From assembly GCA_963169195.1 (NCBI GenBank), contig CAUJDN010000109.1, positions 69,695 through 133,694 of the forward strand: DNA of 64,000 nt. The letters are read 5' to 3'. A model generated the notes under the pieces. It saw nothing but the letters and a program-made list of their open reading frames with translations. It had not been told where the DNA came from and searched no databases. The stretch comes from Acidobacteriota bacterium (GTDB taxonomy: Bacteria; Acidobacteriota; Vicinamibacteria; Vicinamibacterales; UBA2999). The position numbers were made by a program, and so were the translations under genes. Shown piece after piece: positions 1-64,000 of this stretch (the first letter of the stretch is position 1; every line of letters starts with the position of its first letter).

Positions 1-560
1 CGGGCGGCGGTCAGGGTGTTGTAGAGCTGTTTCCGGCCTCGGGACAGCCGGGACATCACGGTCCCCACCGGGATCTCCAGCACCGCGGCGATCTCCTGGT
101 AGCTGAGCTCCTCGACGTCACGCAGCCACACCGCCTCGCGGAAGGCCTCGGGCAGCTGCTCCAGCGCCCGTCGGAGGTCCTCGCTCAGTGTCCCCCGCAG
201 CAGCTGTGTCTCGGGGTCGTCGAGGCGGGAGGACACGGTGTGCTCGCCCCGCTCGACGGTCAGCTCCATGAGGTCCGAGTCGGCCTCCACGCGCGACCGC
301 CCCAGGTCGCGGCGGCGGTTGCGCCACGTGTTGTGCAGGATGGTGTACAGCCACGCCTTCAGGCTGGTGCCCGGCTGGAACGTCCTGCGAGCCCGGAAGG
401 CTTTCAGGTAGGTGTCCTGGACGAGATCCTGTGCGGCGTCCGGATCTCTGGTGAGCCGAACGGCCGTTCCGTAGAGCGCGTCCAGCCACTCCAGAGCCTC
501 GCCGGCGAACGGGTCGGCGTCCGTCGAAGGAGACGTCGAACCCCATCGTCCGAATCGCAT
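1..560 (-). CDS. ECF-type RNA polymerase sigma factor, 3' end cut by window edge
   Basis: Sigma-70 family extracytoplasmic-function sigma factor; it would direct RNA polymerase to a small stress or envelope regulon. Reading from an ATG at 560, 186 codons are present. Region 2 contains AAQDLVQDTYLKAFRA and LKAWLYTILHNTWRNR. Region 4 is the helix-turn-helix ELSYQEIAAVLEIPVGTVMSR. Only the last residues are missing, beyond base 1. No Shine-Dalgarno is visible before this ATG, but the frame upstream holds no better start. It is divergent from the outer-membrane peptidase gene at 726. A cognate anti-sigma factor would be expected just left of the window; that is inference. Confidence 0.9.
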   Translation of the reverse strand, partial: MRFGRWGSTSPSTDADPFAGEALEWLDALYGTAVRLTRDPDAAQDLVQDTYLKAFRARRTFQPGTSLKAWLYTILHNTWRNRRRDLGRSRVEADSDLMELTVERGEHTVSSRLDDPETQLLRGTLSEDLRRALEQLPEAFREAVWLRDVEELSYQEIAAVLEIPVGTVMSRLSRGRKQLYNTLTAA

Positions 561-725
561 CTGTGGAAGGCTGGTGGGTTCTCGGCGACACGCTGGCCAG
601 CAAACCCGCGTCACAAGTATAGGACAGGCGGGCCCGGATCGAATCTTGCTCGCTGGAACCCGGCGGGGACCGTTCGATTGCGGGCCTCGTCTCAGGATCT
701 GTAAGATGCAGCGAGGAGAACGTCT

Positions 726-3700
726 ATGCGGCTCATCATCCTGACCCTGCTGGCGGTACTGGCCGCGGCTCCTGCGGCGGAGGCTCAGACGGCGTATATC
801 CCGTATTACGGTAAGAACGCCATCCGCTACGACAAGTTCGACTGGCACATCTACCAGACCGACCACTTCGAAATCTACTACTACCCCGAGGTCGAACAGC
901 ATCTCGAGCGGGTTGCGGGCTACGCGGAGAGCGCCTATCAGCACGTGAGCTCCGAGCTCAAGCACGACCTCGCGTTCAAGGTTCCGCTCATCCTGTTCAC
1001 GACGAGCGCCGAGTTCTGGCAGCAGAACGTCATCCCGGGCGCCGCGCAGGAGGGCGTGGGCGCCTTCGCCGAGCCGAGCCGCAGCCGCATCGTCATGCCC
1101 ATCGACGAGCCGTCGGATCTCCTCTACCGGCTCATCACGCACGAGCTCACGCACATCTTCCAGTTCGACATCATCCCCACGGGCCTCATCCGCCGGAACA
1201 TGCCCCTCTGGACGATGGAGGGGATGTCGGACTACATGACCGGGTACTGGCGCCCGCTGGACCTGATGACCGTGCGCGATGCCGCGGTGTCGGACATCAT
1301 CCCGAAGATGAGCGAGATGCAGGACTACGGCGGGTTCAGCAACCCGCGCCTCATCTACAACCTCGGCCACGCGGCCTTCGAGTTCATGGAGGCGCGCTGG
1401 GGGAAGGAAGGCGTCCGGCAGTACATCTTCGCCCTGCGCCGCAGCGTCATCGGCGGCAGCGACGACGCCTACGAGGAAGCGTTCCAGATGTCGGCGGAGG
1501 AATGGGACCAGCAGTTCGACCGCTACATGAAGGAGCGCTTCAAGCCGTTCCGCGACAAGGAACGGCCGGCCGACTACGGGCGGGACCTCGCGCCCGATCC
1601 GCGCAAGAGCCGTTTCGCGAACGTGCTCTCCATCGAGCCGTCGCCCTCGGGCGATCTCATCGCGGCCATGACCGCCAACGGCCGCGACCGCGAGCTCGAC
1701 ATCGTCCTCATCTCGGCCAAGGACGGCGAGATCATCCGCAACCTCACGCGGGGCTTCGACCAGGGCATGGGGTTCGAGTACCTGGCCACCCCCGGCGGGC
1801 GCTGGAACTCGGTGCCGTGGATGTCGTGGGCGCCGCAGGGGGATCGGCTCGCGTACTTCGTCCGCACGGAGAAGGACCGATCGCTCATCGTCCAGAACGT
1901 CGTCACGCGCAAGATCGAGCTCCGCGTGCCGCTGAACGAGATCGACGCCCCCGAGTCGCCGGACTTCTCGCCCGACGGCAGGCGCATTGCGTTCTCGGGC
2001 ATGCAGGGCTCGAACGCCAACATCTACATCCTGGACGTCGACACCCGCGAGGTGAGGCCCCTCTCACGGGATCCCCTGCCCCACTACGCGCCGACGTGGT
2101 CGCCGGACGGCTCCTTCATCATCTACCTCGCGCGCGTCAGCGGCAACGAGAAGCTGTTCCGGATGAACGCCGACGGATCGAACCCCACCCAGCTGACCTT
2201 CGGCACGCACGACGAGGGCGGTGCGCAGTTCTGGGACCCCGACACGCTGCTCTTCCCGTCCACCGCCGTGAACCCGGCCGAGCCCATCGACCCGGACGTC
2301 GCGCGCAACGGGCAGATCTACAACCTGTGGACGCTCAACCTGAAGACGATGGAGCTGAAGCAGTACACCGACGCCCTCACCGGCAACCTCTCGCCGGTCG
2401 TCCTCCGCGATGGCCGCGACGTGCGGCTGGCGTTCGTCACCTACCTGAAGGGGGACTACGGCCTGCACATCCTGGAGCGGAAGGAGGAGATCACGACGGT
2501 GGCCTCGGACGACTTCGGGGCGCCGGGACCCATCGTGGACTTCCAGGCGCCGCTCACGCACACGCTGGTGCAGGACAACGCGAAGAAGAAGGGGCGCTTC
2601 GAGAAGATGTTCCTCGAGGGCCGCCCGCCCGTCGCGCTGGGCGTCACGAGCGGCGGCGACCTCTTCGGCGGCACGGCCGTGACCTTCACCGACGTGCTCG
2701 GCGACCAGCAGTTCAACCTGTTCGCCTCGTCGGTCTCCCAGTACCGGACGCTCTCGCTCACCTGGCTGAACCTCGAGCGCCGGTTCAACTGGGCCCTGCA
2801 GGGCTACTCCCAGACGCAGTTCTTCTACGGCCAGCTCGGGGGCATCTTCTACGACCCCGCGTTCAGCGGCATCATCGATCGCGACCTGGCGGTGGCCACC
2901 CGCACGATTCAGGGGGGCACGGCCTTCGGCATCTACCCGTTCAACCGCTACCGCCGCATCGAGTTCTTCGGCGGCGTCAACCACTACTCCGAGGAGTTCG
3001 CCGACCAGGGGCTCGAGCTCTACTCACAGGAGTACCAGGAGCAGCAGTTCGGGCGGCGGCTGTTCAACAACGGCACGATGCTCCCGCTCGGCCTGGCGTT
3101 CGTGCAGGAGACGACGATTTTCCGCGAATTCGGCCCGCTCACCGGCAGCACGATGCGCCTGGCATACGAGGTGTCGCCGAAGATCGGCAATACGCTCTCG
3201 CGCCAGACGCTCGACGCCGACGCCCGCAAGTACTTCCGACTGGGGGGCACGGGCCTGCTGGCGTTCAGGGCGCGCGGCTTCAAGAGCTGGGGTGACAACC
3301 CCGACTTCGTCTACTTCGGCGGTAACGGCGAGATGCGGGGGTACGACTACCTGTCGTTCGTGGGGCAGAACGGCTTCTTCCTGAACGCCGAGCTGCGATT
3401 CCCGCTCATCGACGCCATGGCCACGCCCATCGGGATCCTCGGCGGGGTCCGCGCGGCGTTCTTCGCCGGCCTCGGCGGAGCGTTCTGGGACAACCAGGAC
3501 TTCAAGGCCTGGACCAGCGACACGGCCTTCGAGCGGCCGGTCGTCGACTACGACCCCACGACGCTGCAGCCCATCTACGGCGACCCGGTGGAGGTCAGCG
3601 GCTTCCGCCTGCGGGACGCGCGTGGCAGCTACGGGATCAGTCTCCAGACCTTCGCCCTGGGGTTCCCGATCCACTTCGACTGGGCGTGGCGCACCCTCTT

Positions 3701-3797
3701 CAACCGGGAGTGGGAGGACGTGCTCTTCTCCCAGAGCGGCGGCAGCGGCAGCTTCCGCAAGCCGCGGTTCGCCGTGTGGATTGGCTACGACTTCTAG
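726..3797 (+). CDS. Secreted fusion: HEXXH metallopeptidase + TolB-like propeller + BamA-like barrel
   Basis: 1023 residues with a signal peptide (about 1-20, ending AEAQ) and a clear Shine-Dalgarno GAGGAGA about 7 nt before the ATG. An N-terminal peptidase domain carries HELTH at 139-143 and a candidate third zinc ligand E165 in MEGMSDYM, the gluzincin pattern. The middle has PD40/WD40-like blades (FSPDGRRIAFSG, WSPDGSFIIYLA) as in TolB. The C-terminal ~400 residues resemble an Omp85/surface-antigen beta-barrel and end in an aromatic residue (WIGYDF). It is likely anchored in the outer membrane with the peptidase and propeller facing the periplasm. Substrate unknown. Domain assignments are from motifs only. 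Confidence 0.85.
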   Translation: MRLIILTLLAVLAAAPAAEAQTAYIPYYGKNAIRYDKFDWHIYQTDHFEIYYYPEVEQHLERVAGYAESAYQHVSSELKHDLAFKVPLILFTTSAEFWQQNVIPGAAQEGVGAFAEPSRSRIVMPIDEPSDLLYRLITHELTHIFQFDIIPTGLIRRNMPLWTMEGMSDYMTGYWRPLDLMTVRDAAVSDIIPKMSEMQDYGGFSNPRLIYNLGHAAFEFMEARWGKEGVRQYIFALRRSVIGGSDDAYEEAFQMSAEEWDQQFDRYMKERFKPFRDKERPADYGRDLAPDPRKSRFANVLSIEPSPSGDLIAAMTANGRDRELDIVLISAKDGEIIRNLTRGFDQGMGFEYLATPGGRWNSVPWMSWAPQGDRLAYFVRTEKDRSLIVQNVVTRKIELRVPLNEIDAPESPDFSPDGRRIAFSGMQGSNANIYILDVDTREVRPLSRDPLPHYAPTWSPDGSFIIYLARVSGNEKLFRMNADGSNPTQLTFGTHDEGGAQFWDPDTLLFPSTAVNPAEPIDPDVARNGQIYNLWTLNLKTMELKQYTDALTGNLSPVVLRDGRDVRLAFVTYLKGDYGLHILERKEEITTVASDDFGAPGPIVDFQAPLTHTLVQDNAKKKGRFEKMFLEGRPPVALGVTSGGDLFGGTAVTFTDVLGDQQFNLFASSVSQYRTLSLTWLNLERRFNWALQGYSQTQFFYGQLGGIFYDPAFSGIIDRDLAVATRTIQGGTAFGIYPFNRYRRIEFFGGVNHYSEEFADQGLELYSQEYQEQQFGRRLFNNGTMLPLGLAFVQETTIFREFGPLTGSTMRLAYEVSPKIGNTLSRQTLDADARKYFRLGGTGLLAFRARGFKSWGDNPDFVYFGGNGEMRGYDYLSFVGQNGFFLNAELRFPLIDAMATPIGILGGVRAAFFAGLGGAFWDNQDFKAWTSDTAFERPVVDYDPTTLQPIYGDPVEVSGFRLRDARGSYGISLQTFALGFPIHFDWAWRTLFNREWEDVLFSQSGGSGSFRKPRFAVWIGYDF

Positions 3798-3825
3798 TCG
3801 GGTGCGGGCCGGTGCGAACGGGTGC

Positions 3826-3865
3826 GCACCTGATCGCACCCGCCAGCACCTGATCGCACCCGACA
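3826..3865. repeat. Two 20-bp direct repeats ending at the thioesterase start codon
   Basis: GCACCTGATCGCACCCGCCA (3826-3845) is repeated at 3846-3865 with one mismatch, and the last base of copy two is the A of the next gene's ATG. Related GCACC-rich sequence flanks the other end of that gene at 4339-4378. Function unknown; it may be an intergenic repeat family. Confidence 0.7.
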
Positions 3866-4338
3866 TGCCCCCCACTCCAAAGCGCTGGCAGGACTCCGCG
3901 ACCGAGACGGTGCAGGTGGTCCTGCCGAACGACTCCAACCCGCTCGGCTTCATGCTGGGCGGCTCGGTGATGCACCTCATCGACATCACCGGCGCCATCG
4001 CCTGTCATCGGCACACCAACACGCTGGCGCTGACGGCGGCGGTGGACGGCCTCGAGTTCGTGCACCCCATCAAGATGGGTGACATGGTCATCCTCAAGGC
4101 GCGCGTCACCGCGACGTTCCGGACGTCGCTGGAAGTGGAAGTGGAGGTCTTCTCGGAGGAAATCCTGACGGGCCTGCGCCGGCCGACGAGCCGGGCCTTC
4201 CTGACGTTCGTGTCGATCGACCGGGACGGCCGGCCGCAGCCGGTGCCGCCGTTGCTCATCGAGACGCCCGAGGACGAGGCCCGCAGCCGCGAGGCGGGCG
4301 CGCGGCGCCAGGCGCGCCTGGCGGCCCGCCGGCGCTAG
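3865..4338 (+). CDS. Acyl-CoA thioesterase, hot-dog fold (YciA/BACH-like)
   Basis: 157 residues. It hydrolyses acyl-CoA thioesters to free acid and CoA in the cytoplasm. The family signature is visible: VLPNDSNPLGFMLGGSVMHLID near residues 20-40, followed by HPIKMGDMVILKARV. The ATG at 3865 was chosen because the homologous region begins about 15 residues later; the upstream frame is open but GCACC-repeat derived. The tail is Arg/Ala-rich. No clear Shine-Dalgarno. It lies alone between the outer-membrane peptidase gene and the convergent aspartyl-protease gene. Confidence 0.88.
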   Translation: MPPTPKRWQDSATETVQVVLPNDSNPLGFMLGGSVMHLIDITGAIACHRHTNTLALTAAVDGLEFVHPIKMGDMVILKARVTATFRTSLEVEVEVFSEEILTGLRRPTSRAFLTFVSIDRDGRPQPVPPLLIETPEDEARSREAGARRQARLAARRR

Positions 4339-4381
4339 ACGGATCGCACCTGCCCGCACCCGCCCGCACCCGGAGTGGGCA

Positions 4382-5896
4382 CTAGCTGCCCGCGGGCGTC
4401 ATGCGGAGCTCGCTCCGCGCCATGTCCAGCGCCACGCGGTACGGGCTCAGGAACTTGTGCCCCACGATGCCGCCGACCTCGAATCCGAGCAGCACGCTCG
4501 GCGCGCGGAGGTTCAGCACCACGAGCGAGAAGTTCCGGTACTCGATGCCCTCGGCGAAGCGCAACCGCTGGCCCGGCAGCAGGAACGCGTCGCGGTCCCA
4601 GCCCGAGGTGCCGTAGACGCGGAGCGCGATCCTGCGCGACGGCTGCGCGCTGATGGCCTCCGCCGTGGCCGTGCTGATGGAGATGACCTCGCCGCCCGTG
4701 TCCACGACGAAGTAGGTCGGATGCTGCTCGTTGAGCAGCCCCTTGACGAGCGAGAGCCGGTGGTGCCGCAGGGGCAGCCGAATCTCCGCCGCCTCGTCCG
4801 GCAGGGTCCGTCCCATGGTCAGCCTGCGCGTGCCATAGTCGATGATCATCGACATGCCGAGCGACAGCGGCGAGAAGCTCTCGGTCTCGCGCTTGGGGAG
4901 GCCGCGAAGCGCCGGGGCCTTGATCATCACGGGCACGTTCGACAGCTTCAGCGTGCCGATCTCGAGGGAGTCGGCCCGGCCCAGCTGCAATCCGCGGAGC
5001 CCCACTTCGCCCACGCCGGCGCTGAGCGTGTAGGTGATGGGCCGCACGCCGACGGAGGAGGCGGTCTGCCGCGAGATGGTGGTCTGCTCCGACCCGGTGT
5101 CGAGGACGAAGTCCTGCAGCCGCTGGTTGTTCACGCGGGCCTTGACGATGACCTTCTCGTCGACGAGGCGGAAGTCCACGGTGTGCAGCTGGTCGGCCGC
5201 CCGGTCATCGATGGCGATGGGCTGGCGCTCGCCGAAGGACTTCAGGAAGCGCACCTGCGAGCGCGACCACGCCGCCTTCTCCGAGCGGTCCTTGTTCGGC
5301 AGGAGGTTGACGTAGTTCGTGTAGGCGGCGGCCGCCTGCTCGTAGCGGCGCATGCGCTCGAAGATCGCGCCCACCGTGTGGTGGATCTCCGCGTCGCGCG
5401 GCGACTCCCTGAGCGCCGCCTGGGCGGTGTTCATCGCCTCGTCCAGCAGGTTGTGCGAGGCGAGCGCGCGCGCCAGGCCGTGCAGCGCGCGGGACATGCC
5501 CGGAACCATCGACAGGGCATCACGGTACTCGGCCTCGGCCTCGTCGAACGCGCCCGCCGACCACACGGCATCGGCGTGCACGGTGAGCACCTCGGGGTTG
5601 CGCGGCGCGCTGGCCCTCAGGTCCCGCGCCTCGCGCTGCGCCTCGGAGAACTCCCCGATCCGGAGGGCCGATCGCACGACCCCGATGCGGGCCGGGACGC
5701 TGATCGTCGTGTCGTCGGAGGATGCCGCCTTCCGGTAGGCCTCCAGCGCCTCGGCGTACCGCGTCTCGTCGAACAGCAGGTTGCCGAGCTGATACTGGAT
5801 TTCCGCGTCGCTGCCGGGTGCGGTGCCCACGACAACGCCCGCCAGCATCACGCTGAGCGCCAGCACCACGAGGGGAAGACGGGATCGATTCGGCAT
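4382..5896 (-). CDS. Exported TPR protein with two retropepsin-like aspartyl protease domains
   Basis: 504 residues from ATG 5896 (a GTG two codons earlier is an alternative). A signal peptide/hydrophobic segment (LPLVVLALSVMLAGVVVG) comes first. TPR-like repeats follow (EIQYQLGNLLFDETRYAEALEAYRKA and later copies, to about residue 220). Then come two retropepsin-type motifs, VLDTGSEQTTIS and VVDTGGEVISIS, so both catalytic Asp halves may lie in one chain, as in pepsin-like rather than dimeric retropepsins. Each DTG is followed downstream by a hydrophobic-Gly segment (SMIIDYG; GIVGHKFL). Probably a periplasmic protease or peptide-binding protein. Substrate unknown. Confidence 0.8.
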   Translation of the reverse strand: MPNRSRLPLVVLALSVMLAGVVVGTAPGSDAEIQYQLGNLLFDETRYAEALEAYRKAASSDDTTISVPARIGVVRSALRIGEFSEAQREARDLRASAPRNPEVLTVHADAVWSAGAFDEAEAEYRDALSMVPGMSRALHGLARALASHNLLDEAMNTAQAALRESPRDAEIHHTVGAIFERMRRYEQAAAAYTNYVNLLPNKDRSEKAAWSRSQVRFLKSFGERQPIAIDDRAADQLHTVDFRLVDEKVIVKARVNNQRLQDFVLDTGSEQTTISRQTASSVGVRPITYTLSAGVGEVGLRGLQLGRADSLEIGTLKLSNVPVMIKAPALRGLPKRETESFSPLSLGMSMIIDYGTRRLTMGRTLPDEAAEIRLPLRHHRLSLVKGLLNEQHPTYFVVDTGGEVISISTATAEAISAQPSRRIALRVYGTSGWDRDAFLLPGQRLRFAEGIEYRNFSLVVLNLRAPSVLLGFEVGGIVGHKFLSPYRVALDMARSELRMTPAGS

Positions 5897-5951
5897 GACC
5901 ACGCTCTTCGACGAGCGGGCCGGCCGCGGCCGGCCAGATCAGGCGGCTATT

Positions 5952-6212
5952 CTACTTCCGATAGTGCACGGCGTTGATCTCGATGTAGTTCTTCCACTTC
6001 TCCGGTACCTCGTCCAGGGCGAAGATGGCTTCCACCGGGCAGGCCGGCACACAGGCCCCGCAGTCGATGCACTCGTCCGGGTGAATGTAGAGCTGGGTCT
6101 CCCCTTCGAAGTCCGCCTCGTCCTTTCGCGGATGAATGCAGTCCACCGGGCACACGTCCACGCAGGCCGAGTCCTTGGTCCCGATGCAGGGTTCACAGAT
6201 GATGTACGCCAC
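5952..6212 (-). CDS. 7Fe ferredoxin ([3Fe-4S][4Fe-4S], Thermus type)
   Basis: 86 residues. Small electron-transfer protein of the cytoplasm. Cysteines CEPC-x7-CVDVCPVDC (C6, C9, C17, C21, C25) and CIDCGACVPACP match the 7Fe ferredoxin family, and the C-terminal VPEKWKNYIE segment is typical. A very strong Shine-Dalgarno (GGAGGAGA) precedes the ATG. It follows the IclR gene in the same direction with a 45-nt gap. No oxidoreductase partner is adjacent. Donating electrons to BoxB (11.5 kb) is conceivable but unproven. Confidence 0.93.
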   Translation of the reverse strand: MAYIICEPCIGTKDSACVDVCPVDCIHPRKDEADFEGETQLYIHPDECIDCGACVPACPVEAIFALDEVPEKWKNYIEINAVHYRK

Positions 6213-6257
6213 GTCTCTCCTCCAAATCCGGGATGGACCGTCGAGGCCCCGCCCCCG

Positions 6258-7013
6258 TCACGCTGTGCTCTCGAGCGCCGGTGGCAGGTGGCCAAGTCGC
6301 AGGGAAATGCGGCGCGCCAGATCCCACACGCCGCGATGATGTTCGGTGAGGATGGGCCGGTCGTCGGCGCCGTGCCCGAAGAGGCCTACCCGCGCCACTT
6401 CCAGCCCGGTGTAGTCCCGCACCGGCGCGCAGGTGCAGAACAGCCGCTGCACCGCGGCGGGCTCCACGGGCGGCGGTCCGAGCCGAACCACGACGCGCTC
6501 GGGCTCCGCCACCTCCTCGCGCGTGGCCAGGCGCAGGCAGCTGAGGCGCCGCGTCGCCTGCCGCGCCGAGAAATACAGGGCACAGTGCGACGGCATCTCG
6601 CGCCCATACACGGTGTGCATCGCCACTTCGTCCGGCCCCGACCGCCAGAGATACGTCACCTCGCCCGAAGGCATCGCCAGGAACCCCCGGTGCGAGGTGG
6701 CCAGCACATGCTCCCGCAGGAACGGATAGGCGTGCAGCCGGAGTTCGGAACGCCCCAGCGCGCGGAAGCTCAGATCCAGCATCTTCAGGGTGAGCGCGTA
6801 GCGCTGGGTGTCCTCGTCCTGGCGGACGTACCCGCGCCGCTTCAGCACCGACAGGAGTCGGTGAACCGTCGATGGAGGCTGACGCAGGGTGCGCGCCAGA
6901 TCCGACAGGCTGACTCCCCGAGGCTGCCCGCTCAATACTTCACACACCTCGAGCGCCTTGTCGATCGACGTCGGCACGCCTGGCGGCCGTCCAGCTGAAC
7001 TTTCGTATTCCAT
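6258..7013 (-). CDS. IclR-family transcriptional regulator
   Basis: 251 residues. The N-terminal winged helix is visible at SIDKALEVCEVL, SLSDLARTLRQPPSTVHRLLSVLKRRGYV. The C-terminal IclR effector domain spans about residues 80-240 (SHCALYFSAR, DYTGLEVARVGLFG). IclR proteins sense small organic acids and control catabolic operons; the ligand here cannot be read from sequence. A GAAAT-TG-ATTTC palindrome lies 7-18 nt upstream of the start and suggests autoregulation. Divergent from the kinase at 7103; the ferredoxin gene follows downstream. Confidence 0.9.
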   Translation of the reverse strand: MEYESSAGRPPGVPTSIDKALEVCEVLSGQPRGVSLSDLARTLRQPPSTVHRLLSVLKRRGYVRQDEDTQRYALTLKMLDLSFRALGRSELRLHAYPFLREHVLATSHRGFLAMPSGEVTYLWRSGPDEVAMHTVYGREMPSHCALYFSARQATRRLSCLRLATREEVAEPERVVVRLGPPPVEPAAVQRLFCTCAPVRDYTGLEVARVGLFGHGADDRPILTEHHRGVWDLARRISLRLGHLPPALESTA

Positions 7014-7019
7014 TCAGTG

Positions 7020-7031
7020 GAAATTGATTTC
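7020..7031. promoter_or_regulatory. Candidate IclR operator (GAAAT-TG-ATTTC)
   Basis: Perfect 5-bp inverted repeat with a 2-nt spacer. It sits in the only AT-rich stretch between iclR (start 7013) and the kinase (start 7103). It resembles the TGGAAATNATTTCCA type of IclR site (read here TGGAAATTGATTTCAAA). A second inverted pair, ATTGA 7023-7027 and TCAAT 7036-7040, overlaps it. Confidence 0.5.
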
Positions 7032-7102
7032 AAATTCAATGATCGTCGCCTCGCCCCTTCCCTGTCAAGGCCGGGAGCGCTTACGATGAGCGTTCGCAAA
7101 CC

Positions 7103-9298
7103 GTGTCGAGTTCTCTCATTGGGCAGACCATCGGGCACTACCGCGTGCTGGACCAGCTTGGCGCGGGCGGCATGGGGGTCGTCTACCGGGCGCAGGACCT
7201 CAAGCTCGGGCGGCAGGTCGCCATCAAGGTGCTCCCCGCCGGCAGTGCGTCCAGCACCGAGGCCATCGAGCGGTTTCGCCGCGAGGCGCGCACCGCGTCG
7301 GCCCTGAACCATTCCAACATCTGCACCATCTACGGCTTCGACGAGCATGACGGGCAGTGCTATCTCGCGATGGAACTGCTCGAGGGGGAGCCGCTCGACA
7401 TCCGGCTGGCCGGCCGGCCCCTCGATCTCCGGTCGCTGCTCGATATCGCCACGCAGGTGGCCGACGCGCTCGACGCGGCGCACACCGAGGGCATCCTCCA
7501 CCGCGACATCAAGCCGGCGAACATCTTCCTGACGAAGCGGGGCCAGGTGAAGGTGCTCGACTTCGGGCTGGCGAAGCTCACGGCCGCGCACGCGGCCGGC
7601 GACTCGGTCTACGAGACGCGTGCCGAGCACTTCTCGAGCGTCGTCGGCACCACGGTGGGCACCATCGCGTACATGTCCCCCGAGCAGGCGCGGGGCGAAG
7701 AGCTGGACCCGCGAACCGATCTCTTCTCGTTCGGCGTCGTGCTCTACGAGATGGCGACCGGGCGCCAGAGTTTTCCCGGCCACACGACGGCGGTGGTGTT
7801 CGACGGCATCCTCAACCGTGAGCCGGCGCCCGCCAGTTCCGTCAACCAGTCGATCCCGCCCGAACTCGATCGCATCATCGCGAAGGCGCTCGAGAAGGAC
7901 CGTGACCTCCGCTACCAGACCGCCAGGGATCTGCGCGCGGACCTGGAGCGGCTGCGGCGCGACTCGGGGACGAGGCGCGTGGCGGCGTCCAGCGGATCGG
8001 TGGTGACTGGTACGCCGGCACCGGCGGGCGACACGGCGGCCTCTGCTGCCACGGTCTTCGTCCCTCCCGCATCGGCCCCGGCAGGGCTCGGCGGGGGCTC
8101 GGCGCCGATGGACACGACGGGCGCCCCGGCTGGGCCGCCCGTGGTGTCGGGGCCGCCGCCAGGAATCCCGGCGGCAGCCCCCGCCCACGCGACGACTCCG
8201 GCTCCGCCCTTGAACGCGCAGACGGCACCGTGGATGCTGGCCGCCGCGGCAACGGTCGTGGCCGCCTTGGCGGTCGGCGCCGGCCTCTACCTCGCGATGC
8301 GTCCCGGTTCCGAGCCCGCCGATCTCGCCCAATCGGTGGCGGCCGACCCATTGACGCCTCCCGCCACCCCGGCGCCCGCCGCGCCTGGCGCTGGCGAGGA
8401 TGCGCCTGCCCCACCGGTCGCGGCGCTCCCGGCGGCGCCCGCCCCCCCGACCAGCACACCGCCCGCCAAGGGGCCGGCATCGCCGACGCGACCGGCGCCG
8501 AAGTCGACGACGCCTGCCGCGCCAAACCCGCCGGCGCCAGGCAGGGCCGGAGCGGCGCGGGACGCCGAGGCCGCGCAGCGCCTCGACGTGGCGCGCGCCA
8601 AGCTGTCGAGCAAGCTCATCGACCAGGGCGTGGCCGACCTCCGCCAGATCGTCATCGACTACCCCGGCTCGCCTGTCGCCGTCGAAGCCTCGTTCCTCGC
8701 GGGCGGGACCCTGGAGAAGGCCGGGCGCGCCGACGATGCGATGGCGACGTACGTGGAGTTCGAGAAGCGGTTTGCCGGGCACGCGCGCGTGGCCGACAGC
8801 AAGCTGCGCCGCGCCGAGTTGCTGCAGCGGGCGCGCGGCCAGCAGCGTCAGGTCGAGGCGCACGCCCTGCTGGGCGAGGTGGTGCGGGACTACCCGGGCA
8901 CGCCGCCGGCCAAGCAGGCGCTCCTGGCGCGCCGACAGATCGAGCTGCAGCGGCGCCAGCTGCGCGCGCTGGACCCGGTGCTGAAGATCGAGGTGCCGGC
9001 CCTGCTGGTCACGCTGCGGGCGCTCGCGGACCAGTTCCCGACCGATCCGGAGACGATGCCCGCGATGAACCAGCTGGCCGCCGCCTACGTCGACATGGAC
9101 CAGTACCAGGCGGCGGCCGAGGTACTGGAGCACATGGCCGCGCGCTTCCCGGGCAACCCCGCGGAGGTGTGGTGGCAGCTCGGCGAGCTCTACGAGCGCC
9201 GGCTCCGGAACCCCGAGAAGGCGCGCGAGGCCTACGCCCGTGTGCCCCCGGAGTCGCCACGATATCGCGAGGCGCAGCAGCGCCTCACCCGCCGCTGA
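7103..9298 (+). CDS. Transmembrane Ser/Thr protein kinase with extracytoplasmic TPR-like region
   Basis: 731 residues from GTG 7103; no other in-frame start lies nearby. Hanks-type kinase: glycine loop [17 protein letters not shown] lysine near 42, HRDIKPAN near 133-140, DFGLA near 153, [20 protein letters not shown] after the activation loop. A Pro/Ala-rich linker (about 290-375) precedes a transmembrane helix (about 377-398, [21 protein letters not shown]). A second Pro/Ala-rich stretch leads to helical TPR/YbgF-like repeats (about 490-731) outside the cytoplasm. Likely a membrane sensor kinase. Its stop codon directly abuts the stop codon of the convergent next gene. Confidence 0.93.
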
Positions 9299-10033
9299 TT
9301 ACTTCGTTCGAATCTCGACCTTCCCGGTGACGACGTCGATGGAGATCACCGGCTCGCCCTTGCCCAGGGTCGCCACGCTCCACCGCGGCCCCCAGCTGTC
9401 CCGCGTCGTCATCGGGATGTCGGACTGAATCGACCCGTTCAGGGCCAGTGCCATGACACGAGCGTCCGTGGGTGGCCCGGGCATCTGCAGGCGCACGTCG
9501 CCATTGAACGAGCGCAGCCGCAGCAGCCCCTTGGGCTCCAGCCGCGCGTTCCTGAGGACGACGGACCCAATCCCGGTCTCGAGGCGGAGTGTGCCGGAGA
9601 CGTCGGCGGCATCGATGGGCCCTCGCCGCACGTCGGCCGTGAGGGCTCCGCGAAACCGCGCGACCTGCAGCCTGCCTTCCACGACCCTCACGGGCTCGAT
9701 GCGGGCGGTGGCGGGGACCCGCAGGACGAGATCCGACACCAGGGCGGGGTCGGTGCCGCCGTCGGGCTGCAGGATGCGGATGGCAACGCGATCGGGTGTG
9801 TCCTCGACGGCCACCGGGAGCTGCGCGAGGGCGTCGGCTGAGGGCACGGTGCGCTGGATGGCCACCTCCACGTCCTGGCGGCTGGACCCTTCGATCCGAA
9901 CCTGGCCGATTGTGATCTCGACGACGAGCGTGCGCTCCGGCGACCATGCGAAGGTGCGTGTCTGCCGGTCCGTCGCCGCCGGCGCGGGCGTCGCCATCGC
10001 GGCGCAGGCCAGCAGCAGCAGCGCGGTACGCAT
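9299..10033 (-). CDS. Secreted DUF4097-like repetitive beta protein
   Basis: 244 residues with signal peptide (LLLLACAAMATPAPAA). The remainder is a run of short beta-strand repeats (VEITIGQVRIEG, LRLETGIGSVVLRN, LRLRSFNGDVRLQM) typical of DUF4097/adhesin-like beta-helix proteins found beside sigma/anti-sigma systems. Function unknown. The start at 10033 is supported by a perfect TATAAT seven bases upstream, implying a leaderless message. It converges on the kinase with zero bases between the two stop codons. Confidence 0.78.
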   Translation of the reverse strand: MRTALLLLACAAMATPAPAATDRQTRTFAWSPERTLVVEITIGQVRIEGSSRQDVEVAIQRTVPSADALAQLPVAVEDTPDRVAIRILQPDGGTDPALVSDLVLRVPATARIEPVRVVEGRLQVARFRGALTADVRRGPIDAADVSGTLRLETGIGSVVLRNARLEPKGLLRLRSFNGDVRLQMPGPPTDARVMALALNGSIQSDIPMTTRDSWGPRWSVATLGKGEPVISIDVVTGKVEIRTK

Positions 10034-10040
10034 GGCCCCG

Positions 10041-10046
10041 ATTATA
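10041..10046 (-). promoter_or_regulatory. -10 box TATAAT, 7 nt before start codon (leaderless)
   Basis: Minus-strand sequence reads TATAAT-CGGGGCC-ATG. The predicted transcription start coincides with the start codon at 10033. Confidence 0.6.
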
Positions 10047-10100
10047 CTTTCGGCACAGACGCCCACGCGGCTGCCCATCGTGGCGGCGGGGACAACGACG

Positions 10101-10520
10101 ATGATCGAGACTGCGGGATGGCGGGGAGCCGCCGCCGCGATGGGAGCAGCGGCGGTCGTGGCGTGCGGCGGGGGCGGTGGCCGCGGCACGCCCACGACGC
10201 CGACACCGGGCGGAGGGGCGTCGGCGTCGGCGACGATCGTCATCGAGGCCAGCGGCCGGGTGAATCCCTCCACGGTGACCATCGCGCAGGGCGGGCGCGT
10301 CACGTTCGTGAACCGTCACACGCGGAACCACGACATGTCGTCCGATCCGCACCCCACGCACACCGACTGCCCCGAGATGGGCCAGGTGGGGTTCCTGGCG
10401 CCGGGCCAGTCGCGCACGAGCGGCAACTTCAACACCGTCCGCACGTGCGGCTTCCACGATCACGACGCGCCGGGCGACATGGGCCTCCGCGGCCGCATCG
10501 TCATCGTCGCGGTTCAATAG
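10101..10520 (+). CDS. Cupredoxin-like lipoprotein
   Basis: 139 residues from ATG 10101 (in-frame GTG at 10080 is an alternative). An N-terminal hydrophobic segment ends in a lipobox-like VVAC near residue 22, then a Gly/Pro/Thr linker. The domain has the plastocyanin-type opening (VTIAQGGRVTFVNRHTRNHD) and a C-terminal CGFHDHDAPGDM loop with the Cys, His and Met expected for type-1 copper. The HDMSSDPHPTHTD stretch is unusually His-rich. Likely a periplasmic electron-transfer or copper-binding lipoprotein. Its 3' end overlaps the convergent dehydrogenase gene by 7 bp. Confidence 0.75.
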   Translation: MIETAGWRGAAAAMGAAAVVACGGGGGRGTPTTPTPGGGASASATIVIEASGRVNPSTVTIAQGGRVTFVNRHTRNHDMSSDPHPTHTDCPEMGQVGFLAPGQSRTSGNFNTVRTCGFHDHDAPGDMGLRGRIVIVAVQ

Positions 10521-11359
10521 TCGTAGACGCCCTTCCGGACCTTTCGACCCAGCCGCCCGCCCTTGACGTGCTGCTCGAGGAGCGGACACGGGCGGAACTT
10601 CTCGCCGAGCGTGCGGTGGAGGTACTGCAGGATGCTCAGCCGCGTGTCGAGGCCGACGAGGTCCACCAGCTCGAACGGACCCATCGGGTGGTTCAGCCCC
10701 AGCTTCAGCGCCTTGTCGATGTCTCGCGCCGAGGCCACGCCCTCCTGCAGCATGTAGAACGCCTCGTTGCCGATCAGGGCGTTGATGCGGCTCGTGATGA
10801 AGCCGGGCGATTCCCTGATGAGGACGGTCTCCTTGCCCATCTGCTGCGCCACGTCGGTCATCGTGGCGAGGGTCGCCTCGGTGGTCTCGAGCGCGCGGAC
10901 GATCTCGACGAGCTTCATCTTGTGGACGGGATTGAAGAAGTGCATCCCGCCCATGCGACCGGGATTCTCGAGCGCCGCCGCCAGCTCGGTGATGCTGAGC
11001 GCGGAGGTGTTCGACGCGATGACGGCGTCGGCCGGCACGTAGGCCTCGACCTCTGACAGCAGCGCGACCTTGAGGTCGGCCTTCTCGGGGACGGCCTCGA
11101 TCACGACATCGGCGTTCTTCACCGCGTCGGCGACGCTCGTGGTGGGCTGCAGGCGATCGAAGGTGGCGTGGCCGTCCTCCTGGGAGATCGTCCCCAGGTC
11201 CATGCCCTTCTTCAGGATGGCCATCACCTGGCCGACGGCGAGGTCGAGCTGCGCCTGCGAGATGTCATAGAGGCGCGTCTGGTAGCCCGCGGCCATTGCC
11301 GCATGGGCGATCCCGTGGCCCATCGTCCCCGCACCGAGTACCGCAATCGTCCTGGTCAT
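10514..11359 (-). CDS. 3-hydroxyacyl-CoA dehydrogenase (3-hydroxybutyryl/3-hydroxyadipyl-CoA type)
   Basis: 281 residues. NAD-dependent oxidation of a 3-hydroxyacyl-CoA. Rossmann motif VLGAGTMGHGIAHA at the N-terminus, conserved SNTSALSITELAAA, HFFNPVHKMKLVEIV with the catalytic His, and the C-terminal domain GLNHPMGPFELVDLVGLD. Upstream ATG 11377 is an alternative start. Third gene after boxC and boxB, so its likely substrate is 3-hydroxyadipyl-CoA, the product of the benzoyl-CoA box pathway. That assignment is from context. A paralog lies at 56843-57691. Confidence 0.9.
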   Translation of the reverse strand: MTRTIAVLGAGTMGHGIAHAAMAAGYQTRLYDISQAQLDLAVGQVMAILKKGMDLGTISQEDGHATFDRLQPTTSVADAVKNADVVIEAVPEKADLKVALLSEVEAYVPADAVIASNTSALSITELAAALENPGRMGGMHFFNPVHKMKLVEIVRALETTEATLATMTDVAQQMGKETVLIRESPGFITSRINALIGNEAFYMLQEGVASARDIDKALKLGLNHPMGPFELVDLVGLDTRLSILQYLHRTLGEKFRPCPLLEQHVKGGRLGRKVRKGVYDY

Positions 11360-11384
11360 CTGTTCGCTGTCACCCATCGTGCGC

Positions 11385-11427
11385 GGCACGCGTGCCCTCC
11401 CGGGAGTCCTTCCCTCCCGACGCGTGC
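11385..11427. repeat. 9-bp inverted repeat between boxB and the dehydrogenase gene
   Basis: GGCACGCGT (11385-11393) pairs with ACGCGTGCC (11419-11427) across 25 nt, and each arm is itself part of a near-palindrome (GGCACGCGTGCC at 11385-11396). It may be an intra-operon hairpin in the 96-nt gap. Confidence 0.5.
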
Positions 11428-11455
11428 CAGGCCTCCCGTCGGCGTCCGCACGCGC

Positions 11456-12883
11456 CTAGAGTTCGGTCCGGACGTACTCGAAGTCGATCGGCAGGCGGTT
11501 GATGCCGCGGGCGGGCGGGGCGATGTAGTTGGCGAACTGGCCCGGCTTGTACACCGGGGCCGCCTGGATGCTGTGCAGGAACGCCTTGTCCTCGGGCGAC
11601 GGCAGCCACTCGTGCTTGCGGCGATCCCACTCCTCCTGCGTCAGCGGGTGGCCCCACGGGTCGAAGTGCTTCCCGGCGTAGACGCCGACCTTGCGGTTGA
11701 ACTTCCGCGAGGGGAGCGCCATGCGGTCCGACATGCCGTGGGCCTCGAGCACCCGCTTGTTCCAGCGGTCCACGCCCGCCTGGCAGTCGCCGACGTACCA
11801 GTCCCGCAGCACCTCGTTCAGGGCGTTGCGCATCGGCACCTCCTGGCGGATGAGCCTGCCGCTGTCGTCCATCATGTCCAGCAGGTACATGTTGGCCGCG
11901 AGGACGTGGTCGTCGTCGTATTTGTCCTCCTCGGCGCGGCCCTTGAGGCCATTCGAGAAGTAGGCGGCGGCGTTGCTCGACACCTCGCTGCCGTGCAGGT
12001 CCAGGCTCTGGCTGAACCAGAAGTTCACGAACTTCTGCACCAGGGGAATGTCGATGCCGCCCAGCTTGCGCACGTCGCCAGAGAAGCCGGCCTCCTTCAG
12101 CAGCTGGCACGACCGCTCGAGGATGCGCGAGATGCCCGTCTCGCCGACGAACATGTGGTGTGCCTCTTCCGTGAGCATGAACCGCGTGGTGCGCGAGAGC
12201 GGGTCGAGGGAGCTCTCCGAGAGCGAGAGCAGCTGCGACTTGCCGTCCCGGTCCGTGAACATCGTGAAGGCGAAGAAGTCGAGCCACGTGTCGATGGGCT
12301 CGTTGAAGGCCTCGAGCATGCGCGGCGTGTCGGAGTTGCCGCTGCGGCGCTCGAGCAGCGCCTCCGCCTCCTCGCGGCCATCACGGCCGAAGTAGGAGTG
12401 CAGCAGGTACACCATCGCCCACAGGTGACGGCCCTCCTCGACGTTGACCTGGAAGAGGTTCCGGAGATCGTACAGGCTCGGGCAGTGCGCGCCCAGCTGG
12501 CGCTGCTGCTCCACGCTGGCCGGCTCGGTGTCGCCCTGCACCACGATGAGGCGGCGCAGCTGGTTCCGGAACTCGCCGGGCACCTCCTGCCACACGGGCT
12601 CGCCCTTGAAGTCGCCGAAGCCGATACGGCGATCGTGCGTGGGCTCGGCCAGGAAGATGCCCCAGCGATACTCGGGCAGCTTCACGTAGTCGAAGTGCGC
12701 CCAGCCGGCCGCGTCCACGCTCACCGCGGTGCGGAGGTAGACCTGGTGGTGATCCTGGAACCCCTGCGGCCCCATGTCGCGCCACCAGTCCAGGTACGCG
12801 GGCTGCCAGTGCTCGAGCGCACGCTGCAGCCGCTTGTTGCCGGCAAGGTTGACGTTGTTCGGGATGCGCTCGCTCGAGATCAT
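11456..12883 (-). CDS. boxB: Benzoyl-CoA 2,3-epoxidase catalytic subunit BoxB
   Basis: 475 residues, the normal BoxB length. Di-iron monooxygenase that epoxidises benzoyl-CoA at C2-C3 using O2 and electrons from a reductase (BoxA in known systems). Candidate iron ligands are E120, E150 and H153 (NVEEGRHLWAM), D211, and E240 and H243 (LTEEAHHMFVGE). Lies 38 nt downstream of boxC in one operon. No boxA is present in the window, so the electron donor is unknown. Confidence 0.95.
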   Translation of the reverse strand: MISSERIPNNVNLAGNKRLQRALEHWQPAYLDWWRDMGPQGFQDHHQVYLRTAVSVDAAGWAHFDYVKLPEYRWGIFLAEPTHDRRIGFGDFKGEPVWQEVPGEFRNQLRRLIVVQGDTEPASVEQQRQLGAHCPSLYDLRNLFQVNVEEGRHLWAMVYLLHSYFGRDGREEAEALLERRSGNSDTPRMLEAFNEPIDTWLDFFAFTMFTDRDGKSQLLSLSESSLDPLSRTTRFMLTEEAHHMFVGETGISRILERSCQLLKEAGFSGDVRKLGGIDIPLVQKFVNFWFSQSLDLHGSEVSSNAAAYFSNGLKGRAEEDKYDDDHVLAANMYLLDMMDDSGRLIRQEVPMRNALNEVLRDWYVGDCQAGVDRWNKRVLEAHGMSDRMALPSRKFNRKVGVYAGKHFDPWGHPLTQEEWDRRKHEWLPSPEDKAFLHSIQAAPVYKPGQFANYIAPPARGINRLPIDFEYVRTEL

Positions 12884-12921
12884 CGGTGCCCGCCCCTTCT
12901 CGCCTGCTGCGTTCGGCCTTC

Positions 12922-14613
12922 CTACGTCCGCTTCCAGTCGAACGTGGGGCGCCCTTCCCGGCCGTAGGTCATCAGGGCGCCGCGCTCACCGACCGCATTC
13001 GGCCGCTGGAAAATCCAGTTCTGCCACGCCGTGAGCCGGCCGAAGATCTTGGTCTCCATGGTCTCCGGGCCCGCGAACCGGAGGTTGGCCTCCATCCCGG
13101 TGAGCGCATCGGGGGAGAACGCCGTCCGCGCCTCGATGGCCATCCGCACCTCGTCGTCCCAGTCGATGTCGTCTGGCGCATCGAAGATGAGGCCGGCCTC
13201 GCGCGCCTCCTGCGGGTCGAAGGGGCCCTCGTGCGCGAGCGCGGCCGCCACGGCATCGGGCTCGCCCAGGAACCGCGTCTCGAGGCGGGACAGGCCGTTG
13301 CTCATCGGGTAGGCCCCGCCGTTCATGACCGAGAGCTGGATGGTGTTCGCCTCGTCCGGGTGGTCGATCATGAACGCGCGGTCGGCCGCCAGCGCCAGCT
13401 CGAAGAGCGTTCCGGCGAAGGCGTTACCCGGCTCGATGAGGGCGAAGAAGCTGCGGGCCGTGAGGTCCACGCGCTTCAGCGTGCGGCGAATGAGACCGAT
13501 GATCTCGCGCACGAGCCAGTGGTCCTTGTGCGCGGCCAGCGCCTCGTCCACCGCCAGCACGGCCTGCGGATCGCCCACGGCCCGCAGGATCACCGTGCCG
13601 ACCTCCGGCTCGTTCAGCCGCAGCCGCAGGATGCAGTCGTCCAGTTCGCGAAACGCGCGGATCGCCCAGGCCTGGTCGCCCGCCGCGAGGAACGCCTCCG
13701 GCGTCGCCGGGCACTCCGTCTCTCGGAGCACCGCGGCATCGGCCCCGGCGTCGCCGGGAGCGCTCACCGTCACCTCGCAGGTGCGCTTCGCGCGGTCGAT
13801 GGCGCCCGTCACGTACCGGTAGCGGATGGTGTCCCCGTCGATCGTCGGGCTGAGCGGCCCCAGCGTGATGCCGGGCCCGCTGGCGGGCCGGTCGGACATC
13901 TCCGCAAGCGCACGCGCGCGCTCCTCGACGGTCTCCTTGAACTGGCTGGTCGGGACCACCTTGTCCACGAAGCGCCAGTCCACCGCGCGCTTTCCGCGCA
14001 CGCCCTCGGCGAGCGTGCTGAAGTGGTCTGCCACGTCGCGCCTGACCTTCCGCTTGTCCACGACGCGCGTCAAACCACCCGTGCCCGGCAGCACACCGAG
14101 CAGCGGCGTCTCCGGCAGCGACACCGCCGCGCTCCCGTCGTCCACCAGGTAGATTTCGTCGCACGCGAGCGCGAGCTCGTAGCCACCGCCCGCGCAGATG
14201 CCGTTCAGTGCCGCCAGGAACCTGAAGCCGCTGTGCGCGCTCATGTCCTCCATGCCGAGGCGCGTCTCGTTGGTGAACTTGCAGAAGTTCACCTTGAAGC
14301 CGTGGCTCGACGTCCCGAGCATGAAGATGTTGGCACCCGCGCAGAAGATGCGGGGCTTGAGGCTCGTCAGAATCACGGAGTGGACCTCGGGGTGCTCGAA
14401 GCGCAGCCGCTGCAGCGCATCGGCCAGCTCGATGTCCACGCCGAGATCGTAGGAATTGAGCTTCAGCTTGTAGTCGTCGGGCCGAAGGCCGGCGTCCTCG
14501 CGCACGTCCATCGCCAGGGTGGCCACCGGGCCATCGAACGTGAGCTTCCAGTGCCGGTACTGATCGGGCGAGGTCTCGAACGTGACCGACAGGGACGATG
14601 CGGCGAGGTCCAC
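12922..14613 (-). CDS. boxC: 2,3-epoxybenzoyl-CoA dihydrolase BoxC
   Basis: 563 residues, a duplicated enoyl-CoA hydratase/crotonase-fold enzyme. It opens 2,3-epoxybenzoyl-CoA with two waters to 3,4-dehydroadipyl-CoA semialdehyde plus formate. Signatures include SLKPRIFCAGANIFMLG, LNGICAGGGYELALACDEIYLVDD and LPETPLLGVLPGTGGLTRV. GTG start at 14613; minus-strand TAGACT lies six bases upstream, suggesting a leaderless message. First gene of boxC-boxB-dehydrogenase, divergent from a TetR gene with a shared operator between them. The following aldehyde dehydrogenase (boxD) is not in the window. Confidence 0.95.
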   Translation of the reverse strand: MDLAASSLSVTFETSPDQYRHWKLTFDGPVATLAMDVREDAGLRPDDYKLKLNSYDLGVDIELADALQRLRFEHPEVHSVILTSLKPRIFCAGANIFMLGTSSHGFKVNFCKFTNETRLGMEDMSAHSGFRFLAALNGICAGGGYELALACDEIYLVDDGSAAVSLPETPLLGVLPGTGGLTRVVDKRKVRRDVADHFSTLAEGVRGKRAVDWRFVDKVVPTSQFKETVEERARALAEMSDRPASGPGITLGPLSPTIDGDTIRYRYVTGAIDRAKRTCEVTVSAPGDAGADAAVLRETECPATPEAFLAAGDQAWAIRAFRELDDCILRLRLNEPEVGTVILRAVGDPQAVLAVDEALAAHKDHWLVREIIGLIRRTLKRVDLTARSFFALIEPGNAFAGTLFELALAADRAFMIDHPDEANTIQLSVMNGGAYPMSNGLSRLETRFLGEPDAVAAALAHEGPFDPQEAREAGLIFDAPDDIDWDDEVRMAIEARTAFSPDALTGMEANLRFAGPETMETKIFGRLTAWQNWIFQRPNAVGERGALMTYGREGRPTFDWKRT

Positions 14614-14619
14614 GCAGCG

Positions 14620-14625
14620 AGTCTA
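14620..14625 (-). promoter_or_regulatory. boxC -10 box TAGACT, 6 nt before GTG start
   Basis: Minus strand reads TAGACT-CGCTGC-GTG. The TetR-type operator lies five bases upstream of this hexamer, in the -10/-35 spacer, so binding there would block RNA polymerase. Confidence 0.5.
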
Positions 14626-14630
14626 CTACG

Positions 14631-14648
14631 TTTAAACGTTCGTTCAAA
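14631..14648. promoter_or_regulatory. TetR-type operator TTTAAACG-TT-CGTTCAAA
   Basis: Inverted repeat with 7 of 8 arm positions matching, centred between boxC (start 14613) and tetR (start 14671). The same core (AACG-NN-CGTT) recurs at 61286-61301 and 61339-61354 upstream of the thiolase operon. Confidence 0.75.
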
Positions 14649-14656
14649 CTCTGTGC

Positions 14657-14662
14657 TAACCT
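14657..14662 (+). promoter_or_regulatory. tetR extended -10 (TGC-TAACCT), 8 nt before ATG
   Basis: TG at 14654-14655 and TAACCT form an extended -10-like element. The start codon follows after eight bases, again a leaderless geometry. Confidence 0.4.
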
Positions 14663-14670
14663 CTACCGCG

Positions 14671-15252
14671 ATGGCACGGGGCGCGGCAACGACCGATCGG
14701 CGGGTGGAGATCCTGAAGAGCGCGGCCGCCGCGTTCAGGCGCCGCGGATATCACGGCGCGAGCGTGGACGAGATCGCCTCGGCCCTCGAGATGACGAAGG
14801 GGAACCTGTACTACTACTTCCGCAACAAGGAAGACATCCTCTTCGCCTGCCACGACTACTCGCTCGACATCCTGCTCACGCTGCTGAAGGAGGTCCAGCA
14901 GGAGCCGATTTCCCCGGACCAGAAGCTGCGGCGGCTGATCCTGGCCTTCGTGCACCTCATCCTCGACGAGCTGCAGGGCACGGCGCTGACGCTGTCCCCC
15001 GAGGCGCTGTCAGCCCCCCTTCTCGTGAAGATCATCGCCAAGCGCGACGAATTCGACCGCGGCCTGCGCGCCATCATCCGCCAGGGCATGGAGGAAGGCC
15101 TCTTCGCGAAGGGGGACCCGAAGATGATCGAGTTCGCCATCATGGGCGCGGTGAACTGGATCAGCAAATGGTTCGACCCCGCCGGTCCGATGACATCGGA
15201 GCAGATCGGCGAGGCCTTCGCGGACTACCTGGTGGGGCAAATCAAGAGTTGA
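14671..15252 (+). CDS. TetR-family repressor of the box operon (inferred)
   Basis: 193 residues. N-terminal helix-turn-helix: AFRRRGYHGASVDEIASALEMTKGNLYYYFRNKEDIL. The C-terminal ligand domain begins about residue 70 and resembles acyl-CoA-responsive TetR proteins such as KstR2/FadR types. Divergent from boxC, with a palindromic operator in the 57-bp gap, so it probably represses boxC and itself. Probable inducer: benzoyl-CoA or a downstream CoA ester (inference). Matching sites at 61.3 kb suggest it also controls the thiolase operon. Known BoxR of Azoarcus is an unrelated protein type. Confidence 0.88.
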   Translation: MARGAATTDRRVEILKSAAAAFRRRGYHGASVDEIASALEMTKGNLYYYFRNKEDILFACHDYSLDILLTLLKEVQQEPISPDQKLRRLILAFVHLILDELQGTALTLSPEALSAPLLVKIIAKRDEFDRGLRAIIRQGMEEGLFAKGDPKMIEFAIMGAVNWISKWFDPAGPMTSEQIGEAFADYLVGQIKS

Positions 15253-15338
15253 GGTTCTGAGGTTCTGAGGTTCTCAGGTTCTGAGGTTCTGAGGTTCTGA
15301 GGTTCTCGGGTTCTCGGGTTCTGAGGTTCTCGGGTTCT
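15251..15338. repeat. Tandem 8-mer repeat, 11 units of GAGGTTCT/CGGGTTCT
   Basis: Eleven consecutive 8-nt units (GAGGTTCT, CAGGTTCT or CGGGTTCT) begin on the stop codon of the TetR gene. The same 8-mer occurs about 3.6 times at 24390-24419. Confidence 0.9.
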
Positions 15339-15351
15339 CGGGTCTGCTGTG

Positions 15352-15378
15352 CCCGGCTCCCGGTTCCCGACTCCCGAC
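15352..15378. repeat. 7-mer type intergenic repeat (CCCGGCTCCCGGTTCCCGAC...)
   Basis: Imperfect units of about 7 nt. The reverse complement (GGGAGTCGGGAACCGGGAGCC) is the same family as the GGAGCCG tract at 37329-37356. Confidence 0.65.
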
Positions 15379-15382
15379 ACCG

Positions 15383-16078
15383 TCATTCAGCCGTTTCCCC
15401 CGGCTTCAGCTCCAGCACGTCGATGCCGCTGCCGGCGAGGTGCTGTTTCAGTGTCTCCGGCGTGCCCGTGAGCAGCGGGAACGTGCCCCAGTGCATCGGC
15501 ACGACCTGCTTGACGCCCAGCCACTTCGCCGCCATGGCCGCCGTGTCGGGCCCCATCGTGAACCGGTCGCCAATCGGCAGGAACGCGATGTCGGGCGTGT
15601 AGAGCTCGCCAATCAGCTTCATGTCGCCGAAGAGGGCCGTGTCGCCGGCGTAGTAGAGTCTCTGGCCGTTCTCGAGCGCCACGACAAACCCGCCCGGTTC
15701 GCCCAGATAGACGGTGCCGTTGTCGTCGATGCTGCTGCTGTGGACGGCGTCGGTCATGGTGATCTGAAGCCCCTTGGCGGTAATCGTCCCGCCCTTGTTC
15801 ATCGGCTCCACGGCCTGCACGCCCTTCGTGCCGAGCCACGTCACGATCTCCCAGTTCCCGACGACGGTGGCGCCTGTGGCCCTGGCCATGGCCGCGGCGT
15901 CGGTGATGTGGTCGCTGTGGCCGTGCGAGACGAGGATCAGATCCGCTCGTGTCGGCCGGGCCGACTCCGGGAACGACGGATTGCCGGTGTACCACGGGTC
16001 GAAGAGGATCTCGGCGCCGCCGGGAGTCCGGATCCGGAACGCCGAGTGGCCGAGCCAGGTAATCGCAAGTGTCTGCAT
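15383..16078 (-). CDS. Metal-dependent hydrolase, metallo-beta-lactamase fold (UPF0173)
   Basis: 231 residues. The zinc-binding motif HGHSDH is near residue 52, with downstream metal-ligand candidates in TDAVHSSS, YAGDTALFGD and VPMHWGTFPL. Closely follows the UPF0173/UlaG-like family pattern (TWLGHSAFRI at the N-terminus). Biochemical substrate unknown. Shine-Dalgarno CTGGAG is 8 nt before ATG 16078. Divergent from lipA. Confidence 0.9.
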   Translation of the reverse strand: MQTLAITWLGHSAFRIRTPGGAEILFDPWYTGNPSFPESARPTRADLILVSHGHSDHITDAAAMARATGATVVGNWEIVTWLGTKGVQAVEPMNKGGTITAKGLQITMTDAVHSSSIDDNGTVYLGEPGGFVVALENGQRLYYAGDTALFGDMKLIGELYTPDIAFLPIGDRFTMGPDTAAMAAKWLGVKQVVPMHWGTFPLLTGTPETLKQHLAGSGIDVLELKPGETAE

Positions 16079-16201
16079 CGGGAACTCCAGGTCGACGGCA
16101 GATGGGGACGATGACTCGTGTCTCGTTGCCGGGCCGCAGATGGGGCCATTGGCTCGTGCCGGGAGCCAGGTCCGCGGGACGCGGCCCGACAGGGGGGACA
16201 G

Positions 16202-16207
16202 TATACT
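16202..16207 (+). promoter_or_regulatory. lipA -10 box TATACT, 7 nt before ATG
   Basis: Reads TATACT-GGGAAGG-ATG. This spacing leaves no room for a leader, so the lipA mRNA is probably leaderless. Confidence 0.6.
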
Positions 16208-16214
16208 GGGAAGG

Positions 16215-17108
16215 ATGGTCGAAGCCCCGCTGCCGTTCATCAGGCCCCGCTCGCCGAAGCCGGACTGGCTGAAGGTCCGTGCCCCGGGCTCTGAGACCTA
16301 CCTGCGGCTGCGCGGGATCATGCGCGACCTCAATCTGAACACGGTCTGCGAGGACGCCCACTGCCCGAACATCGGCGAGTGCTGGCACCACGGCACGGCG
16401 ACGTTCATGATCCTCGGCGATGTCTGCACGCGGGCGTGCGCGTACTGCGCCGTGGCGCACGGACGGCCCGCGCCCCTGGACCTGCAGGAGCCCGCCCGGG
16501 TCGCCGACGCCGTCGAGAAGATGGGGCTGACGTACGCCGTCATCACGTCCGTGGATCGCGACGACCTGCCTGACGGCGGCGCCGGCGTCTTCGCGGAGAC
16601 CATCCGCCAGATCAAGCGTCTCAGGCCGGCAACCCGCGTCGAGGTGCTCGTCCCGGACTTCAAGGGCGACGCCGAGGCCCTCGAAACCGTGCTCGACGCC
16701 CGGCCCGACGTGCTGAACCACAACACGGAGACCGTCCCGCGTCTCTACCGCATGGCACGATCGGGCGGGAAGTACACACGCACCCTCGAGCTGCTGGACC
16801 GCTCGCGCACCTATGCGCCTGGCATCCCGACGAAGACGGGCCTGATGGTCGGTCTCGGCGAGGAGCAGGACGAGCTGGTGGAGGTCTTCCAGGGCCTGCG
16901 CAAGGTCGGGGTCTCCATCCTCACGCTGGGCCAGTACCTGCGCCCCTCACCCGCTCACGCCGTGATGACGCGCTACTACCACCCGGACGAATTCGCCGAA
17001 CTCAAGCGCATCGCGCTCGGCCTGGGTTTCGCGCACGTCGAGGCAGGCCCCCTCGTCCGCAGCTCGTACCACGCGCACGAGCAGGCCGACGCCGCCCTCG
17101 CCCGTTAG
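16215..17108 (+). CDS. lipA: Lipoyl synthase (radical SAM)
   Basis: 297 residues. Inserts two sulfurs into octanoyl groups on lipoyl domains. The auxiliary-cluster cysteines are in CEDAHCPNIGEC and the radical-SAM cluster cysteines in CTRACAYC. PDFKGD and GLMVGLGE are conserved family blocks. Convergent with lpd of the pyruvate dehydrogenase operon (25-nt gap), whose E2 lipoyl domain is its expected substrate. No lipB is adjacent. Confidence 0.97.
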   Translation: MVEAPLPFIRPRSPKPDWLKVRAPGSETYLRLRGIMRDLNLNTVCEDAHCPNIGECWHHGTATFMILGDVCTRACAYCAVAHGRPAPLDLQEPARVADAVEKMGLTYAVITSVDRDDLPDGGAGVFAETIRQIKRLRPATRVEVLVPDFKGDAEALETVLDARPDVLNHNTETVPRLYRMARSGGKYTRTLELLDRSRTYAPGIPTKTGLMVGLGEEQDELVEVFQGLRKVGVSILTLGQYLRPSPAHAVMTRYYHPDEFAELKRIALGLGFAHVEAGPLVRSSYHAHEQADAALAR

Positions 17109-17133
17109 CACGGCGCGAGGGGTCTCCCCGCTC

Positions 17134-18543
17134 CTACTTCCTCTTTGGCTTGTACACGTGCGTGGCCTGCCCGAAGAACTGCTCGGCGGCCTCCATCACG
17201 GTCTCACCCAGCGTCGGGTGCGGGTGGATGGTGAGCTTCAGGTCGGAGGCGGTCGCGCCCATCTCGATGGCCAGCACGCCCTCCGCGATCAGCTCGCCGG
17301 CCCCGGAGCCCACGATGCCAACGCCCAGGATGCGTTCGGTGGTCGGGTCGATGACGAGCTTGGTCATCCCGTCCACGCGGTCGATGGCGATGGCCCGTCC
17401 GGAGGCGCCCCAGGGGAAGCGGGCCACCTCCACCTTCAGGCCCCGCTTCTCGGCGTCGGCCTCGGTGAGGCCGGCCCAGGCGATTTCGGGATCCGTGAAG
17501 ACGACAGCGGGAATGGCGGCCGGCTCGAACACCGCCCTGTGGCCGGCGATGGCCTCCACCGCCACACGCGCCTCGTGCGAGGCCTTGTGCGCGAGCATGG
17601 GCTCGCCCGCCACGTCGCCGATGGCGAACATCGTCGGCTCGGCCGTGCGCCGCTGGGCGTCCGTCTCGATGAAGCCCTTCGCGTCCACCTGAACCTTCGT
17701 CCGCTCCAGCCCGTCGATGGCCGCGTTCGGCCGGCGGCCAATCGCCACGAGCACGGAGTCGAACGTGGCCTCCGCCGGCACGCCCTCGCCTTCGAAGCGC
17801 ACCGTGACGCCGGCCTTCGCGTCCGTCATGCCGGTGACCTTCGTCGAGAGGTGGATCGTCTCGAACACCTTCCCCGCGCGCTGGCTCAGGATGCGCACGA
17901 GGTCGCGATCCGCGCCCGGCAGCAGGCCCGGCGTCATCTCCACCACCGACACCTTCGTGCCCAGCGCCGCGTAGACCGACCCGAGCTCGAGGCCGATGTA
18001 TCCGCCGCCGATCACGAGCATCGTCGCCGGGACCTCGGGCAGGTCCAGCGCCCCGGTGGAGTCCAGCACGCGCGGCGAGTCGAGCGACAGCGACGGGAGG
18101 CGGGTCGGGTGCGAGCCGGTGGCGAGGATCACGTAGTCGACGCCGACGGTCTCTTCCCCGCCCTCGGCCCTCTGCACGCGCAGCGTCGTCGGATTGACGA
18201 TGGAGGCGCGCCCCTGGATGTAGTGGACCTTGCGCAGCTTCGCCACCTGGCCGGTGCCGCTGGTGAGCTTCTCCACGACGCGGTTCTTGTAGGCGCGCAG
18301 CTTGTCCACGTCCACCTTCGGCTTCCCGAACGTGACTCCCCATTCCGCCGCGTGGTGCGCCTCGTCGATGACCTTCGCGACGTGCAGCAGGGCCTTCGAC
18401 GGGATGCAGCCCTTGTAGAGGCACACACCGCCGGGGTTCTGCTCCTCGCCGATCAGGGTGACATCCATCCCGAGGTCCGCGGCATAGAAGGCAGCCGCGT
18501 ACCCGCCCGGGCCGGCGCCCAGCACCGCAACACGTGTAGCCAT
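17134..18543 (-). CDS. lpd: Dihydrolipoamide dehydrogenase (E3)
   Basis: 469 residues. FAD-dependent reoxidation of dihydrolipoamide with NAD+. FAD motif VLGAGPGGYAAAFYAA, redox disulfide GGVCLYKGCIPSK, NAD motif VIGGGYIGLELGSV and the dimer-interface active site HPHPTLGE are all present. Last gene of aceE-aceF-lpd, 4 nt after aceF. Confidence 0.97.
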   Translation of the reverse strand: MATRVAVLGAGPGGYAAAFYAADLGMDVTLIGEEQNPGGVCLYKGCIPSKALLHVAKVIDEAHHAAEWGVTFGKPKVDVDKLRAYKNRVVEKLTSGTGQVAKLRKVHYIQGRASIVNPTTLRVQRAEGGEETVGVDYVILATGSHPTRLPSLSLDSPRVLDSTGALDLPEVPATMLVIGGGYIGLELGSVYAALGTKVSVVEMTPGLLPGADRDLVRILSQRAGKVFETIHLSTKVTGMTDAKAGVTVRFEGEGVPAEATFDSVLVAIGRRPNAAIDGLERTKVQVDAKGFIETDAQRRTAEPTMFAIGDVAGEPMLAHKASHEARVAVEAIAGHRAVFEPAAIPAVVFTDPEIAWAGLTEADAEKRGLKVEVARFPWGASGRAIAIDRVDGMTKLVIDPTTERILGVGIVGSGAGELIAEGVLAIEMGATASDLKLTIHPHPTLGETVMEAAEQFFGQATHVYKPKRK

Positions 18544-18547
18544 GGCG

Positions 18548-19912
18548 TTATCCTCGGAGCGCCAGCGCGAAGGGGCTTTCGAGCGCCTCGGCGACCCAGC
18601 GCAGGAACCGGATGGCGTCGGCGCCATCGATGATCCGGTGGTCGTAGCTGAGCGAGAGCGGCAGCAACTGCCTGGGCTCGAACGCCTGGCCGTTCCACAC
18701 CGGCTCGAAGACGCCCCGCGAGATGCCCAGGATGGCCACTTCGGGCCAGTTGATGATGGGCGTGAACGCGGTGCCGCCGATGCCGCCCAGGTTGGAGATC
18801 GACATCGAGCCGCCGGACATGTCGTCCAGCGTGAGCTTCCGCGCGCGGGCCTTCTCGGCGAGCTGGTGGATCTCGACCGACAGCTGCATCAGGTTCTTCC
18901 TGTCGGCGTCCCGCACCACGGGCACGAGCAGGCCGTTGTCGGTGTCAACGGCGATGCCGACGTTGACGTACTTCCTGTAGACGATCGCTTCGCCACTCAT
19001 GTCCACCGAGGCGTTGAACTGCGGAAATACCTTGAGGGCGCTGGCCAGCACCTTGGCCGCCACGGCGGTGACCGTGAGGTTGCCGCCGGCCTTCTCCACC
19101 TCGGCGCGGTACTTCTTGCGCATCTGCTCCAGCAGCGTGATGTCGGCCTTGTCGAACTGCGTCACGTGCGGGATGGTGTTCCACGCGCTGCTCAGGTGCT
19201 CGGCGGTCTTCCGGCGGATGCCGGTCATGGCCTTCCGCTCGATCTCGCCGAACTTCGCGAGATCCGGCAGCGGCCGCACCTGGAGTGGTGCGCCGCCGAC
19301 GGCTGCGGCCGCCTGGACGGCGCTGCCGAAGCTGGCCATCACCCGCCTGGCAAACGCCTTCACGTCGTCCTGGGAGATGCGCCCGCCCGGCCCCGTGCCC
19401 GGGACGTGGGCGATGTCGACGCCGATCTCGCGCGCGAGACGGCGGACGGACGGCGCCGCCGGTGCGGCGGGGTGGGTCGCGGGCGCCTGAGGGGCGACCG
19501 GCGCCTGGTGGCGCACGGCCGCGATGTCCACGACCGCCGCCTGCGGGCGTTCGGGCTCTGCCGCCGGAGTCGGGGCTGGCGCGGCCGCGGCCGGCGCCGC
19601 CGGCGCGGCGGCAGGGGACGGCCCGGCCGCCGGCGGCTCGGCCGCCGGCACCTCCACCTGCGGGGGTGCACCGGCTACGCCCTGGTCCACGACCATCACG
19701 GCCTGGCCCGGCTTCACCTTGTCGCCGGCCTTCACGCGGACGTCCTTGACGATGCCGGCCAGCGTGGACGGCACCTCGATGGTCGCCTTGTCGGTTTCGA
19801 GCTCGAGCACGGGCTGATCCACCTTGAGGGAATCGCCCGGCTTCACCAGCACCTTCAGGACGTCGCCCTGCGCGACGCCATCACCCAGGTTCGGGAGAAC
19901 GAGATCTGCCAC
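18548..19912 (-). CDS. aceF: Pyruvate dehydrogenase E2, dihydrolipoamide acetyltransferase
   Basis: 454 residues. One N-terminal lipoyl domain with the modified lysine in LELETDKATIEV, then a long Ala/Pro linker. The peripheral subunit-binding domain is at PSVRRLAREIGVDIAHVPGTG, and the catalytic domain ends with YDHRIIDGADAIRF (DHRxxDG). A single lipoyl domain is fewer than the three of E. coli. Lies between aceE (13-nt gap) and lpd. Confidence 0.96.
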   Translation of the reverse strand: MADLVLPNLGDGVAQGDVLKVLVKPGDSLKVDQPVLELETDKATIEVPSTLAGIVKDVRVKAGDKVKPGQAVMVVDQGVAGAPPQVEVPAAEPPAAGPSPAAAPAAPAAAAPAPTPAAEPERPQAAVVDIAAVRHQAPVAPQAPATHPAAPAAPSVRRLAREIGVDIAHVPGTGPGGRISQDDVKAFARRVMASFGSAVQAAAAVGGAPLQVRPLPDLAKFGEIERKAMTGIRRKTAEHLSSAWNTIPHVTQFDKADITLLEQMRKKYRAEVEKAGGNLTVTAVAAKVLASALKVFPQFNASVDMSGEAIVYRKYVNVGIAVDTDNGLLVPVVRDADRKNLMQLSVEIHQLAEKARARKLTLDDMSGGSMSISNLGGIGGTAFTPIINWPEVAILGISRGVFEPVWNGQAFEPRQLLPLSLSYDHRIIDGADAIRFLRWVAEALESPFALALRG

Positions 19913-19925
19913 GGTTCGGAGTCCC

Positions 19926-22604
19926 TCAGCTGATGGCCGGGTTCGGCTTCTCGGGGTTGATGCCGAGGTCCCTGATCGCCCTGGCCACGACGGATGGTTC
20001 GACCTGCTTCTCCTGCATCAAGGCGTAGAGCGTGGAGAGCACGATGAAGCGCGCGTCCACCTCGAAGAAATCGCGGAGCGCCGCGCGCGTGTCGCTGCGC
20101 CCGAAGCCGTCGGTGCCGAGCGCGTGCAGCTTCTTCGGCAGCCACTGGTCGATGGAGTCGGGCAGCACCTTCAGGTAGTCGGAGGCGGCCACGAACACGC
20201 CCGGGGCGTTCTTCGTGGCCTGCGTCACGTAGGGCACCTTCGGCTTGTCGCCCGGGTGCAGGCGGTTCCAGCGCTCCGCGGCATGGCCGTCGCGATAGAG
20301 GTTCACGTAGCTCGTGACGCTCCAGACGTCCGCCCCCACGTTGTACTGCTCCTCGAGCATCCCCTGCGCCTTGACGGCCTCGGTCAGGATGGTGCCGCTG
20401 CCGAACAGCTGGGCGCGGAGCTTCGCCTTCGGTTTGCTCGTGGGCTTGCAGACGTACATCCCCTTCAGGATGCCGTCCTTCGCCCCCTCCGGCATCGGCG
20501 GGTGTGCGTACTGCTCGTTCATCACCGTGAGGTAGTAGAAGATGCTCTCGCGGTCGGCGTACATCCGCTTGATGCCGTCCTCGACGATGACCGCCAGCTC
20601 GTAGGCGAATGCGGGGTCGTACGCCTGGCAGTTCGGCACGGGCAGCGCCAGCACGTGGCTGTGGCCATCCTCGTGCTGCAGCCCCTCGCCGTTCAGCGTG
20701 GTGCGGCCCGAGGTCCCGCCCACCACGAAGCCCTTCATCCGCATGTCGGCGCCGGCCCAGATGAGGTCCCCGATGCGCTGGAAGCCGAACATCGAGTAGA
20801 AGATGAAGAAGGGGATCATGTTGATCCCGTGCGTGGCGTAGGCGGTGCCGGCCGCGATGAACGACGACATCGAGCCCGCCTCGTTGATGCCCTCCTCGAG
20901 GATCTGCCCGTCCGAGGCCTCCTTGTAGTAGAGCAGGGTGTCGCGGTCCACCGGCTCGTACTTCTGGCCCTCGTGCGCGTAGATGCCGACCTGCCGGAAG
21001 AGCGCCTCCATGCCGAACGTGCGCGCCTCGTCCGGGACGATGGGGACGATGAGCTTGCCGATGCTCTCGTCGCGGAGCAGCTTCGAGAGCATGCGGACGA
21101 ACACCATCGTGGTGGACGCCTGGCGGTTCTCGGTGCCCTCGTGGAACTCCGCGAACGTGTCGCCGAACGCGAGGCGCAGCGGCGTCGATCGGTCCTGGCG
21201 CTTCGGCACCGGCCCGTGCAGGGCCTCGCGCCGCTCGCGCATGTAGCTGATCTCGGTGGAGGTCTCCGCGGGCCGGTAGAACGGCGCCTCGGCGACCTCG
21301 TCGTCCGAGATGGGAATCCCGAAGCGCGTCCGGAACGCACGCACCTCGTCTTCGTTCAGCTTCTTCTGCTGGTGGGTGATGTTCTTGCCCTCACCCGACT
21401 CGCCGATGCCGTAGCCCTTGATGGTGCGGGCGAGGATGACCGTGGGCATCCCCTTCGTCTCCACGGCACGCTTGAAGGCGTTGAACACCTTGACCGGGTC
21501 GTGCCCACCGAGCTTGAGCCGCTTGAGTTGCTCGTCCGACAGGTGCTTGACCATGTCCAGCAGGCGCGGATCGGCGCCCCAGAAGTGCTTGCGCATGTAG
21601 GCGCCGGACTCCACGGCGTACTTCTGGTACTCGCCGTCCACGACCTCGCCCATGCGCTTGACCAGCAGCCCCTCGGTGTCCTTCTCGAGCAGCGCGTCCC
21701 ACTCCGAGCCCCAGATCACCTTGATGACGTTCCAGCCCGCGCCCCGGAAGATGGCCTCGAGCTCCTGCATGATCTGACCGTTGCCGCGGACCGGGCCGTC
21801 CAGCCGCTGCAGGTTGCAGTTGATCACGAAGATCAGGTTGTCCAGCTTCTCGCGCGAGGCCAGCGTGATGGCGCCCAGCGACTCGGGCTCGTCGGTCTCG
21901 CCGTCACCCAGGAACGCCCACACCTTCGCGTCGGTCACCGGCTTCAGACCGCGGTCCTCGATGTAGCGGTTGAACCGGGCCTGGTAAATGGCCATGATGG
22001 GCCCCAGCCCCATCGACACCGTGGGGAACTCCCAGAAATCGGGCATGAGCCAGGGATGCGGGTACGAGGACAACCCGCCGCCAGGCTTCAGCTCGCGGCG
22101 GAAGTTCTCGAGCTGCTGCAGGCTGATCCGCCCTTCCAGGAACGCCCGCGCGTAGATGCCCGGCGAGCCGTGGCCCTGGAAGTACACGATGTCGCCTTCG
22201 TTCCCGTTGTCCCGGCCACGGAAGAACTGGTTGAAGCCCACCTCGTACAGCGTCGCCGACGAGGCGAAGGTGGAGATGTGGCCGCCGAGGCCGTCCTCGA
22301 GGCGGTTGGCCCGGACGACCATCGCCATGGCATTCCAGCGCACGAGGCTCTTGATCCGGCGCTCGACCTCGCGGCTGCCGGGATACGGGACCTCTTCGCT
22401 TGGGTGGATGGAGTTGATATAGGGGGTGTTGGCGGTGAAGGGGAGCCGGGCGCCGGCCTTCTGGGCATGAATCCCGAGGTCGCGGAGCAGGCGGCCGACA
22501 CGGGCCGACCCGCCGTGCCGAATCACATCGTCCAGCGAGTCGAGCCATTCTCGGGTTTCGAGGGCTTCGAGCTGCGCGGGATCCACTGGGGCAGTACTTC
22601 GCAT
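19926..22604 (-). CDS. aceE: Pyruvate dehydrogenase E1, homodimeric type
   Basis: 892 residues, normal for AceE. Thiamine-diphosphate-dependent decarboxylation of pyruvate. Motifs include SIHPSEEVPYPGSREVERRI, FQGHGSPGIYARAFLEG and the ThDP motif FLGDGETDEPES...NLIFVINCNLQRLDGPV. ATG 22604 chosen; GGAAGG lies about 11 nt upstream, and minus-strand TACAAT at about 22647-22652 is a plausible -10. First gene of the PDH operon; divergent from the uracil-DNA glycosylase gene. Confidence 0.96.
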   Translation of the reverse strand: MRSTAPVDPAQLEALETREWLDSLDDVIRHGGSARVGRLLRDLGIHAQKAGARLPFTANTPYINSIHPSEEVPYPGSREVERRIKSLVRWNAMAMVVRANRLEDGLGGHISTFASSATLYEVGFNQFFRGRDNGNEGDIVYFQGHGSPGIYARAFLEGRISLQQLENFRRELKPGGGLSSYPHPWLMPDFWEFPTVSMGLGPIMAIYQARFNRYIEDRGLKPVTDAKVWAFLGDGETDEPESLGAITLASREKLDNLIFVINCNLQRLDGPVRGNGQIMQELEAIFRGAGWNVIKVIWGSEWDALLEKDTEGLLVKRMGEVVDGEYQKYAVESGAYMRKHFWGADPRLLDMVKHLSDEQLKRLKLGGHDPVKVFNAFKRAVETKGMPTVILARTIKGYGIGESGEGKNITHQQKKLNEDEVRAFRTRFGIPISDDEVAEAPFYRPAETSTEISYMRERREALHGPVPKRQDRSTPLRLAFGDTFAEFHEGTENRQASTTMVFVRMLSKLLRDESIGKLIVPIVPDEARTFGMEALFRQVGIYAHEGQKYEPVDRDTLLYYKEASDGQILEEGINEAGSMSSFIAAGTAYATHGINMIPFFIFYSMFGFQRIGDLIWAGADMRMKGFVVGGTSGRTTLNGEGLQHEDGHSHVLALPVPNCQAYDPAFAYELAVIVEDGIKRMYADRESIFYYLTVMNEQYAHPPMPEGAKDGILKGMYVCKPTSKPKAKLRAQLFGSGTILTEAVKAQGMLEEQYNVGADVWSVTSYVNLYRDGHAAERWNRLHPGDKPKVPYVTQATKNAPGVFVAASDYLKVLPDSIDQWLPKKLHALGTDGFGRSDTRAALRDFFEVDARFIVLSTLYALMQEKQVEPSVVARAIRDLGINPEKPNPAIS

Positions 22605-22612
22605 GGCCGTGT

Positions 22613-23413
22613 ATGACCTTCCTTCTCGTCGCGAGGCAATCGTACCATTGTAGTGTGAAGAGCAGGAAAGGCCCACGCTTTCGCCATCCTTCCTCCCTCT
22701 CGGCGGTCACGACGCAGATCACCAGCTGCGAGCGCTGTCCGCGCCTGCGGGCCTACTGCCGAGGTGTCGCGGCCGCGAAGCGAGCCGCGTATCGGGACTG
22801 GACCTACTGGGGGCGCCCGGTCCCCGGCTTCGGCGACCCGCGGGCGCGCGTGCTCTTCCTGGGCCTGGCGCCGGCGGCGCACGGCGCCAACCGCACCGGG
22901 CGCGTCTTCACCGGCGATGGACGCGGCGGCTCCGGCGACTTCCTGATGGCCGCCCTCCACCGCGCGGGATTCGCCAACCGCGACACGTCCGATCACCCGG
23001 ATGACGGGTTGGTCCTCACCGGCGCGTACATCGCGGCCGCGGTTCGGTGTGCGCCGCCGCAGAACAAGCCGACGCCAGACGAGGTGAGCGCCTGCCTGGA
23101 CCATCTCGAGGCAGAGCTCGCGCACCTGCCGCGCGTGGACACCGTCGTCGCGCTCGGGAAGATCGCCTGGGACGCGTGGCTGCAACTGCTCTCGCGCCGG
23201 GTGGCGGTGCCCCGGCCGCGGCCCGTCTTTGGACACGGCGCCGTGTTCGACATGCGGGCGCTCCCGGGGACCCCCGCAGGCTCGCGCGGCTCCGCGCGCC
23301 TGCCCGGCCGACTGGTCGGCTGCTATCACCCGTCGCGGCAGAACACGAATACCGGCAAGGTGACGGCCAGGATGTACGACGCTGTCTTCACGTCGCTGCC
23401 CACTGGCGATTGA
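22613..23413 (+). CDS. Family 5 uracil-DNA glycosylase (UdgB type)
   Basis: 266 residues if started at ATG 22613; GTG 22655 would give 252 and fits homologues better. Excises uracil and other deaminated bases. Iron-sulfur cysteines CERCPRLRAYC occur at the N-terminus. The active-site block is GLAPAAHGANRTGRVFTGD, with AAVRCAPPQNKPTP and the C-terminal HPSRQNTNTGK. The pattern closely follows the Thermus UDGb. No Shine-Dalgarno is visible for either start. Confidence 0.9.
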   Translation: MTFLLVARQSYHCSVKSRKGPRFRHPSSLSAVTTQITSCERCPRLRAYCRGVAAAKRAAYRDWTYWGRPVPGFGDPRARVLFLGLAPAAHGANRTGRVFTGDGRGGSGDFLMAALHRAGFANRDTSDHPDDGLVLTGAYIAAAVRCAPPQNKPTPDEVSACLDHLEAELAHLPRVDTVVALGKIAWDAWLQLLSRRVAVPRPRPVFGHGAVFDMRALPGTPAGSRGSARLPGRLVGCYHPSRQNTNTGKVTARMYDAVFTSLPTGD

Positions 23414-23429
23414 CGATGGCGCCCTCCCC

Positions 23430-24389
23430 TCACCCGCCCAGGACCCAGCGCAACTTGGCCCGGTCGATGTTGCCTCCCGACATCACGCAGACGACCCGCT
23501 GGCCGCGCAGGGAGTCGCCCAGCTTCATGGCGGCCGCGATGGACGCCGAGCCGGCGCCCTCGGCGAGGTTGTGCGTGGTGCGCAGCGCGACGCGCACGCC
23601 CTCGGCGAGCTCCTCCTCGGTGAGGAGGACGAAATCGTCCAGGTCCTGCTTCAGGATGTCGAAGGTCAGGTCGAAGGTGACGCGGGTGGCCACGCCCTCG
23701 GCGAAGGTGTTCGCCGACTCGCCGACCACGCGCTCGGGGCCCCGCCAGGAGCGCTCGATGGCGCTCGCGTTCGCGGCGCCGACCCCGACGATGCGCGCCT
23801 TCGAGCCGAGCGCGTTGCGCACGGTGATGAGCCCGCAGGCCCCGCTCCCGCCGCCGATGGGGACGAAGATGACGTCCACGTCGGGCTCGTGTTCGAAGAT
23901 CTCGAGCGCGTAGGTGCCGACGCCCGCGATGAGGAGCGGCTCGTTGGCCGAGTGGACGTATCGGGCGCCGGTCTCCGCCGCGCGGCACTCGCAGCGGCCG
24001 CGCGCTTCGTCGAAGTCACGGCCCCCTTCGTCCACCGTGGCGCCGAACGCCCGCATGGCCGCGTTCTTCTCCGGGTTGTTGCCCTCGGGCACGAACACGG
24101 TGCACACCGCGCCGAAGAGCCGCGCAGCCAGAGCGATGGACTGCCCGTGGTTCCCGGTGCTGGCGGTCACGATGCCGCGCGCGCGTTCGCCGGGCGTCAG
24201 CGCGCTCACGAGGTTCACGCCGCCGCGCACCTTGAAGGCGCCGGTCGGGTTGTGGTTTTCGTGCTTCACCCGGATATCGAGGCCGCTCTCCTGATCCAGC
24301 AGCGGGTGTTCCATCAGGGGCGATGGGGGCACATGGGCCGCGATGCGCTCGCGCGCGGCGTAGACGTCCTGGAGGGTGGGAGGGTTCAT
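23430..24389 (-). CDS. PLP-dependent threonine/serine ammonia-lyase
   Basis: 319 residues. Fold-type II PLP enzyme deaminating threonine or serine. Schiff-base lysine in [11 protein letters not shown], substrate loop [10 protein letters not shown], phosphate-binding GGGSGACG. There is no C-terminal ACT domain, so it is of the short catabolic type rather than an IlvA with feedback control. Its 5' untranslated stretch is made of the 8-mer repeat. Downstream of the glycerophosphodiesterase gene in the same direction, 13-nt gap. Confidence 0.9.
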
Positions 24390-24419
24390 GGTTCTCGGGT
24401 TCTCAGGTTCTCGGGTTCG
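24390..24419. repeat. 8-mer repeat (GGTTCTCG), about 3.6 units
   Basis: Same family as 15251-15338. Here it supplies the last codons (Asn-Pro-Arg-Thr) and stop of the phosphodiesterase gene and the whole leader of the ammonia-lyase gene. Confidence 0.8.
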
Positions 24420-25239
24420 GAGGGCTGGCGGCAGCCCGGCGATTGCGAAAGGGCACGATCACGTCGGGGCGGTCCGAGATGAGGCCGTCCACGCCCATGT
24501 CCAGCAGGCGCCGCGCGTCGGATTCCCGGTCCACGACCCAGACCTGGACCACCTGGCCCTCGCGGTGCACCTGGCGGACGAACGCGGGCGAGACCACGCG
24601 CGTGCGGCCCGACCACTCCGGGACCTGGAACGCCACGTACGGCCGCGGGGGCCGGAACGGCCATCGCACCCACGACCGGCGCAGCGCCCGCCTGGCTTCC
24701 GGCAGCGAGGCGCCGGTGGCCACGTCGGGCGCCAGCACGCGAACGGCGTCGAGCGCCTCCTGCTGGAACGAGCCGAGACACACGCGCGACTGCGCGCCCA
24801 CGCGCCGCACCACCTCCACCGCCGCGGTGCCGAGCGCCGGCGTGCCGTTCTTCATCTCGATGATCACGCGGGCGGCCGGCCATCGCGCGAGCACGGCCTC
24901 GAGCGTCGGCACGCCGTGCCCGCGGTCACGGAACGGATAGCCGCCGTCCCTTGCGAAGCGATGACCCGCGTCGAGCGCCGCGAGCTCGGCGGCGGTGAAC
25001 GATGCGACGCTGCCGGTGCCGCTGGTGGTTCGGTCCACCGTGCCATCGTGGATGACCACGGGCACGCCGTCCCGCGACAGGTGGACGTCGAGTTCCATGC
25101 CATCCGCGCCGTGCGCCAGCCCGTTTTCGAAGGCAATCAGCGTGTTCTCGGGGGCCAGCGCGGCACCACCCCGATGCGCGAAGACCAGCGGGTGGTCCGA
25201 CTGGAAAGCCGGAGGGCACGAACCAGGGCGGAGCGCCAC
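24403..25239 (-). CDS. Glycerophosphodiester phosphodiesterase
   Basis: 278 residues from GTG 25239. Hydrolyses glycerophosphodiesters to glycerol-3-phosphate and an alcohol. GDPD motifs: [48 protein letters not shown] and a C-terminal QVWVVD...[11 protein letters not shown]. No signal peptide is obvious. The last codons come from an intergenic 8-mer repeat. A minus-strand TATTAT lies six bases before the start. Confidence 0.92.
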
Positions 25240-25244
25240 GGAGT

Positions 25245-25251
25245 CATAATA
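25245..25251. promoter_or_regulatory. Overlapping divergent -10 boxes in an 18-bp intergenic gap
   Basis: On the plus strand CATAAT (25245-25250) precedes ATG 25258 by seven bases. On the minus strand TATTAT (25251-25246) precedes GTG 25239 by six bases. Both genes could be transcribed as leaderless mRNAs from the same few base pairs. Confidence 0.55.
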
Positions 25252-25257
25252 GGCGAC

Positions 25258-26790
25258 ATGTCCGCGCCACCTCGCATCGAGACCCTGGGAGCGCTGAAGG
25301 CCGCCATCGCGACCGGGGCCTATCGCCGGCGTCCCGTGAAGGACGAAGTCCGCGACAACCTCACCGGGCGGCTCCGCCGAGGCGACCCGCTCTTCCCGGG
25401 CATCATCGGCTACGACGACACCGTGGTGCCACAGCTGGCGAACGCGATTCTCTCGCGCCACCACTTCATCCTGCTGGGCCTGCGCGGCCAGGCGAAGACC
25501 CGCATCCTGCGCGCGCTGACCACGCTCCTGGACGAGTGGCTGCCGGTGGTGCCAGGCAGCGAGATCAACGACGACCCGCTGGCCCCGCTGTCGGCCTACG
25601 CCCGTCACCTCGTGAGCGAGGAAGGCGATGCCATGCCCGTTACGTGGCTGCCGCGTGAGGCGCGCTACATCGAGAAGCTGGCCACACCGGACGTGACCAT
25701 CGCCGACATGATCGGGGACATCGACCCGATCAAGGCCGCGAGGACCGGACTGCAGCTCGGCAGCGAGCTGGCCATGCACTTCGGCCTGCTGCCGCGCGCC
25801 AATCGCGGCATCTTCGCCATCAACGAGCTCCCGGACCTGGCGGGCAAGATCCAGGTCGGCCTCTTCAACATCCTGCAGGAAGGGGACGTCCAGATCAAGG
25901 GCTACCCGGTCCGGCTGCCGCTCGACGTCATGGTCGCCTTCTCGGCCAACCCCGAGGATTACACCGCGCGCGGGAAGATCATCACGCCGCTCAAGGACCG
26001 CATCGGCGCCGAGATCCGCACGCACTATCTCTCCTCGCGCGCCGAAGCCATGGCCATCACCGCGCAGGAAGCCTGGATCGATCGCGGCACGCCGGTGCAG
26101 GTCCCGGCGTTCGTCCGGGAAGCCGTCGAGGAGCTGGCCTTCCAGGCCCGCCAGGATCGCCGCGTGGACAAGCGCTCGGGGGTCAGCCAGCGCATGCCGA
26201 TCAGCGTGCTCGAGAGCGTGGTCTCGAACGCCGAGCGGCGGGCGCTCGCCGCCGGCGAGTCGCCGGTCGTGCCCCGCATCATCGACATCTACGCCGCGCT
26301 CCCCTCGATGACCGGCAAGCTCGAGCTCGAGTACGAAGGCGAGCTGAAGGGAGCCGATCAGGTCGGGCGGGATCTGATCCGGACCGCGGTCGCCAGCGTC
26401 TTCGACTCCCGCTTCTCCGACGCCGATGCGCGCTCCATCGTGGAGTGGTTCGACCTGGGGGGGGCGCTGAACCTGGGGGATCTCGAGCCGGCGGCTGGCG
26501 TCCTGAAGGAGGCGCGCAAGGTGCAGGGGCTCGTCGAGGCCGCGTGCCGGTCCGGGATTCCCGCCGACGCGCCGGCACCCGTCGTCGCGGCGGCCGTGGA
26601 CTTCGTCCTCGAGGGTCTCTACGCGCAGAAGAAGATCAGCCGCAGCGACGGGCGCGGCTTCCACGCGGCCGAGCCCGCGAGGCGACCCTCGTCGGCCAGC
26701 GACCGCCGCGCTCCCGTTCTCATGCCAGACGATGGTGACGAACCCGGGCACGACGGCGGCGGGCGAAAGAAGAAGCGGTACTACAACTGA
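25258..26790 (+). CDS. MoxR/ChlI-type AAA+ ATPase
   Basis: 510 residues. AAA+ chaperone-like ATPase related to magnesium-chelatase I subunit and MoxR proteins, thought to remodel or insert cofactors into partner complexes with a VWA protein. The ATP-binding region is [16 protein letters not shown] (Walker A-like with Gln-Ala-Lys-Thr). The Walker B-like block is [11 protein letters not shown], with Asn before Glu instead of the usual Asp-Glu. C-terminal tail Lys-rich. Followed by VWA and LON-domain genes in one operon. Confidence 0.88.
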
Positions 26791-26817
26791 CGCCGCCCGG
26801 ACTCGTGACACCAGGAG

Positions 26818-26839
26818 CGCCGGGGCCGCAGCCCCGGCG
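26818..26839. terminator. 9-bp GC hairpin inside the MoxR-VWA operon
   Basis: CGCCGGGGC, loop CGCA, GCCCCGGCG: a perfect stem with a tetraloop 15 nt before the VWA start codon. No T-run, so it may be a weak attenuator or a ribosome-access structure rather than a full terminator. Confidence 0.45.
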
Positions 26840-26854
26840 TCGCGACCTGAGACG

Positions 26855-28231
26855 ATGAAGTTCAAGTATTCCAAGTACGTTCCGAACCCGCTCGACGAGC
26901 TCGACATGGACGAGCTCCTGTCCCGGCTGAGCGACCTGCTGCTCTCGAGCGGGTTCGACAACCCGTGGGATCCCTCGGGGGGGATGGACCGGACCCTGCA
27001 GGCACTGCACGACGCGATCCTCGAGGCGCTCTTCAGCGGCGGGGTGCTGCCGCCCGACGTCATCGAGAAGCTGTTCGGCAGCCAGGCGGAAGGCACCGAC
27101 GACGACATCCGCGACCAGCTCGAGCAGCTCATCCGGCAGATCGTCCAGCGCATGCAGGAATCGGGGTACATCAGCCCGGCACCGGACCTCCAGGCCGAGC
27201 AGGCGCGGCGCCGTCGGGGTGCCGGGCCCGGCGACGGCGATCCCGGCGACGTGCACTTCGAGGTGACCGACAAGGCGCTGGACTTCCTGGGCTACAAAGC
27301 GCTTCGGGACCTGCTCGGCTCGCTCGGCCACAGCAGCGCCGGCCGCCACGACACGCGCGACCTCGCGACCGGGGTGGAGACCAGCGGGGCGCCGAAGCCG
27401 TACGAGTTCGGCGACACGCTGAATATCGACGCGACGGCCACGATCCTGAACGCCGTGTCGCGACACGCCTCCGGGCGGAGCGCTGGAGACCGCCAGGGAG
27501 GCGACGCCGGACCCGACGCGCCGGCGCGTCGGGCCGCCGGCGCGGGGCCGGGCTACCAGCCGGAACCCGGCCAGGCGCCCTCGGTCGCCACGAGCGGCAT
27601 CGACATCGACTACCAGGATCTGATGGTCGCGCAGGGCGAATATCAGAGCTCGTGCGCCACCGTGCTGATGCTCGACTGCAGCCACAGCATGATCCTCTAC
27701 GGCGAGGATCGCTTCACGCCTGCCAAGCGGGTCGCCATGGCGCTGGCGCACCTGATCCGCACGCAATACCCGGGAGACACGCTCCAGGCGGTGCTGTTCC
27801 ACGACAGCGCAGAGGAAATCCCCATCCGGGAGCTCGGACGCGTGCGTGTCGGCCCGTACTACACGAACACGCGCGAGGGCCTGCGGCTGGCGCGGCGCCT
27901 GCTCGAGAAGCAGCGCAAGGACATGCGGCAGATCGTGATGATCACCGACGGCAAGCCCTCGGCGCTCACCCAGCCCGACGGCCGCATCTACAAGAACGCC
28001 TTCGGGCTGGACCCCTTCGTCATCGCCGAGACCTTCGCCGAGGTGTCGGCGTGCGCCAAGGCGGGCATCATGATCAACACCTTCATGCTGGCGCGCGACT
28101 ACGACCTCGTGGCCTTCGTCCGGCGCGTGGCCGCCATGTGCCGTGGCAAGGCGTACTTCACCACGCCGTACACGCTCGGGCAGTACGTGCTGATGGACTA
28201 CATGGACAGGAAGACGAAGACGGTGCACTGA
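26855..28231 (+). CDS. VWA-domain protein (CoxE/YehP-like partner of MoxR ATPase)
   Basis: 458 residues, cytoplasmic. The N-terminal half is helical and acidic ([18 protein letters not shown]), the middle is a Gly/Pro/Asp-rich linker, and the C-terminal von Willebrand A domain has a MIDAS motif LDCSHSM (DxSxS) followed by [10 protein letters not shown]. Pairs with the preceding MoxR-type ATPase, the arrangement seen in chelatase I/D-like and RavA/ViaA-like systems. Target unknown. Stop overlaps the next start (TGATG). Confidence 0.88.
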
Positions 28232-28872
28232 TGGCCACGAACACCATCCCCATCTTCCCCCTGCCGACCGTCGTGCTGTTCCCGAACGTCTTCCTGCCGC
28301 TGCACATCTTCGAGACCCGCTACCGGCAGATGGTGGCCGACGCGCTGTCGGGCGATCGCATCATCGGCATGACGCTGCTCAAGGCCGGCCACGAGGAGGC
28401 CGGCGAGCGCCCGCCCGTCTACGCCGTCGGCTGCTCCGGTGTCATCACCCACGTCGAGCGGCTGGCGGACGGCCGGGTCAACCTCATCCTGCGCGGAGTC
28501 GAGAAGTTCCGAATCCTCGGCGAGGACGAACCCGCCCCCGGCCAGCTGTATCGCAAGGCCGTCATCAGCCCGCTGGACGAGTCCGTGAACGATCTCGAGC
28601 GCGCGACGCTGTCGGCCGAGCGCCGCCGCCTGGAGGCGCGACTCGCGCCGCTCTTCGAGCGCGCGCGCGCGGAGTCGTTCCTGCCCCAGACCATGCCCGA
28701 CACCGACCTGGTCAACGCGCTCGCGCAGTACCTGGAGTTCGACCCGGTCGAGCGCCAGGCCCTGCTCGAGCAGCCCGGCCCCGTGGCCCGCTGTCGCGCG
28801 ATGCTGGAGTTGCTGGAGGTGAAGGCGCTCATCGAGCGCACCGCCTCGGCCGAGCCGGGCACGGTGCACTGA
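28231..28872 (+). CDS. LON substrate-binding-domain protein (no protease domain)
   Basis: 213 residues. Consists only of the Lon N-terminal PUA-like domain: IPIFPLPTVVLFPNVFLPLHIFETRYRQMV opens the family pattern, with helical C-terminal residues to 213. Lacks the ATPase and Ser-Lys protease of Lon. Translationally coupled to the VWA gene by a one-base overlap, so it probably works with the MoxR-VWA pair, perhaps as substrate receptor (inference). Confidence 0.9.
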   Translation: MATNTIPIFPLPTVVLFPNVFLPLHIFETRYRQMVADALSGDRIIGMTLLKAGHEEAGERPPVYAVGCSGVITHVERLADGRVNLILRGVEKFRILGEDEPAPGQLYRKAVISPLDESVNDLERATLSAERRRLEARLAPLFERARAESFLPQTMPDTDLVNALAQYLEFDPVERQALLEQPGPVARCRAMLELLEVKALIERTASAEPGTVH

Positions 28873-28898
28873 GGCCCTCGGGGGAAGCCCTTCGGGTG

Positions 28899-29042
28899 GG
28901 CCGCCGTCGGCGGTGGGCCTCCGACCAGGCCGTCGGTGGGCCCTTCGGGCAGGCCTTCGGTGGGCCTTCGGCAGGATCGGCGGAACACCGAGATCCCACT
29001 GGCGCAGCCGGCCCACCCACCGGCCCACCGCCGAGGGCGGCC
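28899..29042. repeat. 21-bp inverted repeat, 102-nt spacer, between convergent genes
   Basis: 28899-28919 and 29022-29042 are reverse complements with one mismatch (cores GGCCGCCG and CGGCGGTGGGCC). The spacer holds several copies of GGTGGGCCTTCGG-like sequence. It fills most of the 234-bp gap between two converging operons (28873-29106), where I see no gene. Possible bidirectional terminator or mobile intergenic repeat. Confidence 0.7.
28958..28971 (+). repeat. Dispersed 14-mer CGGTGGGCCTTCGG
   Basis: The same 14 bases occur in reverse complement at 42718-42731, also intergenic. Confidence 0.6.
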
Positions 29043-29106
29043 TGCTGGAGGCCACCCATGAAGGCGGCCCATGCCGCGAAGCGCCGCCCACCCGCGCACC
29101 GGACCT

Positions 29107-29934
29107 TCAATGCGTCATCGCGTAGATGACCGCGTTGATCGCCAGCGCGTAGCCGTTCGGCGAGAACTGATAGAAGAACTCCGGCTCCTCGCCCTCGCGC
29201 TCCCACGAGTCCGCGATGTCGGTGTCGTGCGTCATCAGGACCAGGATGCGCCCGTGCCGATCGTTGATGGCCCTGATGTGCGGAACGGCGGTCTCGGGCC
29301 CGCGCTCACTGGTTTCGCCGCCCGACCGGCGCCAATGGCTGATGGCGGGAATCTGCGGCAGCTCCTTCACCTCGAACAGCGTGCGCCACAGCGGGTGCGC
29401 CATCGGGACGTCCTCGATGGGGTACGCGGACGGGGGCAGGATGCGGCCGACCTGCTCGACCCAGACGTCCCACGCCCGCTGGCCCCAGAAGTCGTCCACC
29501 CAGAGGAACCCGCCCTTCTCGAAGTACGCGCGGAGCGCCAGGACCTCTTCCGGCTCGAAGTGCACGGTGCCGATGTCCGAGGCCAGCAGGAACGGGCACT
29601 GGAAAAGGAACGGGTCGGTCGGGCGTACGACGAGGTGGTTGGCGTCGCCCGACGGCTGCCGGCTGATCTGCACCTTGCTCAGCTCGGCCAGGCGGATGGG
29701 GAAATTCAGGTCCGCGCCGGGATAGTCGGTGTTCCACCCCGACCCGCTCGGCTCACGCCATCGGCTGGTGAACATCAACCGGCAGAAGGTGAAACGGCCG
29801 TCGAAGCTCTCCGCTGTGGGGAACCGCGGCGGCGCGCGGCGCCCCCACCCCCGCCACATGAACGTCTCCTGCGCGGCGAGGGTCGCGGTGACGACGAGCA
29901 GGACGAGCGCGACGAGCCGTGCGCGGCGGAACAT
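29107..29934 (-). CDS. Exported DUF4159 protein (copy 3)
   Basis: 275 residues with signal peptide (LVALVLLVVTATLAAQ). DUF4159 domain: CRLMFTSRW, GWNTDYPGADLNFPIRLAEL, LRAYFEKGGFLWVDDFWG and MTHDTDIADSWEREGEEPEFF. About half its residues match the adjacent copy at 29936-30772, so a tandem duplication is likely. Biochemical function unknown; the fold is thought to resemble glutamine-amidotransferase/ThuA-like proteins. Last gene of the eight-gene operon; one base separates its ATG from the preceding stop. Confidence 0.88.
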   Translation of the reverse strand: MFRRARLVALVLLVVTATLAAQETFMWRGWGRRAPPRFPTAESFDGRFTFCRLMFTSRWREPSGSGWNTDYPGADLNFPIRLAELSKVQISRQPSGDANHLVVRPTDPFLFQCPFLLASDIGTVHFEPEEVLALRAYFEKGGFLWVDDFWGQRAWDVWVEQVGRILPPSAYPIEDVPMAHPLWRTLFEVKELPQIPAISHWRRSGGETSERGPETAVPHIRAINDRHGRILVLMTHDTDIADSWEREGEEPEFFYQFSPNGYALAINAVIYAMTH

Positions 29935-29935
29935 C

Positions 29936-30772
29936 TCAGTGGGTCATCGCATAGACAGCCACGTTCATCCCGAGGGCGTAGCCGTTGGGCGAGAACGCGT
30001 AGAAGTACTCGGGCTCCTCGCCCTCGCGCTCCCACGAATCCGCGATGTCGGTGTTGTGCGTCATCAGCACCATGACGCGCCCATGCGGGTCGGTGATGGC
30101 CGCCATGTGCGCGCGGGCGGACAGGGGGCCCATTTCCGACGTGTCCCCACCGGTCTGGCTCCAATACTGCCACGCCGGAACCTGGGGGATCTCCTTCACC
30201 TCGAACAGTGCGCGGTAGATCGGGTGGTCCGGCAGGAGGTCTTTGATGGGGAACTGGCCGGGCGGCAGGACCTTGGCGATCTCGCGGGCGAAGTCCTCCC
30301 AGGCATAGGGCCCCCAGTAGTCGTCCACCCAGAGGAACCCGCCCTTCAGCAGGTAATTGCGCAGTGCCTGGGCGTCCTCGGGGGAGAAGCCCGCGCTCCC
30401 CGGGTCCGACGCCATGACGAAGGGACACATCGACAGCCACTCGTCCGTGGGCTTCACGACGATGTGGTTGGGGTTCTCGCCCGTCTTCGACACGACGGTC
30501 TTCGTCATCTCGGAGAGGCGGATCGAGAAGTTGATGTCGGCAAACGGGTAGTCGGTGCCCCACCCCATGCCGCGCTGCTGCGCGCGCACGGCGGTGTACA
30601 TCAGCCGGCAGAAGTGGAAGCCCCCGTCCTGATCGGCCTCGGTCGCGTAGCGCGGCGGCACGCCAGCCTCGCCTCCCCAACGCCCGAAACCGCGGCCCCA
30701 GCCACGCTGGGCCTCGGCCAGTGACGCCGCCAGCAGGACGGCCACGATCGTCGCGCCGGCGGCCTTCCTCAT
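29936..30772 (-). CDS. Exported DUF4159 protein (copy 2)
   Basis: 278 residues, signal peptide ending SLAEAQ. Same blocks as copy 3: CRLMYTAVR, GTDYPFADINFSIRLSEM, LRNYLLKGGFLWVDDYWG, MTHNTDIADSWEREGEEPEYFYAFSPNG, ending YAMTH as in the other copies. Its start overlaps the DUF4175 stop by four bases (ATGA), so translation is coupled. Function unknown. Confidence 0.88.
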   Translation of the reverse strand: MRKAAGATIVAVLLAASLAEAQRGWGRGFGRWGGEAGVPPRYATEADQDGGFHFCRLMYTAVRAQQRGMGWGTDYPFADINFSIRLSEMTKTVVSKTGENPNHIVVKPTDEWLSMCPFVMASDPGSAGFSPEDAQALRNYLLKGGFLWVDDYWGPYAWEDFAREIAKVLPPGQFPIKDLLPDHPIYRALFEVKEIPQVPAWQYWSQTGGDTSEMGPLSARAHMAAITDPHGRVMVLMTHNTDIADSWEREGEEPEYFYAFSPNGYALGMNVAVYAMTH

Positions 30773-33700
30773 CTCTGCGAGCGCCCCCTCGAGAGCGACC
30801 GGTAGTACTCCTCGACGAGCGCCTTGAACTCCGGCGGCACGTCCTCAGACCCCGCGACGATGGCGCGGTCGGCTTCCTCGCCGGCACGCCGTCTCAGGTT
30901 GTATTCGAAACGCTTCACGCCCTCCGACACGTAGGACTGCAGTCGTTCCAGCTCGTTCACGTCCTTGTACACGCGATCGGAGTCGAGCTCGCGCATGCGG
31001 CGCATGATCTCGTCCAGCTCGCGCGCGTCCACGCCCTGCTCTCGGAGCATGTTGCGCAGTTCCTGGGCCTCGCCCAGCCAGCGGCGGGCCTCGCCCCGGA
31101 ACTGGCGGATGTCGTCGGCGGTGTAGTAATCGCCCGGGCGGCGATCGCCCCAGGGCCCACCGCCCCAGGCGCCGCCGCGCGTGTCACCACCCCCCATCCG
31201 GCCGTCGGCCGTGCCCGGCTGCCCCGCCTGGCCTTGCTGCCCTTGTCCCGGCTGGCCCGCCTGGCCCTGTTGACCACCCTGACCTTGTTGACCGCCTTGG
31301 CCCGGCTGCCCCGATTGCCCCTGCTGACCGGCCTGTCCCTGCTGGCCCTGTTGTCCCTGCTGGCCGCGCTGGCCTTCCTGCCCGGGCTGCTGGCCAGCCT
31401 CGTCGCCTCGGCCCTGCTGACCATCCTGCGCCCGCTCGTCGCCGCGTCCCGCCTGGCCCTGGCGCGCGCGCTCTTCCATGCGCCGCCCGAGCGACTCCGC
31501 GCCACGCGCGAGGTTGCGCGCGCGCTCCAGGGCGTCGGCGCCGCGGGCCTGCCCCTGGCGGGAGGCCGCGTCCGCGGCCTGGCCGAGCGTTTCGCGCAGC
31601 TGATCGATGTTGACGCCAATCTGCGCCTCGAGATTCCGGGCGAACTCCTCCGGCGCCCCTCCCTGAGCGGCGCGCTTCGAGTACCGGATCTTCTCCTTCA
31701 GCTGGTTCTCACGGATGCCAGTGGCGGCCTCGGCCAGCTTGCGCGACGTGTCCTTCGCGTCCTTCGCGGTCTCGTTGGCCATCCGATCCAGCTGTCGCTC
31801 GAGGCTGGCGACCTTCTGCTCGAGCGCGTCCTTGCGCTGGCCGACCATCTGCGCGCGGCCCAGCCGGTCTGCACCCGCGTTCGGCAGGTCGTTCACATCG
31901 TCGGCGATGTCCTTCTGCTCCTGCGCGATCTCCTCGGCCTGACGCAGGGCGTCCTGCACGTCGCGCCGGGCGCGATCGCCCTGCGAGCGCTGCAGCTGGC
32001 GCTGGGCCTCGCGCAGGCGCTCGGCCGCGGCCGCGGCCTGCCCCTGGGCGCTGGCATCGCCGTTGGCGGCGGCCCGGCGCATGGCGTCGGCGGCGTCGCG
32101 CAGCTGGCGCGCCGTGCTGGCCAGGTCCTGCCGGTTCTGTTCGCGCGAGAGCCGCTCGAGCTGGCGGGCGGCCTCCTCGGCCTGCTCGGCCAGCGCCCGC
32201 TGCAGATCGCTGCTGTTGCCGCGCGGCGCCTGGCCCGCGGCCATGCGACGCTGCCGCTCGAGTTCCTGCTCCTGCCGGCGAGCCAGCTCCTTCAGCTTCT
32301 CGGCGAGCTCGTCGATCCGCTGGTCGCCGGCCTGCTGGTCGGCGCGCTGGCTCGTCTCGTACTGGTTCGCCATGCGATCCAGCTCCATCTTGAAGAGATC
32401 GGCCAGATCTTCCGCGATGGAGCCGGCGCCACCGCCTCCACCACCGCCACCGTTCTGCTGCGTCTGCACCTGCAGCTCGAATTCCTCCTCGGCCTGCTGC
32501 AGGAACTGCAGCGCCTGCTGCTCGGGCGGGAGCGCGCCGTCCGGGCTCTGGCCCTGGAGCTTGCCCTCGGCGGTCTTCATCGACTCGGCAGCCTTCGGCA
32601 GCAGCTCCGCGATCGTCTGGAAGGCGGGATCCGGCGTCACCAGGCGGCTGTTCATCCGCTCCACGAGGCCTTCCACCTGCTCCCGCAGGCGGCTCTGCGA
32701 CAAGGTGAGGACGGTCATGCCCTCGCGGAACCTGTCGCCGGCCATCTGCCGGCGGTCGCGCTGCATGTTGAACGTGCCCGCGATGATCTGGCGCTGCTGC
32801 TGCGAGAGCGCGCCGACCTGGTCCATCCCCCCTCCGCCGCCACCTCCACCACCGCCCATCGACGTGGCCGGCTTGAAGTCCTTGTTGAACGGACGGATGC
32901 GCAGGAAGAACATGTCGCTCGTCGCGCGCTGGGGCCCGCCGACGGCGTTGTTGTCGGTGGCGCGCGCGTAGTACGACACGGCGTCGCCCGGCTTCACGCC
33001 CAGCTCCTCGAGGTAGAGCGTGTGGCCCGCCGTGACCTCCTGCAGCGGCTGGCGGCCCTCGAACAGGCGCACCGTCTTCTCGGGCCCGCCGTTCACCGAA
33101 TAGACGAGCTCGAGATTCTTCACCGCGTAGTCATCGTCGGCGCGCGCCTCGATGGCGAACTCCTGGACGGGCGTGGCGTCGGTGTCGCGCCCAGGCTTGG
33201 ACAGCGTCACGGTGGGTGTCTGGTCGCTGAGGATGTCGATGGTGTACTGCGGCGAGGCCGTGACGAGGGCGCCATCCGGGCCCTCGAGCTCGATTCGGTA
33301 GAACCCGTCCTTGGTCGCCGTGAAGCTCGTGGCGAGCGTGCCATCGGGCGCGACCGTGAGCGCCACGCTCGCATCCTCGCCGATGACGAGGCGCCCTCCC
33401 TTCGTCGGCATCGTCGGCGTGATGGTGAAGCCGACACTGGTGCCGGTCAGCACCGCGATGTCGCCGCCGTCCTCCACCTTGCGTGGCTCCAGGCCCGTGT
33501 AGGCCGGGAACCGGTAGTCCAGGTCCAGCTTCTTCACGTACGGCAGCTCGACGACCTTCAGGGTGAAGACGGGCGACCGCACGCCGGCGGCCTCCACGAA
33601 ATACTCGATGTCGTCGCCGAGGTCGAACAGCAGCCCTTCGTACGTGCCGTCCTCGCCCCTCAGCATCGCGACGCGCTCGTAGGCGGCCTCGCCGCCCTTC

Positions 33701-34380
33701 CGGAGGACGACCGCCGCCTCGGCCGCGTCGAAGCCGGCCAGCGTGGCCGCTATCGTCTGGTCCGCGCCTTTCGGCACCGTCGCGTCCCCGGGCGTCACCT
33801 CGACGCGGTACGGAGCCGCCGCCTCGACGCTGCGGGACAGCACGAACAGGGCCGTGAGCGTCTGCCGCAGGACGGCCGGACCGATGGTGAAGATGGCCAG
33901 CGCCACGGCCGAGACGACGGCGACCGCCATGCTGAGCCGGCGCAGCGGCTCCCTCTCGATGCGCGCGCCGTCCTCCACTGCGTGCAGTCGCTCGACAGCC
34001 GTCTCGATCATGCGCTGCACGAGCACGGGCGACGCCGCCGTGTCGCCCGGTTCCGCCATCGCCGTGACAATGGCGAACTCCAGCGACGGCTCGTGCTCCT
34101 CGAGATAGAGCGCCACCTGCTCGTCGGTCACCTTCCGCAGCAGCGGCCGCGCGAAGAACCACGCTGCGGCGCCGGCCAGCACGAGGCCGGCCACGATGCG
34201 AAACCAGAAGATGGAGGCGGGGGAGAAGCGGAAGAAGTCCAGGGCCGCGGCGATCGCGAACATGGCCAGCACGCCCGCCACCAGGAAGCCCACGGCCCCC
34301 CGAACGGCCAGCTTGGTCCGCCACCGCTTGCGCACCTGTCGAATGGCTTCGACGAGCTCGGCACGCGCGTGGTCGTTCAT
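30769..34380 (-). CDS. Large DUF4175-type membrane protein with Gly-Gln-X tract
   Basis: 1203 residues. Three hydrophobic helices are in the first ~175 residues (GAVGFLVAGVLAMFAIAAAL, IVAGLVLAGAAAWFF, LSMAVAVVSAVALAIFTIG). Then beta-rich Ig-like segments to about 500, two poly-Gly stretches, and a very long Gln/Arg/Ala-rich coiled-coil region (about 545-960). A collagen-like Gly-Gln-X tract (about 995-1057, encoded at about 31210-31395) leads to a helical C-terminus. No cysteine-rich or catalytic motif seen. Sits between BatA/VWA and DUF4159 genes. Probably a periplasm-spanning structural or scaffold protein (inference). Confidence 0.85.
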   Translation of the reverse strand: MNDHARAELVEAIRQVRKRWRTKLAVRGAVGFLVAGVLAMFAIAAALDFFRFSPASIFWFRIVAGLVLAGAAAWFFARPLLRKVTDEQVALYLEEHEPSLEFAIVTAMAEPGDTAASPVLVQRMIETAVERLHAVEDGARIEREPLRRLSMAVAVVSAVALAIFTIGPAVLRQTLTALFVLSRSVEAAAPYRVEVTPGDATVPKGADQTIAATLAGFDAAEAAVVLRKGGEAAYERVAMLRGEDGTYEGLLFDLGDDIEYFVEAAGVRSPVFTLKVVELPYVKKLDLDYRFPAYTGLEPRKVEDGGDIAVLTGTSVGFTITPTMPTKGGRLVIGEDASVALTVAPDGTLATSFTATKDGFYRIELEGPDGALVTASPQYTIDILSDQTPTVTLSKPGRDTDATPVQEFAIEARADDDYAVKNLELVYSVNGGPEKTVRLFEGRQPLQEVTAGHTLYLEELGVKPGDAVSYYARATDNNAVGGPQRATSDMFFLRIRPFNKDFKPATSMGGGGGGGGGGMDQVGALSQQQRQIIAGTFNMQRDRRQMAGDRFREGMTVLTLSQSRLREQVEGLVERMNSRLVTPDPAFQTIAELLPKAAESMKTAEGKLQGQSPDGALPPEQQALQFLQQAEEEFELQVQTQQNGGGGGGGGAGSIAEDLADLFKMELDRMANQYETSQRADQQAGDQRIDELAEKLKELARRQEQELERQRRMAAGQAPRGNSSDLQRALAEQAEEAARQLERLSREQNRQDLASTARQLRDAADAMRRAAANGDASAQGQAAAAAERLREAQRQLQRSQGDRARRDVQDALRQAEEIAQEQKDIADDVNDLPNAGADRLGRAQMVGQRKDALEQKVASLERQLDRMANETAKDAKDTSRKLAEAATGIRENQLKEKIRYSKRAAQGGAPEEFARNLEAQIGVNIDQLRETLGQAADAASRQGQARGADALERARNLARGAESLGRRMEERARQGQAGRGDERAQDGQQGRGDEAGQQPGQEGQRGQQGQQGQQGQAGQQGQSGQPGQGGQQGQGGQQGQAGQPGQGQQGQAGQPGTADGRMGGGDTRGGAWGGGPWGDRRPGDYYTADDIRQFRGEARRWLGEAQELRNMLREQGVDARELDEIMRRMRELDSDRVYKDVNELERLQSYVSEGVKRFEYNLRRRAGEEADRAIVAGSEDVPPEFKALVEEYYRSLSRGRSQR

Positions 34381-34392
34381 GACGGGCCCTCC

Positions 34393-36411
34393 CTAGTGCC
34401 TGACGGGCGCCAGCCGCCTCGCCAGCCACGATTCGGCAGTCAGAAGCAGGATACCCGCGAACAGCAGGTACCACCAGATGCGTTGTGCCTGCTCCTGCAC
34501 CTCGTCCGGGACGACCGCGGCCGCCATCCCCGGATCGCTCCCACCGCCGGGCTGGCCGGTCACGGCAACGGTGACTTCGGCCGGTTCCACGCGGGCGGGG
34601 TCCGACTCGGCCAGATCCACGTTGCTGGCCACGACCTGCAGCGCCTGTCCTTCGCGCGCGTCGCGCACCTCGTAGAACCCGGGCTCGGCCAGCTCGATGG
34701 CGGAGGATCCGTCGGCCGGGGCGCGCCGCTGCCCCGACGGCGTGAGGACGACGGCGCTGCTCCCGCCCGCGCTGACATCCACGGCCTGTCCCACCGTCAG
34801 CCAGCCCGGCTGCTCCCGATAGCCCGAAGCCTGGCGCACCAGCTGGTGCACGAACGGCAGGTACACCGGCTTCAAGGCCATGTCGTTCCACGACAGGTCG
34901 AGCGAGGTGGCCCAGGCGAGCACCCGCCCCCGCCCGACGACGGCCTCGACGAGCGCCGGCGTCCCGCCGTCGAAGCGCGCGAGGGTCACGCTGCCGGGTG
35001 CGGCGGTGAGCACGCGGTAGCCATACACCCGCGTGGACGAGAAGTCGCCGCTGCGCGGGGCGCGGAACGGCTCGAAGACCGCGTGGCCATAGTCGAATCC
35101 GCTCAGCTTGGCCGTCGCGCCGCGGGTCCGGTCCTCGGTCCCGGCCAGCGTGACGGGCATCCACGAGGCCTCGGCAGGCCACGAGGCACGCGGGCCGAGG
35201 GCCATCACGATCCCGCCGCCGCCCTCGACGAACGCCTTCAGCCGGGCCGCCACGGCATCGCCGATCGGGAGGTCCTGCACCACCACGACGCGCGAGCGGG
35301 CCAGAGCTTCTGGCGTGAGCGCGTCCACCTGGTGCGTCGTGGCCTGGAAGCGCGGGCGATCGCCAATCGCCAGCGCGCGCAGCAGGTAGAGGTCGCTTTC
35401 GCCCCGGCCACCCGCACCGACGATCATGACCGGCAAGACCTCGGGTGGGCGCACGAGAGCGTGGAACGCGTTGTCGACGGTCAGGGCATCGTCACCGAGT
35501 CGGGTGACGACGCGCAGCGCCGCCGCGGTGACGGCGACGGGGGCAAACGTGGTGGACGCGGAGCTCTGCGCGGCCACGTCCACGGTGGCCGACTGCACGA
35601 CCCTCCCGTCCACTTCGAGGGCCAGTGAGACCCCGCTGGCCGGCTGGGTCCCGCGATTCACGACACCGGCCGTCACGGTCACGCGTTCCGGCCCGTCGCC
35701 GCTCGCGCGCTGCAGCGATACCGGGGTGACCGAGAGGTTGGGGCCGGACGGCGGTTCCACCGCGACGGGCGTGAAGACGCTGCCCGAGGGGAGCCGGAAT
35801 GCCTCATCCGGCTGCCAGCCGGCCCGCTGAAAGTCCGAGATGAGGATGGCTTCCTTGCGCGGCAGCTGCGACTCCGCGAGCAGGCTCGAGGCCAGCTTCA
35901 GTGCGGGGGCGTAGCGCGTGGCGCCCGCGGACGGGCGGGCCGCCTCCACTTCGGCCAGCACACGCGACGCGTCCGCGCTCGAGCGCAGCACGAGCTCCGC
36001 CGTCGAGGAGAACAGGACGAGCGACACGCGGTCCAGCGGGCTCGCGCCCTGCAGGGCCTGGCGCGCCGCCTGCTGCGCGCGTGCCCAGGTGTCGCCGGCG
36101 CCCATGCTGTAGGACCGGTCCAGCAGCAGCACGACCTCGCGGGCGCCGCCGGCCGCGGCCGAGAGTTGCGAGCCGCGCACGAACGGACGGGCAAACGCCG
36201 CGACGATGAGCGCCAGCGCCGCGGCCCGGAGCGCCAGCAGGAGCCAGTCGCGGATGCGCCGCCGTCTGACGGACTCGTACGGAATCTTCCGCAGGAACAT
36301 CAGCGACGGGAACGCGACGACGGTCCGGCGCTCGCGCTGCGTCAGGTGAATCAGCACCGGCACCGCGATGGCGGCCAGTCCGAGCAGGAAGAGCGGAGCC
36401 AGGAAGGTCAT
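34393..36411 (-). CDS. BatA-type membrane VWA protein
   Basis: 672 residues. N-terminal BatA domain (FLAPLFLLGLAAIAVPVLIHL; two helices before residue 80) followed by a VWA domain with MIDAS DRSYSM near 100 and SDF later. A CARDB-like beta domain (about 235-310) precedes a Rossmann/GATase-like segment (RVVVVQDLPIGDAV, FVEGGGGIVMALG). A C-terminal helix WWYLLFAGILLLTAESWL completes it. Overlaps the DUF58 stop by four bases. Part of the MoxR-DUF58-BatA core. Confidence 0.88.
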   Translation of the reverse strand: MTFLAPLFLLGLAAIAVPVLIHLTQRERRTVVAFPSLMFLRKIPYESVRRRRIRDWLLLALRAAALALIVAAFARPFVRGSQLSAAAGGAREVVLLLDRSYSMGAGDTWARAQQAARQALQGASPLDRVSLVLFSSTAELVLRSSADASRVLAEVEAARPSAGATRYAPALKLASSLLAESQLPRKEAILISDFQRAGWQPDEAFRLPSGSVFTPVAVEPPSGPNLSVTPVSLQRASGDGPERVTVTAGVVNRGTQPASGVSLALEVDGRVVQSATVDVAAQSSASTTFAPVAVTAAALRVVTRLGDDALTVDNAFHALVRPPEVLPVMIVGAGGRGESDLYLLRALAIGDRPRFQATTHQVDALTPEALARSRVVVVQDLPIGDAVAARLKAFVEGGGGIVMALGPRASWPAEASWMPVTLAGTEDRTRGATAKLSGFDYGHAVFEPFRAPRSGDFSSTRVYGYRVLTAAPGSVTLARFDGGTPALVEAVVGRGRVLAWATSLDLSWNDMALKPVYLPFVHQLVRQASGYREQPGWLTVGQAVDVSAGGSSAVVLTPSGQRRAPADGSSAIELAEPGFYEVRDAREGQALQVVASNVDLAESDPARVEPAEVTVAVTGQPGGGSDPGMAAAVVPDEVQEQAQRIWWYLLFAGILLLTAESWLARRLAPVRH

Positions 36412-37316
36412 CGCGTGCGTGTCAGCCGGTCACGAATCGACAGGTACTGGAACAGGGCGTGGTCCAGCGGCATGGAGGTGTTGAGCAGCATGTAATCCAC
36501 CCGCTGCGCCGTGGCGCGCGCGGAGAGCTCGGCGATGTGCGCCTTGACCAGCGCGCGGTACTGCTCCGCCAGCGCGTCGGGCACGATCGGGATCTGGTCG
36601 CCGCTCTCCAGGTCCTCGAAGCTCGCGGAATCCGGGAAGGAGAACTCGATCTCCATCGGGTCCAGCACGTGGAACAGGATCACGTCGTTGCCGCGGAAGC
36701 GGATGGGCCCGATGCCGTCGAAGACTTCGTCGGGCTCCGCGTAGAAATCGGAAATCACGACGACGATGCCGCGTCGCCCGAAGTGCTCGGCCAGTTTCCG
36801 GAGCGGCGGGCCGATCTGGCCGGGCCGATCGGCCTTCGCGCGGTCGATGGTGTGCAGCACGACGTCCAGATGCTTGGCGGAGGGCGGCACGAACTCCACG
36901 ACCTCGCTGTCGAAGGTGACCAGCCCCACGCGGTCCCGCTGCTGGTGCACGAGGTAGGTGAGGCACGCCGCCAGCGTCTTCGCGTAGTCGAGCTTGCTCA
37001 GCCGCGCGCCGAACGCCATCGACCGCGACACGTCGAGCAGCACCGAGAAGTTGGCGTTCGAGTCGGCCTCGAACTCCTTGAGGAAGTAGCGATCCGTGCG
37101 CGCGAAGACCTTCCAGTCGACGCGGCGGATGTCGTCGCCCGGCACGTAGCCGCGATGCTCGGCGAAGTCCACCGACGCGCCGAAGAACGGCGAACGGTGC
37201 AGGCCGTTGATCACGCCGTCCACCACCGTGCGCGCGACGAACTCGAGGTTCCCCACGCGCGCCAGGACCGCGGGATCCACGAACCGGGCGCCAGGCGTGA
37301 TCGCGTGCTCGCTCAT
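36408..37316 (-). CDS. DUF58 protein (VWA-like)
   Basis: 302 residues, cytoplasmic. DUF58 signature PGDDIRRVDWKVFARTDRYFLKEFEAD and a degenerate MIDAS LLDVSRSMAFG, then VVVISDFYAE. DUF58 proteins accompany MoxR ATPases in Bat-type and related clusters. Shares ATGA-type overlap with the following BatA gene; 57 nt after the MoxR gene, in a gap made of a 7-mer repeat. Confidence 0.93.
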   Translation of the reverse strand: MSEHAITPGARFVDPAVLARVGNLEFVARTVVDGVINGLHRSPFFGASVDFAEHRGYVPGDDIRRVDWKVFARTDRYFLKEFEADSNANFSVLLDVSRSMAFGARLSKLDYAKTLAACLTYLVHQQRDRVGLVTFDSEVVEFVPPSAKHLDVVLHTIDRAKADRPGQIGPPLRKLAEHFGRRGIVVVISDFYAEPDEVFDGIGPIRFRGNDVILFHVLDPMEIEFSFPDSASFEDLESGDQIPIVPDALAEQYRALVKAHIAELSARATAQRVDYMLLNTSMPLDHALFQYLSIRDRLTRTR

Positions 37317-37328
37317 CGTCTGTCCGTC

Positions 37329-37356
37329 GGAGCCGGGAGCCGGGAGCCGGGAGTCG
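37329..37356. repeat. 7-mer tandem repeat, 4 units (GGAGCCG)
   Basis: GGAGCCG x3 then GGAGTCG between the MoxR and DUF58 genes. Related to 15352-15378 read on the opposite strand. Confidence 0.75.
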
Positions 37357-37373
37357 GCATCGTCGCTCCCGGG

Positions 37374-38399
<1,026 letters not shown>

Positions 38400-38466
38400 G
38401 TGTCCCTCGTTTCTTCAGCGGTCAACCGCCACGCACTCGGCACCCGGCACCGGGCACCCCCGCACC

Positions 38467-39228
38467 CTAGTGCGTCATCGCATAGATCACGTAATTCACA
38501 CCGTACTTGTAGGCCTCGTTCGACAGGTCCACCGGCACCCAGCCCGTGTCCGAGAACTCCCACAGCTCGCCGAGGTCGTGGTTGTAATTGGCGACGGCCA
38601 GCAGCCGCTTCGTCGCGTCGTTGTCCTCGAAGATGCCGAGGAACTGGGCCTCCCCGTAATACCCTTCGGACACGAGCGTGTCGATGTCGAAGAACGAGTG
38701 GAACACGGGATGGCTCGCGTCGAGCGTCACCCAGCGCGCCTCCGGGAGCACGTCCGCCATGCGTCCCTGCAGGTTCGACCAGTCCCTCGTGCCGCGGAAG
38801 TCGTCGAAGATGATGAAGCCGCCCTTCTGCAGGTAGGCCCGCAGCCCTGCGGTCTCCGCCTCGGTCAGCGTCCAGAAGCCGGGCTCCGACATGTAGACCA
38901 CCGGGTGGAGCCCCAGGTCCGGATCGTCCAGCGTCAGGATGTTGCTCTCGTCGCGCAGCGTCCGGGTGAAGGTGATCTCTTCCAGGATCCGCTGGAAGTG
39001 CCAGTCCGCACGCGGGTAGTCGTGCGCCCAGCCCGGGTCGCGGCGAACGCCCCCCTGGTAGCGGAGCCGCACGAACGAGAAGCGCCCATCGTACTCCACG
39101 CGCGCCTCGGCCGGCACGGGGCTGAATCGCCCGCGCCCGCGGAAGAACCCGTCCTGCGCGAAGGCGATGCCGCCCGCGAGGCCGGCCAGCACCATCCCCG
39201 CGGCGATCCTACGGGAGGCCGACGACAC
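38467..39228 (-). CDS. Exported DUF4159 protein (copy 1)
   Basis: 253 residues from GTG 39228, which gives a full signal peptide (SRRIAAGMVLAGLAGGIAFA). DUF4159 blocks: FSFVRLRYQGG, GWAHDYPRADWHFQRILEE, LRAYLQKGGFIIFDDFRG and a terminal YAMTH shared with copies 2 and 3. It lacks the WEREGEEPE segment of the other two, so it is the more diverged copy. Its 5' end overlaps the preceding gene by 20 bp. Confidence 0.87.
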   Translation of the reverse strand: MSSASRRIAAGMVLAGLAGGIAFAQDGFFRGRGRFSPVPAEARVEYDGRFSFVRLRYQGGVRRDPGWAHDYPRADWHFQRILEEITFTRTLRDESNILTLDDPDLGLHPVVYMSEPGFWTLTEAETAGLRAYLQKGGFIIFDDFRGTRDWSNLQGRMADVLPEARWVTLDASHPVFHSFFDIDTLVSEGYYGEAQFLGIFEDNDATKRLLAVANYNHDLGELWEFSDTGWVPVDLSNEAYKYGVNYVIYAMTH

Positions 39229-41491
39229 GCCGGTACCCCCATTCCGCGCAGAGCAGACCCACGAGCAGCATCAGCACGATGGGCATGTTCCAGAGTTCGT
39301 GCTCTTCCACGGTGGTGACGCCACGGCCGGTGTAGCGGAGATCATCGGCCAGCGTCGCGGTATCGCCGGCGGCGTAGGAGCGGCCGCCCGTCTCCTCGGC
39401 CACGCGCCGGAGCGTGCCCGTCCGCCGCGTGGCGTCGAAGTACTCCTGCTCGCCCGGCGCGGCGCGGACGTGCGAAACCGCCGTGCCCACTTCCGTGCCG
39501 GCCCGCGTGGCCCGCACGCGCACCTCGTACCACCCGGGCGCCACGGTCGGGAAGCTGCCTTCGTACTCACCGGCCTCCTCTCCGCTCCAGGCCATCGGCA
39601 CGTCGGTCACCGCGCCGTCCGGCCCGGTGACGGCCGCCGTCACCGAGGCGTCGTTCAGCTCGACGAACGCCGCGTCGGCCACCGAGGACGTGAACGTCGC
39701 CGTCGAACCCGGCTCCACCCGATCCGAGGCCGTGCGAATCTCCACCTGATCGGGCACCTCGTCCACGACCCAGCGCAGCAGCTGCCGCCAGTAGTTCTCG
39801 TGCGTCAGGTCCTCGACCGGGATGGTGGCGTGCATCTGCCAGACCCACGAGTCCTGCGGCGTGAACGCGAAGGCCTTGCCGCGGCCGTAGCGCTGGAACA
39901 CCAGCACCGGGTAGTCGCGCCGCGACCCCTCCTGCGCCGACAGCAGCACCGTGGCGCCCGGCTTGACGCGATCCAGCTGGTTCACCGCCGTCACCAGCGG
40001 CAGCGTATTCCAGCGCTCGACCGACGCCGCTTCGGTGCCCGCCACCTGCGTCACGGCACTCGCCGCGCCCGCGCGAGTGGGACGCACCTGCAGGCGCATC
40101 ACCTCGCCCTCCTTCTGGCGGAGGCTCGCATCCAGCACGACCGGCAGGACGTCGGCCACGGCCGTGCCGGCGTAGCCGCCCTCGCTGAAGGCCCGTGGGC
40201 CGCCCAGCGCCAGCAGCCCGCCGCCCCGCCGGTCCACGAACTCGGCGATCATCCGAAGCTGGTCGCCCGTGAACGATCCCGCCTCGACGCTGCCGAGCAC
40301 GAGGCCGCGGTAGGCGAAGAGCTCCTCGCGCGTCTTCGGGAAGCCCGCCACGAGCTCGTCCGGCGTGTCCACGCCCAGGCGCAGGTACTTGTTGTCCGCC
40401 GTCCTCTGCAGGGCCACGACCTCGACGTTCTCGTCTTCGGTGACCGCGCGGCGGATGAACTTCAGCTCGAAGCGGGGCTCGCCTTCGAAATACAGGATTC
40501 GCTCGCGGCGATCCCGCACGTCGATGAGCGCTTCGCGGTGGTTGTTCTGCGTGACCAGCTCGCCCGGCATCGTCGGCACGCGGAACCGCAGGACGCGCGG
40601 ACCCTCGTCCGCCACCGTGATGCGCACCGGCACCGTGGCCGGCGCGCCCGCCGATGGCAGCGTCACCTGCTGGGTGCTGACGATGCGCCCTTCGTCTTCC
40701 ACGTCGAGGGTGACCGACTGGCCGTCGTAGCCCCTGTGGGCGATGACCACGTCCACGAGCAGCGTGGTGCCCTTGAGGGCCGTGCGGGGCGTGGACACGC
40801 GGCCGATCTGGATGTCACGGTCCAGCGTCTCACGTCCCACGCCGACCGTGAAGACGGGGATGGCCTCGGCCTTCAGCCCGAGCAGCGCCTCCCCGAGGGC
40901 GGTGTCGGCGGTGTCGGCACCGTCGCTGACCATCACCAGGCCCGCCAGCGGCAGCCCTGCCAGCTCCTGGCGTGCCGCCGACAGCGCGGCGCCCAGCCTG
41001 GTCTCGGTGCCGTCGAAGCCCAGGTCGCGGCCCTGGGCCGCGCGAGTGGCGGTGGACGAGAAGCGGAACACGCGCACGGTGAACCGGTCCGCGAGTGCCT
41101 TCAGCGCGCCACCGTCGAGCGCGCCGAAGTCCGACCGGACATAGGACGCCCGCGACTGGCCGTCCAGATCGGCAATCTGCATGGAGCGCGAGTCGTCCAG
41201 CAGCACACCAACCACGTTCTGCTGCGGGACGGCTGCGCGCACTACGAGCATGGGCCGGAACAGACAGGCAAGCACCAGCAGCAGCAGCGCCACGCGCACG
41301 GTGGTCAGGACCAGGCGGTCGCGCAGCGACAGCCGCGACGCGCCGCGGTAGCTGATCACCGCCGCGGCAATCGCCGCGCCCGTGACAGCCACGGCGACGA
41401 ACGAGCCGGTCCACGCCGCCCAGCGGATCTCCCCTTGTGCGAACATCGCCGGGGAGTGCTCGAAGAAGAAACGAAAGGGGGCCTCGAACAC
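39209..41491 (-). CDS. Membrane VWA protein with glutamine-amidotransferase-like domain
   Basis: 760 residues from GTG 41491, preceded by CGGAGA six bases upstream. Two N-terminal helices (about 25-50, 63-85), VWA MIDAS LLDDSRSMQI near 97, VMVSDGADTADTA, then Ig-like beta segments. A GATase1/ThuA-like region follows (YFEGEPRFELKFIRRAV, FVDRRGGGLLALGGPRAFSEGGYAGT), with a final helix MPIVLMLLVGLLCAEW. No catalytic Cys triad is evident. First gene of the operon; same architecture as large VWA proteins next to DUF4159 in Planctomycetes and Acidobacteria. Confidence 0.85.
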   Translation of the reverse strand: MFEAPFRFFFEHSPAMFAQGEIRWAAWTGSFVAVAVTGAAIAAAVISYRGASRLSLRDRLVLTTVRVALLLLVLACLFRPMLVVRAAVPQQNVVGVLLDDSRSMQIADLDGQSRASYVRSDFGALDGGALKALADRFTVRVFRFSSTATRAAQGRDLGFDGTETRLGAALSAARQELAGLPLAGLVMVSDGADTADTALGEALLGLKAEAIPVFTVGVGRETLDRDIQIGRVSTPRTALKGTTLLVDVVIAHRGYDGQSVTLDVEDEGRIVSTQQVTLPSAGAPATVPVRITVADEGPRVLRFRVPTMPGELVTQNNHREALIDVRDRRERILYFEGEPRFELKFIRRAVTEDENVEVVALQRTADNKYLRLGVDTPDELVAGFPKTREELFAYRGLVLGSVEAGSFTGDQLRMIAEFVDRRGGGLLALGGPRAFSEGGYAGTAVADVLPVVLDASLRQKEGEVMRLQVRPTRAGAASAVTQVAGTEAASVERWNTLPLVTAVNQLDRVKPGATVLLSAQEGSRRDYPVLVFQRYGRGKAFAFTPQDSWVWQMHATIPVEDLTHENYWRQLLRWVVDEVPDQVEIRTASDRVEPGSTATFTSSVADAAFVELNDASVTAAVTGPDGAVTDVPMAWSGEEAGEYEGSFPTVAPGWYEVRVRATRAGTEVGTAVSHVRAAPGEQEYFDATRRTGTLRRVAEETGGRSYAAGDTATLADDLRYTGRGVTTVEEHELWNMPIVLMLLVGLLCAEWGYRRVVGLP

Positions 41492-41602
41492 GGCAATCTC
41501 CGGCGATTCTACATGTGTCCGCGCGCCGGGACGTCACGCTCCCGGTGGCGCCAGCACGGCCTTTGGCTGCCGCCGCCGGGATTCCACGGTAGGCTATCCG
41601 CC

Positions 41603-42619
41603 ATGCCCGTGCCTTCGCTGTCTCGTCGCGATCTGTTCGGACTGGCCGGCGCGCTGCTCGCGCCGCGCCTGGCCGCCGTCGTCAGGGCTCAGTCTGTCAG
41701 ACGTGCCGTGGTCGCCAACGGTCGCCGCTTCCTGCAATACGACGTCTTCACCGATCGGCCCCTCACGGGTAACCAGCTGGCGGTCTTCTTCGACACCGAC
41801 GGGCTCACGACGGAGCAGATGGCCGCCATGACGCGGGAAACGAACTTCTCGGAGGCGACCTTCGTGTTCCCGGCCGGGCGGCCGGGCACCGACATCCGGC
41901 TCCGCATCTTCGGCCGGGGCGGAGAGATGCCCTTTGCCGGTCATCCTGTGATCGGATCCACGTTCGCCCTGGCCGACGACGGCGTCATTCCGCCCGGGCG
42001 GCAGGAATTCACCTTCGGGCTGAACCTCGGCCCGACGCTGGTCGAGCTGGAATGGCTGGGTGACCGGCTGGCCTTCGCCTGGATGAGCCAGCGGCGCCCG
42101 GCCTTCGGCCCGGCGATGCCGCACGCCGAAGCGGTCGCGGCGGCACTCGGCGTTCCACCGGCCGCGATCATGCAGGACCTGCCGATCCAGGAAGTCGACT
42201 GCGGGTCGGCGTTCTACTTCGTCCCGCTGGCTACGCGGGTAGCCGTCGACCAGGCGGTGCTGGACCCGCGCGCGATGGCTGCGGTGTTCGAACAGGCCGG
42301 CCTGCCGAGGCGCGGGGTGTTCATCTTCTCGCCTGAAGCAGCCGGCGACGGCGCAACGGTCTACAGCCGCATGCTCGGCGCGACGGCCGAGGATCCGGCC
42401 ACGGGCTCGGCCAGCGGGCCGCTGGGCTGCTACCTCGTGCGCCACGGCCTCGTCCCCGTCGCACGTGCCGGCGCCATCGTCAGCGCCCAGGGCGTGAAGA
42501 TGAACCGCCCGAGCCGCGTGCACGTCCGCATCGACGCCGCCGCGCCCGATGCGATCACGCGCGTACGCGTCGGCGGCGCGAGTGTGCTGGTGGGCGAGGG
42601 CAGGTTGCGGCCCACGTAG
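41603..42619 (+). CDS. PhzF-family isomerase/epimerase with Tat signal peptide
   Basis: 338 residues. PhzF/diaminopimelate-epimerase-like fold; family signatures FTDRPLTGNQLAVF, NFSEATFVF (catalytic Glu), GRGGEMPFAGHP and AEDPATGSASGPLG. Unusually, the first 30 residues form a twin-arginine signal (SRRDLFGLAGALLAPRLAAVV...RA), predicting export of a folded protein. Known PhzF enzymes are cytoplasmic. Substrate unknown. Alone on the plus strand, divergent from the VWA operon. Confidence 0.85.
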   Translation: MPVPSLSRRDLFGLAGALLAPRLAAVVRAQSVRRAVVANGRRFLQYDVFTDRPLTGNQLAVFFDTDGLTTEQMAAMTRETNFSEATFVFPAGRPGTDIRLRIFGRGGEMPFAGHPVIGSTFALADDGVIPPGRQEFTFGLNLGPTLVELEWLGDRLAFAWMSQRRPAFGPAMPHAEAVAAALGVPPAAIMQDLPIQEVDCGSAFYFVPLATRVAVDQAVLDPRAMAAVFEQAGLPRRGVFIFSPEAAGDGATVYSRMLGATAEDPATGSASGPLGCYLVRHGLVPVARAGAIVSAQGVKMNRPSRVHVRIDAAAPDAITRVRVGGASVLVGEGRLRPT

Positions 42620-42638
42620 GCACCGCTTCGCGGCGGAG

Positions 42639-42657
42639 GCGCACGCTTCGCGTGCGC
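42639..42657. terminator. 8-bp GC hairpin after the phzF-like gene
   Basis: GCGCACGC, loop TTC, GCGTGCGC, 20 nt downstream of the stop. No strong T-run, so an intrinsic terminator without U-tract or a structural element. Confidence 0.5.
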
Positions 42658-42717
42658 ATGGGAGACCGTATCTTCCCCACCGCGCGAAGCGCGGCCCACG
42701 GCCCGATGGGCCGCCCC

Positions 42718-42731
42718 CCGAAGGCCCACCG
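42718..42731 (-). repeat. Dispersed 14-mer (reverse of 28958-28971)
   Basis: CCGAAGGCCCACCG, the exact reverse complement of the 28.96-kb element, in the 178-bp gap before ilvE. Confidence 0.6.
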
Positions 42732-42797
42732 AGCCGCGAGGCCTCGAAGCTATACTTGACCGAAGGCTGCAAGGGCGGCCTGATCCCGGAGGTTCCC

Positions 42798-43874
42798 GTG
42801 TCCGCCACAGCCGCGTCCGTTCCCGTCACCCGCACGACGACCCCGCGTTTCTCGGAGGCCCTCCGCGACTCGGCCGCCTTCGGGGCCGTGTTCAGCGACC
42901 ACGTGCTCGTCGCGGAGTACAAGGACGGGACGTGGGGCGAGCCGTCCATCGTGCCCTACGGGGCGATGCCCCTGCCGCCGGCCCCGATCGTGGCGCATTA
43001 CGGCCAGGGGATCTTCGAGGGCTTCAAGGCGTTTCCCCGCCCCGACGGCGGCGCGGTGCTCTTCCGCCCGGACGCCAACCACGCGCGCATGAACCGCTCG
43101 TGCCAGCGGATGGCGATGCCCGAGATCCCGGCCTCCATCTTCATCGACGGCACGGCGGCGCTGGTTCGGGTCGACCGGCAGTGGATCCCGTCCGGGCCCG
43201 GGAGCGCACTCTATGTCCGCCCGGTGCTGTTCGCCACGGGCGAGCCGCTCAGCGTGCGGCCCTCGGAGACCTACCGTTTCGTCATCGAGACCTGCCCGAG
43301 CGGACCATACTTCTCGGGCGCCGTGGACCTGATCGCCGAGGATACCTACGTGCGGGCCTTCCCGGGCGGCACGGGCGCGGCGAAGTGCGGTGGCAACTAC
43401 GCCGGCAGCATGCTGGCCGCGCTGGAGGCCCAGAAGAAGGGCTTCCACACCGTGCTCTGGCTGGACGGCATCGAGCGCCGCTGGGTCGAGGAAGCGGGCC
43501 TGATGAACGTGGTGTTCGTGATCGACGGCACCGTGGTCACGCCCCCACTCGGGGGCACCATCCTGCCGGGCATCACCCGCGATTCCGTGCTGACGCTGCT
43601 GCGCGAGATGGGCATCCCGGTCGCCGAGCGCCGCATCGCCATCGACGAGGTGTTCGAGGCGCACGCAGCCGGCCGCCTGCAGGGCGCCGCGGGCGTGGGT
43701 ACGGCCGCCACCATCGCCCCGCTCGGCCGCCTCCGCCACAAGGACCGCGAGATCGTGGTGCCGGCCGTGACGCCGGAATCGCCGCTCGCCCGCGTCGGCG
43801 CCGAGCTCGACGCCATTCGCACCGGCGCGATCGCCGACCGACACGGCTGGCTGCTCGCCGTCCAGGAGCGGTGA
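42798..43874 (+). CDS. ilvE: Branched-chain amino acid aminotransferase
   Basis: 358 residues from GTG 42798, with GGAGG five bases upstream. Class IV PLP aminotransferase transferring amino groups between glutamate and Leu/Ile/Val. Block GQGIFEGFKAFPRPDGGAVLFRP, the PLP lysine in GTGAAKCGGNYAGS, LWLDGIERRWVEEAGLMNVVFV and GRLQGAAGVGTAATIAPL all match BCAT type II. TATACT at about 42751 may be its promoter. Confidence 0.94.
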   Translation: MSATAASVPVTRTTTPRFSEALRDSAAFGAVFSDHVLVAEYKDGTWGEPSIVPYGAMPLPPAPIVAHYGQGIFEGFKAFPRPDGGAVLFRPDANHARMNRSCQRMAMPEIPASIFIDGTAALVRVDRQWIPSGPGSALYVRPVLFATGEPLSVRPSETYRFVIETCPSGPYFSGAVDLIAEDTYVRAFPGGTGAAKCGGNYAGSMLAALEAQKKGFHTVLWLDGIERRWVEEAGLMNVVFVIDGTVVTPPLGGTILPGITRDSVLTLLREMGIPVAERRIAIDEVFEAHAAGRLQGAAGVGTAATIAPLGRLRHKDREIVVPAVTPESPLARVGAELDAIRTGAIADRHGWLLAVQER

Positions 43875-43888
43875 GCCCGGCACGCGTC

Positions 43889-43922
43889 CATTGAGCGATT
43901 GCCGGATCGGCAATCGCCAATG
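43889..43922. terminator. Bidirectional terminator between ilvE and ypdA
   Basis: A 10-bp perfect stem (GCGATTGCCG, loop GAT, CGGCAATCGC) is extended by CATTG/CAATG with one bulged A, giving a ~15-bp hairpin exactly between two convergent stop codons (43874 and 43935). Confidence 0.75.
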
Positions 43923-43934
43923 GGCAGGCGGCCG

Positions 43935-44957
43935 TCAGGCGCCCGCCAGGGGCCCGGCCGTCCGGAGGCGCGACGCGATCACCTGCGCGACCCGTTCGCC
44001 GTGGAACCGCCCGTTCTCGATGAAGATGGTCCCGGTGCGCCTGCCGGCCAGCTGCCCGCCGGCGATGAAGAGGCCCGGCACGTTCGTTTCGAACGTCTCC
44101 GCGTCATGCCGTGGAATCAGCGTTTCCGGATCGATCTCGACGCCGGCGCGCCGAAGGAACTCGTGGTCGGCCTGATACCCGGTCAGGAGCAGCACGCCGT
44201 CGGCCGGGATGGCATCGGTGCCCTGCTGTCCCCCGCCCCGCACCACGACGTGCGTCGGGTGGATCTCCACCACCTCGGTCGAGAACCGCGCGGCAATCGA
44301 GCCCGCCTTGATCCGGTTCTCGATGTCGGGCCTCACCCAGTACTTCACCGAATCGCCGAGGGCCTCGCCGCGGTGCACGAGGGTGACGTGCGCGCCGGCG
44401 CGGTGCAGCTCGAGCGCGGCTTCGCACGCGGAGTTCTTCCCGCCGACGATCACGACACGCTGCCGGTAGAAGGGATGCGCCTCGCGGTAGTAGTGCGACA
44501 CGTGCGGCAGGTCCTCGCCCGGCACGTTCAACAGGTTCGGCCGGCCGTAGTAGCCCATCGCCAGCACCACGGCGTGCGCGTCGCGCACGCGCACGTGGCC
44601 CCGGGCGGTCCGCGATTCCACCTCGAACAGGCGCCGATCGCCCTCGCCGATCGTCACTACCGCCGTCACCTCCTCGTGCATCGCCACCTGGAGCTGATAC
44701 GTGTCCACCACCCTGCGGTAGTAGCGGAGCGCCTCGAGGCGGGTGGGCTTCTCGTAAGGGGTCGTCAGCGGCAGGCCGCCAATCTCCAGCAGTTCCGGCG
44801 TGGTGAAGAACACCATGTGCGTCGGGAAGCGGTAGATGGCATCCGCCACCGTCCCCTTCTCGATCACCAGGCAATCCAGGCCGTGGCGCCGGGCGGCGAT
44901 GGCGGCCGCCAGGCCGGCGGGCCCGGCGCCCACGACGAGCACGTCGCGCACGGCCAT
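43935..44957 (-). CDS. ypdA: YpdA-family thiol-disulfide oxidoreductase (putative bacillithiol disulfide reductase)
   Basis: 340 residues. FAD/NADPH enzyme; FAD motif VLVVGAGPAGLAAAIAA, NADPH motif VVIVGGKNSACEAALEL, LLTGYQADHEFLRRAGVEID and GLFIAGGQ. The single-cysteine layout and FFTTPELLEIGGLP segment fit YpdA/Bdr rather than thioredoxin reductase, which has CxxC. It probably keeps a low-molecular-weight thiol such as bacillithiol reduced. One base after the aminotransferase stop; operon of three. Confidence 0.88.
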   Translation of the reverse strand: MAVRDVLVVGAGPAGLAAAIAARRHGLDCLVIEKGTVADAIYRFPTHMVFFTTPELLEIGGLPLTTPYEKPTRLEALRYYRRVVDTYQLQVAMHEEVTAVVTIGEGDRRLFEVESRTARGHVRVRDAHAVVLAMGYYGRPNLLNVPGEDLPHVSHYYREAHPFYRQRVVIVGGKNSACEAALELHRAGAHVTLVHRGEALGDSVKYWVRPDIENRIKAGSIAARFSTEVVEIHPTHVVVRGGGQQGTDAIPADGVLLLTGYQADHEFLRRAGVEIDPETLIPRHDAETFETNVPGLFIAGGQLAGRRTGTIFIENGRFHGERVAQVIASRLRTAGPLAGA

Positions 44958-44958
44958 G

Positions 44959-46266
44959 TCAGGCGATCGCGGCGTCGGTCCGGGTCAGGCCCTCGTCGAT
45001 GATCGCGAACGCCTCCCGCAGCTCGGCTTCCGTGATGCAGAGCGGCGGGTTCGTGAAGAACGTGTTCCACCGGACGAAGGTGTAGAGCCCCTGCTCGCGG
45101 AAGAACCTCCCGAGCGCCTGCATCTCGGGCGAGGTCCCGTTGAACGGCGCCAGCGGCTCGCGGGTCTCGCGGCTCCGCACGAGCTCGACGATCCCGAAGA
45201 GGCCGATGCTGCGGGCCTCGCCGACGCAGGGGTGCCTGCGCGTGAGTTCGTCCATCAGCCCCCGCATGACCTGGCCCATGTCGCGCGCCCGCGCGATCAG
45301 ATTGTCCTCTTCGTACACCCTGATGGTGGCCAGCGCCGTCGCGCAGCCGAGCGGGTGGCTGTTGTAGGTGAGGCCGCCGTAGAAGACCTTCTGCTGGAAG
45401 TGGTCCGCGATGGCCCGCCGGATGCCCACCGCGCCCAGCGGCACGTACGCGCTCGTCAGCCCCTTCGCCATCGTCAGGATGTCGGGGACGATCTTCCAGT
45501 GGTCCACGGCGAACCACGCGCCCGTCCGGCCGAAGCCCGACATCACCTCGTCGCAGATGAGCAGGATGCCGTGCCTGTCGCAGAGCGCGCGCACGCCTTC
45601 CAGGTAGCCGTCCGGCGGCACGAGGATGCCGTTGGTGCCGGTCACCGTCTCCATGATGAAGCCCGCGATGGTGTGCGGGCCCTCGAGCATGACGATCTCC
45701 TCGAGCTGGGCCAGCGCCTCGGCGGCGCTGTCGGTGCCCCGCTGGATCCCGTGGTAGGGATGCGGCACGTGGATGATGCCGGGCATGCCCGGCTCCATCG
45801 CCCAGCGGCGCGGGTCGCCCGTCATCGTGAGGCTGCCGGCCGTGCCGCCGTGATACGAGCGGTAGCGGGCCAGGATCTTGTGGCGGCCGGTCACGAGACG
45901 CGCGATGCGAATGGCGTTCTCGTTCGCCTCGGCGCCGCCGTTGGTGAAGAAGAAGACGTCGATGTCACCCGGCGTGATGGCCGCCAGCTTCTCGCCCAGC
46001 CTCGCGCGCGCCTCGGTGGCCATGAAGGGGTTGGCATACGCCAGCATCGCGGCCTGGTCCTGGATGGCCTTGATGATGCGGGGGTCGCCGTGCCCGGTGT
46101 TGACGCACATCAACTGGCTGTTGAAGTCGATGTAGCGCTTGCCCTCGGGCGTCCAGAAGTGCACGCCCTTCGCGCCCGCCACGGGAATCGGGTCCACGTG
46201 GGCCTGCGCCGACCACTCGTACAACGTGTGGCGCTTGGTCAGCGCCACCATCTGCTCACCGGTCAT
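44959..46266 (-). CDS. Class III PLP aminotransferase (omega-amino acid/taurine-pyruvate type)
   Basis: 435 residues from ATG 46266, supported by GGAG eight bases upstream (ATG 46284 is possible). Fold-type I PLP enzyme: FFTNGGAEANENAIRIAR, YHGGTAGSLTMTG, LICDEVMSGFGRTG and the PLP lysine in LTMAKGLTSAYVPLG. Transfers an amino group from an omega-amino compound to pyruvate or 2-oxoglutarate; the substrate cannot be told from sequence. Middle gene of amidohydrolase-aminotransferase-ypdA. Confidence 0.92.
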   Translation of the reverse strand: MTGEQMVALTKRHTLYEWSAQAHVDPIPVAGAKGVHFWTPEGKRYIDFNSQLMCVNTGHGDPRIIKAIQDQAAMLAYANPFMATEARARLGEKLAAITPGDIDVFFFTNGGAEANENAIRIARLVTGRHKILARYRSYHGGTAGSLTMTGDPRRWAMEPGMPGIIHVPHPYHGIQRGTDSAAEALAQLEEIVMLEGPHTIAGFIMETVTGTNGILVPPDGYLEGVRALCDRHGILLICDEVMSGFGRTGAWFAVDHWKIVPDILTMAKGLTSAYVPLGAVGIRRAIADHFQQKVFYGGLTYNSHPLGCATALATIRVYEEDNLIARARDMGQVMRGLMDELTRRHPCVGEARSIGLFGIVELVRSRETREPLAPFNGTSPEMQALGRFFREQGLYTFVRWNTFFTNPPLCITEAELREAFAIIDEGLTRTDAAIA

Positions 46267-46290
46267 GAGTTCTGCTCCAGGCATCTGCCA

Positions 46291-47529
46291 TCACTTGCCG
46301 AAATTCAACCTGTCCAGCGCCACCCGGCCGTTGCTGATCACCACCAGCGGGTCGAGCAGCGCACGGATATTCTGCAACGGGTTCTCGGCCACGACCAGCA
46401 CGTCGGCCTCGAACCCCGGCGCGAGCCGGCCCACCTGCTTCTCGCGCTGCAGCAGCTGGGCGTTGCGCACCGTCGCGGACTGCAGCGCCTCGAGCGGCGC
46501 CAGGCCCGCCTCCGACAACGCGACCACTTCGCGCGCGAGCGTGGAGACGCTGCGCGGGCCGTAGCCGCTGTCCGAGCCCGCCGCAATCGTCACGCCGAAG
46601 GCCCGCGCGCGGCCGATGGCCGCCTTCAGGATGGGCCGCATCATCTGCCCCCGCCGCTGCAGCGCGGCATCGTCGTAGTCGCCGCCCGGCTCGGCCAGGT
46701 CGGTCACGATGTCCACCGTCGGCACGAAGAACGTGCCCTGGGCCGCCATCAGCTTCAGCGTCGCATCGGCCAGATAGGTGCCGTGCTCGATGCTCCGGAC
46801 ACCGGCCTTCACCGCCGCGTCGGCGCCCTCCGCACCATGCGCGTGCGCCTGGACCGGGATGCTCCTGAGGGCGGCCTCGCCGACGATGACCTCGAGCTCG
46901 GCGGCGCTGAACATCTGCCTGCGCGGATCCGTGTCGGGCGTGCCCGCCCGCTCCGTCGCGTTCACCTTGATCCAGTCCACGCCGTGCGCGAGGTTCGCGC
47001 GGACCACCCGGCGCAGCCCCTCGACGGACGTGATCCCGCCCATCAGGTCACCCAGATCGGGATCGGAGAGGAACAGCTCGGGCGCGGGCGTCGTGCGCAC
47101 GTGATAGCCCGCCGCCAGCAGATCGGGACCCGGCAGGTGCCCGTGCTTCACCAGTTCCCGCAGGCCCACATCCACATAGTTGGAGACGCCGGCGCTCCGC
47201 GCCGTCGTGACGCCCGACTGCAGCGCCGCACGCATCTGCGGGACGCTGGCAATGTGCACGTGCGCATCGATCAGGCCGGGGACCACCCACCGGTGCCGGA
47301 TGTCGACGGTCCGCACGCCGGCCGGCGCCGCTCCGGGGCCCATCGATTCGATCCGCCCGCCGCCGAGGACGAGGGTCTGCCCCTCCTGCAGCGTGCCGGT
47401 GGCGACGTCGACGACCGTGGCGTTCACGAGGGCCAGCCGCTCGGCCGGTCCGCCCCCCTGCGCGACGAGATGACCCGAAACCGCGAAGATCGCCGCGAGC
47501 CCCGCGGCGCATGCCCCCATCGCCTTCAT
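46291..47529 (-). CDS. Exported metal-dependent amidohydrolase
   Basis: 412 residues with signal peptide (ACAAGLAAIFAVSGHLVAQ). Shine-Dalgarno GGAGG is five bases before ATG 47529. TIM-barrel amidohydrolase: VPGLIDAHVHI, bridging lysine in GVDWIKVNA, PVQAHAHG, SIEHGTYL and the catalytic Asp in AAGSDSGYG. Resembles imidazolonepropionase-like/Xaa-Pro dipeptidase-type periplasmic hydrolases. Likely hydrolyses small amides or dipeptides. First gene of a three-gene operon. Confidence 0.9.
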   Translation of the reverse strand: MKAMGACAAGLAAIFAVSGHLVAQGGGPAERLALVNATVVDVATGTLQEGQTLVLGGGRIESMGPGAAPAGVRTVDIRHRWVVPGLIDAHVHIASVPQMRAALQSGVTTARSAGVSNYVDVGLRELVKHGHLPGPDLLAAGYHVRTTPAPELFLSDPDLGDLMGGITSVEGLRRVVRANLAHGVDWIKVNATERAGTPDTDPRRQMFSAAELEVIVGEAALRSIPVQAHAHGAEGADAAVKAGVRSIEHGTYLADATLKLMAAQGTFFVPTVDIVTDLAEPGGDYDDAALQRRGQMMRPILKAAIGRARAFGVTIAAGSDSGYGPRSVSTLAREVVALSEAGLAPLEALQSATVRNAQLLQREKQVGRLAPGFEADVLVVAENPLQNIRALLDPLVVISNGRVALDRLNFGK

Positions 47530-47602
47530 GTGCCCTCCGTTGCCCATCATAGTGCGGGACATCCCGTCCCCGGACGCCGCTGGTGTGATAAGTGTGGACG
47601 CG

Positions 47603-48109
47603 ATGCGGGCCCGGTTGCTCACGCTCGTCCTCGTGCACCTGATCGTGTCGGCCTGTGGCACCGGGGTGTTCGTCCACACCCTCGAGATTGCGGTGTCGGA
47701 TCCCACCGGTCGCCTCGGGCCGCCCCCGGTCGAGATCGGGATCTTCGATCACACGATGGGCCGGTCGGAGGAATGGGCCCGCAGGACGGCGGGAACGGCC
47801 GCGCCAGGGGCGCCCTACCGAGGCGAGCACCGCGCGGTGGAGACGAAGACGGTCCTCGACTCGAGCCCCTCGCGTCGCGTGGCGGTCGGGGTGTGGCTGC
47901 CGGCGTACCACAGCGCCGGGTTCTTTCAACTCGTCATCGAGCCGGGCACCAACGCCGTTCAACGCGTGACCCTGCCGTTTGTCCCCTGGGCCGATTCCTA
48001 CCCCGAGGGCCGCACCGTGATCCCGCTGGCCGCCACCGTGCGCAGCGAGGCCGTCGACGGCGCCTGGGCCCTTCGCATGACGATCGAGGTGCCGCCGAAG
48101 CCGGACTGA
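47603..48109 (+). CDS. Putative lipoprotein of unknown function
   Basis: 168 residues. N-terminal hydrophobic segment with a lipobox LIVSAC near residue 18, then a transthyretin-like beta-rich domain (FVHTLEIAVSDPTGRLGPPPVEIGIFDH). I recognise no family. In-frame GTG 47594 is an alternative start. Divergent from the amidohydrolase, 63 nt upstream of the transporter pair. Probably a periplasmic surface or accessory protein. Confidence 0.65.
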   Translation: MRARLLTLVLVHLIVSACGTGVFVHTLEIAVSDPTGRLGPPPVEIGIFDHTMGRSEEWARRTAGTAAPGAPYRGEHRAVETKTVLDSSPSRRVAVGVWLPAYHSAGFFQLVIEPGTNAVQRVTLPFVPWADSYPEGRTVIPLAATVRSEAVDGAWALRMTIEVPPKPD

Positions 48110-48158
48110 CCCCGTGGCGAGGAGCAACCGGGCCCAACGAGCCGGCCGGCACCTGGGG

Positions 48159-48164
48159 TATGAT
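48159..48164 (+). promoter_or_regulatory. -10 box TATGAT, 8 nt before GTG start
   Basis: Reads TATGAT-GCGGCCCG-GTG. Leaderless geometry for the DUF485-actP operon. Confidence 0.5.
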
Positions 48165-48172
48165 GCGGCCCG

Positions 48173-48457
48173 GTGCCCCCGGTCCCCGAACAGCTTCGCG
48201 CCCTGGACGCCGCCCGCTGGCGCATCGCCATCGGCCTGACGGCGGCGATGACCGCCATCTACGTCGGCTTCATCCTGCTCATCGCGTACGCGAAGCCGCT
48301 GCTGGCCACACGCATCGCGCCCGGCCTGTCGCTGGGCATCCTGCTGGGCGTGCTCGTCATCCTCGCCGCCTGGCTGCTCATCCTCGTCTACGTGCGCTGG
48401 GCCAACCGCCACTACGACACAGCCCTCGCCGACCTGCGGCGGCAGTCGGTGCGCTAG
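48173..48457 (+). CDS. DUF485 membrane protein, partner of monocarboxylate/acetate permease
   Basis: 94 residues, two transmembrane helices (about 20-43 and 50-75) flanked by charged ends (LDAARWRIAIGL, WANRHYDTALADLRR). DUF485 proteins are encoded directly before ActP-type symporters, as here: its stop at 48455-48457 is immediately followed by the GTG of the permease. Confidence 0.9.
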   Translation: MPPVPEQLRALDAARWRIAIGLTAAMTAIYVGFILLIAYAKPLLATRIAPGLSLGILLGVLVILAAWLLILVYVRWANRHYDTALADLRRQSVR

Positions 48458-49984
48458 GTGAACGGCGCGTCCCAGCCCAACATCGTCGCCATGGGCGGCT
48501 TCGTGCTGTTCATCGGCCTGTCGCTGGTCATCACGTGGATGGCGGCGAGGCGGACGAAGAGCACGGAGCACTTCTTCGCCGCCGGCCGCAGCATCACCGG
48601 CACGCAGAACGGCCTGGCGCTGGCGGGCGACTACATGAGCGCGGCCAGCTTCCTGGGGATCGCCGGCCTGGTGTCGCTCTCGGGCTTCGACGGGCTCATC
48701 TACTCCATCGGGTTCCTGGTCGGCTGGCCCGTGGTGATGTTCCTCATCGCGGAACCGCTCCGGAACCTCGGCAAGTACACCTTCACCGATGTCGTCGCCT
48801 TCCGCCTGAAGCAGACGCCGGTGCGCGTGGCCTCGGCCTTCGGCGGGCTCGCCGTCGTGGCGTTCTACCTGATCGCCCAGATGGTGGGCGCCGGGAACCT
48901 CATCCGGCTGCTGTTCGGGCTGCCCTACGAGACGGCCGTGCTCATCGTCGGCCTCGTCATGCTGGCGTACGTGCTCTTCGGCGGCATGTTGGCCACGACA
49001 TGGGTGCAGATCGTGAAGGCGGTGCTGCTGCTGGGCGGGGCGTTCATGCTGGCCATGCTCGTCCTGATGCGGTTCTCGATGAACCCGCTGGCGCTCTTCG
49101 ATGCCGCGGCACGGCAGTACGGCGAGGCCGTGCTGGCGCCCGGGCGGCTCGTCTCCGACCCGCTCGACGCCATCTCACTCGGCATCGCCCTCATGTTCGG
49201 CACGGCGGGCCTGCCGCACATCCTGATGCGCTTCTATACGGTGCCCGACGCGAAGACCGCCCGCGTCTCGGTGTCGGTCGCCACCGCCGCCATCGGCGCC
49301 TTCTACCTGCTCACCTTCATCCTCGGCTTCGGCGCGATGGTGCTCGTCGGCCAGGACGCCATTCGCGCCGTGGACGCCGGCGGCAACATGGCCGCCCCGC
49401 TGCTGGCGGAGGTCGTGGGCGGGCAGGCGTTCCTGGGCTTCATCGCCGCGGTCGCCTTCGCCACCATCCTGGCGGTGGTCGCCGGATTGACCCTCGCGGG
49501 CGCGGCCGCGTTGTCGCACGACATCTGGGTGAGCGTCGTCCGCCACGGGCGCGCCAGCGAGCACGAACAGTTCGTGCTGGCACGGGCGTCCACGGTGCTG
49601 CTGGCCATCGCCTCCATCCTGCTCGGCATCGCCTTCAAGGGGCAGAATGTCGCCTACATGGTGGGTCTGGCGTTCGCCATCGCGGCCAGCGCGAACTTCC
49701 CGGCGCTGATCCTCTCCATCTTCTGGCGAGGCTTCACCACGCGCGGCGCGCAACTCTCGATGATCGCCGGCACGGTCTCGGCGCTGGCGCTCATCTATCT
49801 CTCGCCAGCCATCCAGATCGACATCCTGAAGGCCGAGAGCGCATGGTTCCCCCTGCGAAACCCCGGCATCGTCACCATCCCGCTGTCGTTCATCGTCGGC
49901 ATCGTGGTGTCGCTCGCCTCGCCCGAGCCCGAGGCCGCCCGGCGCTTCGCAGAGGTCGAGCACCGCATCCACTTCGGCGACTAG
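48458..49984 (+). CDS. actP: Sodium:solute symporter, ActP-like acetate/monocarboxylate permease
   Basis: 508 residues from GTG 48458, about 13 transmembrane helices. SSS family signatures: FFAAGRSITGTQNGLALAGDYMSAASFLGIAGLVSLSGFDG and TAGLPHILMRFYTVPDAKTARVS. Moves acetate or a similar carboxylate inward with Na+. Pairs with DUF485. Substrate within the family is not fixed by sequence. Confidence 0.9.
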   Translation: MNGASQPNIVAMGGFVLFIGLSLVITWMAARRTKSTEHFFAAGRSITGTQNGLALAGDYMSAASFLGIAGLVSLSGFDGLIYSIGFLVGWPVVMFLIAEPLRNLGKYTFTDVVAFRLKQTPVRVASAFGGLAVVAFYLIAQMVGAGNLIRLLFGLPYETAVLIVGLVMLAYVLFGGMLATTWVQIVKAVLLLGGAFMLAMLVLMRFSMNPLALFDAAARQYGEAVLAPGRLVSDPLDAISLGIALMFGTAGLPHILMRFYTVPDAKTARVSVSVATAAIGAFYLLTFILGFGAMVLVGQDAIRAVDAGGNMAAPLLAEVVGGQAFLGFIAAVAFATILAVVAGLTLAGAAALSHDIWVSVVRHGRASEHEQFVLARASTVLLAIASILLGIAFKGQNVAYMVGLAFAIAASANFPALILSIFWRGFTTRGAQLSMIAGTVSALALIYLSPAIQIDILKAESAWFPLRNPGIVTIPLSFIVGIVVSLASPEPEAARRFAEVEHRIHFGD

Positions 49985-50102
49985 GCGGCCAATGGCCGTG
50001 CCTCCATCATCGTGCCGCAGGTTTCCTGTCGGTGATGCGCGCGCGAACAGCAGGTTGGTCACGCCGGTGAGCGCACGATTGCACGCTACCATGTAGTCCT
50101 GT

Positions 50103-51512
50103 ATGCCCTTCCTGCCGGATCAGTACGACGTCCTCGACCGGGCGCGGGAGATCGCACGCGCCTATCTCGCGGGTGTCCCGACGCGGCACGTCGGCGGCAT
50201 CGCAACACCGGCCGCGCTCCGCGCGGCGCTGGGTGGTCCACTGCCCGAGCGCCCCCGGGATCCGGCATCCGTCATCGAGCAGCTGGCCCGGGATGCCGAC
50301 GCCGGTCTGGCCGCGACCATCGGACCGCGCTACTTCGGCTTCGTGACCGGCGGTGCGGTCCCGGTCACCGTCGCCGCCGACTGGTTGACCAGCGCGTGGG
50401 ACCAGAACGGCGCCATGTACGTGATGTCCCCCGCGGTTGCGGTGATGGAGGACATCGTCTCGGCGTGGCTGGTCGACCTGCTGCACCTGCCGAAGGGATG
50501 CAGCGTGGGCTTCGTCACGGGCTGCCATATGGCCAATTTCGCGGGGCTGGCGGCCGCCCGTCACGAAGTGCTCCGGCGGGCAGGCTGGGACGTCGAGGCC
50601 CGGGGCCTCCAGCGAGCGCCTCGTGTCATGGTGATCGTCGGGGACGAGGTCCACGTGTCGGCCGTCGGCGCGCTGCGGATGCTCGGCTTCGGCACCGACG
50701 AACTCATCCGGGTGCCGGTCGACGGCCAGGGGCGCATGCGCGCGGACCTGCTGCCTGGCGCCCTCGAGTCCGTCAACGGTCCGACCATCGTCTGCGCGCA
50801 GGTGGGCAACGTCGCCACGGGCGCCAGCGATCCCGTCGGGCAGATCATCGACCTGGCGCACGCGAAGGGCGCGTGGGTGCACGTGGACGGCGCCTTCGGC
50901 CTCTGGGCGGCTGCGGTGCCCGAGCTGGCCGCGCAGGTGAGCGGCGTCGAGCGGGCGGACTCGTGGGCCACCGATGCGCACAAGTGGCTCAACGTGCCCT
51001 ACGACTCCGGCCTGGCCATCGTGGCCGATCCGGCGCCGCATCGCGCGGCGCTGAGCCTGATGGCGTCGTACCTGCAGCGGGGGGACGACGAGCAGCGCGT
51101 GGGCATGGACTGGGTGCCGGAGTCCTCACGACGCGCGCGCGTCATCCCGCTCTACGCGCTCATCCGGTCGCTCGGGCGGGAGGGCGTGGCCGACCTCGTG
51201 CGCCGCGCGTGTGCTCTCGCCGAGCGCATGGCGGGCCGCCTGGCGGGCCAGCCCGGGGTGCGCGTCTGCAACGAGGTCGTGCTCAACCAGGTGCTGGTGC
51301 AGTTCGCGGGCGCGCGCGGCACGGGCCCGGACGAGACCACGCGCGAGGTCATCGCGCGCGTGCAGGCCGACGGCGCGTGCTGGGCGGGGGGCGCGGTGTG
51401 GCAGGGCCGCCACGTGATGCGGATTTCCGTCTCGAACTGGTCGACGACGGAGGATGACATCGACCGCTCGGCCGATGCCATCCTCAGGTGTCACCGCGAC
51501 GCGGTCGCGTGA
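50103..51512 (+). CDS. PLP-dependent amino-acid decarboxylase (group II)
   Basis: 469 residues. Aromatic-L-amino-acid/glutamate decarboxylase family. PLP-binding lysine in ADSWATDAHKWLNVPYDSG, upstream GFVTGCHMANFAGLAAARHE, and active-site WVHVDGAFGLWA with the Asp that holds the PLP nitrogen. Acts on an aromatic or acidic amino acid; the exact substrate cannot be read off. TACCAT ten bases before the ATG is a possible -10. Confidence 0.9.
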   Translation: MPFLPDQYDVLDRAREIARAYLAGVPTRHVGGIATPAALRAALGGPLPERPRDPASVIEQLARDADAGLAATIGPRYFGFVTGGAVPVTVAADWLTSAWDQNGAMYVMSPAVAVMEDIVSAWLVDLLHLPKGCSVGFVTGCHMANFAGLAAARHEVLRRAGWDVEARGLQRAPRVMVIVGDEVHVSAVGALRMLGFGTDELIRVPVDGQGRMRADLLPGALESVNGPTIVCAQVGNVATGASDPVGQIIDLAHAKGAWVHVDGAFGLWAAAVPELAAQVSGVERADSWATDAHKWLNVPYDSGLAIVADPAPHRAALSLMASYLQRGDDEQRVGMDWVPESSRRARVIPLYALIRSLGREGVADLVRRACALAERMAGRLAGQPGVRVCNEVVLNQVLVQFAGARGTGPDETTREVIARVQADGACWAGGAVWQGRHVMRISVSNWSTTEDDIDRSADAILRCHRDAVA

Positions 51513-51519
51513 CCCGCGG

Positions 51520-52671
51520 TCACGGCTGCGGCTTGCGGTAGCTGCTCACCGGGGGCAGGTACGAACCGGTGCCCGGCGTCGGTGCGGGCTCGGCCACGAC
51601 CGGCAGCCTGAGCGTGCCGATGCCCTCGATACTGGCGACGATCTCGTCGCCGGCCTTGAGGAACATCTGCTTGCCGCGCACGGCGGTGCCCATGCCCACG
51701 CCCCCGGACGTCCCGTTGTTCACGACGTCGCCCGGATAGAGCGTGATGATGGACGAGGCGTATTCGATGAGCTCGTAGACCGAGTGGATCATGTCGCCGG
51801 GCAGCCCTTCCTGCATCTGCTGTCCGCCCACGCTCAAGGTCTGCCGCAGGCGCTTCATCGGGTCGCCGTAGAACTCTTTCGGGACGATCCACGGCCCCAT
51901 GGGCGCGAAGGTGTCATGGCCCTTGCCGACGAACCAGTCCGAGCCGGGCCTGGAGTCGGGCGGCCGGCCGCCACGGTCCGAGATGTCCACGGTGACCATG
52001 TAGCCGAAGATGTGCTCGGCGGCCTTCGTGGCCGGCACGTACTTGGTCGCGCGGCCGATGACGATGCCCAGCTCTACCTCCCAGTCGATGCGATCGCGCC
52101 CGTATGGCAGCACCACCGCGTCGCCATTGCCGATGATGGCGCCCTCCGTCGGCTTGAGGAACAGGTAGGGCACGCCGCGGGTGCGGCGTCGCTCTTCGGC
52201 GGCCTTCTTCTGCTCTTCCGGCGTGCCGCCCTCGCCCACGTGGCTGTAGAAGTTCACCGCGGCGTTCAGGATCTTCCGCGGCATCAGGGGCGCCAGCGTG
52301 CGCACCTGCGCGAGGTCGTGCACGTAGCGGGGACGCGGCGTGGCCGAGAGTCGTCGTGCCGCCACCAGGTCGTTGACAATCTCGTACAGGCGGTGCTTGA
52401 GCCCGTACTCGTACTGCCCGATCAGGGCACGCATGTCGGCCGGCATCGGGACCGGCGGGTAGGCCGGATTGCGCTCGAGCGCACGATTGGCCGCCACCAG
52501 GTCGACGATGACCTTGTCCTCCAGGACGATGCCGATACGCGGCTCGCCCTCGATGTCGAAGGTCCCGAGCTTGAACGGCGTGGCGCTCGAGGTTGCAGGG
52601 CCGCCCTGGGCGGCGACCAGGGCCGGACAGGCCAGCATCACGAAAAGAAGCGGAACGACTGCGCGTCGCAT
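51520..52671 (-). CDS. Exported fumarylacetoacetate-hydrolase-family protein
   Basis: 383 residues with a clear signal peptide (AVVPLLFVMLACPALVAAQ). Shine-Dalgarno GAGGG is about six bases before ATG 52671. FAH domain: AAVNFYSHVGEG, LFLKPTEGAIIGNGDAVVLP, the metal-binding DWEVELGIVIGRA and GTSGGVGMGTA. FAH enzymes (hydrolases, decarboxylases, isomerases of 2-oxo acids) are normally cytoplasmic, so export is unusual. Converges on the decarboxylase with a 7-nt gap. Confidence 0.85.
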   Translation of the reverse strand: MRRAVVPLLFVMLACPALVAAQGGPATSSATPFKLGTFDIEGEPRIGIVLEDKVIVDLVAANRALERNPAYPPVPMPADMRALIGQYEYGLKHRLYEIVNDLVAARRLSATPRPRYVHDLAQVRTLAPLMPRKILNAAVNFYSHVGEGGTPEEQKKAAEERRRTRGVPYLFLKPTEGAIIGNGDAVVLPYGRDRIDWEVELGIVIGRATKYVPATKAAEHIFGYMVTVDISDRGGRPPDSRPGSDWFVGKGHDTFAPMGPWIVPKEFYGDPMKRLRQTLSVGGQQMQEGLPGDMIHSVYELIEYASSIITLYPGDVVNNGTSGGVGMGTAVRGKQMFLKAGDEIVASIEGIGTLRLPVVAEPAPTPGTGSYLPPVSSYRKPQP

Positions 52672-52807
52672 GGAGCCCTCGTCTGTGGTTGGTGAACGGC
52701 GCCGGCGCGAGCCGGCCGCAGCGTACTCTGTCTTCGCGGGCGGGAGAGTGTCAAGCAGGATCGTGAGGCGGTGTCGTGAGGCGGTGCCGGCCCGGGCCGG
52801 GGCGGCG

Positions 52808-54379
52808 TCACTGCTTCGAGAGGTTCGCTCTCCCCCCGCGCAGGATGTACTTCTGGATCTTCCCGGTGGCGGTCTTCGGCAGTTCGGCGACGGGCGTGAA
52901 GCTGTGGGGGGTCTTGAAATGGGCCAGCTGCCCGCGGCAGAAGGCGCGCAGGTCGTCGGCGGTGGCCGAGGCCCCGGGCTTGAACACGACGAACGCGTGC
53001 GGGGCCTCGCCCCACGTCTCGTCCGGCATCCCGACAACGGCGATCTCCTGCACGGCGTCGTGGCCGAGGAGCGCGGACTCGACTTCGACGGACGAGATGT
53101 TCTCGCCCCCGCTGATGATGACGTCCTTCAGACGATCGCGGATCTCGACGTACCCGTCGGGGTGCACCACGGCGGCGTCGCCCGTGTGGAACCAGCCATC
53201 GCCCATGACCTTCTGCGTGGCTTCCGGGTCGCGGTAGTACCCCGCCATCACCACATTGCCCCGCGCGACGATCTCGCCGATCGTCTCGCCGTCGGCCGGC
53301 ACCTCCGCGCCGTCGTCGTCCACGACCCGCAGTTCTCCCGACGTGATGAGCTCGACGCCCTGGCGGGCCTTGACGCGCGCGCGCTCGGCGGTCGTCAGCC
53401 CGCGGTGCTCGGGCCGCGGCTCGCAGATCGAGATGGCGGGCGCGGTCTCGGTGAGCCCGTACATCTGGATCACGGACCAGCCCAGCCCTTCCTCGAGGCG
53501 CTCGATGGTCGCGGCCGCCGGCGGCGCCCCGGCGGTCATCACCTGGACGCCGCGCGGCGCGAACCCCTTCAGGTCGGCGGGAGCGCCGGCCAACGCGATG
53601 AGCACGGTCGGCGCCGCGCACAGCCAGGTGACGTGCTCCGCGGTCGCCAGGCGAAAGACCGCGGCCGGCTCCACCTTGCGAAGGCAGACGTGCTTCGCCC
53701 CGGCCGCCGTGACCGTCCAGGTGAACGTCCAGCCGTTGGCGTGGAACATCGGCAGCGTCCACAGGTACGCGTCGGCCGGCGACATCGTGATGTGGGCCAG
53801 CATCCCGACCGAGTTCATCCACGCGTTGCGGTGGGTGATCATCACGCCCTTCGGCCGGGACGTCGTGCCGCTGGTGTAGTTGATGGTGAGCAGGTCACGC
53901 TCGCCGATCGCGGGTCGCCGGGGCCGCCCGGACGAAGCGGCCAGCAGCCCTTCGTAGTCGAGCCAGCCCCCGCGCGCGCGATCGAGCGCCACGAAATGGC
54001 GCACGCCGCCCAGGTGGGCCCGGATGCCGTCCACGGCACCCAGGTAGTCGCCGTCCGCGCACACGACCGTCGCGCCGCTGTGTTCGATCAGGTAGCGGAA
54101 CTCGTCGGGCGCGAGCCGGTAGTTGATCGGCACCAGCACCGCGCCGATCTGCGGCACCGCGTAGAACGACTCGAGCTGTGCGTGCGTGTTCGGCGCGATG
54201 TAGGCGACGCGGTCGCCCTGGGCCACCCCGAGTGCCTGCAGGGCGGCCGACCAGCGGTCGCACCGCTCGAAGAACGCGGCATACGTGAAGCGGCGGGGGC
54301 CGTCGACCACGGCTTCGCGATCCGGGTACAGGCGGCGGGCGCGCCGCATGAACTCCAGGGGCGTGAGAGGGGTCTCCAT
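52808..54379 (-). CDS. AMP-forming acyl-CoA synthetase
   Basis: 523 residues. Adenylate-forming ligase: P-loop INYTSGTTSRPKGVMITHRN, YGLTETAPAISICEP, GWFHTGDAAVVHPDGY, DRLKDVIISGGENISSVEVE and the adenylation lysine in LPKTATGKIQKYILR. Short/medium or aromatic carboxylic-acid:CoA ligase. It could supply a CoA ester such as benzoyl-CoA, but it has no operator here and lies 38 kb from boxB, so that is speculation. TAGAAT lies 12 bases upstream. Confidence 0.92.
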   Translation of the reverse strand: METPLTPLEFMRRARRLYPDREAVVDGPRRFTYAAFFERCDRWSAALQALGVAQGDRVAYIAPNTHAQLESFYAVPQIGAVLVPINYRLAPDEFRYLIEHSGATVVCADGDYLGAVDGIRAHLGGVRHFVALDRARGGWLDYEGLLAASSGRPRRPAIGERDLLTINYTSGTTSRPKGVMITHRNAWMNSVGMLAHITMSPADAYLWTLPMFHANGWTFTWTVTAAGAKHVCLRKVEPAAVFRLATAEHVTWLCAAPTVLIALAGAPADLKGFAPRGVQVMTAGAPPAAATIERLEEGLGWSVIQMYGLTETAPAISICEPRPEHRGLTTAERARVKARQGVELITSGELRVVDDDGAEVPADGETIGEIVARGNVVMAGYYRDPEATQKVMGDGWFHTGDAAVVHPDGYVEIRDRLKDVIISGGENISSVEVESALLGHDAVQEIAVVGMPDETWGEAPHAFVVFKPGASATADDLRAFCRGQLAHFKTPHSFTPVAELPKTATGKIQKYILRGGRANLSKQ

Positions 54380-54535
54380 CGCTGGGCGGCGATTCTACCC
54401 CGCTTCCGGGCCGGACCGATCGGCGTCATGAGGTCCGGGTGGGAGCATGCTCCGCCCGGGCACCCGACAGCGCCGTCCACCCGCCAGCGTCCGGTCGGCG
54501 CCACCCTTCCCTCCCCACCCCTGGAAGGGCGGTGA

Positions 54536-55246
54536 TCACGGCTTCCTGGCGGGGACCTTGCGCGGAGGCGGACCGGGGCGATACTCGACCATGACGTTGC
54601 TGATGGTCGCAATGGGCCGCCCCTCGGAGACGAACGTGTCGGTGCCGTCTGGCCGGATCACCGTCAGCCGCTCGCCCACGAGACTCACCTGCTCGCCCAC
54701 GTCCGCCGGCAGTTCGATCGAAATGAACTCCGAGCCGGCCGGAGCGACAGCCTTCACGCCGCCAGGACCCGCCCCGCCGCTGACCCGATCGAACAGGTCC
54801 CGCTCGGTGCGGAACTCGGTCTGGATCGCCGCGCGGTCGATGAGCGTGTTGTCCATCGCGAAAACACCGATGGTCGCCGTGTACTGCCGGTATGCGCGCT
54901 TCGCCCTGACCAGCTCTTCCGAATAGGTGTGGCGGTTGTGAAGCTCGAACGACAGGGTCACCGAACCGCGGTGCGGGGGGATGGTCACGATGACGCCGCC
55001 GGTGGCCTCCCGTCCGGCCAGGACGTCGCAGAACCGACGCTTCGTGGCCACGCCAAGGCCCAGCTCCGACGGGCAGACCATGTCGGCCTGTGCGCGCGTG
55101 ACAGCCGGCTGTACCGTGGCCTTCTTCGCCGGCACTCGCTGCGAGGCCGGCGCGCTCTTCTTCGCGGGCGTCGTCTTTCTCGTCTGCGCGCCGGCCGTCG
55201 GGACCGCCAGCGACGCGAGCATGAGCACCATCGCCAACAGCCGCAT
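54536..55246 (-). CDS. Hypothetical secreted protein
   Basis: 236 residues. Signal peptide (LLAMVLMLASLAVPTAGAQ), then a Lys/Pro/Ala-rich stretch and a beta-rich domain (GVIVTIPPHRGSVTLSFELHNRHTYSEE, FISIELPADVGEQVSLVGERLTVIRPDG). I do not recognise the family. Ends with Pro/Lys-rich residues. A TATACT eight bases before ATG 55246 gives leaderless geometry. Follows folE after a hairpin. Confidence 0.7.
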   Translation of the reverse strand: MRLLAMVLMLASLAVPTAGAQTRKTTPAKKSAPASQRVPAKKATVQPAVTRAQADMVCPSELGLGVATKRRFCDVLAGREATGGVIVTIPPHRGSVTLSFELHNRHTYSEELVRAKRAYRQYTATIGVFAMDNTLIDRAAIQTEFRTERDLFDRVSGGAGPGGVKAVAPAGSEFISIELPADVGEQVSLVGERLTVIRPDGTDTFVSEGRPIATISNVMVEYRPGPPPRKVPARKP

Positions 55247-55254
55247 CGGCCCCC

Positions 55255-55260
55255 AGTATA
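55255..55260 (-). promoter_or_regulatory. -10 box TATACT, 8 nt before ATG (leaderless)
   Basis: Minus strand reads TATACT-GGGGGCCG-ATG. Confidence 0.55.
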
Positions 55261-55274
55261 GCGGGACGCGGGCA

Positions 55275-55307
55275 CGGAGGTTCGACGCACGGAGGTCCGA
55301 ACCTCCG
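55275..55307. terminator. 10-bp hairpin downstream of folE
   Basis: CGGAGGTTCG (55275-55284) pairs perfectly with CGAACCTCCG (55298-55307) across 13 nt, just after the folE stop and before the next gene's promoter. Confidence 0.6.
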
Positions 55308-55311
55308 CCGT

Positions 55312-55917
55312 TCAGTCCTCCAGGTGCGAGACCGGGGAAGGCAGCGGCAGCAGGGCCTGCGTCAGGCTGGGGTTTCGCAGCTTGAGCAGCTCGAGGAACT
55401 CCATGCGCGTGCGGGCGTGGTCGCGGAACGCGCCGAGCATCGCGCTCGTGACGGTATACGAGTTCTGCTTCTCGACCCCGCGCATCGCCATGCACAGGTG
55501 GGTCCCCTCGCAGACGACGGCGACGCCCAGCGGATCGATCTTCTCGCGGATGGTCTCCGCGATCTGGTTCGTCATCCGTTCCTGCAGCTGCAGGCGGCGG
55601 GCGAAGATGTCCACGAGGCGGGGAATCTTGCTCAGGCCGATGACGCGCCCGTTGGGAATGTAGGCCACGTGGCACTTGCCGAAGAACGGCAGGAGGTGAT
55701 GCTCGCACAGCGAGTAGAAGTCGATGTCCCGCACGATCACCATCTCGTTATAATCCACGCTGAACAGGGCGTCGTTCAGGACCGCATCGATGTCGGCCTC
55801 GTACCCGCTCGTCAGGAACCTCAATGCGGTCTCCACCCGCTTCGGGGTCTTCACCAGTCCCTCGCGGGAGGGGTCCTCGCCCAGCTGCACGAGCAGCTGC
55901 TGGATGAGATGCTGCAT
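55312..55917 (-). CDS. folE: GTP cyclohydrolase I
   Basis: 201 residues from ATG 55917. Converts GTP to 7,8-dihydroneopterin triphosphate, first step of folate/pterin synthesis. Zinc and active-site block [20 protein letters not shown], then [28 protein letters not shown] and [18 protein letters not shown] lies six bases before the ATG. Divergent from a TPR gene with only 13 bp between start codons. Confidence 0.96.
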
Positions 55918-55923
55918 CGTCGT

Positions 55924-55929
55924 ATTGTA
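55924..55929 (-). promoter_or_regulatory. folE -10 box TACAAT, 6 nt before ATG
   Basis: Minus strand reads TACAAT-ACGACG-ATG within the 13-bp divergent gap. Confidence 0.5.
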
Positions 55930-55930
55930 T

Positions 55931-56707
55931 ATGGCGCTCTCCGAGGAGTCCGGCGCCGCGGCGGCAACGGCGCTCGCGCGGAACGTTGCGTCGATCGGCT
56001 TGGGCATCATCCGATTCGATGCTGCGGGGGCGGCCCAGGTTCCCGCGGAAGACCCCGACCAGCTCTATGGGGATCGAGAGTCGCCCGCCAGCGCCAGCCG
56101 GGCCGTGGAGATCTGGTCGGCGCGCCTCGCCGCCGATCCTCGTGATTTCGAATCGGCGTGGAAGCTCGCGAGGGCCCGCTACTGGATGGGCACCCACGGC
56201 CTGCCGCCCACCCAGCGGAAGGCGGCGCTCGAGATGGGCGTGGCGGAAGGACGAACCGCCGCGGCCCTCGAGCCGCAGCGCCCGGAGGGACACTTCTGGA
56301 TGGCCGCCAACATGGGCGCACTGGCCGAGTCGTTCGGGTTGAGGCAGGGCATCAAGTATCGCGGCGCCATCCGCGAGGCACTCGAACGCGTCCTCGCGCT
56401 CGATCCGCCGTACCTGCACGGCTCCGCCGATCGCGCGCTCGGCCGCTGGTATCTCAAGGTTCCAAGCCTCTTTGGCGGGAGCGATCGACGCTCGGAGGAA
56501 CACCTGCGGAAAGCCCTCGCCTACAACCCGCAGAGCGTGATCACCCACGTCTTCCTGGCCGAGACGCTCGTCGCGCTCGGCCGTCGGGACGAGGCCCGGC
56601 GCGAGGCGCAGGCCGCCCTCGACGCGCCGCTCGACCCCGATTGGGGCCCCGAGGACCGGCACTTCAAGCGGCAGGCCGAAGCGCTGCTGAAGCAGCTCGC
56701 GCGCTGA
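55931..56707 (+). CDS. TPR-containing protein, TRAP-transporter TatT-component-like
   Basis: 258 residues. Helical repeat protein with TPR-like motifs ([74 protein letters not shown]). The [17 protein letters not shown]...[18 protein letters not shown] layout resembles periplasmic TatT components, but no clear signal peptide is seen from this start. Partner transporter not in the window. Function uncertain. Confidence 0.75.
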
Positions 56708-56842
56708 GAAGCGACCTCTAGGAGCACCAGCTCCTGAAGCATGGGGCTTGGGCCCTGGAACCTCGAGCCACGGGTGTTCCCGAGGCTTCGTGGGCCTCGG
56801 CCGTCGTCGTTCCCCTCGCGCCGTCGTCGCTTCCTGACGTCG

Positions 56843-57691
56843 TCAGTACCGGTAGAAGCCGCGGCCGGACTTCCTGCCCAGGTACCCGGCCAGCACCATG
56901 CGCTTCAGGAGGGGTGGAGGGGCGAAGCGCGTCTCCCGGAACTCGTCGAACAGGATGTTGGCGATGAAGTACGTGGTGTCCAGCCCGACGAAGTCGAGCA
57001 ACGTGAACGGCCCCATCGGGTAGCCGCAACCGAGCTTCATCCCCTTGTCGATGTCCTCGACGGTGCCCAGGCCCCCTTCGAGGCAGCGAATGGCATCGAG
57101 CAGGTACGGCACCAGCAGCCGGTTGACGATGAAGCCGCCGCGGTCGGGAGCCGTGATGGGCTCCTTGCCAATCGCCTGCGCGAAGCCGAACAGCGCGTCG
57201 AACGCCTCCTGGCTCGTCGACAGCGCCTTGATGACCTCGACGAGCTTCATCAGCGGCACCGGGTTGAAGAAGTGCAGCCCGCCGAACTTGTCGGGCCGCT
57301 TCGTCGAGGCGGCCAGTTCGGTCACGCACAGCGACGACGTGTTGGTCGCCATCAGGCAGGCCGGCCCGACCACGGCTTCCACCTCCGCGTAGGCGTGCCT
57401 CTTCGCGTCGACGTTCTCGACGATGGCCTCGATCACGAGATCGCAGTCCTTCAGGTCCGCGTACCTCGTCGTCCCGGAGAGGTTGCCGAGCGTGGTCGCC
57501 TTGACCTCTTCCGGGACCTTGCCCTTTGCCACACCGTCGGCGAGGAACTTCTCGATCCGTCCGAGGCCCTTCTTGAGCGCGTCCTCGTCGACCTCGAGCA
57601 CGATGGTCCTGAACCCGGCCGCGGCGGAGACCTGCGCCACGCCCGCCCCCATCAACCCGCACCCCAATACCCCTACCGTCTTGATCGCCAT
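56843..57691 (-). CDS. 3-hydroxyacyl-CoA dehydrogenase, second copy
   Basis: 282 residues. Rossmann motif VLGCGLMGAGVAQVSAAAGF, MATNTSSLCVTELAAST, HFFNPVPLMKLVEVIKAL and GCGYPMGPFTLLDFVGLD. Same enzyme class as 10514-11359, roughly half identical by eye. Last gene of thiolase-LeuB-like-thiolase-dehydrogenase. Likely oxidises the 3-hydroxyacyl-CoA that feeds the thiolases. Confidence 0.93.
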   Translation of the reverse strand: MAIKTVGVLGCGLMGAGVAQVSAAAGFRTIVLEVDEDALKKGLGRIEKFLADGVAKGKVPEEVKATTLGNLSGTTRYADLKDCDLVIEAIVENVDAKRHAYAEVEAVVGPACLMATNTSSLCVTELAASTKRPDKFGGLHFFNPVPLMKLVEVIKALSTSQEAFDALFGFAQAIGKEPITAPDRGGFIVNRLLVPYLLDAIRCLEGGLGTVEDIDKGMKLGCGYPMGPFTLLDFVGLDTTYFIANILFDEFRETRFAPPPLLKRMVLAGYLGRKSGRGFYRY

Positions 57692-57788
57692 GTCTGTCCA
57701 CTCCCACCCGGCTGCGCGCAGGACCACGGTGCCGTCGCCGTTTCGGTCCCTTCGTCACTCACGCCCGAACGTCGTCGACCCCGCCCGA

Positions 57789-58970
57789 TCAGAGCGCTTC
57801 CACGATCATCGCGATCCCCTGGCCGCCGCCGATGCAGGCCGACGCTACGCCGTACGTCCGTCCACGCCGGCGAAGCTCGAGAAGCAGCGTCAGCAGGAGG
57901 CGCGCACCACTCGCGCCCAGCGGGTGGCCAAGCGCGATGGCGCCGCCGTTCACGTTCACCTTCTCGCGGTCGAGCCCGAGTTCCTTCTCGCACGCCAGGT
58001 ACTGGGGCGCGAACGCCTCGTTGATCTCGATGAGGTCGAGATCGCCGAGTGACAGGCCTGCCCGGTCGAGGGCCCGGCGGATGGCCGGCGCGGGGCCCAT
58101 GCCCATCAGCGAGGGCTCGACGCCCACGGTGGCCCACGAGACGATCCGCCCGAGCGGGGCGAGGTCCCGGGCCTTCACGGCCTCGTCGCCCGCAATCAGC
58201 AGCGCGGCGGCGCCGTCCACGATGCCGCTCGCGTTGCCGGCGGTGACGATCCCGTCCTTCTGGAAGGCGGCCGGAAGCGTCGCCAAAATCTCTACGGTCG
58301 TCTCGGGTCGGAGGTGGTCATCCTGCTCCACGAGCGTGACGCCCTTGCGTCCCTTGATCGCGACCGGCACCACTTCGTCCTTCATCACGCCGGAGGCCCA
58401 CGCCCGGTGCGCGAGCTGCTGGCTGCGCACCGCAAACGCGTCCGACTCCTCGCGCGTGACGCCGTACTTCGCCGCGCAGTTCTCCGCGGTGATGGCCATC
58501 GAGCACCCGGCGTAGGGATCGTTCAGGCCCTCCCAGAGCCAGTCCTCGAGCTTGCCCTGGCCGAGCTTCAGGCCCGAGCGGAGGCCGCGGATGACGTGCG
58601 GCACCTGGCTCATGTTCTCCATGCCGCCGGCCAGCACCACGCCAGCCTCGCCCAGCTGGATCTGCTGCGCCCCGCTCAGCACGGCCTGGATACCCGATCC
58701 GCACAGCCGGTTGACGGTCAACGCGGGCACCTCGATGGGCAGGCCGGCCTTCAGTCCGACATGCCGGGCGCCGTAATGGGCGTCGACGCTGCTCTGCTGG
58801 ACGTTGCCGAAGACGACGTGATCCACCCAGTCGGGCTGCACGCCGGTTCGCGCCAGCGCGCCCCGCGCCGCGGTGGCGCCGAGGTCGATGGCCGAGACGT
58901 CCTTGAGCGCGCCGACGTATCCGGTCATCGGGGTGCGCGCACCACCCAGGATGTAGACGGGTTGAGGCAT
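57789..58970 (-). CDS. Acetyl-CoA C-acyltransferase (thiolase 1)
   Basis: 393 residues. Thiolytic cleavage or condensation of 3-oxoacyl-CoA. Active-site cysteine in VNRLCGSGIQAV, NEAFAPQYLACEKE, NVNGGAIALGHPLGASGARL and C-terminal CIGGGQGIAMIVE. Similar to beta-ketoadipyl/acetoacetyl-CoA thiolases; chain-length preference unknown. Paralog of the thiolase at 60066, in the same operon. Confidence 0.94.
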   Translation of the reverse strand: MPQPVYILGGARTPMTGYVGALKDVSAIDLGATAARGALARTGVQPDWVDHVVFGNVQQSSVDAHYGARHVGLKAGLPIEVPALTVNRLCGSGIQAVLSGAQQIQLGEAGVVLAGGMENMSQVPHVIRGLRSGLKLGQGKLEDWLWEGLNDPYAGCSMAITAENCAAKYGVTREESDAFAVRSQQLAHRAWASGVMKDEVVPVAIKGRKGVTLVEQDDHLRPETTVEILATLPAAFQKDGIVTAGNASGIVDGAAALLIAGDEAVKARDLAPLGRIVSWATVGVEPSLMGMGPAPAIRRALDRAGLSLGDLDLIEINEAFAPQYLACEKELGLDREKVNVNGGAIALGHPLGASGARLLLTLLLELRRRGRTYGVASACIGGGQGIAMIVEAL

Positions 58971-59022
58971 GGCGGTCAGATCCTTCGTCCGTTCGGAGTT
59001 CGAGCGTGCGACATGGCCGTGT

Positions 59023-60075
59023 TCAGGACTGGTGGCGCACGCGTTCCGCAATCCAGTCTCCGACGGCGCGGGTCCCGAGCGCGCCGCCGATGTCCGTGGT
59101 CGTCTGCCCGGCGGCAATGGCGGCTTCAACCGCCGCCTCGACGGCCGCCGCGTCGTCGCGCCGGCCCAGCGTGTCCAGCATCAGGGCGGCAGACAGGATG
59201 GCCCCCATCGGGTTGGCCACGTCCTTCCCGGCCAGGGGCGGCGCGGACCCGTGCACGGGCTCGAAGAGCGACGTGCGCCCGGGATGGATGTTCCCCGACG
59301 CGGCCATCCCCAGGCCACCCTGAAGCGCGCCGCCGATGTCCGTGATGATGTCGCCGAAGAGGTTGTTGGTGACGATGACCTCGTACTGCCCGGGATCCCG
59401 CACCAGGAACATGGCCAGCGCGTCGATGTACTGGTGCGTGGCGCTGATGGACGGGTACTCGGCCGCGACCTCACGGAACACCCGCTGCCAGAGGGCATGT
59501 CCCTGTTGCATGGCGTTGCTCTTGTCGGCCATGCAGACCTTCGTCAGCCCGCGCGCCGTCGCGTGCTCGAACGCGTGGCGGATGATCCGGTACACCCCCT
59601 TGTAGGTGTTGATCTCCTCCTGGATGGCCACCTCGTCCGGCGTCCCGGCCTTGAAGCGCCCGCCGACGCCGACATAGACCCCTTCCGTGTTCTCGCGGAA
59701 CACGGTGAAGTTGACGTCCTTCCGCCCGCGGTCCTTGAGCGGACAGAGGCGATCGGCCAGGAGCCGCACGGGCCGGTAGTTGACATACAGGTCCAGCTCG
59801 AAGCGCGTGCCCAGCAGGATGTCCCGCGCGTGGCGATTGTCGGGAACCCGCGGATCCCCGAGCGCGCCGACGAAGACGGCATCGAAGGTCCTCAGGCGGT
59901 CGTAGCCGCCGGACGGCAGCGTCTCCCCGGTCTTCAGATAATGGTCGGCGCCCCAGGGGAGGTGCTCGAAGCCAATCGGGCGGCCTGATGCCTCCGCCAC
60001 GGCGTCCAGCACCTTGACGGCTTCGGCCGTGACGTCCTTTCCGATGCCATCACCCGCGATGACGGCTATCCGCAT
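59023..60075 (-). CDS. Isopropylmalate/isocitrate-family oxidative decarboxylase
   Basis: 350 residues. NAD(P)- and metal-dependent decarboxylating dehydrogenase of the LeuB/Icd/TtuC superfamily: IAVIAGDGIGKDVTAEAV, ELDLYVNYRPVRLL, FRENTEGVYVGVGGRF, NNLFGDIITDIGGALQGGLGMAASGN and EPVHGSAPPLAGKDVANP. Substrate could be 3-isopropylmalate, tartrate/malate or another 2-hydroxy-3-substituted acid. It lies between two thiolases, overlapping the upstream one by 10 bp, with no leuA/C/D nearby, which argues for a catabolic role. Confidence 0.85.
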   Translation of the reverse strand: MRIAVIAGDGIGKDVTAEAVKVLDAVAEASGRPIGFEHLPWGADHYLKTGETLPSGGYDRLRTFDAVFVGALGDPRVPDNRHARDILLGTRFELDLYVNYRPVRLLADRLCPLKDRGRKDVNFTVFRENTEGVYVGVGGRFKAGTPDEVAIQEEINTYKGVYRIIRHAFEHATARGLTKVCMADKSNAMQQGHALWQRVFREVAAEYPSISATHQYIDALAMFLVRDPGQYEVIVTNNLFGDIITDIGGALQGGLGMAASGNIHPGRTSLFEPVHGSAPPLAGKDVANPMGAILSAALMLDTLGRRDDAAAVEAAVEAAIAAGQTTTDIGGALGTRAVGDWIAERVRHQS

Positions 60076-61271
60076 GTCTCCACCGCCATTGCCATCCCCA
60101 TGCCGCCACTCACGCACAGCGTCGCCAGGCCGCGCGAGAGGCCGCGGCGCCGCAGCTCGTACAGCAGGGTCACGACGATGCGCGCGCCTGTCGCCCCGAT
60201 GGGGTGGCCGAGCGCGATGGCACCGCCGTTGACGTTCAGCCGCTCTTCCGGAACCGGCACGTCCCGCAGGACAGCCAGCACCTGCGCCGCGAACGCCTCG
60301 TTCAGCTCGACGAGCTCGAACCGATCGACCGAGAGCCCGGTGCGCTGCTCCAGTTTCCTGAGGGCGGGCACGGGCCCAATCCCCATGATGCGCGGGTCCA
60401 CGCCCGCGCTCGCCCAGCCCGTGATGGTCGCCAGCGGCGTCAGGCCACGCGCCTCGGCAAACGCGCGCGAGGCGAGCACGACCGCGGCACCGCCATCGGT
60501 GATGCCGGAGGCCGATCCGGCGGTGATGATGCCGTCGTGGCCGTCTACCTTCGGGAAGGTGAGCGGGAGCCTCGCGAGTGTTGCCAGCGTGGTGCCCGGC
60601 CTCGGGTGCTCATCGACGGATACGGCGTGCGATCGGCCCTTCTCCGTGACCGTCACGGGCGCAATCTCCTCGACGAACCGTCCGGCAGCCTGGGCCGCCT
60701 CGGCCTTGTGCTGGCTGCCGAGCGCGAACGCGTCCGACTGCTCCCGCGTGATGCCGTACTGTCGCGCCAGCACTTCCGCGGTCTCGCCCATGATCAGGTT
60801 CGACAGGGGGCACTGGAACCCGTCGCGGTACATGGCGTCGACGAACTGGAAGTGGCCCATCTTGTGGCCCCACCGTGCGTCGATGCTGTCCACGAGGTAG
60901 GGCATGCGGCTCATGGACTCGATGCCCCCGGCCAGCACGACCTCCGACTCCCCGAGCAGGATGCTCTGGGCCCCGGACGCGATGGCCTGGAGGCTCGACG
61001 CGCAGGCCTTGTTGATGGTCTGGGCCGGGGCGTCGTGCGGCACGCCGGCCCGGTGGGCCACCTGCCGCGCGGGGTTCGGACCGGACCCGGCCTGGCGGCC
61101 GTGCCCCATCAGCACCTCCTGGATGTCCGAGGGCACCAGCCCCGCCCGGGCGATGGCGGCCCTGGCCGCCACGGCCCCCAACTCGGCGGGATGGAGGTCC
61201 TTGAAGGCGCCGCCGTACTTCCCGATGGGGGTCCGGGCTGCGCCCAGGATGACGACGTCGGACGTGCGCAT
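60066..61271 (-). CDS. Acetyl-CoA C-acyltransferase (thiolase 2)
   Basis: 401 residues. Active-site cysteine in INKACASSLQAI, NEAFAAQVLAVL, NVNGGAIALGHPIGATGARIV and CVSGGMGMAMA. First gene of the operon. TAGAAT lies eight bases before the ATG and a TetR-type operator (61286-61301) lies directly upstream of that, the same layout as boxC. Probably acts on 3-oxoadipyl-CoA or acetoacetyl-CoA. Confidence 0.94.
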   Translation of the reverse strand: MRTSDVVILGAARTPIGKYGGAFKDLHPAELGAVAARAAIARAGLVPSDIQEVLMGHGRQAGSGPNPARQVAHRAGVPHDAPAQTINKACASSLQAIASGAQSILLGESEVVLAGGIESMSRMPYLVDSIDARWGHKMGHFQFVDAMYRDGFQCPLSNLIMGETAEVLARQYGITREQSDAFALGSQHKAEAAQAAGRFVEEIAPVTVTEKGRSHAVSVDEHPRPGTTLATLARLPLTFPKVDGHDGIITAGSASGITDGGAAVVLASRAFAEARGLTPLATITGWASAGVDPRIMGIGPVPALRKLEQRTGLSVDRFELVELNEAFAAQVLAVLRDVPVPEERLNVNGGAIALGHPIGATGARIVVTLLYELRRRGLSRGLATLCVSGGMGMAMAVETCG

Positions 61272-61279
61272 CGGCGCAC

Positions 61280-61285
61280 ATTCTA
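61280..61285 (-). promoter_or_regulatory. Thiolase-operon -10 box TAGAAT, 8 nt before ATG
   Basis: Minus strand reads TAGAAT-GTGCGCCG-ATG; abuts the operator at 61286. Confidence 0.55.
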
Positions 61286-61301
61286 TCAAACGGTCGTTCA
61301 A
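61286..61301. promoter_or_regulatory. TetR-type operator, proximal to thiolase operon
   Basis: Minus strand TTGAACG-AC-CGTTTGA. Shares the 13-mer TTGAACGACCGTT with the site at 61339-61354 in the opposite orientation. Confidence 0.7.
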
Positions 61302-61338
61302 GGCGGGTGCCCCGGAAATCCGGCAGGAATCAGCCGTA

Positions 61339-61354
61339 TTGAACGACCGTTCAT
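61339..61354. promoter_or_regulatory. TetR-type operator, distal
   Basis: TTGAACG-AC-CGTTCAT, with perfect 6-bp arms (TGAACG/CGTTCA). Lies 55 nt (centre to centre about 53) from the proximal site, within the 280-bp divergent region between the thiolase operon and the TonB receptor. Confidence 0.7.
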
Positions 61355-61495
61355 CCCACGCAGGATCCAAATTAGTGGATGCGTGTGGACAATTTTACGG
61401 ATGGTGGCACGAACGACCGCCGGGAGGCGGCCGCAACTGCCTGCAAACGCGCCACTTCTCGTCCAGGGACGAGTGGCACGGGAATTTCAAGCCGA

Positions 61496-61510
61496 TTGAA
61501 CGTTCGGCCA
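61496..61510. promoter_or_regulatory. Possible half-operator near TonB receptor
   Basis: TTGAACG-TT-CG followed by GCCA: one intact half-site and a decayed second half, 42 nt upstream of the receptor start. Confidence 0.35.
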
Positions 61511-61551
61511 TCTGAATTGTTCGTATCACGCATGAGTCAAGGAGATAGTGA

Positions 61552-64000
61552 ATGAAGAGAAACAGCTGGCTCGTGGCGGTGCTGGTGGGGGCGTTGACCG
61601 CGTTCCTGCCGGGCGCGGCCGCGGCTCAAGTGGCCAATGTTGGCACGATCGAAGTGATTGTGGAGGACGCGGACGGCGGCCGCCTCCCGGGCGTCACCGT
61701 GACGGCCACGGCCCCCGACACGGTCACCAAGCGCTCGGCCGTCACCGACGGCCAGGGTGTGGCGGTGCTGGACGCGCTCGCGCCCTCGGCACGCTACACC
61801 ATCGTCGCGGAGCTCTCGGGCTTCCAGAACCAGACGGTGAACCAGGTGCTGGTCCGCTCGGGCCAGACGGCCTCGCTGCGCGTCACGATGGCCATTGCCG
61901 GCCTCACTGAGGCCGTCACCGTGACCGCGTCCACGCCTATCGTGGACGTCAAGAGCGCCACGGCGGGCCAGGACATCACCCTCCAGCTCACCGAGTCGCT
62001 CCCGACGGGCCGCAGCTACCAGAGCTACCTGCAGCTCGTCCCGGGCGTGCTGCCGGACGACCAGACGAGCAGCGGCAACCCGGCTGCGCGCTCGGGCATG
62101 AACTACAGCGACATCGGCGGCAACTTCGGCGTGTCCTCGGACAACGTCTACTACTTCGACGCCATCAACGTCACCGACCCGGTGACGGGCACGTTCGGCG
62201 CGAACCTCAACACGGAAATCATCCAGGAGCAGAAGGTCATCACCGGCGGCATCCCCGCGGAATACGTCGGCTCGGCCGGCCTCATCTCGAACGTGGTGAC
62301 CAAGTCGGGCAGCAACGCGTTCCACGGTTCGGCCAACTACTTCTTCCAGAACAGCAGCCTGGTGGCCGAGAACCAGAACGGCGCCGATCAGGAATTCGCG
62401 ACCAAGGACAACGGCTACACGCTGGGCGGGCCGGTCTACCGCGACAAGGCCTGGTTCTTCGGCAGCTATCGCTACGTGAACCGCGCGGACGATGTCGTCA
62501 CGCTGGATACCGGCCAGTTCATGCGCGATGTCGAGAACACCCAGCACCAGGGCTTTGGCAAGGGCACGTGGGCGGCCACGCAGAACGACCTGCTCAGCTT
62601 CACCTGGCTGAGCGATCCGACGGAGATCACGGGCAGTCGTGACCGGTCCACCACCAACGCCCGCAACCGCGGCCAGGATCAGGGCGGCAACCGCTATGCC
62701 GGCAACTACTCGCGCGTGTGGGGCTCGACGCTCCTCGAGGTCGGGGCCAACAAGCACAACGGCGAGGTGTCGTCGAACTCGGCCATTCGCGAAGCGGCCG
62801 TCACCGCCCTGTACCGCCAGAGCGATCCGCGCACGCTCACGGACCAGCAGCTGGGCGGCGCCGGCTCGGACCTGATCAACCAGCGCGACAACATCGGGTT
62901 CGTGGCCACGCTGCAGCACACGATTGGCGCCCACACCATCAAGGGGGGCTTCAACTGGGACAAGCACATCAACTTCCGCGACACGCTCTATGTCGATCAG
63001 GCCAACTACACCTCGCTGGCGGCCCGCTACGCCGGCGCCGGCATTCGCGCGGCTGACATCCCGGGGGGCAGCTGGAGCGGCCTCGACTTCGACGTGACGA
63101 ACACGAGCGACTTCAACGGCCTCATCCGGACCATCGACGGGCGTTCGGACCGCGCGCGCTTCTACGCGGCGCTGGACCTGAACGGTGACGGCGTCATCAG
63201 CTCGGCCGAGGCCGGCCAGGCCATCGTGTTCAATACACTCGGCAAGCTGGGCACGGTCAACTACGACCGCACGCTCCAGGCGGCCACGGGCCCCCAGGAG
63301 ACCTCGTCGAAGGGCATCAGCTTCTTCGCCCAGGACCAGGTGACGTTCGACCGTCTCACGCTGAACGTCGGCCTGCGCGCGGAGCGGTGGGAGCACTTCG
63401 CCACCACCGGGGAGAACATCTACACGTTCGACTGGATGTGGGCGCCGCGCCTGAGCGCGGTGTACGACGTGCTGGGCAACGGCCGCCACAAGCTGTCGGC
63501 CTACTGGGGCCGCTACTACGACCCCATCCGCAACAACATGACGAACTTCGCCGGCACGCTCACCGGCTCCATCCTCGAGGAGCAGATCTACGTGCTGGGC
63601 GAGTGGGTCACCTACCGCACGCGCGGCGGCCCGGCCGTGCAGGACGCGTTCTTCGCGCCGACGACCAAGACGCCCTACACGGATGATCTGCAGATCGGCT
63701 ACGGCGTGGACCTCGGCAACAACATGAGCTTCGACGCGCTGTACTTCAACCGGAAGACACGCGACATCCTCGAGGACTACGACCTCGAGCTCTACGCGGA
63801 GCCGCACGGCTACAGTGACGATCCGAACGGCTTCCAGGCGGCGGACACGCTGTTCCTCGGGTACGACTACTTCGGCTACTCGGCGAACCCCGGCTCGAAC
63901 TTCGTCATCGCCACGCTGGCCGGCGGCGAGCGCAACTTCCAGGGCCTGGAGTTCGTGTTCCGCAAGCGCTTCGCCGACAACTGGCAGCTGCTCACGTCCT
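61552..64000 (+). CDS. TonB-dependent receptor (Oar-like), 3' end cut by window edge
   Basis: 816 codons to the edge, no stop. Shine-Dalgarno AAGGAGA is six bases before the ATG. Signal peptide (about 1-26, ending AAAAQ), carboxypeptidase-regulatory-like domain (about 30-115: GTIEVIVEDADGGRLPGVTV), plug with LPTGRSYQSYLQLVPGV and IIQEQKVITGGIPAEYVG, then beta-barrel strands. An EF-hand-like loop LDLNGDGVISSAE sits at about 541-553 in a predicted extracellular loop. Outer-membrane uptake of an unknown ligand, energised by TonB. Divergent from the thiolase operon. Confidence 0.95.
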   Translation, partial: MKRNSWLVAVLVGALTAFLPGAAAAQVANVGTIEVIVEDADGGRLPGVTVTATAPDTVTKRSAVTDGQGVAVLDALAPSARYTIVAELSGFQNQTVNQVLVRSGQTASLRVTMAIAGLTEAVTVTASTPIVDVKSATAGQDITLQLTESLPTGRSYQSYLQLVPGVLPDDQTSSGNPAARSGMNYSDIGGNFGVSSDNVYYFDAINVTDPVTGTFGANLNTEIIQEQKVITGGIPAEYVGSAGLISNVVTKSGSNAFHGSANYFFQNSSLVAENQNGADQEFATKDNGYTLGGPVYRDKAWFFGSYRYVNRADDVVTLDTGQFMRDVENTQHQGFGKGTWAATQNDLLSFTWLSDPTEITGSRDRSTTNARNRGQDQGGNRYAGNYSRVWGSTLLEVGANKHNGEVSSNSAIREAAVTALYRQSDPRTLTDQQLGGAGSDLINQRDNIGFVATLQHTIGAHTIKGGFNWDKHINFRDTLYVDQANYTSLAARYAGAGIRAADIPGGSWSGLDFDVTNTSDFNGLIRTIDGRSDRARFYAALDLNGDGVISSAEAGQAIVFNTLGKLGTVNYDRTLQAATGPQETSSKGISFFAQDQVTFDRLTLNVGLRAERWEHFATTGENIYTFDWMWAPRLSAVYDVLGNGRHKLSAYWGRYYDPIRNNMTNFAGTLTGSILEEQIYVLGEWVTYRTRGGPAVQDAFFAPTTKTPYTDDLQIGYGVDLGNNMSFDALYFNRKTRDILEDYDLELYAEPHGYSDDPNGFQAADTLFLGYDYFGYSANPGSNFVIATLAGGERNFQGLEFVFRKRFADNWQLLTS

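Follow-up and report, generated by a model that had tools for sequence, protein, structure and literature searches.

A PhzF-family protein with a predicted twin-arginine signal and a shortened gate loop, from a probably exported branch represented in Acidobacteriota

The window, a 64,000-nucleotide stretch of DNA from an Acidobacteriota bacterium, contains a gene for a PhzF-family enzyme which, with a probability of about 0.8, is exported folded by the twin-arginine translocation (Tat) route to the periplasm and belongs to a distinct, mostly exported branch of the family, split from cytosolic copies in the same genomes and distinguished by a short gate loop and an RRG motif. Members of the PhzF family normally work inside the cell and, to our knowledge, PhzF relatives are widespread and mostly lack a known substrate. 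The gene is a variant of the known PhzF family, not a new kind of system. Its preliminary description as a PhzF gene with a Tat signal was supported by the present analysis and appears largely right. The positions of the relevant features are shown in Table 1.

Table 1 Features of the PhzF-family gene and its surroundings in the window
Feature	Position	Strand	Basis
Divergent neighbour, 760 aa glutamine-amidotransferase-like protein at the end of a MoxR/DUF58/BatA/DUF4159 row	39209..41491	-	Conserved beside the gene in g1, g2
TAGGCT, -10-like TANNNT box, 7 nt upstream of the ATG	41590..41595	+	Comparison across clade genes
PhzF-family protein of 338 aa, predicted to carry a Tat signal	41603..42619	+	Open reading frame, profile matches, predicted structure
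Predicted twin-arginine signal peptide, residues 1-29	41603..41689	+	Sequence, ortholog comparison, uniform rule
Arg8-Arg9 of the signal	41624..41629	+
Glu84, aligned with the catalytic glutamate Glu45 in P. fluorescens PhzF	41852..41854	+	Sequence alignment
Arg236-Arg237, clade mark (RRG)	42308..42313	+	RRG in 23/23 short-loop members, 1/67 others
MLGATA (residues 257-262), the short gate loop preceding E263-D264	42371..42388	+	Alignment
Class IV aminotransferase, downstream	42798..43874	+	Conserved beside the gene in genera g1, g2; start by inspection

Gene, start codon and signal peptide

The reading frame is uninterrupted from the ATG at 41603 to the end of the stop codon at 42619. Its product matched PF02567 (PhzC-PhzF) at 161.3 bits, compared with a curated cut-off of 27, over the whole profile (profile positions 1-281), and TIGR00654 at 175.6 bits (curated cut-off 76.2), with the family domain starting at about residue 42. 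With both profiles above cut-off and Glu84 aligned to Glu45 of PhzF, the earlier statement that the catalytic glutamate and the family motifs are intact was confirmed. The AlphaFold2 model had a mean pLDDT of 92.8, low in the first 30 residues, and comparison with solved structures using Foldseek and VIA-align assigned it to the PhzF fold, as the top ten chains (Z 34-36) were all of the PhzF family and were followed by hydroxyproline epimerases, proline racemase and DapF.

The N-terminus, MPVPSLSRRDLFGLAGALLAPRLAAVVRAQS, reads as a credible twin-arginine signal, and residues 1-29 (MPVPSLSRRDLFGLAGALLAPRLAAVVRA) lie ahead of the family domain. The features of a Tat substrate, namely an x-RR-x-phi-phi motif (SRRDLF), a hydrophobic core and a c-region of small residues, are present, in agreement with the SRR, hydrophobic stretch and likely cleavage site reported previously; cleavage is predicted after Ala29, between VRA and QS, a site placed by inspection. 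A uniform rule, consisting of x-RR near the start and an adjacent hydrophobic window, was passed by 19 of 20 homologs labelled as exported and by none of 65 others, a result which is a check and not a blind test because the labels had first been assigned by eye. The sole miss was L004, the signal of which is Sec-like, and the chance level, taken from the ATG-begun open frames of the window, was 15 of 897. The signal changes fast, 13 of 41 N-terminal residues differing from an ortholog of 85 % identity, so that constraint is visible in the arginine pair and the hydrophobicity, not in individual residues. Two TatC genes were detected in the source genome by profile search (215 and 213.9 bits). 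Judged from sequence, the signal peptide is no chance extension.

The start at 41603 is supported by a TANNNT box found 6-10 nt before the proposed ATG in 15 of the 18 exported-clade genes examined, against a background of 12 in 1482 window ATGs (0.8 %) with such a box at 3-10 nt; the distance of 10 applies only to L014, where the start was taken one codon late, and the others lie at 6-7 nt. The position of the box suggests a transcript that is leaderless or nearly so, with the hexamer as its -10 element. As a separate observation, leaderless transcripts may be common in this Acidobacteriota order, given the box in 15 of 18 genes.

A branch with a short gate loop and its distribution

A maximum-likelihood tree was constructed from the cores of 85 proteins without the N-terminal extension, after duplicates were merged and sequences that were too short (L050, L052, L093) or lacked the anchor motif (L001, L040, L119, L121) had been excluded. 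The 20 labelled copies formed one clade (support 99/89), in which three families of the order are represented together with L004, which comes from an Alphaproteobacterial metagenome-assembled genome. A profile of the exported clade, run over 193 genomes of the class, recovered L153 and L154 from outside the order, both with seven-residue loops. With these two and the Sphingomonas morindae plasmid protein described below, the clade has 23 members, mostly from metagenome-assembled genomes, and it held at 81/97 (bootstrap 81 only) in a tree of 51 chosen rows of 90, from which the gate-loop residues were cut out and to which L001 was added back. Its signals are Tat-like in 20 members, Sec-like in L004 and lipoprotein-like in L154 (MTLTRSRFWLALLVLVGGCTG); in L153 the residues after a TTG are weakly hydrophobic, if at all, and this member was counted as having no clear signal, so that not every protein of the clade would be exported. 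The variety of signals found in a single branch suggests that the route of export matters less than the location.

The gate loop has 5-7 residues in all 23 members and 9 or 11 in the 63 readable sequences of 67 others. In the first set, it was 5, 6 or 7 residues in all 20 exported copies, and 9 (60 sequences) or 11 (one) in the 61 of 65 others readable by pattern; Arg236-Arg237 was fixed in 20 of 20 exported copies. The loop of P. aeruginosa PA4716 also reads as somewhat shorter in the alignment, and loop shortening alone is therefore not unique to the clade. On present sequences, the short loop together with the RRG distinguishes the branch, and both nearly always go with export, by one route or another.

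The catalytic set is identical between the exported and signal-less groups, in a residue comparison from which seven rows, divergent or on long branches, had been excluded (L051, L060, L120, L007, L008, L117 and L006). By sequence alignment, as opposed to superposed coordinates, N57, S83, E84, G113, H114, D264, G268 and Ser269 of the window protein correspond to Asn18, Ser44, Glu45, Gly73, His74, Asp208, Gly212 and Ser213 of P. fluorescens PhzF. The first seven are invariant in 19 aligned members and Ser269 is nearly so, while E84, H114 and D264 are present in every one of 49 aligned rows. The stretch that separates the conserved Ser-Arg from the Glu-Asp of the catalytic site is nine residues long in P. 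fluorescens PhzF (MFSPAYGVV) and six in the window protein, which thus lacks the full Tyr203-Val206 gate loop of the dihydro-3-hydroxyanthranilate (DHHA) isomerase. According to published work, the PhzF segment from Tyr203 to Asp208 forms one side of an active-site door, with Ser44 and Asp208 as key residues (PMC4586147), the Tyr203 carbonyl binds a water that takes part in tautomerisation (PMC5524880), and Glu45 has a catalytic role (PMC5524880, PMC4586147). With the catalytic-set positions invariant and the loop short, the proton-shuttle and carboxylate-binding parts have been kept and the lid rebuilt, a combination which may reflect a changed substrate.

The survey of Tat-PhzF proteins in Acidobacteriota proposed in the preliminary description found an intact exported-type copy in 19 of the 162 genomes of the order, and all 19 orthologs retain an arginine-pair signal (SRR, TRR or NRR with a hydrophobic stretch behind it). 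Homologs lacking the extension, raised there as a possible objection, do exist, yet they fall outside the clade, and their gate loop is of the longer type. A signal-less paralog of this kind accompanies the intact exported copy in 16 of the 19 genomes, the source genome among them. It was not found at the threshold used in G333, G031 and G366. The second PhzF gene of the source genome (C91:15666-16610) starts three residues before YLHYDVFT, without the extension. Two further genomes, G369 and G032, carry exported-type copies with a broken reading frame (L093:4304-5271 and L050:8568-9140).

Beyond the order, the results on spread hold for the depth searched. At a threshold of E 1e-75, 12 of 297 genomes of the phylum contained a match, irrespective of signal status, and all 12 belong to the same order; among 385 Alphaproteobacteria only the starting genome, that of L004, matched, and a search of 99 relatives of that genome found nothing beyond it. 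Thirty-five plasmid records matched and nine were read, the loop being unreadable by pattern in three of the nine and short only in a PhzF of a Sphingomonas morindae plasmid (WP_252168982.1; L124:5908-6897), which was the nearest plasmid match and pairs with L004 in the tree at 100/99. Read from the annotated start, this protein has no signal, and read from an ATG that lies 15 codons further upstream, behind a GAGGTGA, it begins with the Tat-like MEVQRRTVLTGASTAMAVMAGGGTADA; from the sequence, the annotated start appears to be 15 codons too short and to conceal the signal. The Sphingomonas case illustrates how a short annotated start can hide export.

Gene neighbourhood, proposed activity and alternatives

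The neighbourhood was considered as a clue to substrate or pathway and rejected, since no neighbour gene common to the whole clade was found at the loci of g1, g2, g21, f5, f12, f89 and the Alphaproteobacterium, leaving no pointer to the substrate. The gene lies between a LON-substrate-binding-domain gene and a DUF3891 gene in g21; in f5 it is near a gene family common to five loci and, at some loci, near a metallo-beta-lactamase-fold protein with an apparent signal. The f12 neighbours are an amidohydrolase, a DinB-family gene and an acetamidase/formamidase, and those in f89 include GGDEF-TPR, MFS and S46 peptidase genes. In the Alphaproteobacterial genome (L004:3118-5948), a gamma-glutamyltranspeptidase gene directly precedes the Sec-type PhzF gene. 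No phenazine genes were present among ten scanned neighbours of the window gene (the MoxR/BatA row, aminotransferases, an oxidoreductase and an amidohydrolase), and PHZA_PHZB had no match in the source genome, the control genomes being equally silent.

Two other observations were made in the window. The region 30769-41491 contains a row of DUF4175, BatA/VWA, DUF58, MoxR, DUF4159 and glutamine-amidotransferase-like genes, which occurs in the same order in seven loci. An amidohydrolase with an apparent export signal is encoded at 46291-47706; in G004 and in G046, the exported PhzF has a homolog of it nearby.

From the signal sequence and start, the clade, the conservation of loop and residues and the predicted fold, we infer that in the cell the protein would be exported folded via Tat to the periplasm. 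By analogy with PhzF, Glu84 would there shuttle a proton on a small substrate bearing a carboxylate and an amine, the carboxylate being held by Gly113, His114, Gly268 and Ser269 and the amine by Asp264. The shorter gate, which is without most of the Tyr203-Val206 equivalent, may admit a different substrate or, alternatively, the proton shift may proceed without the water-assisted tautomerisation of PhzF. The protein would accordingly be described as a putative envelope-located Glu-shuttle isomerase with a changed substrate, probably acting on a small molecule outside the inner membrane.

Three other explanations were weighed. In the first, translation would begin at a GTG at codon 36 and yield a cytosolic protein without a signal, the upstream codons being untranslated and signal-like by chance; a GTG near this position also occurs in the close orthologs L003 and L009. 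Such a start is highly improbable, as the codon-36 GTG is absent from orthologs L014, L017-L019, L066 and L067, most genes have the -10-like box 6-7 nt ahead of the upstream ATG, every one of the order's intact copies has the arginine-pair signal, and relatives carry signals of other types. Export of an enzyme with the same activity as the cytosolic paralog, differing only in location, would be in keeping with the shared catalytic residues and the standard fold. It is an unlikely account, though one that deserves some weight, with the shorter loop and fixed RRG throughout the 23 members and the retention of both copies in most of the genomes arguing against it. The invariant or nearly invariant catalytic positions in the 19 aligned members make it very unlikely that the exported protein is catalytically idle and keeps the PhzF fold for envelope binding or a structural role, a reading with which the lack of a substrate or pathway neighbour at the loci examined would agree.

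The preferred reading, an exported enzyme of a separate branch, can be extended to a broader proposal, to which we give even odds: that an undescribed, mostly exported branch of PhzF-like isomerases with a cut-down gate and RRG acts in the periplasm or on the surface of the cell, shifting a proton of an amino-acid-like compound, occurs also in Alphaproteobacteria and once on a Sphingomonas plasmid, and has some members hidden by annotated starts. The literature searched by title and the beginning of the abstract, a scope outside which most subscription journals fall, held no description of an exported PhzF, and in the papers examined more closely in which PhzF and export terms occurred together, the two were unrelated. 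With a predicted location and a gate that both differ, and with a cytosolic paralog as an inner control within one genome, the branch would narrow the search for its substrate to molecules outside the cytoplasm, and the two copies form a ready protein pair for comparison.

Comparison with known systems

Among known systems, the closest include the DHHA isomerase PhzF of P. fluorescens (PDB 1t6k, 1xub, 1u1w, 5iwe and 9f96), which has the same fold (Z about 36) at 31-34 % identity, and whose Glu45, His74, Asp208, Asn18, Ser44, Gly73, Gly212 and Ser213 all have counterparts in the window protein. As aligned, it has no Tat signal and a nine-residue loop including Tyr203, whereas the window protein has a predicted Tat signal, a six-residue loop and RRG. 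E. coli YddE, P. aeruginosa PA4716 and a B. anthracis PhzF-family protein (PDB 1qy9, 1u0k and 3edn) share the fold and family motifs at 25-32 % identity, their solved chains as aligned being without an export extension. The cytosolic PhzF paralogs of the order (e.g. G000:C91:15666-16610) are about 55 % identical to the window protein over residues 42-335, but start a few residues before YLHYDVFT and have a nine-residue loop and no RRG. Proline racemase, hydroxyproline epimerase and DapF belong to the wider fold superfamily (Z 22-26, 9-17 % identity) and use a Cys-pair mechanism, in contrast to the Glu of the window protein.
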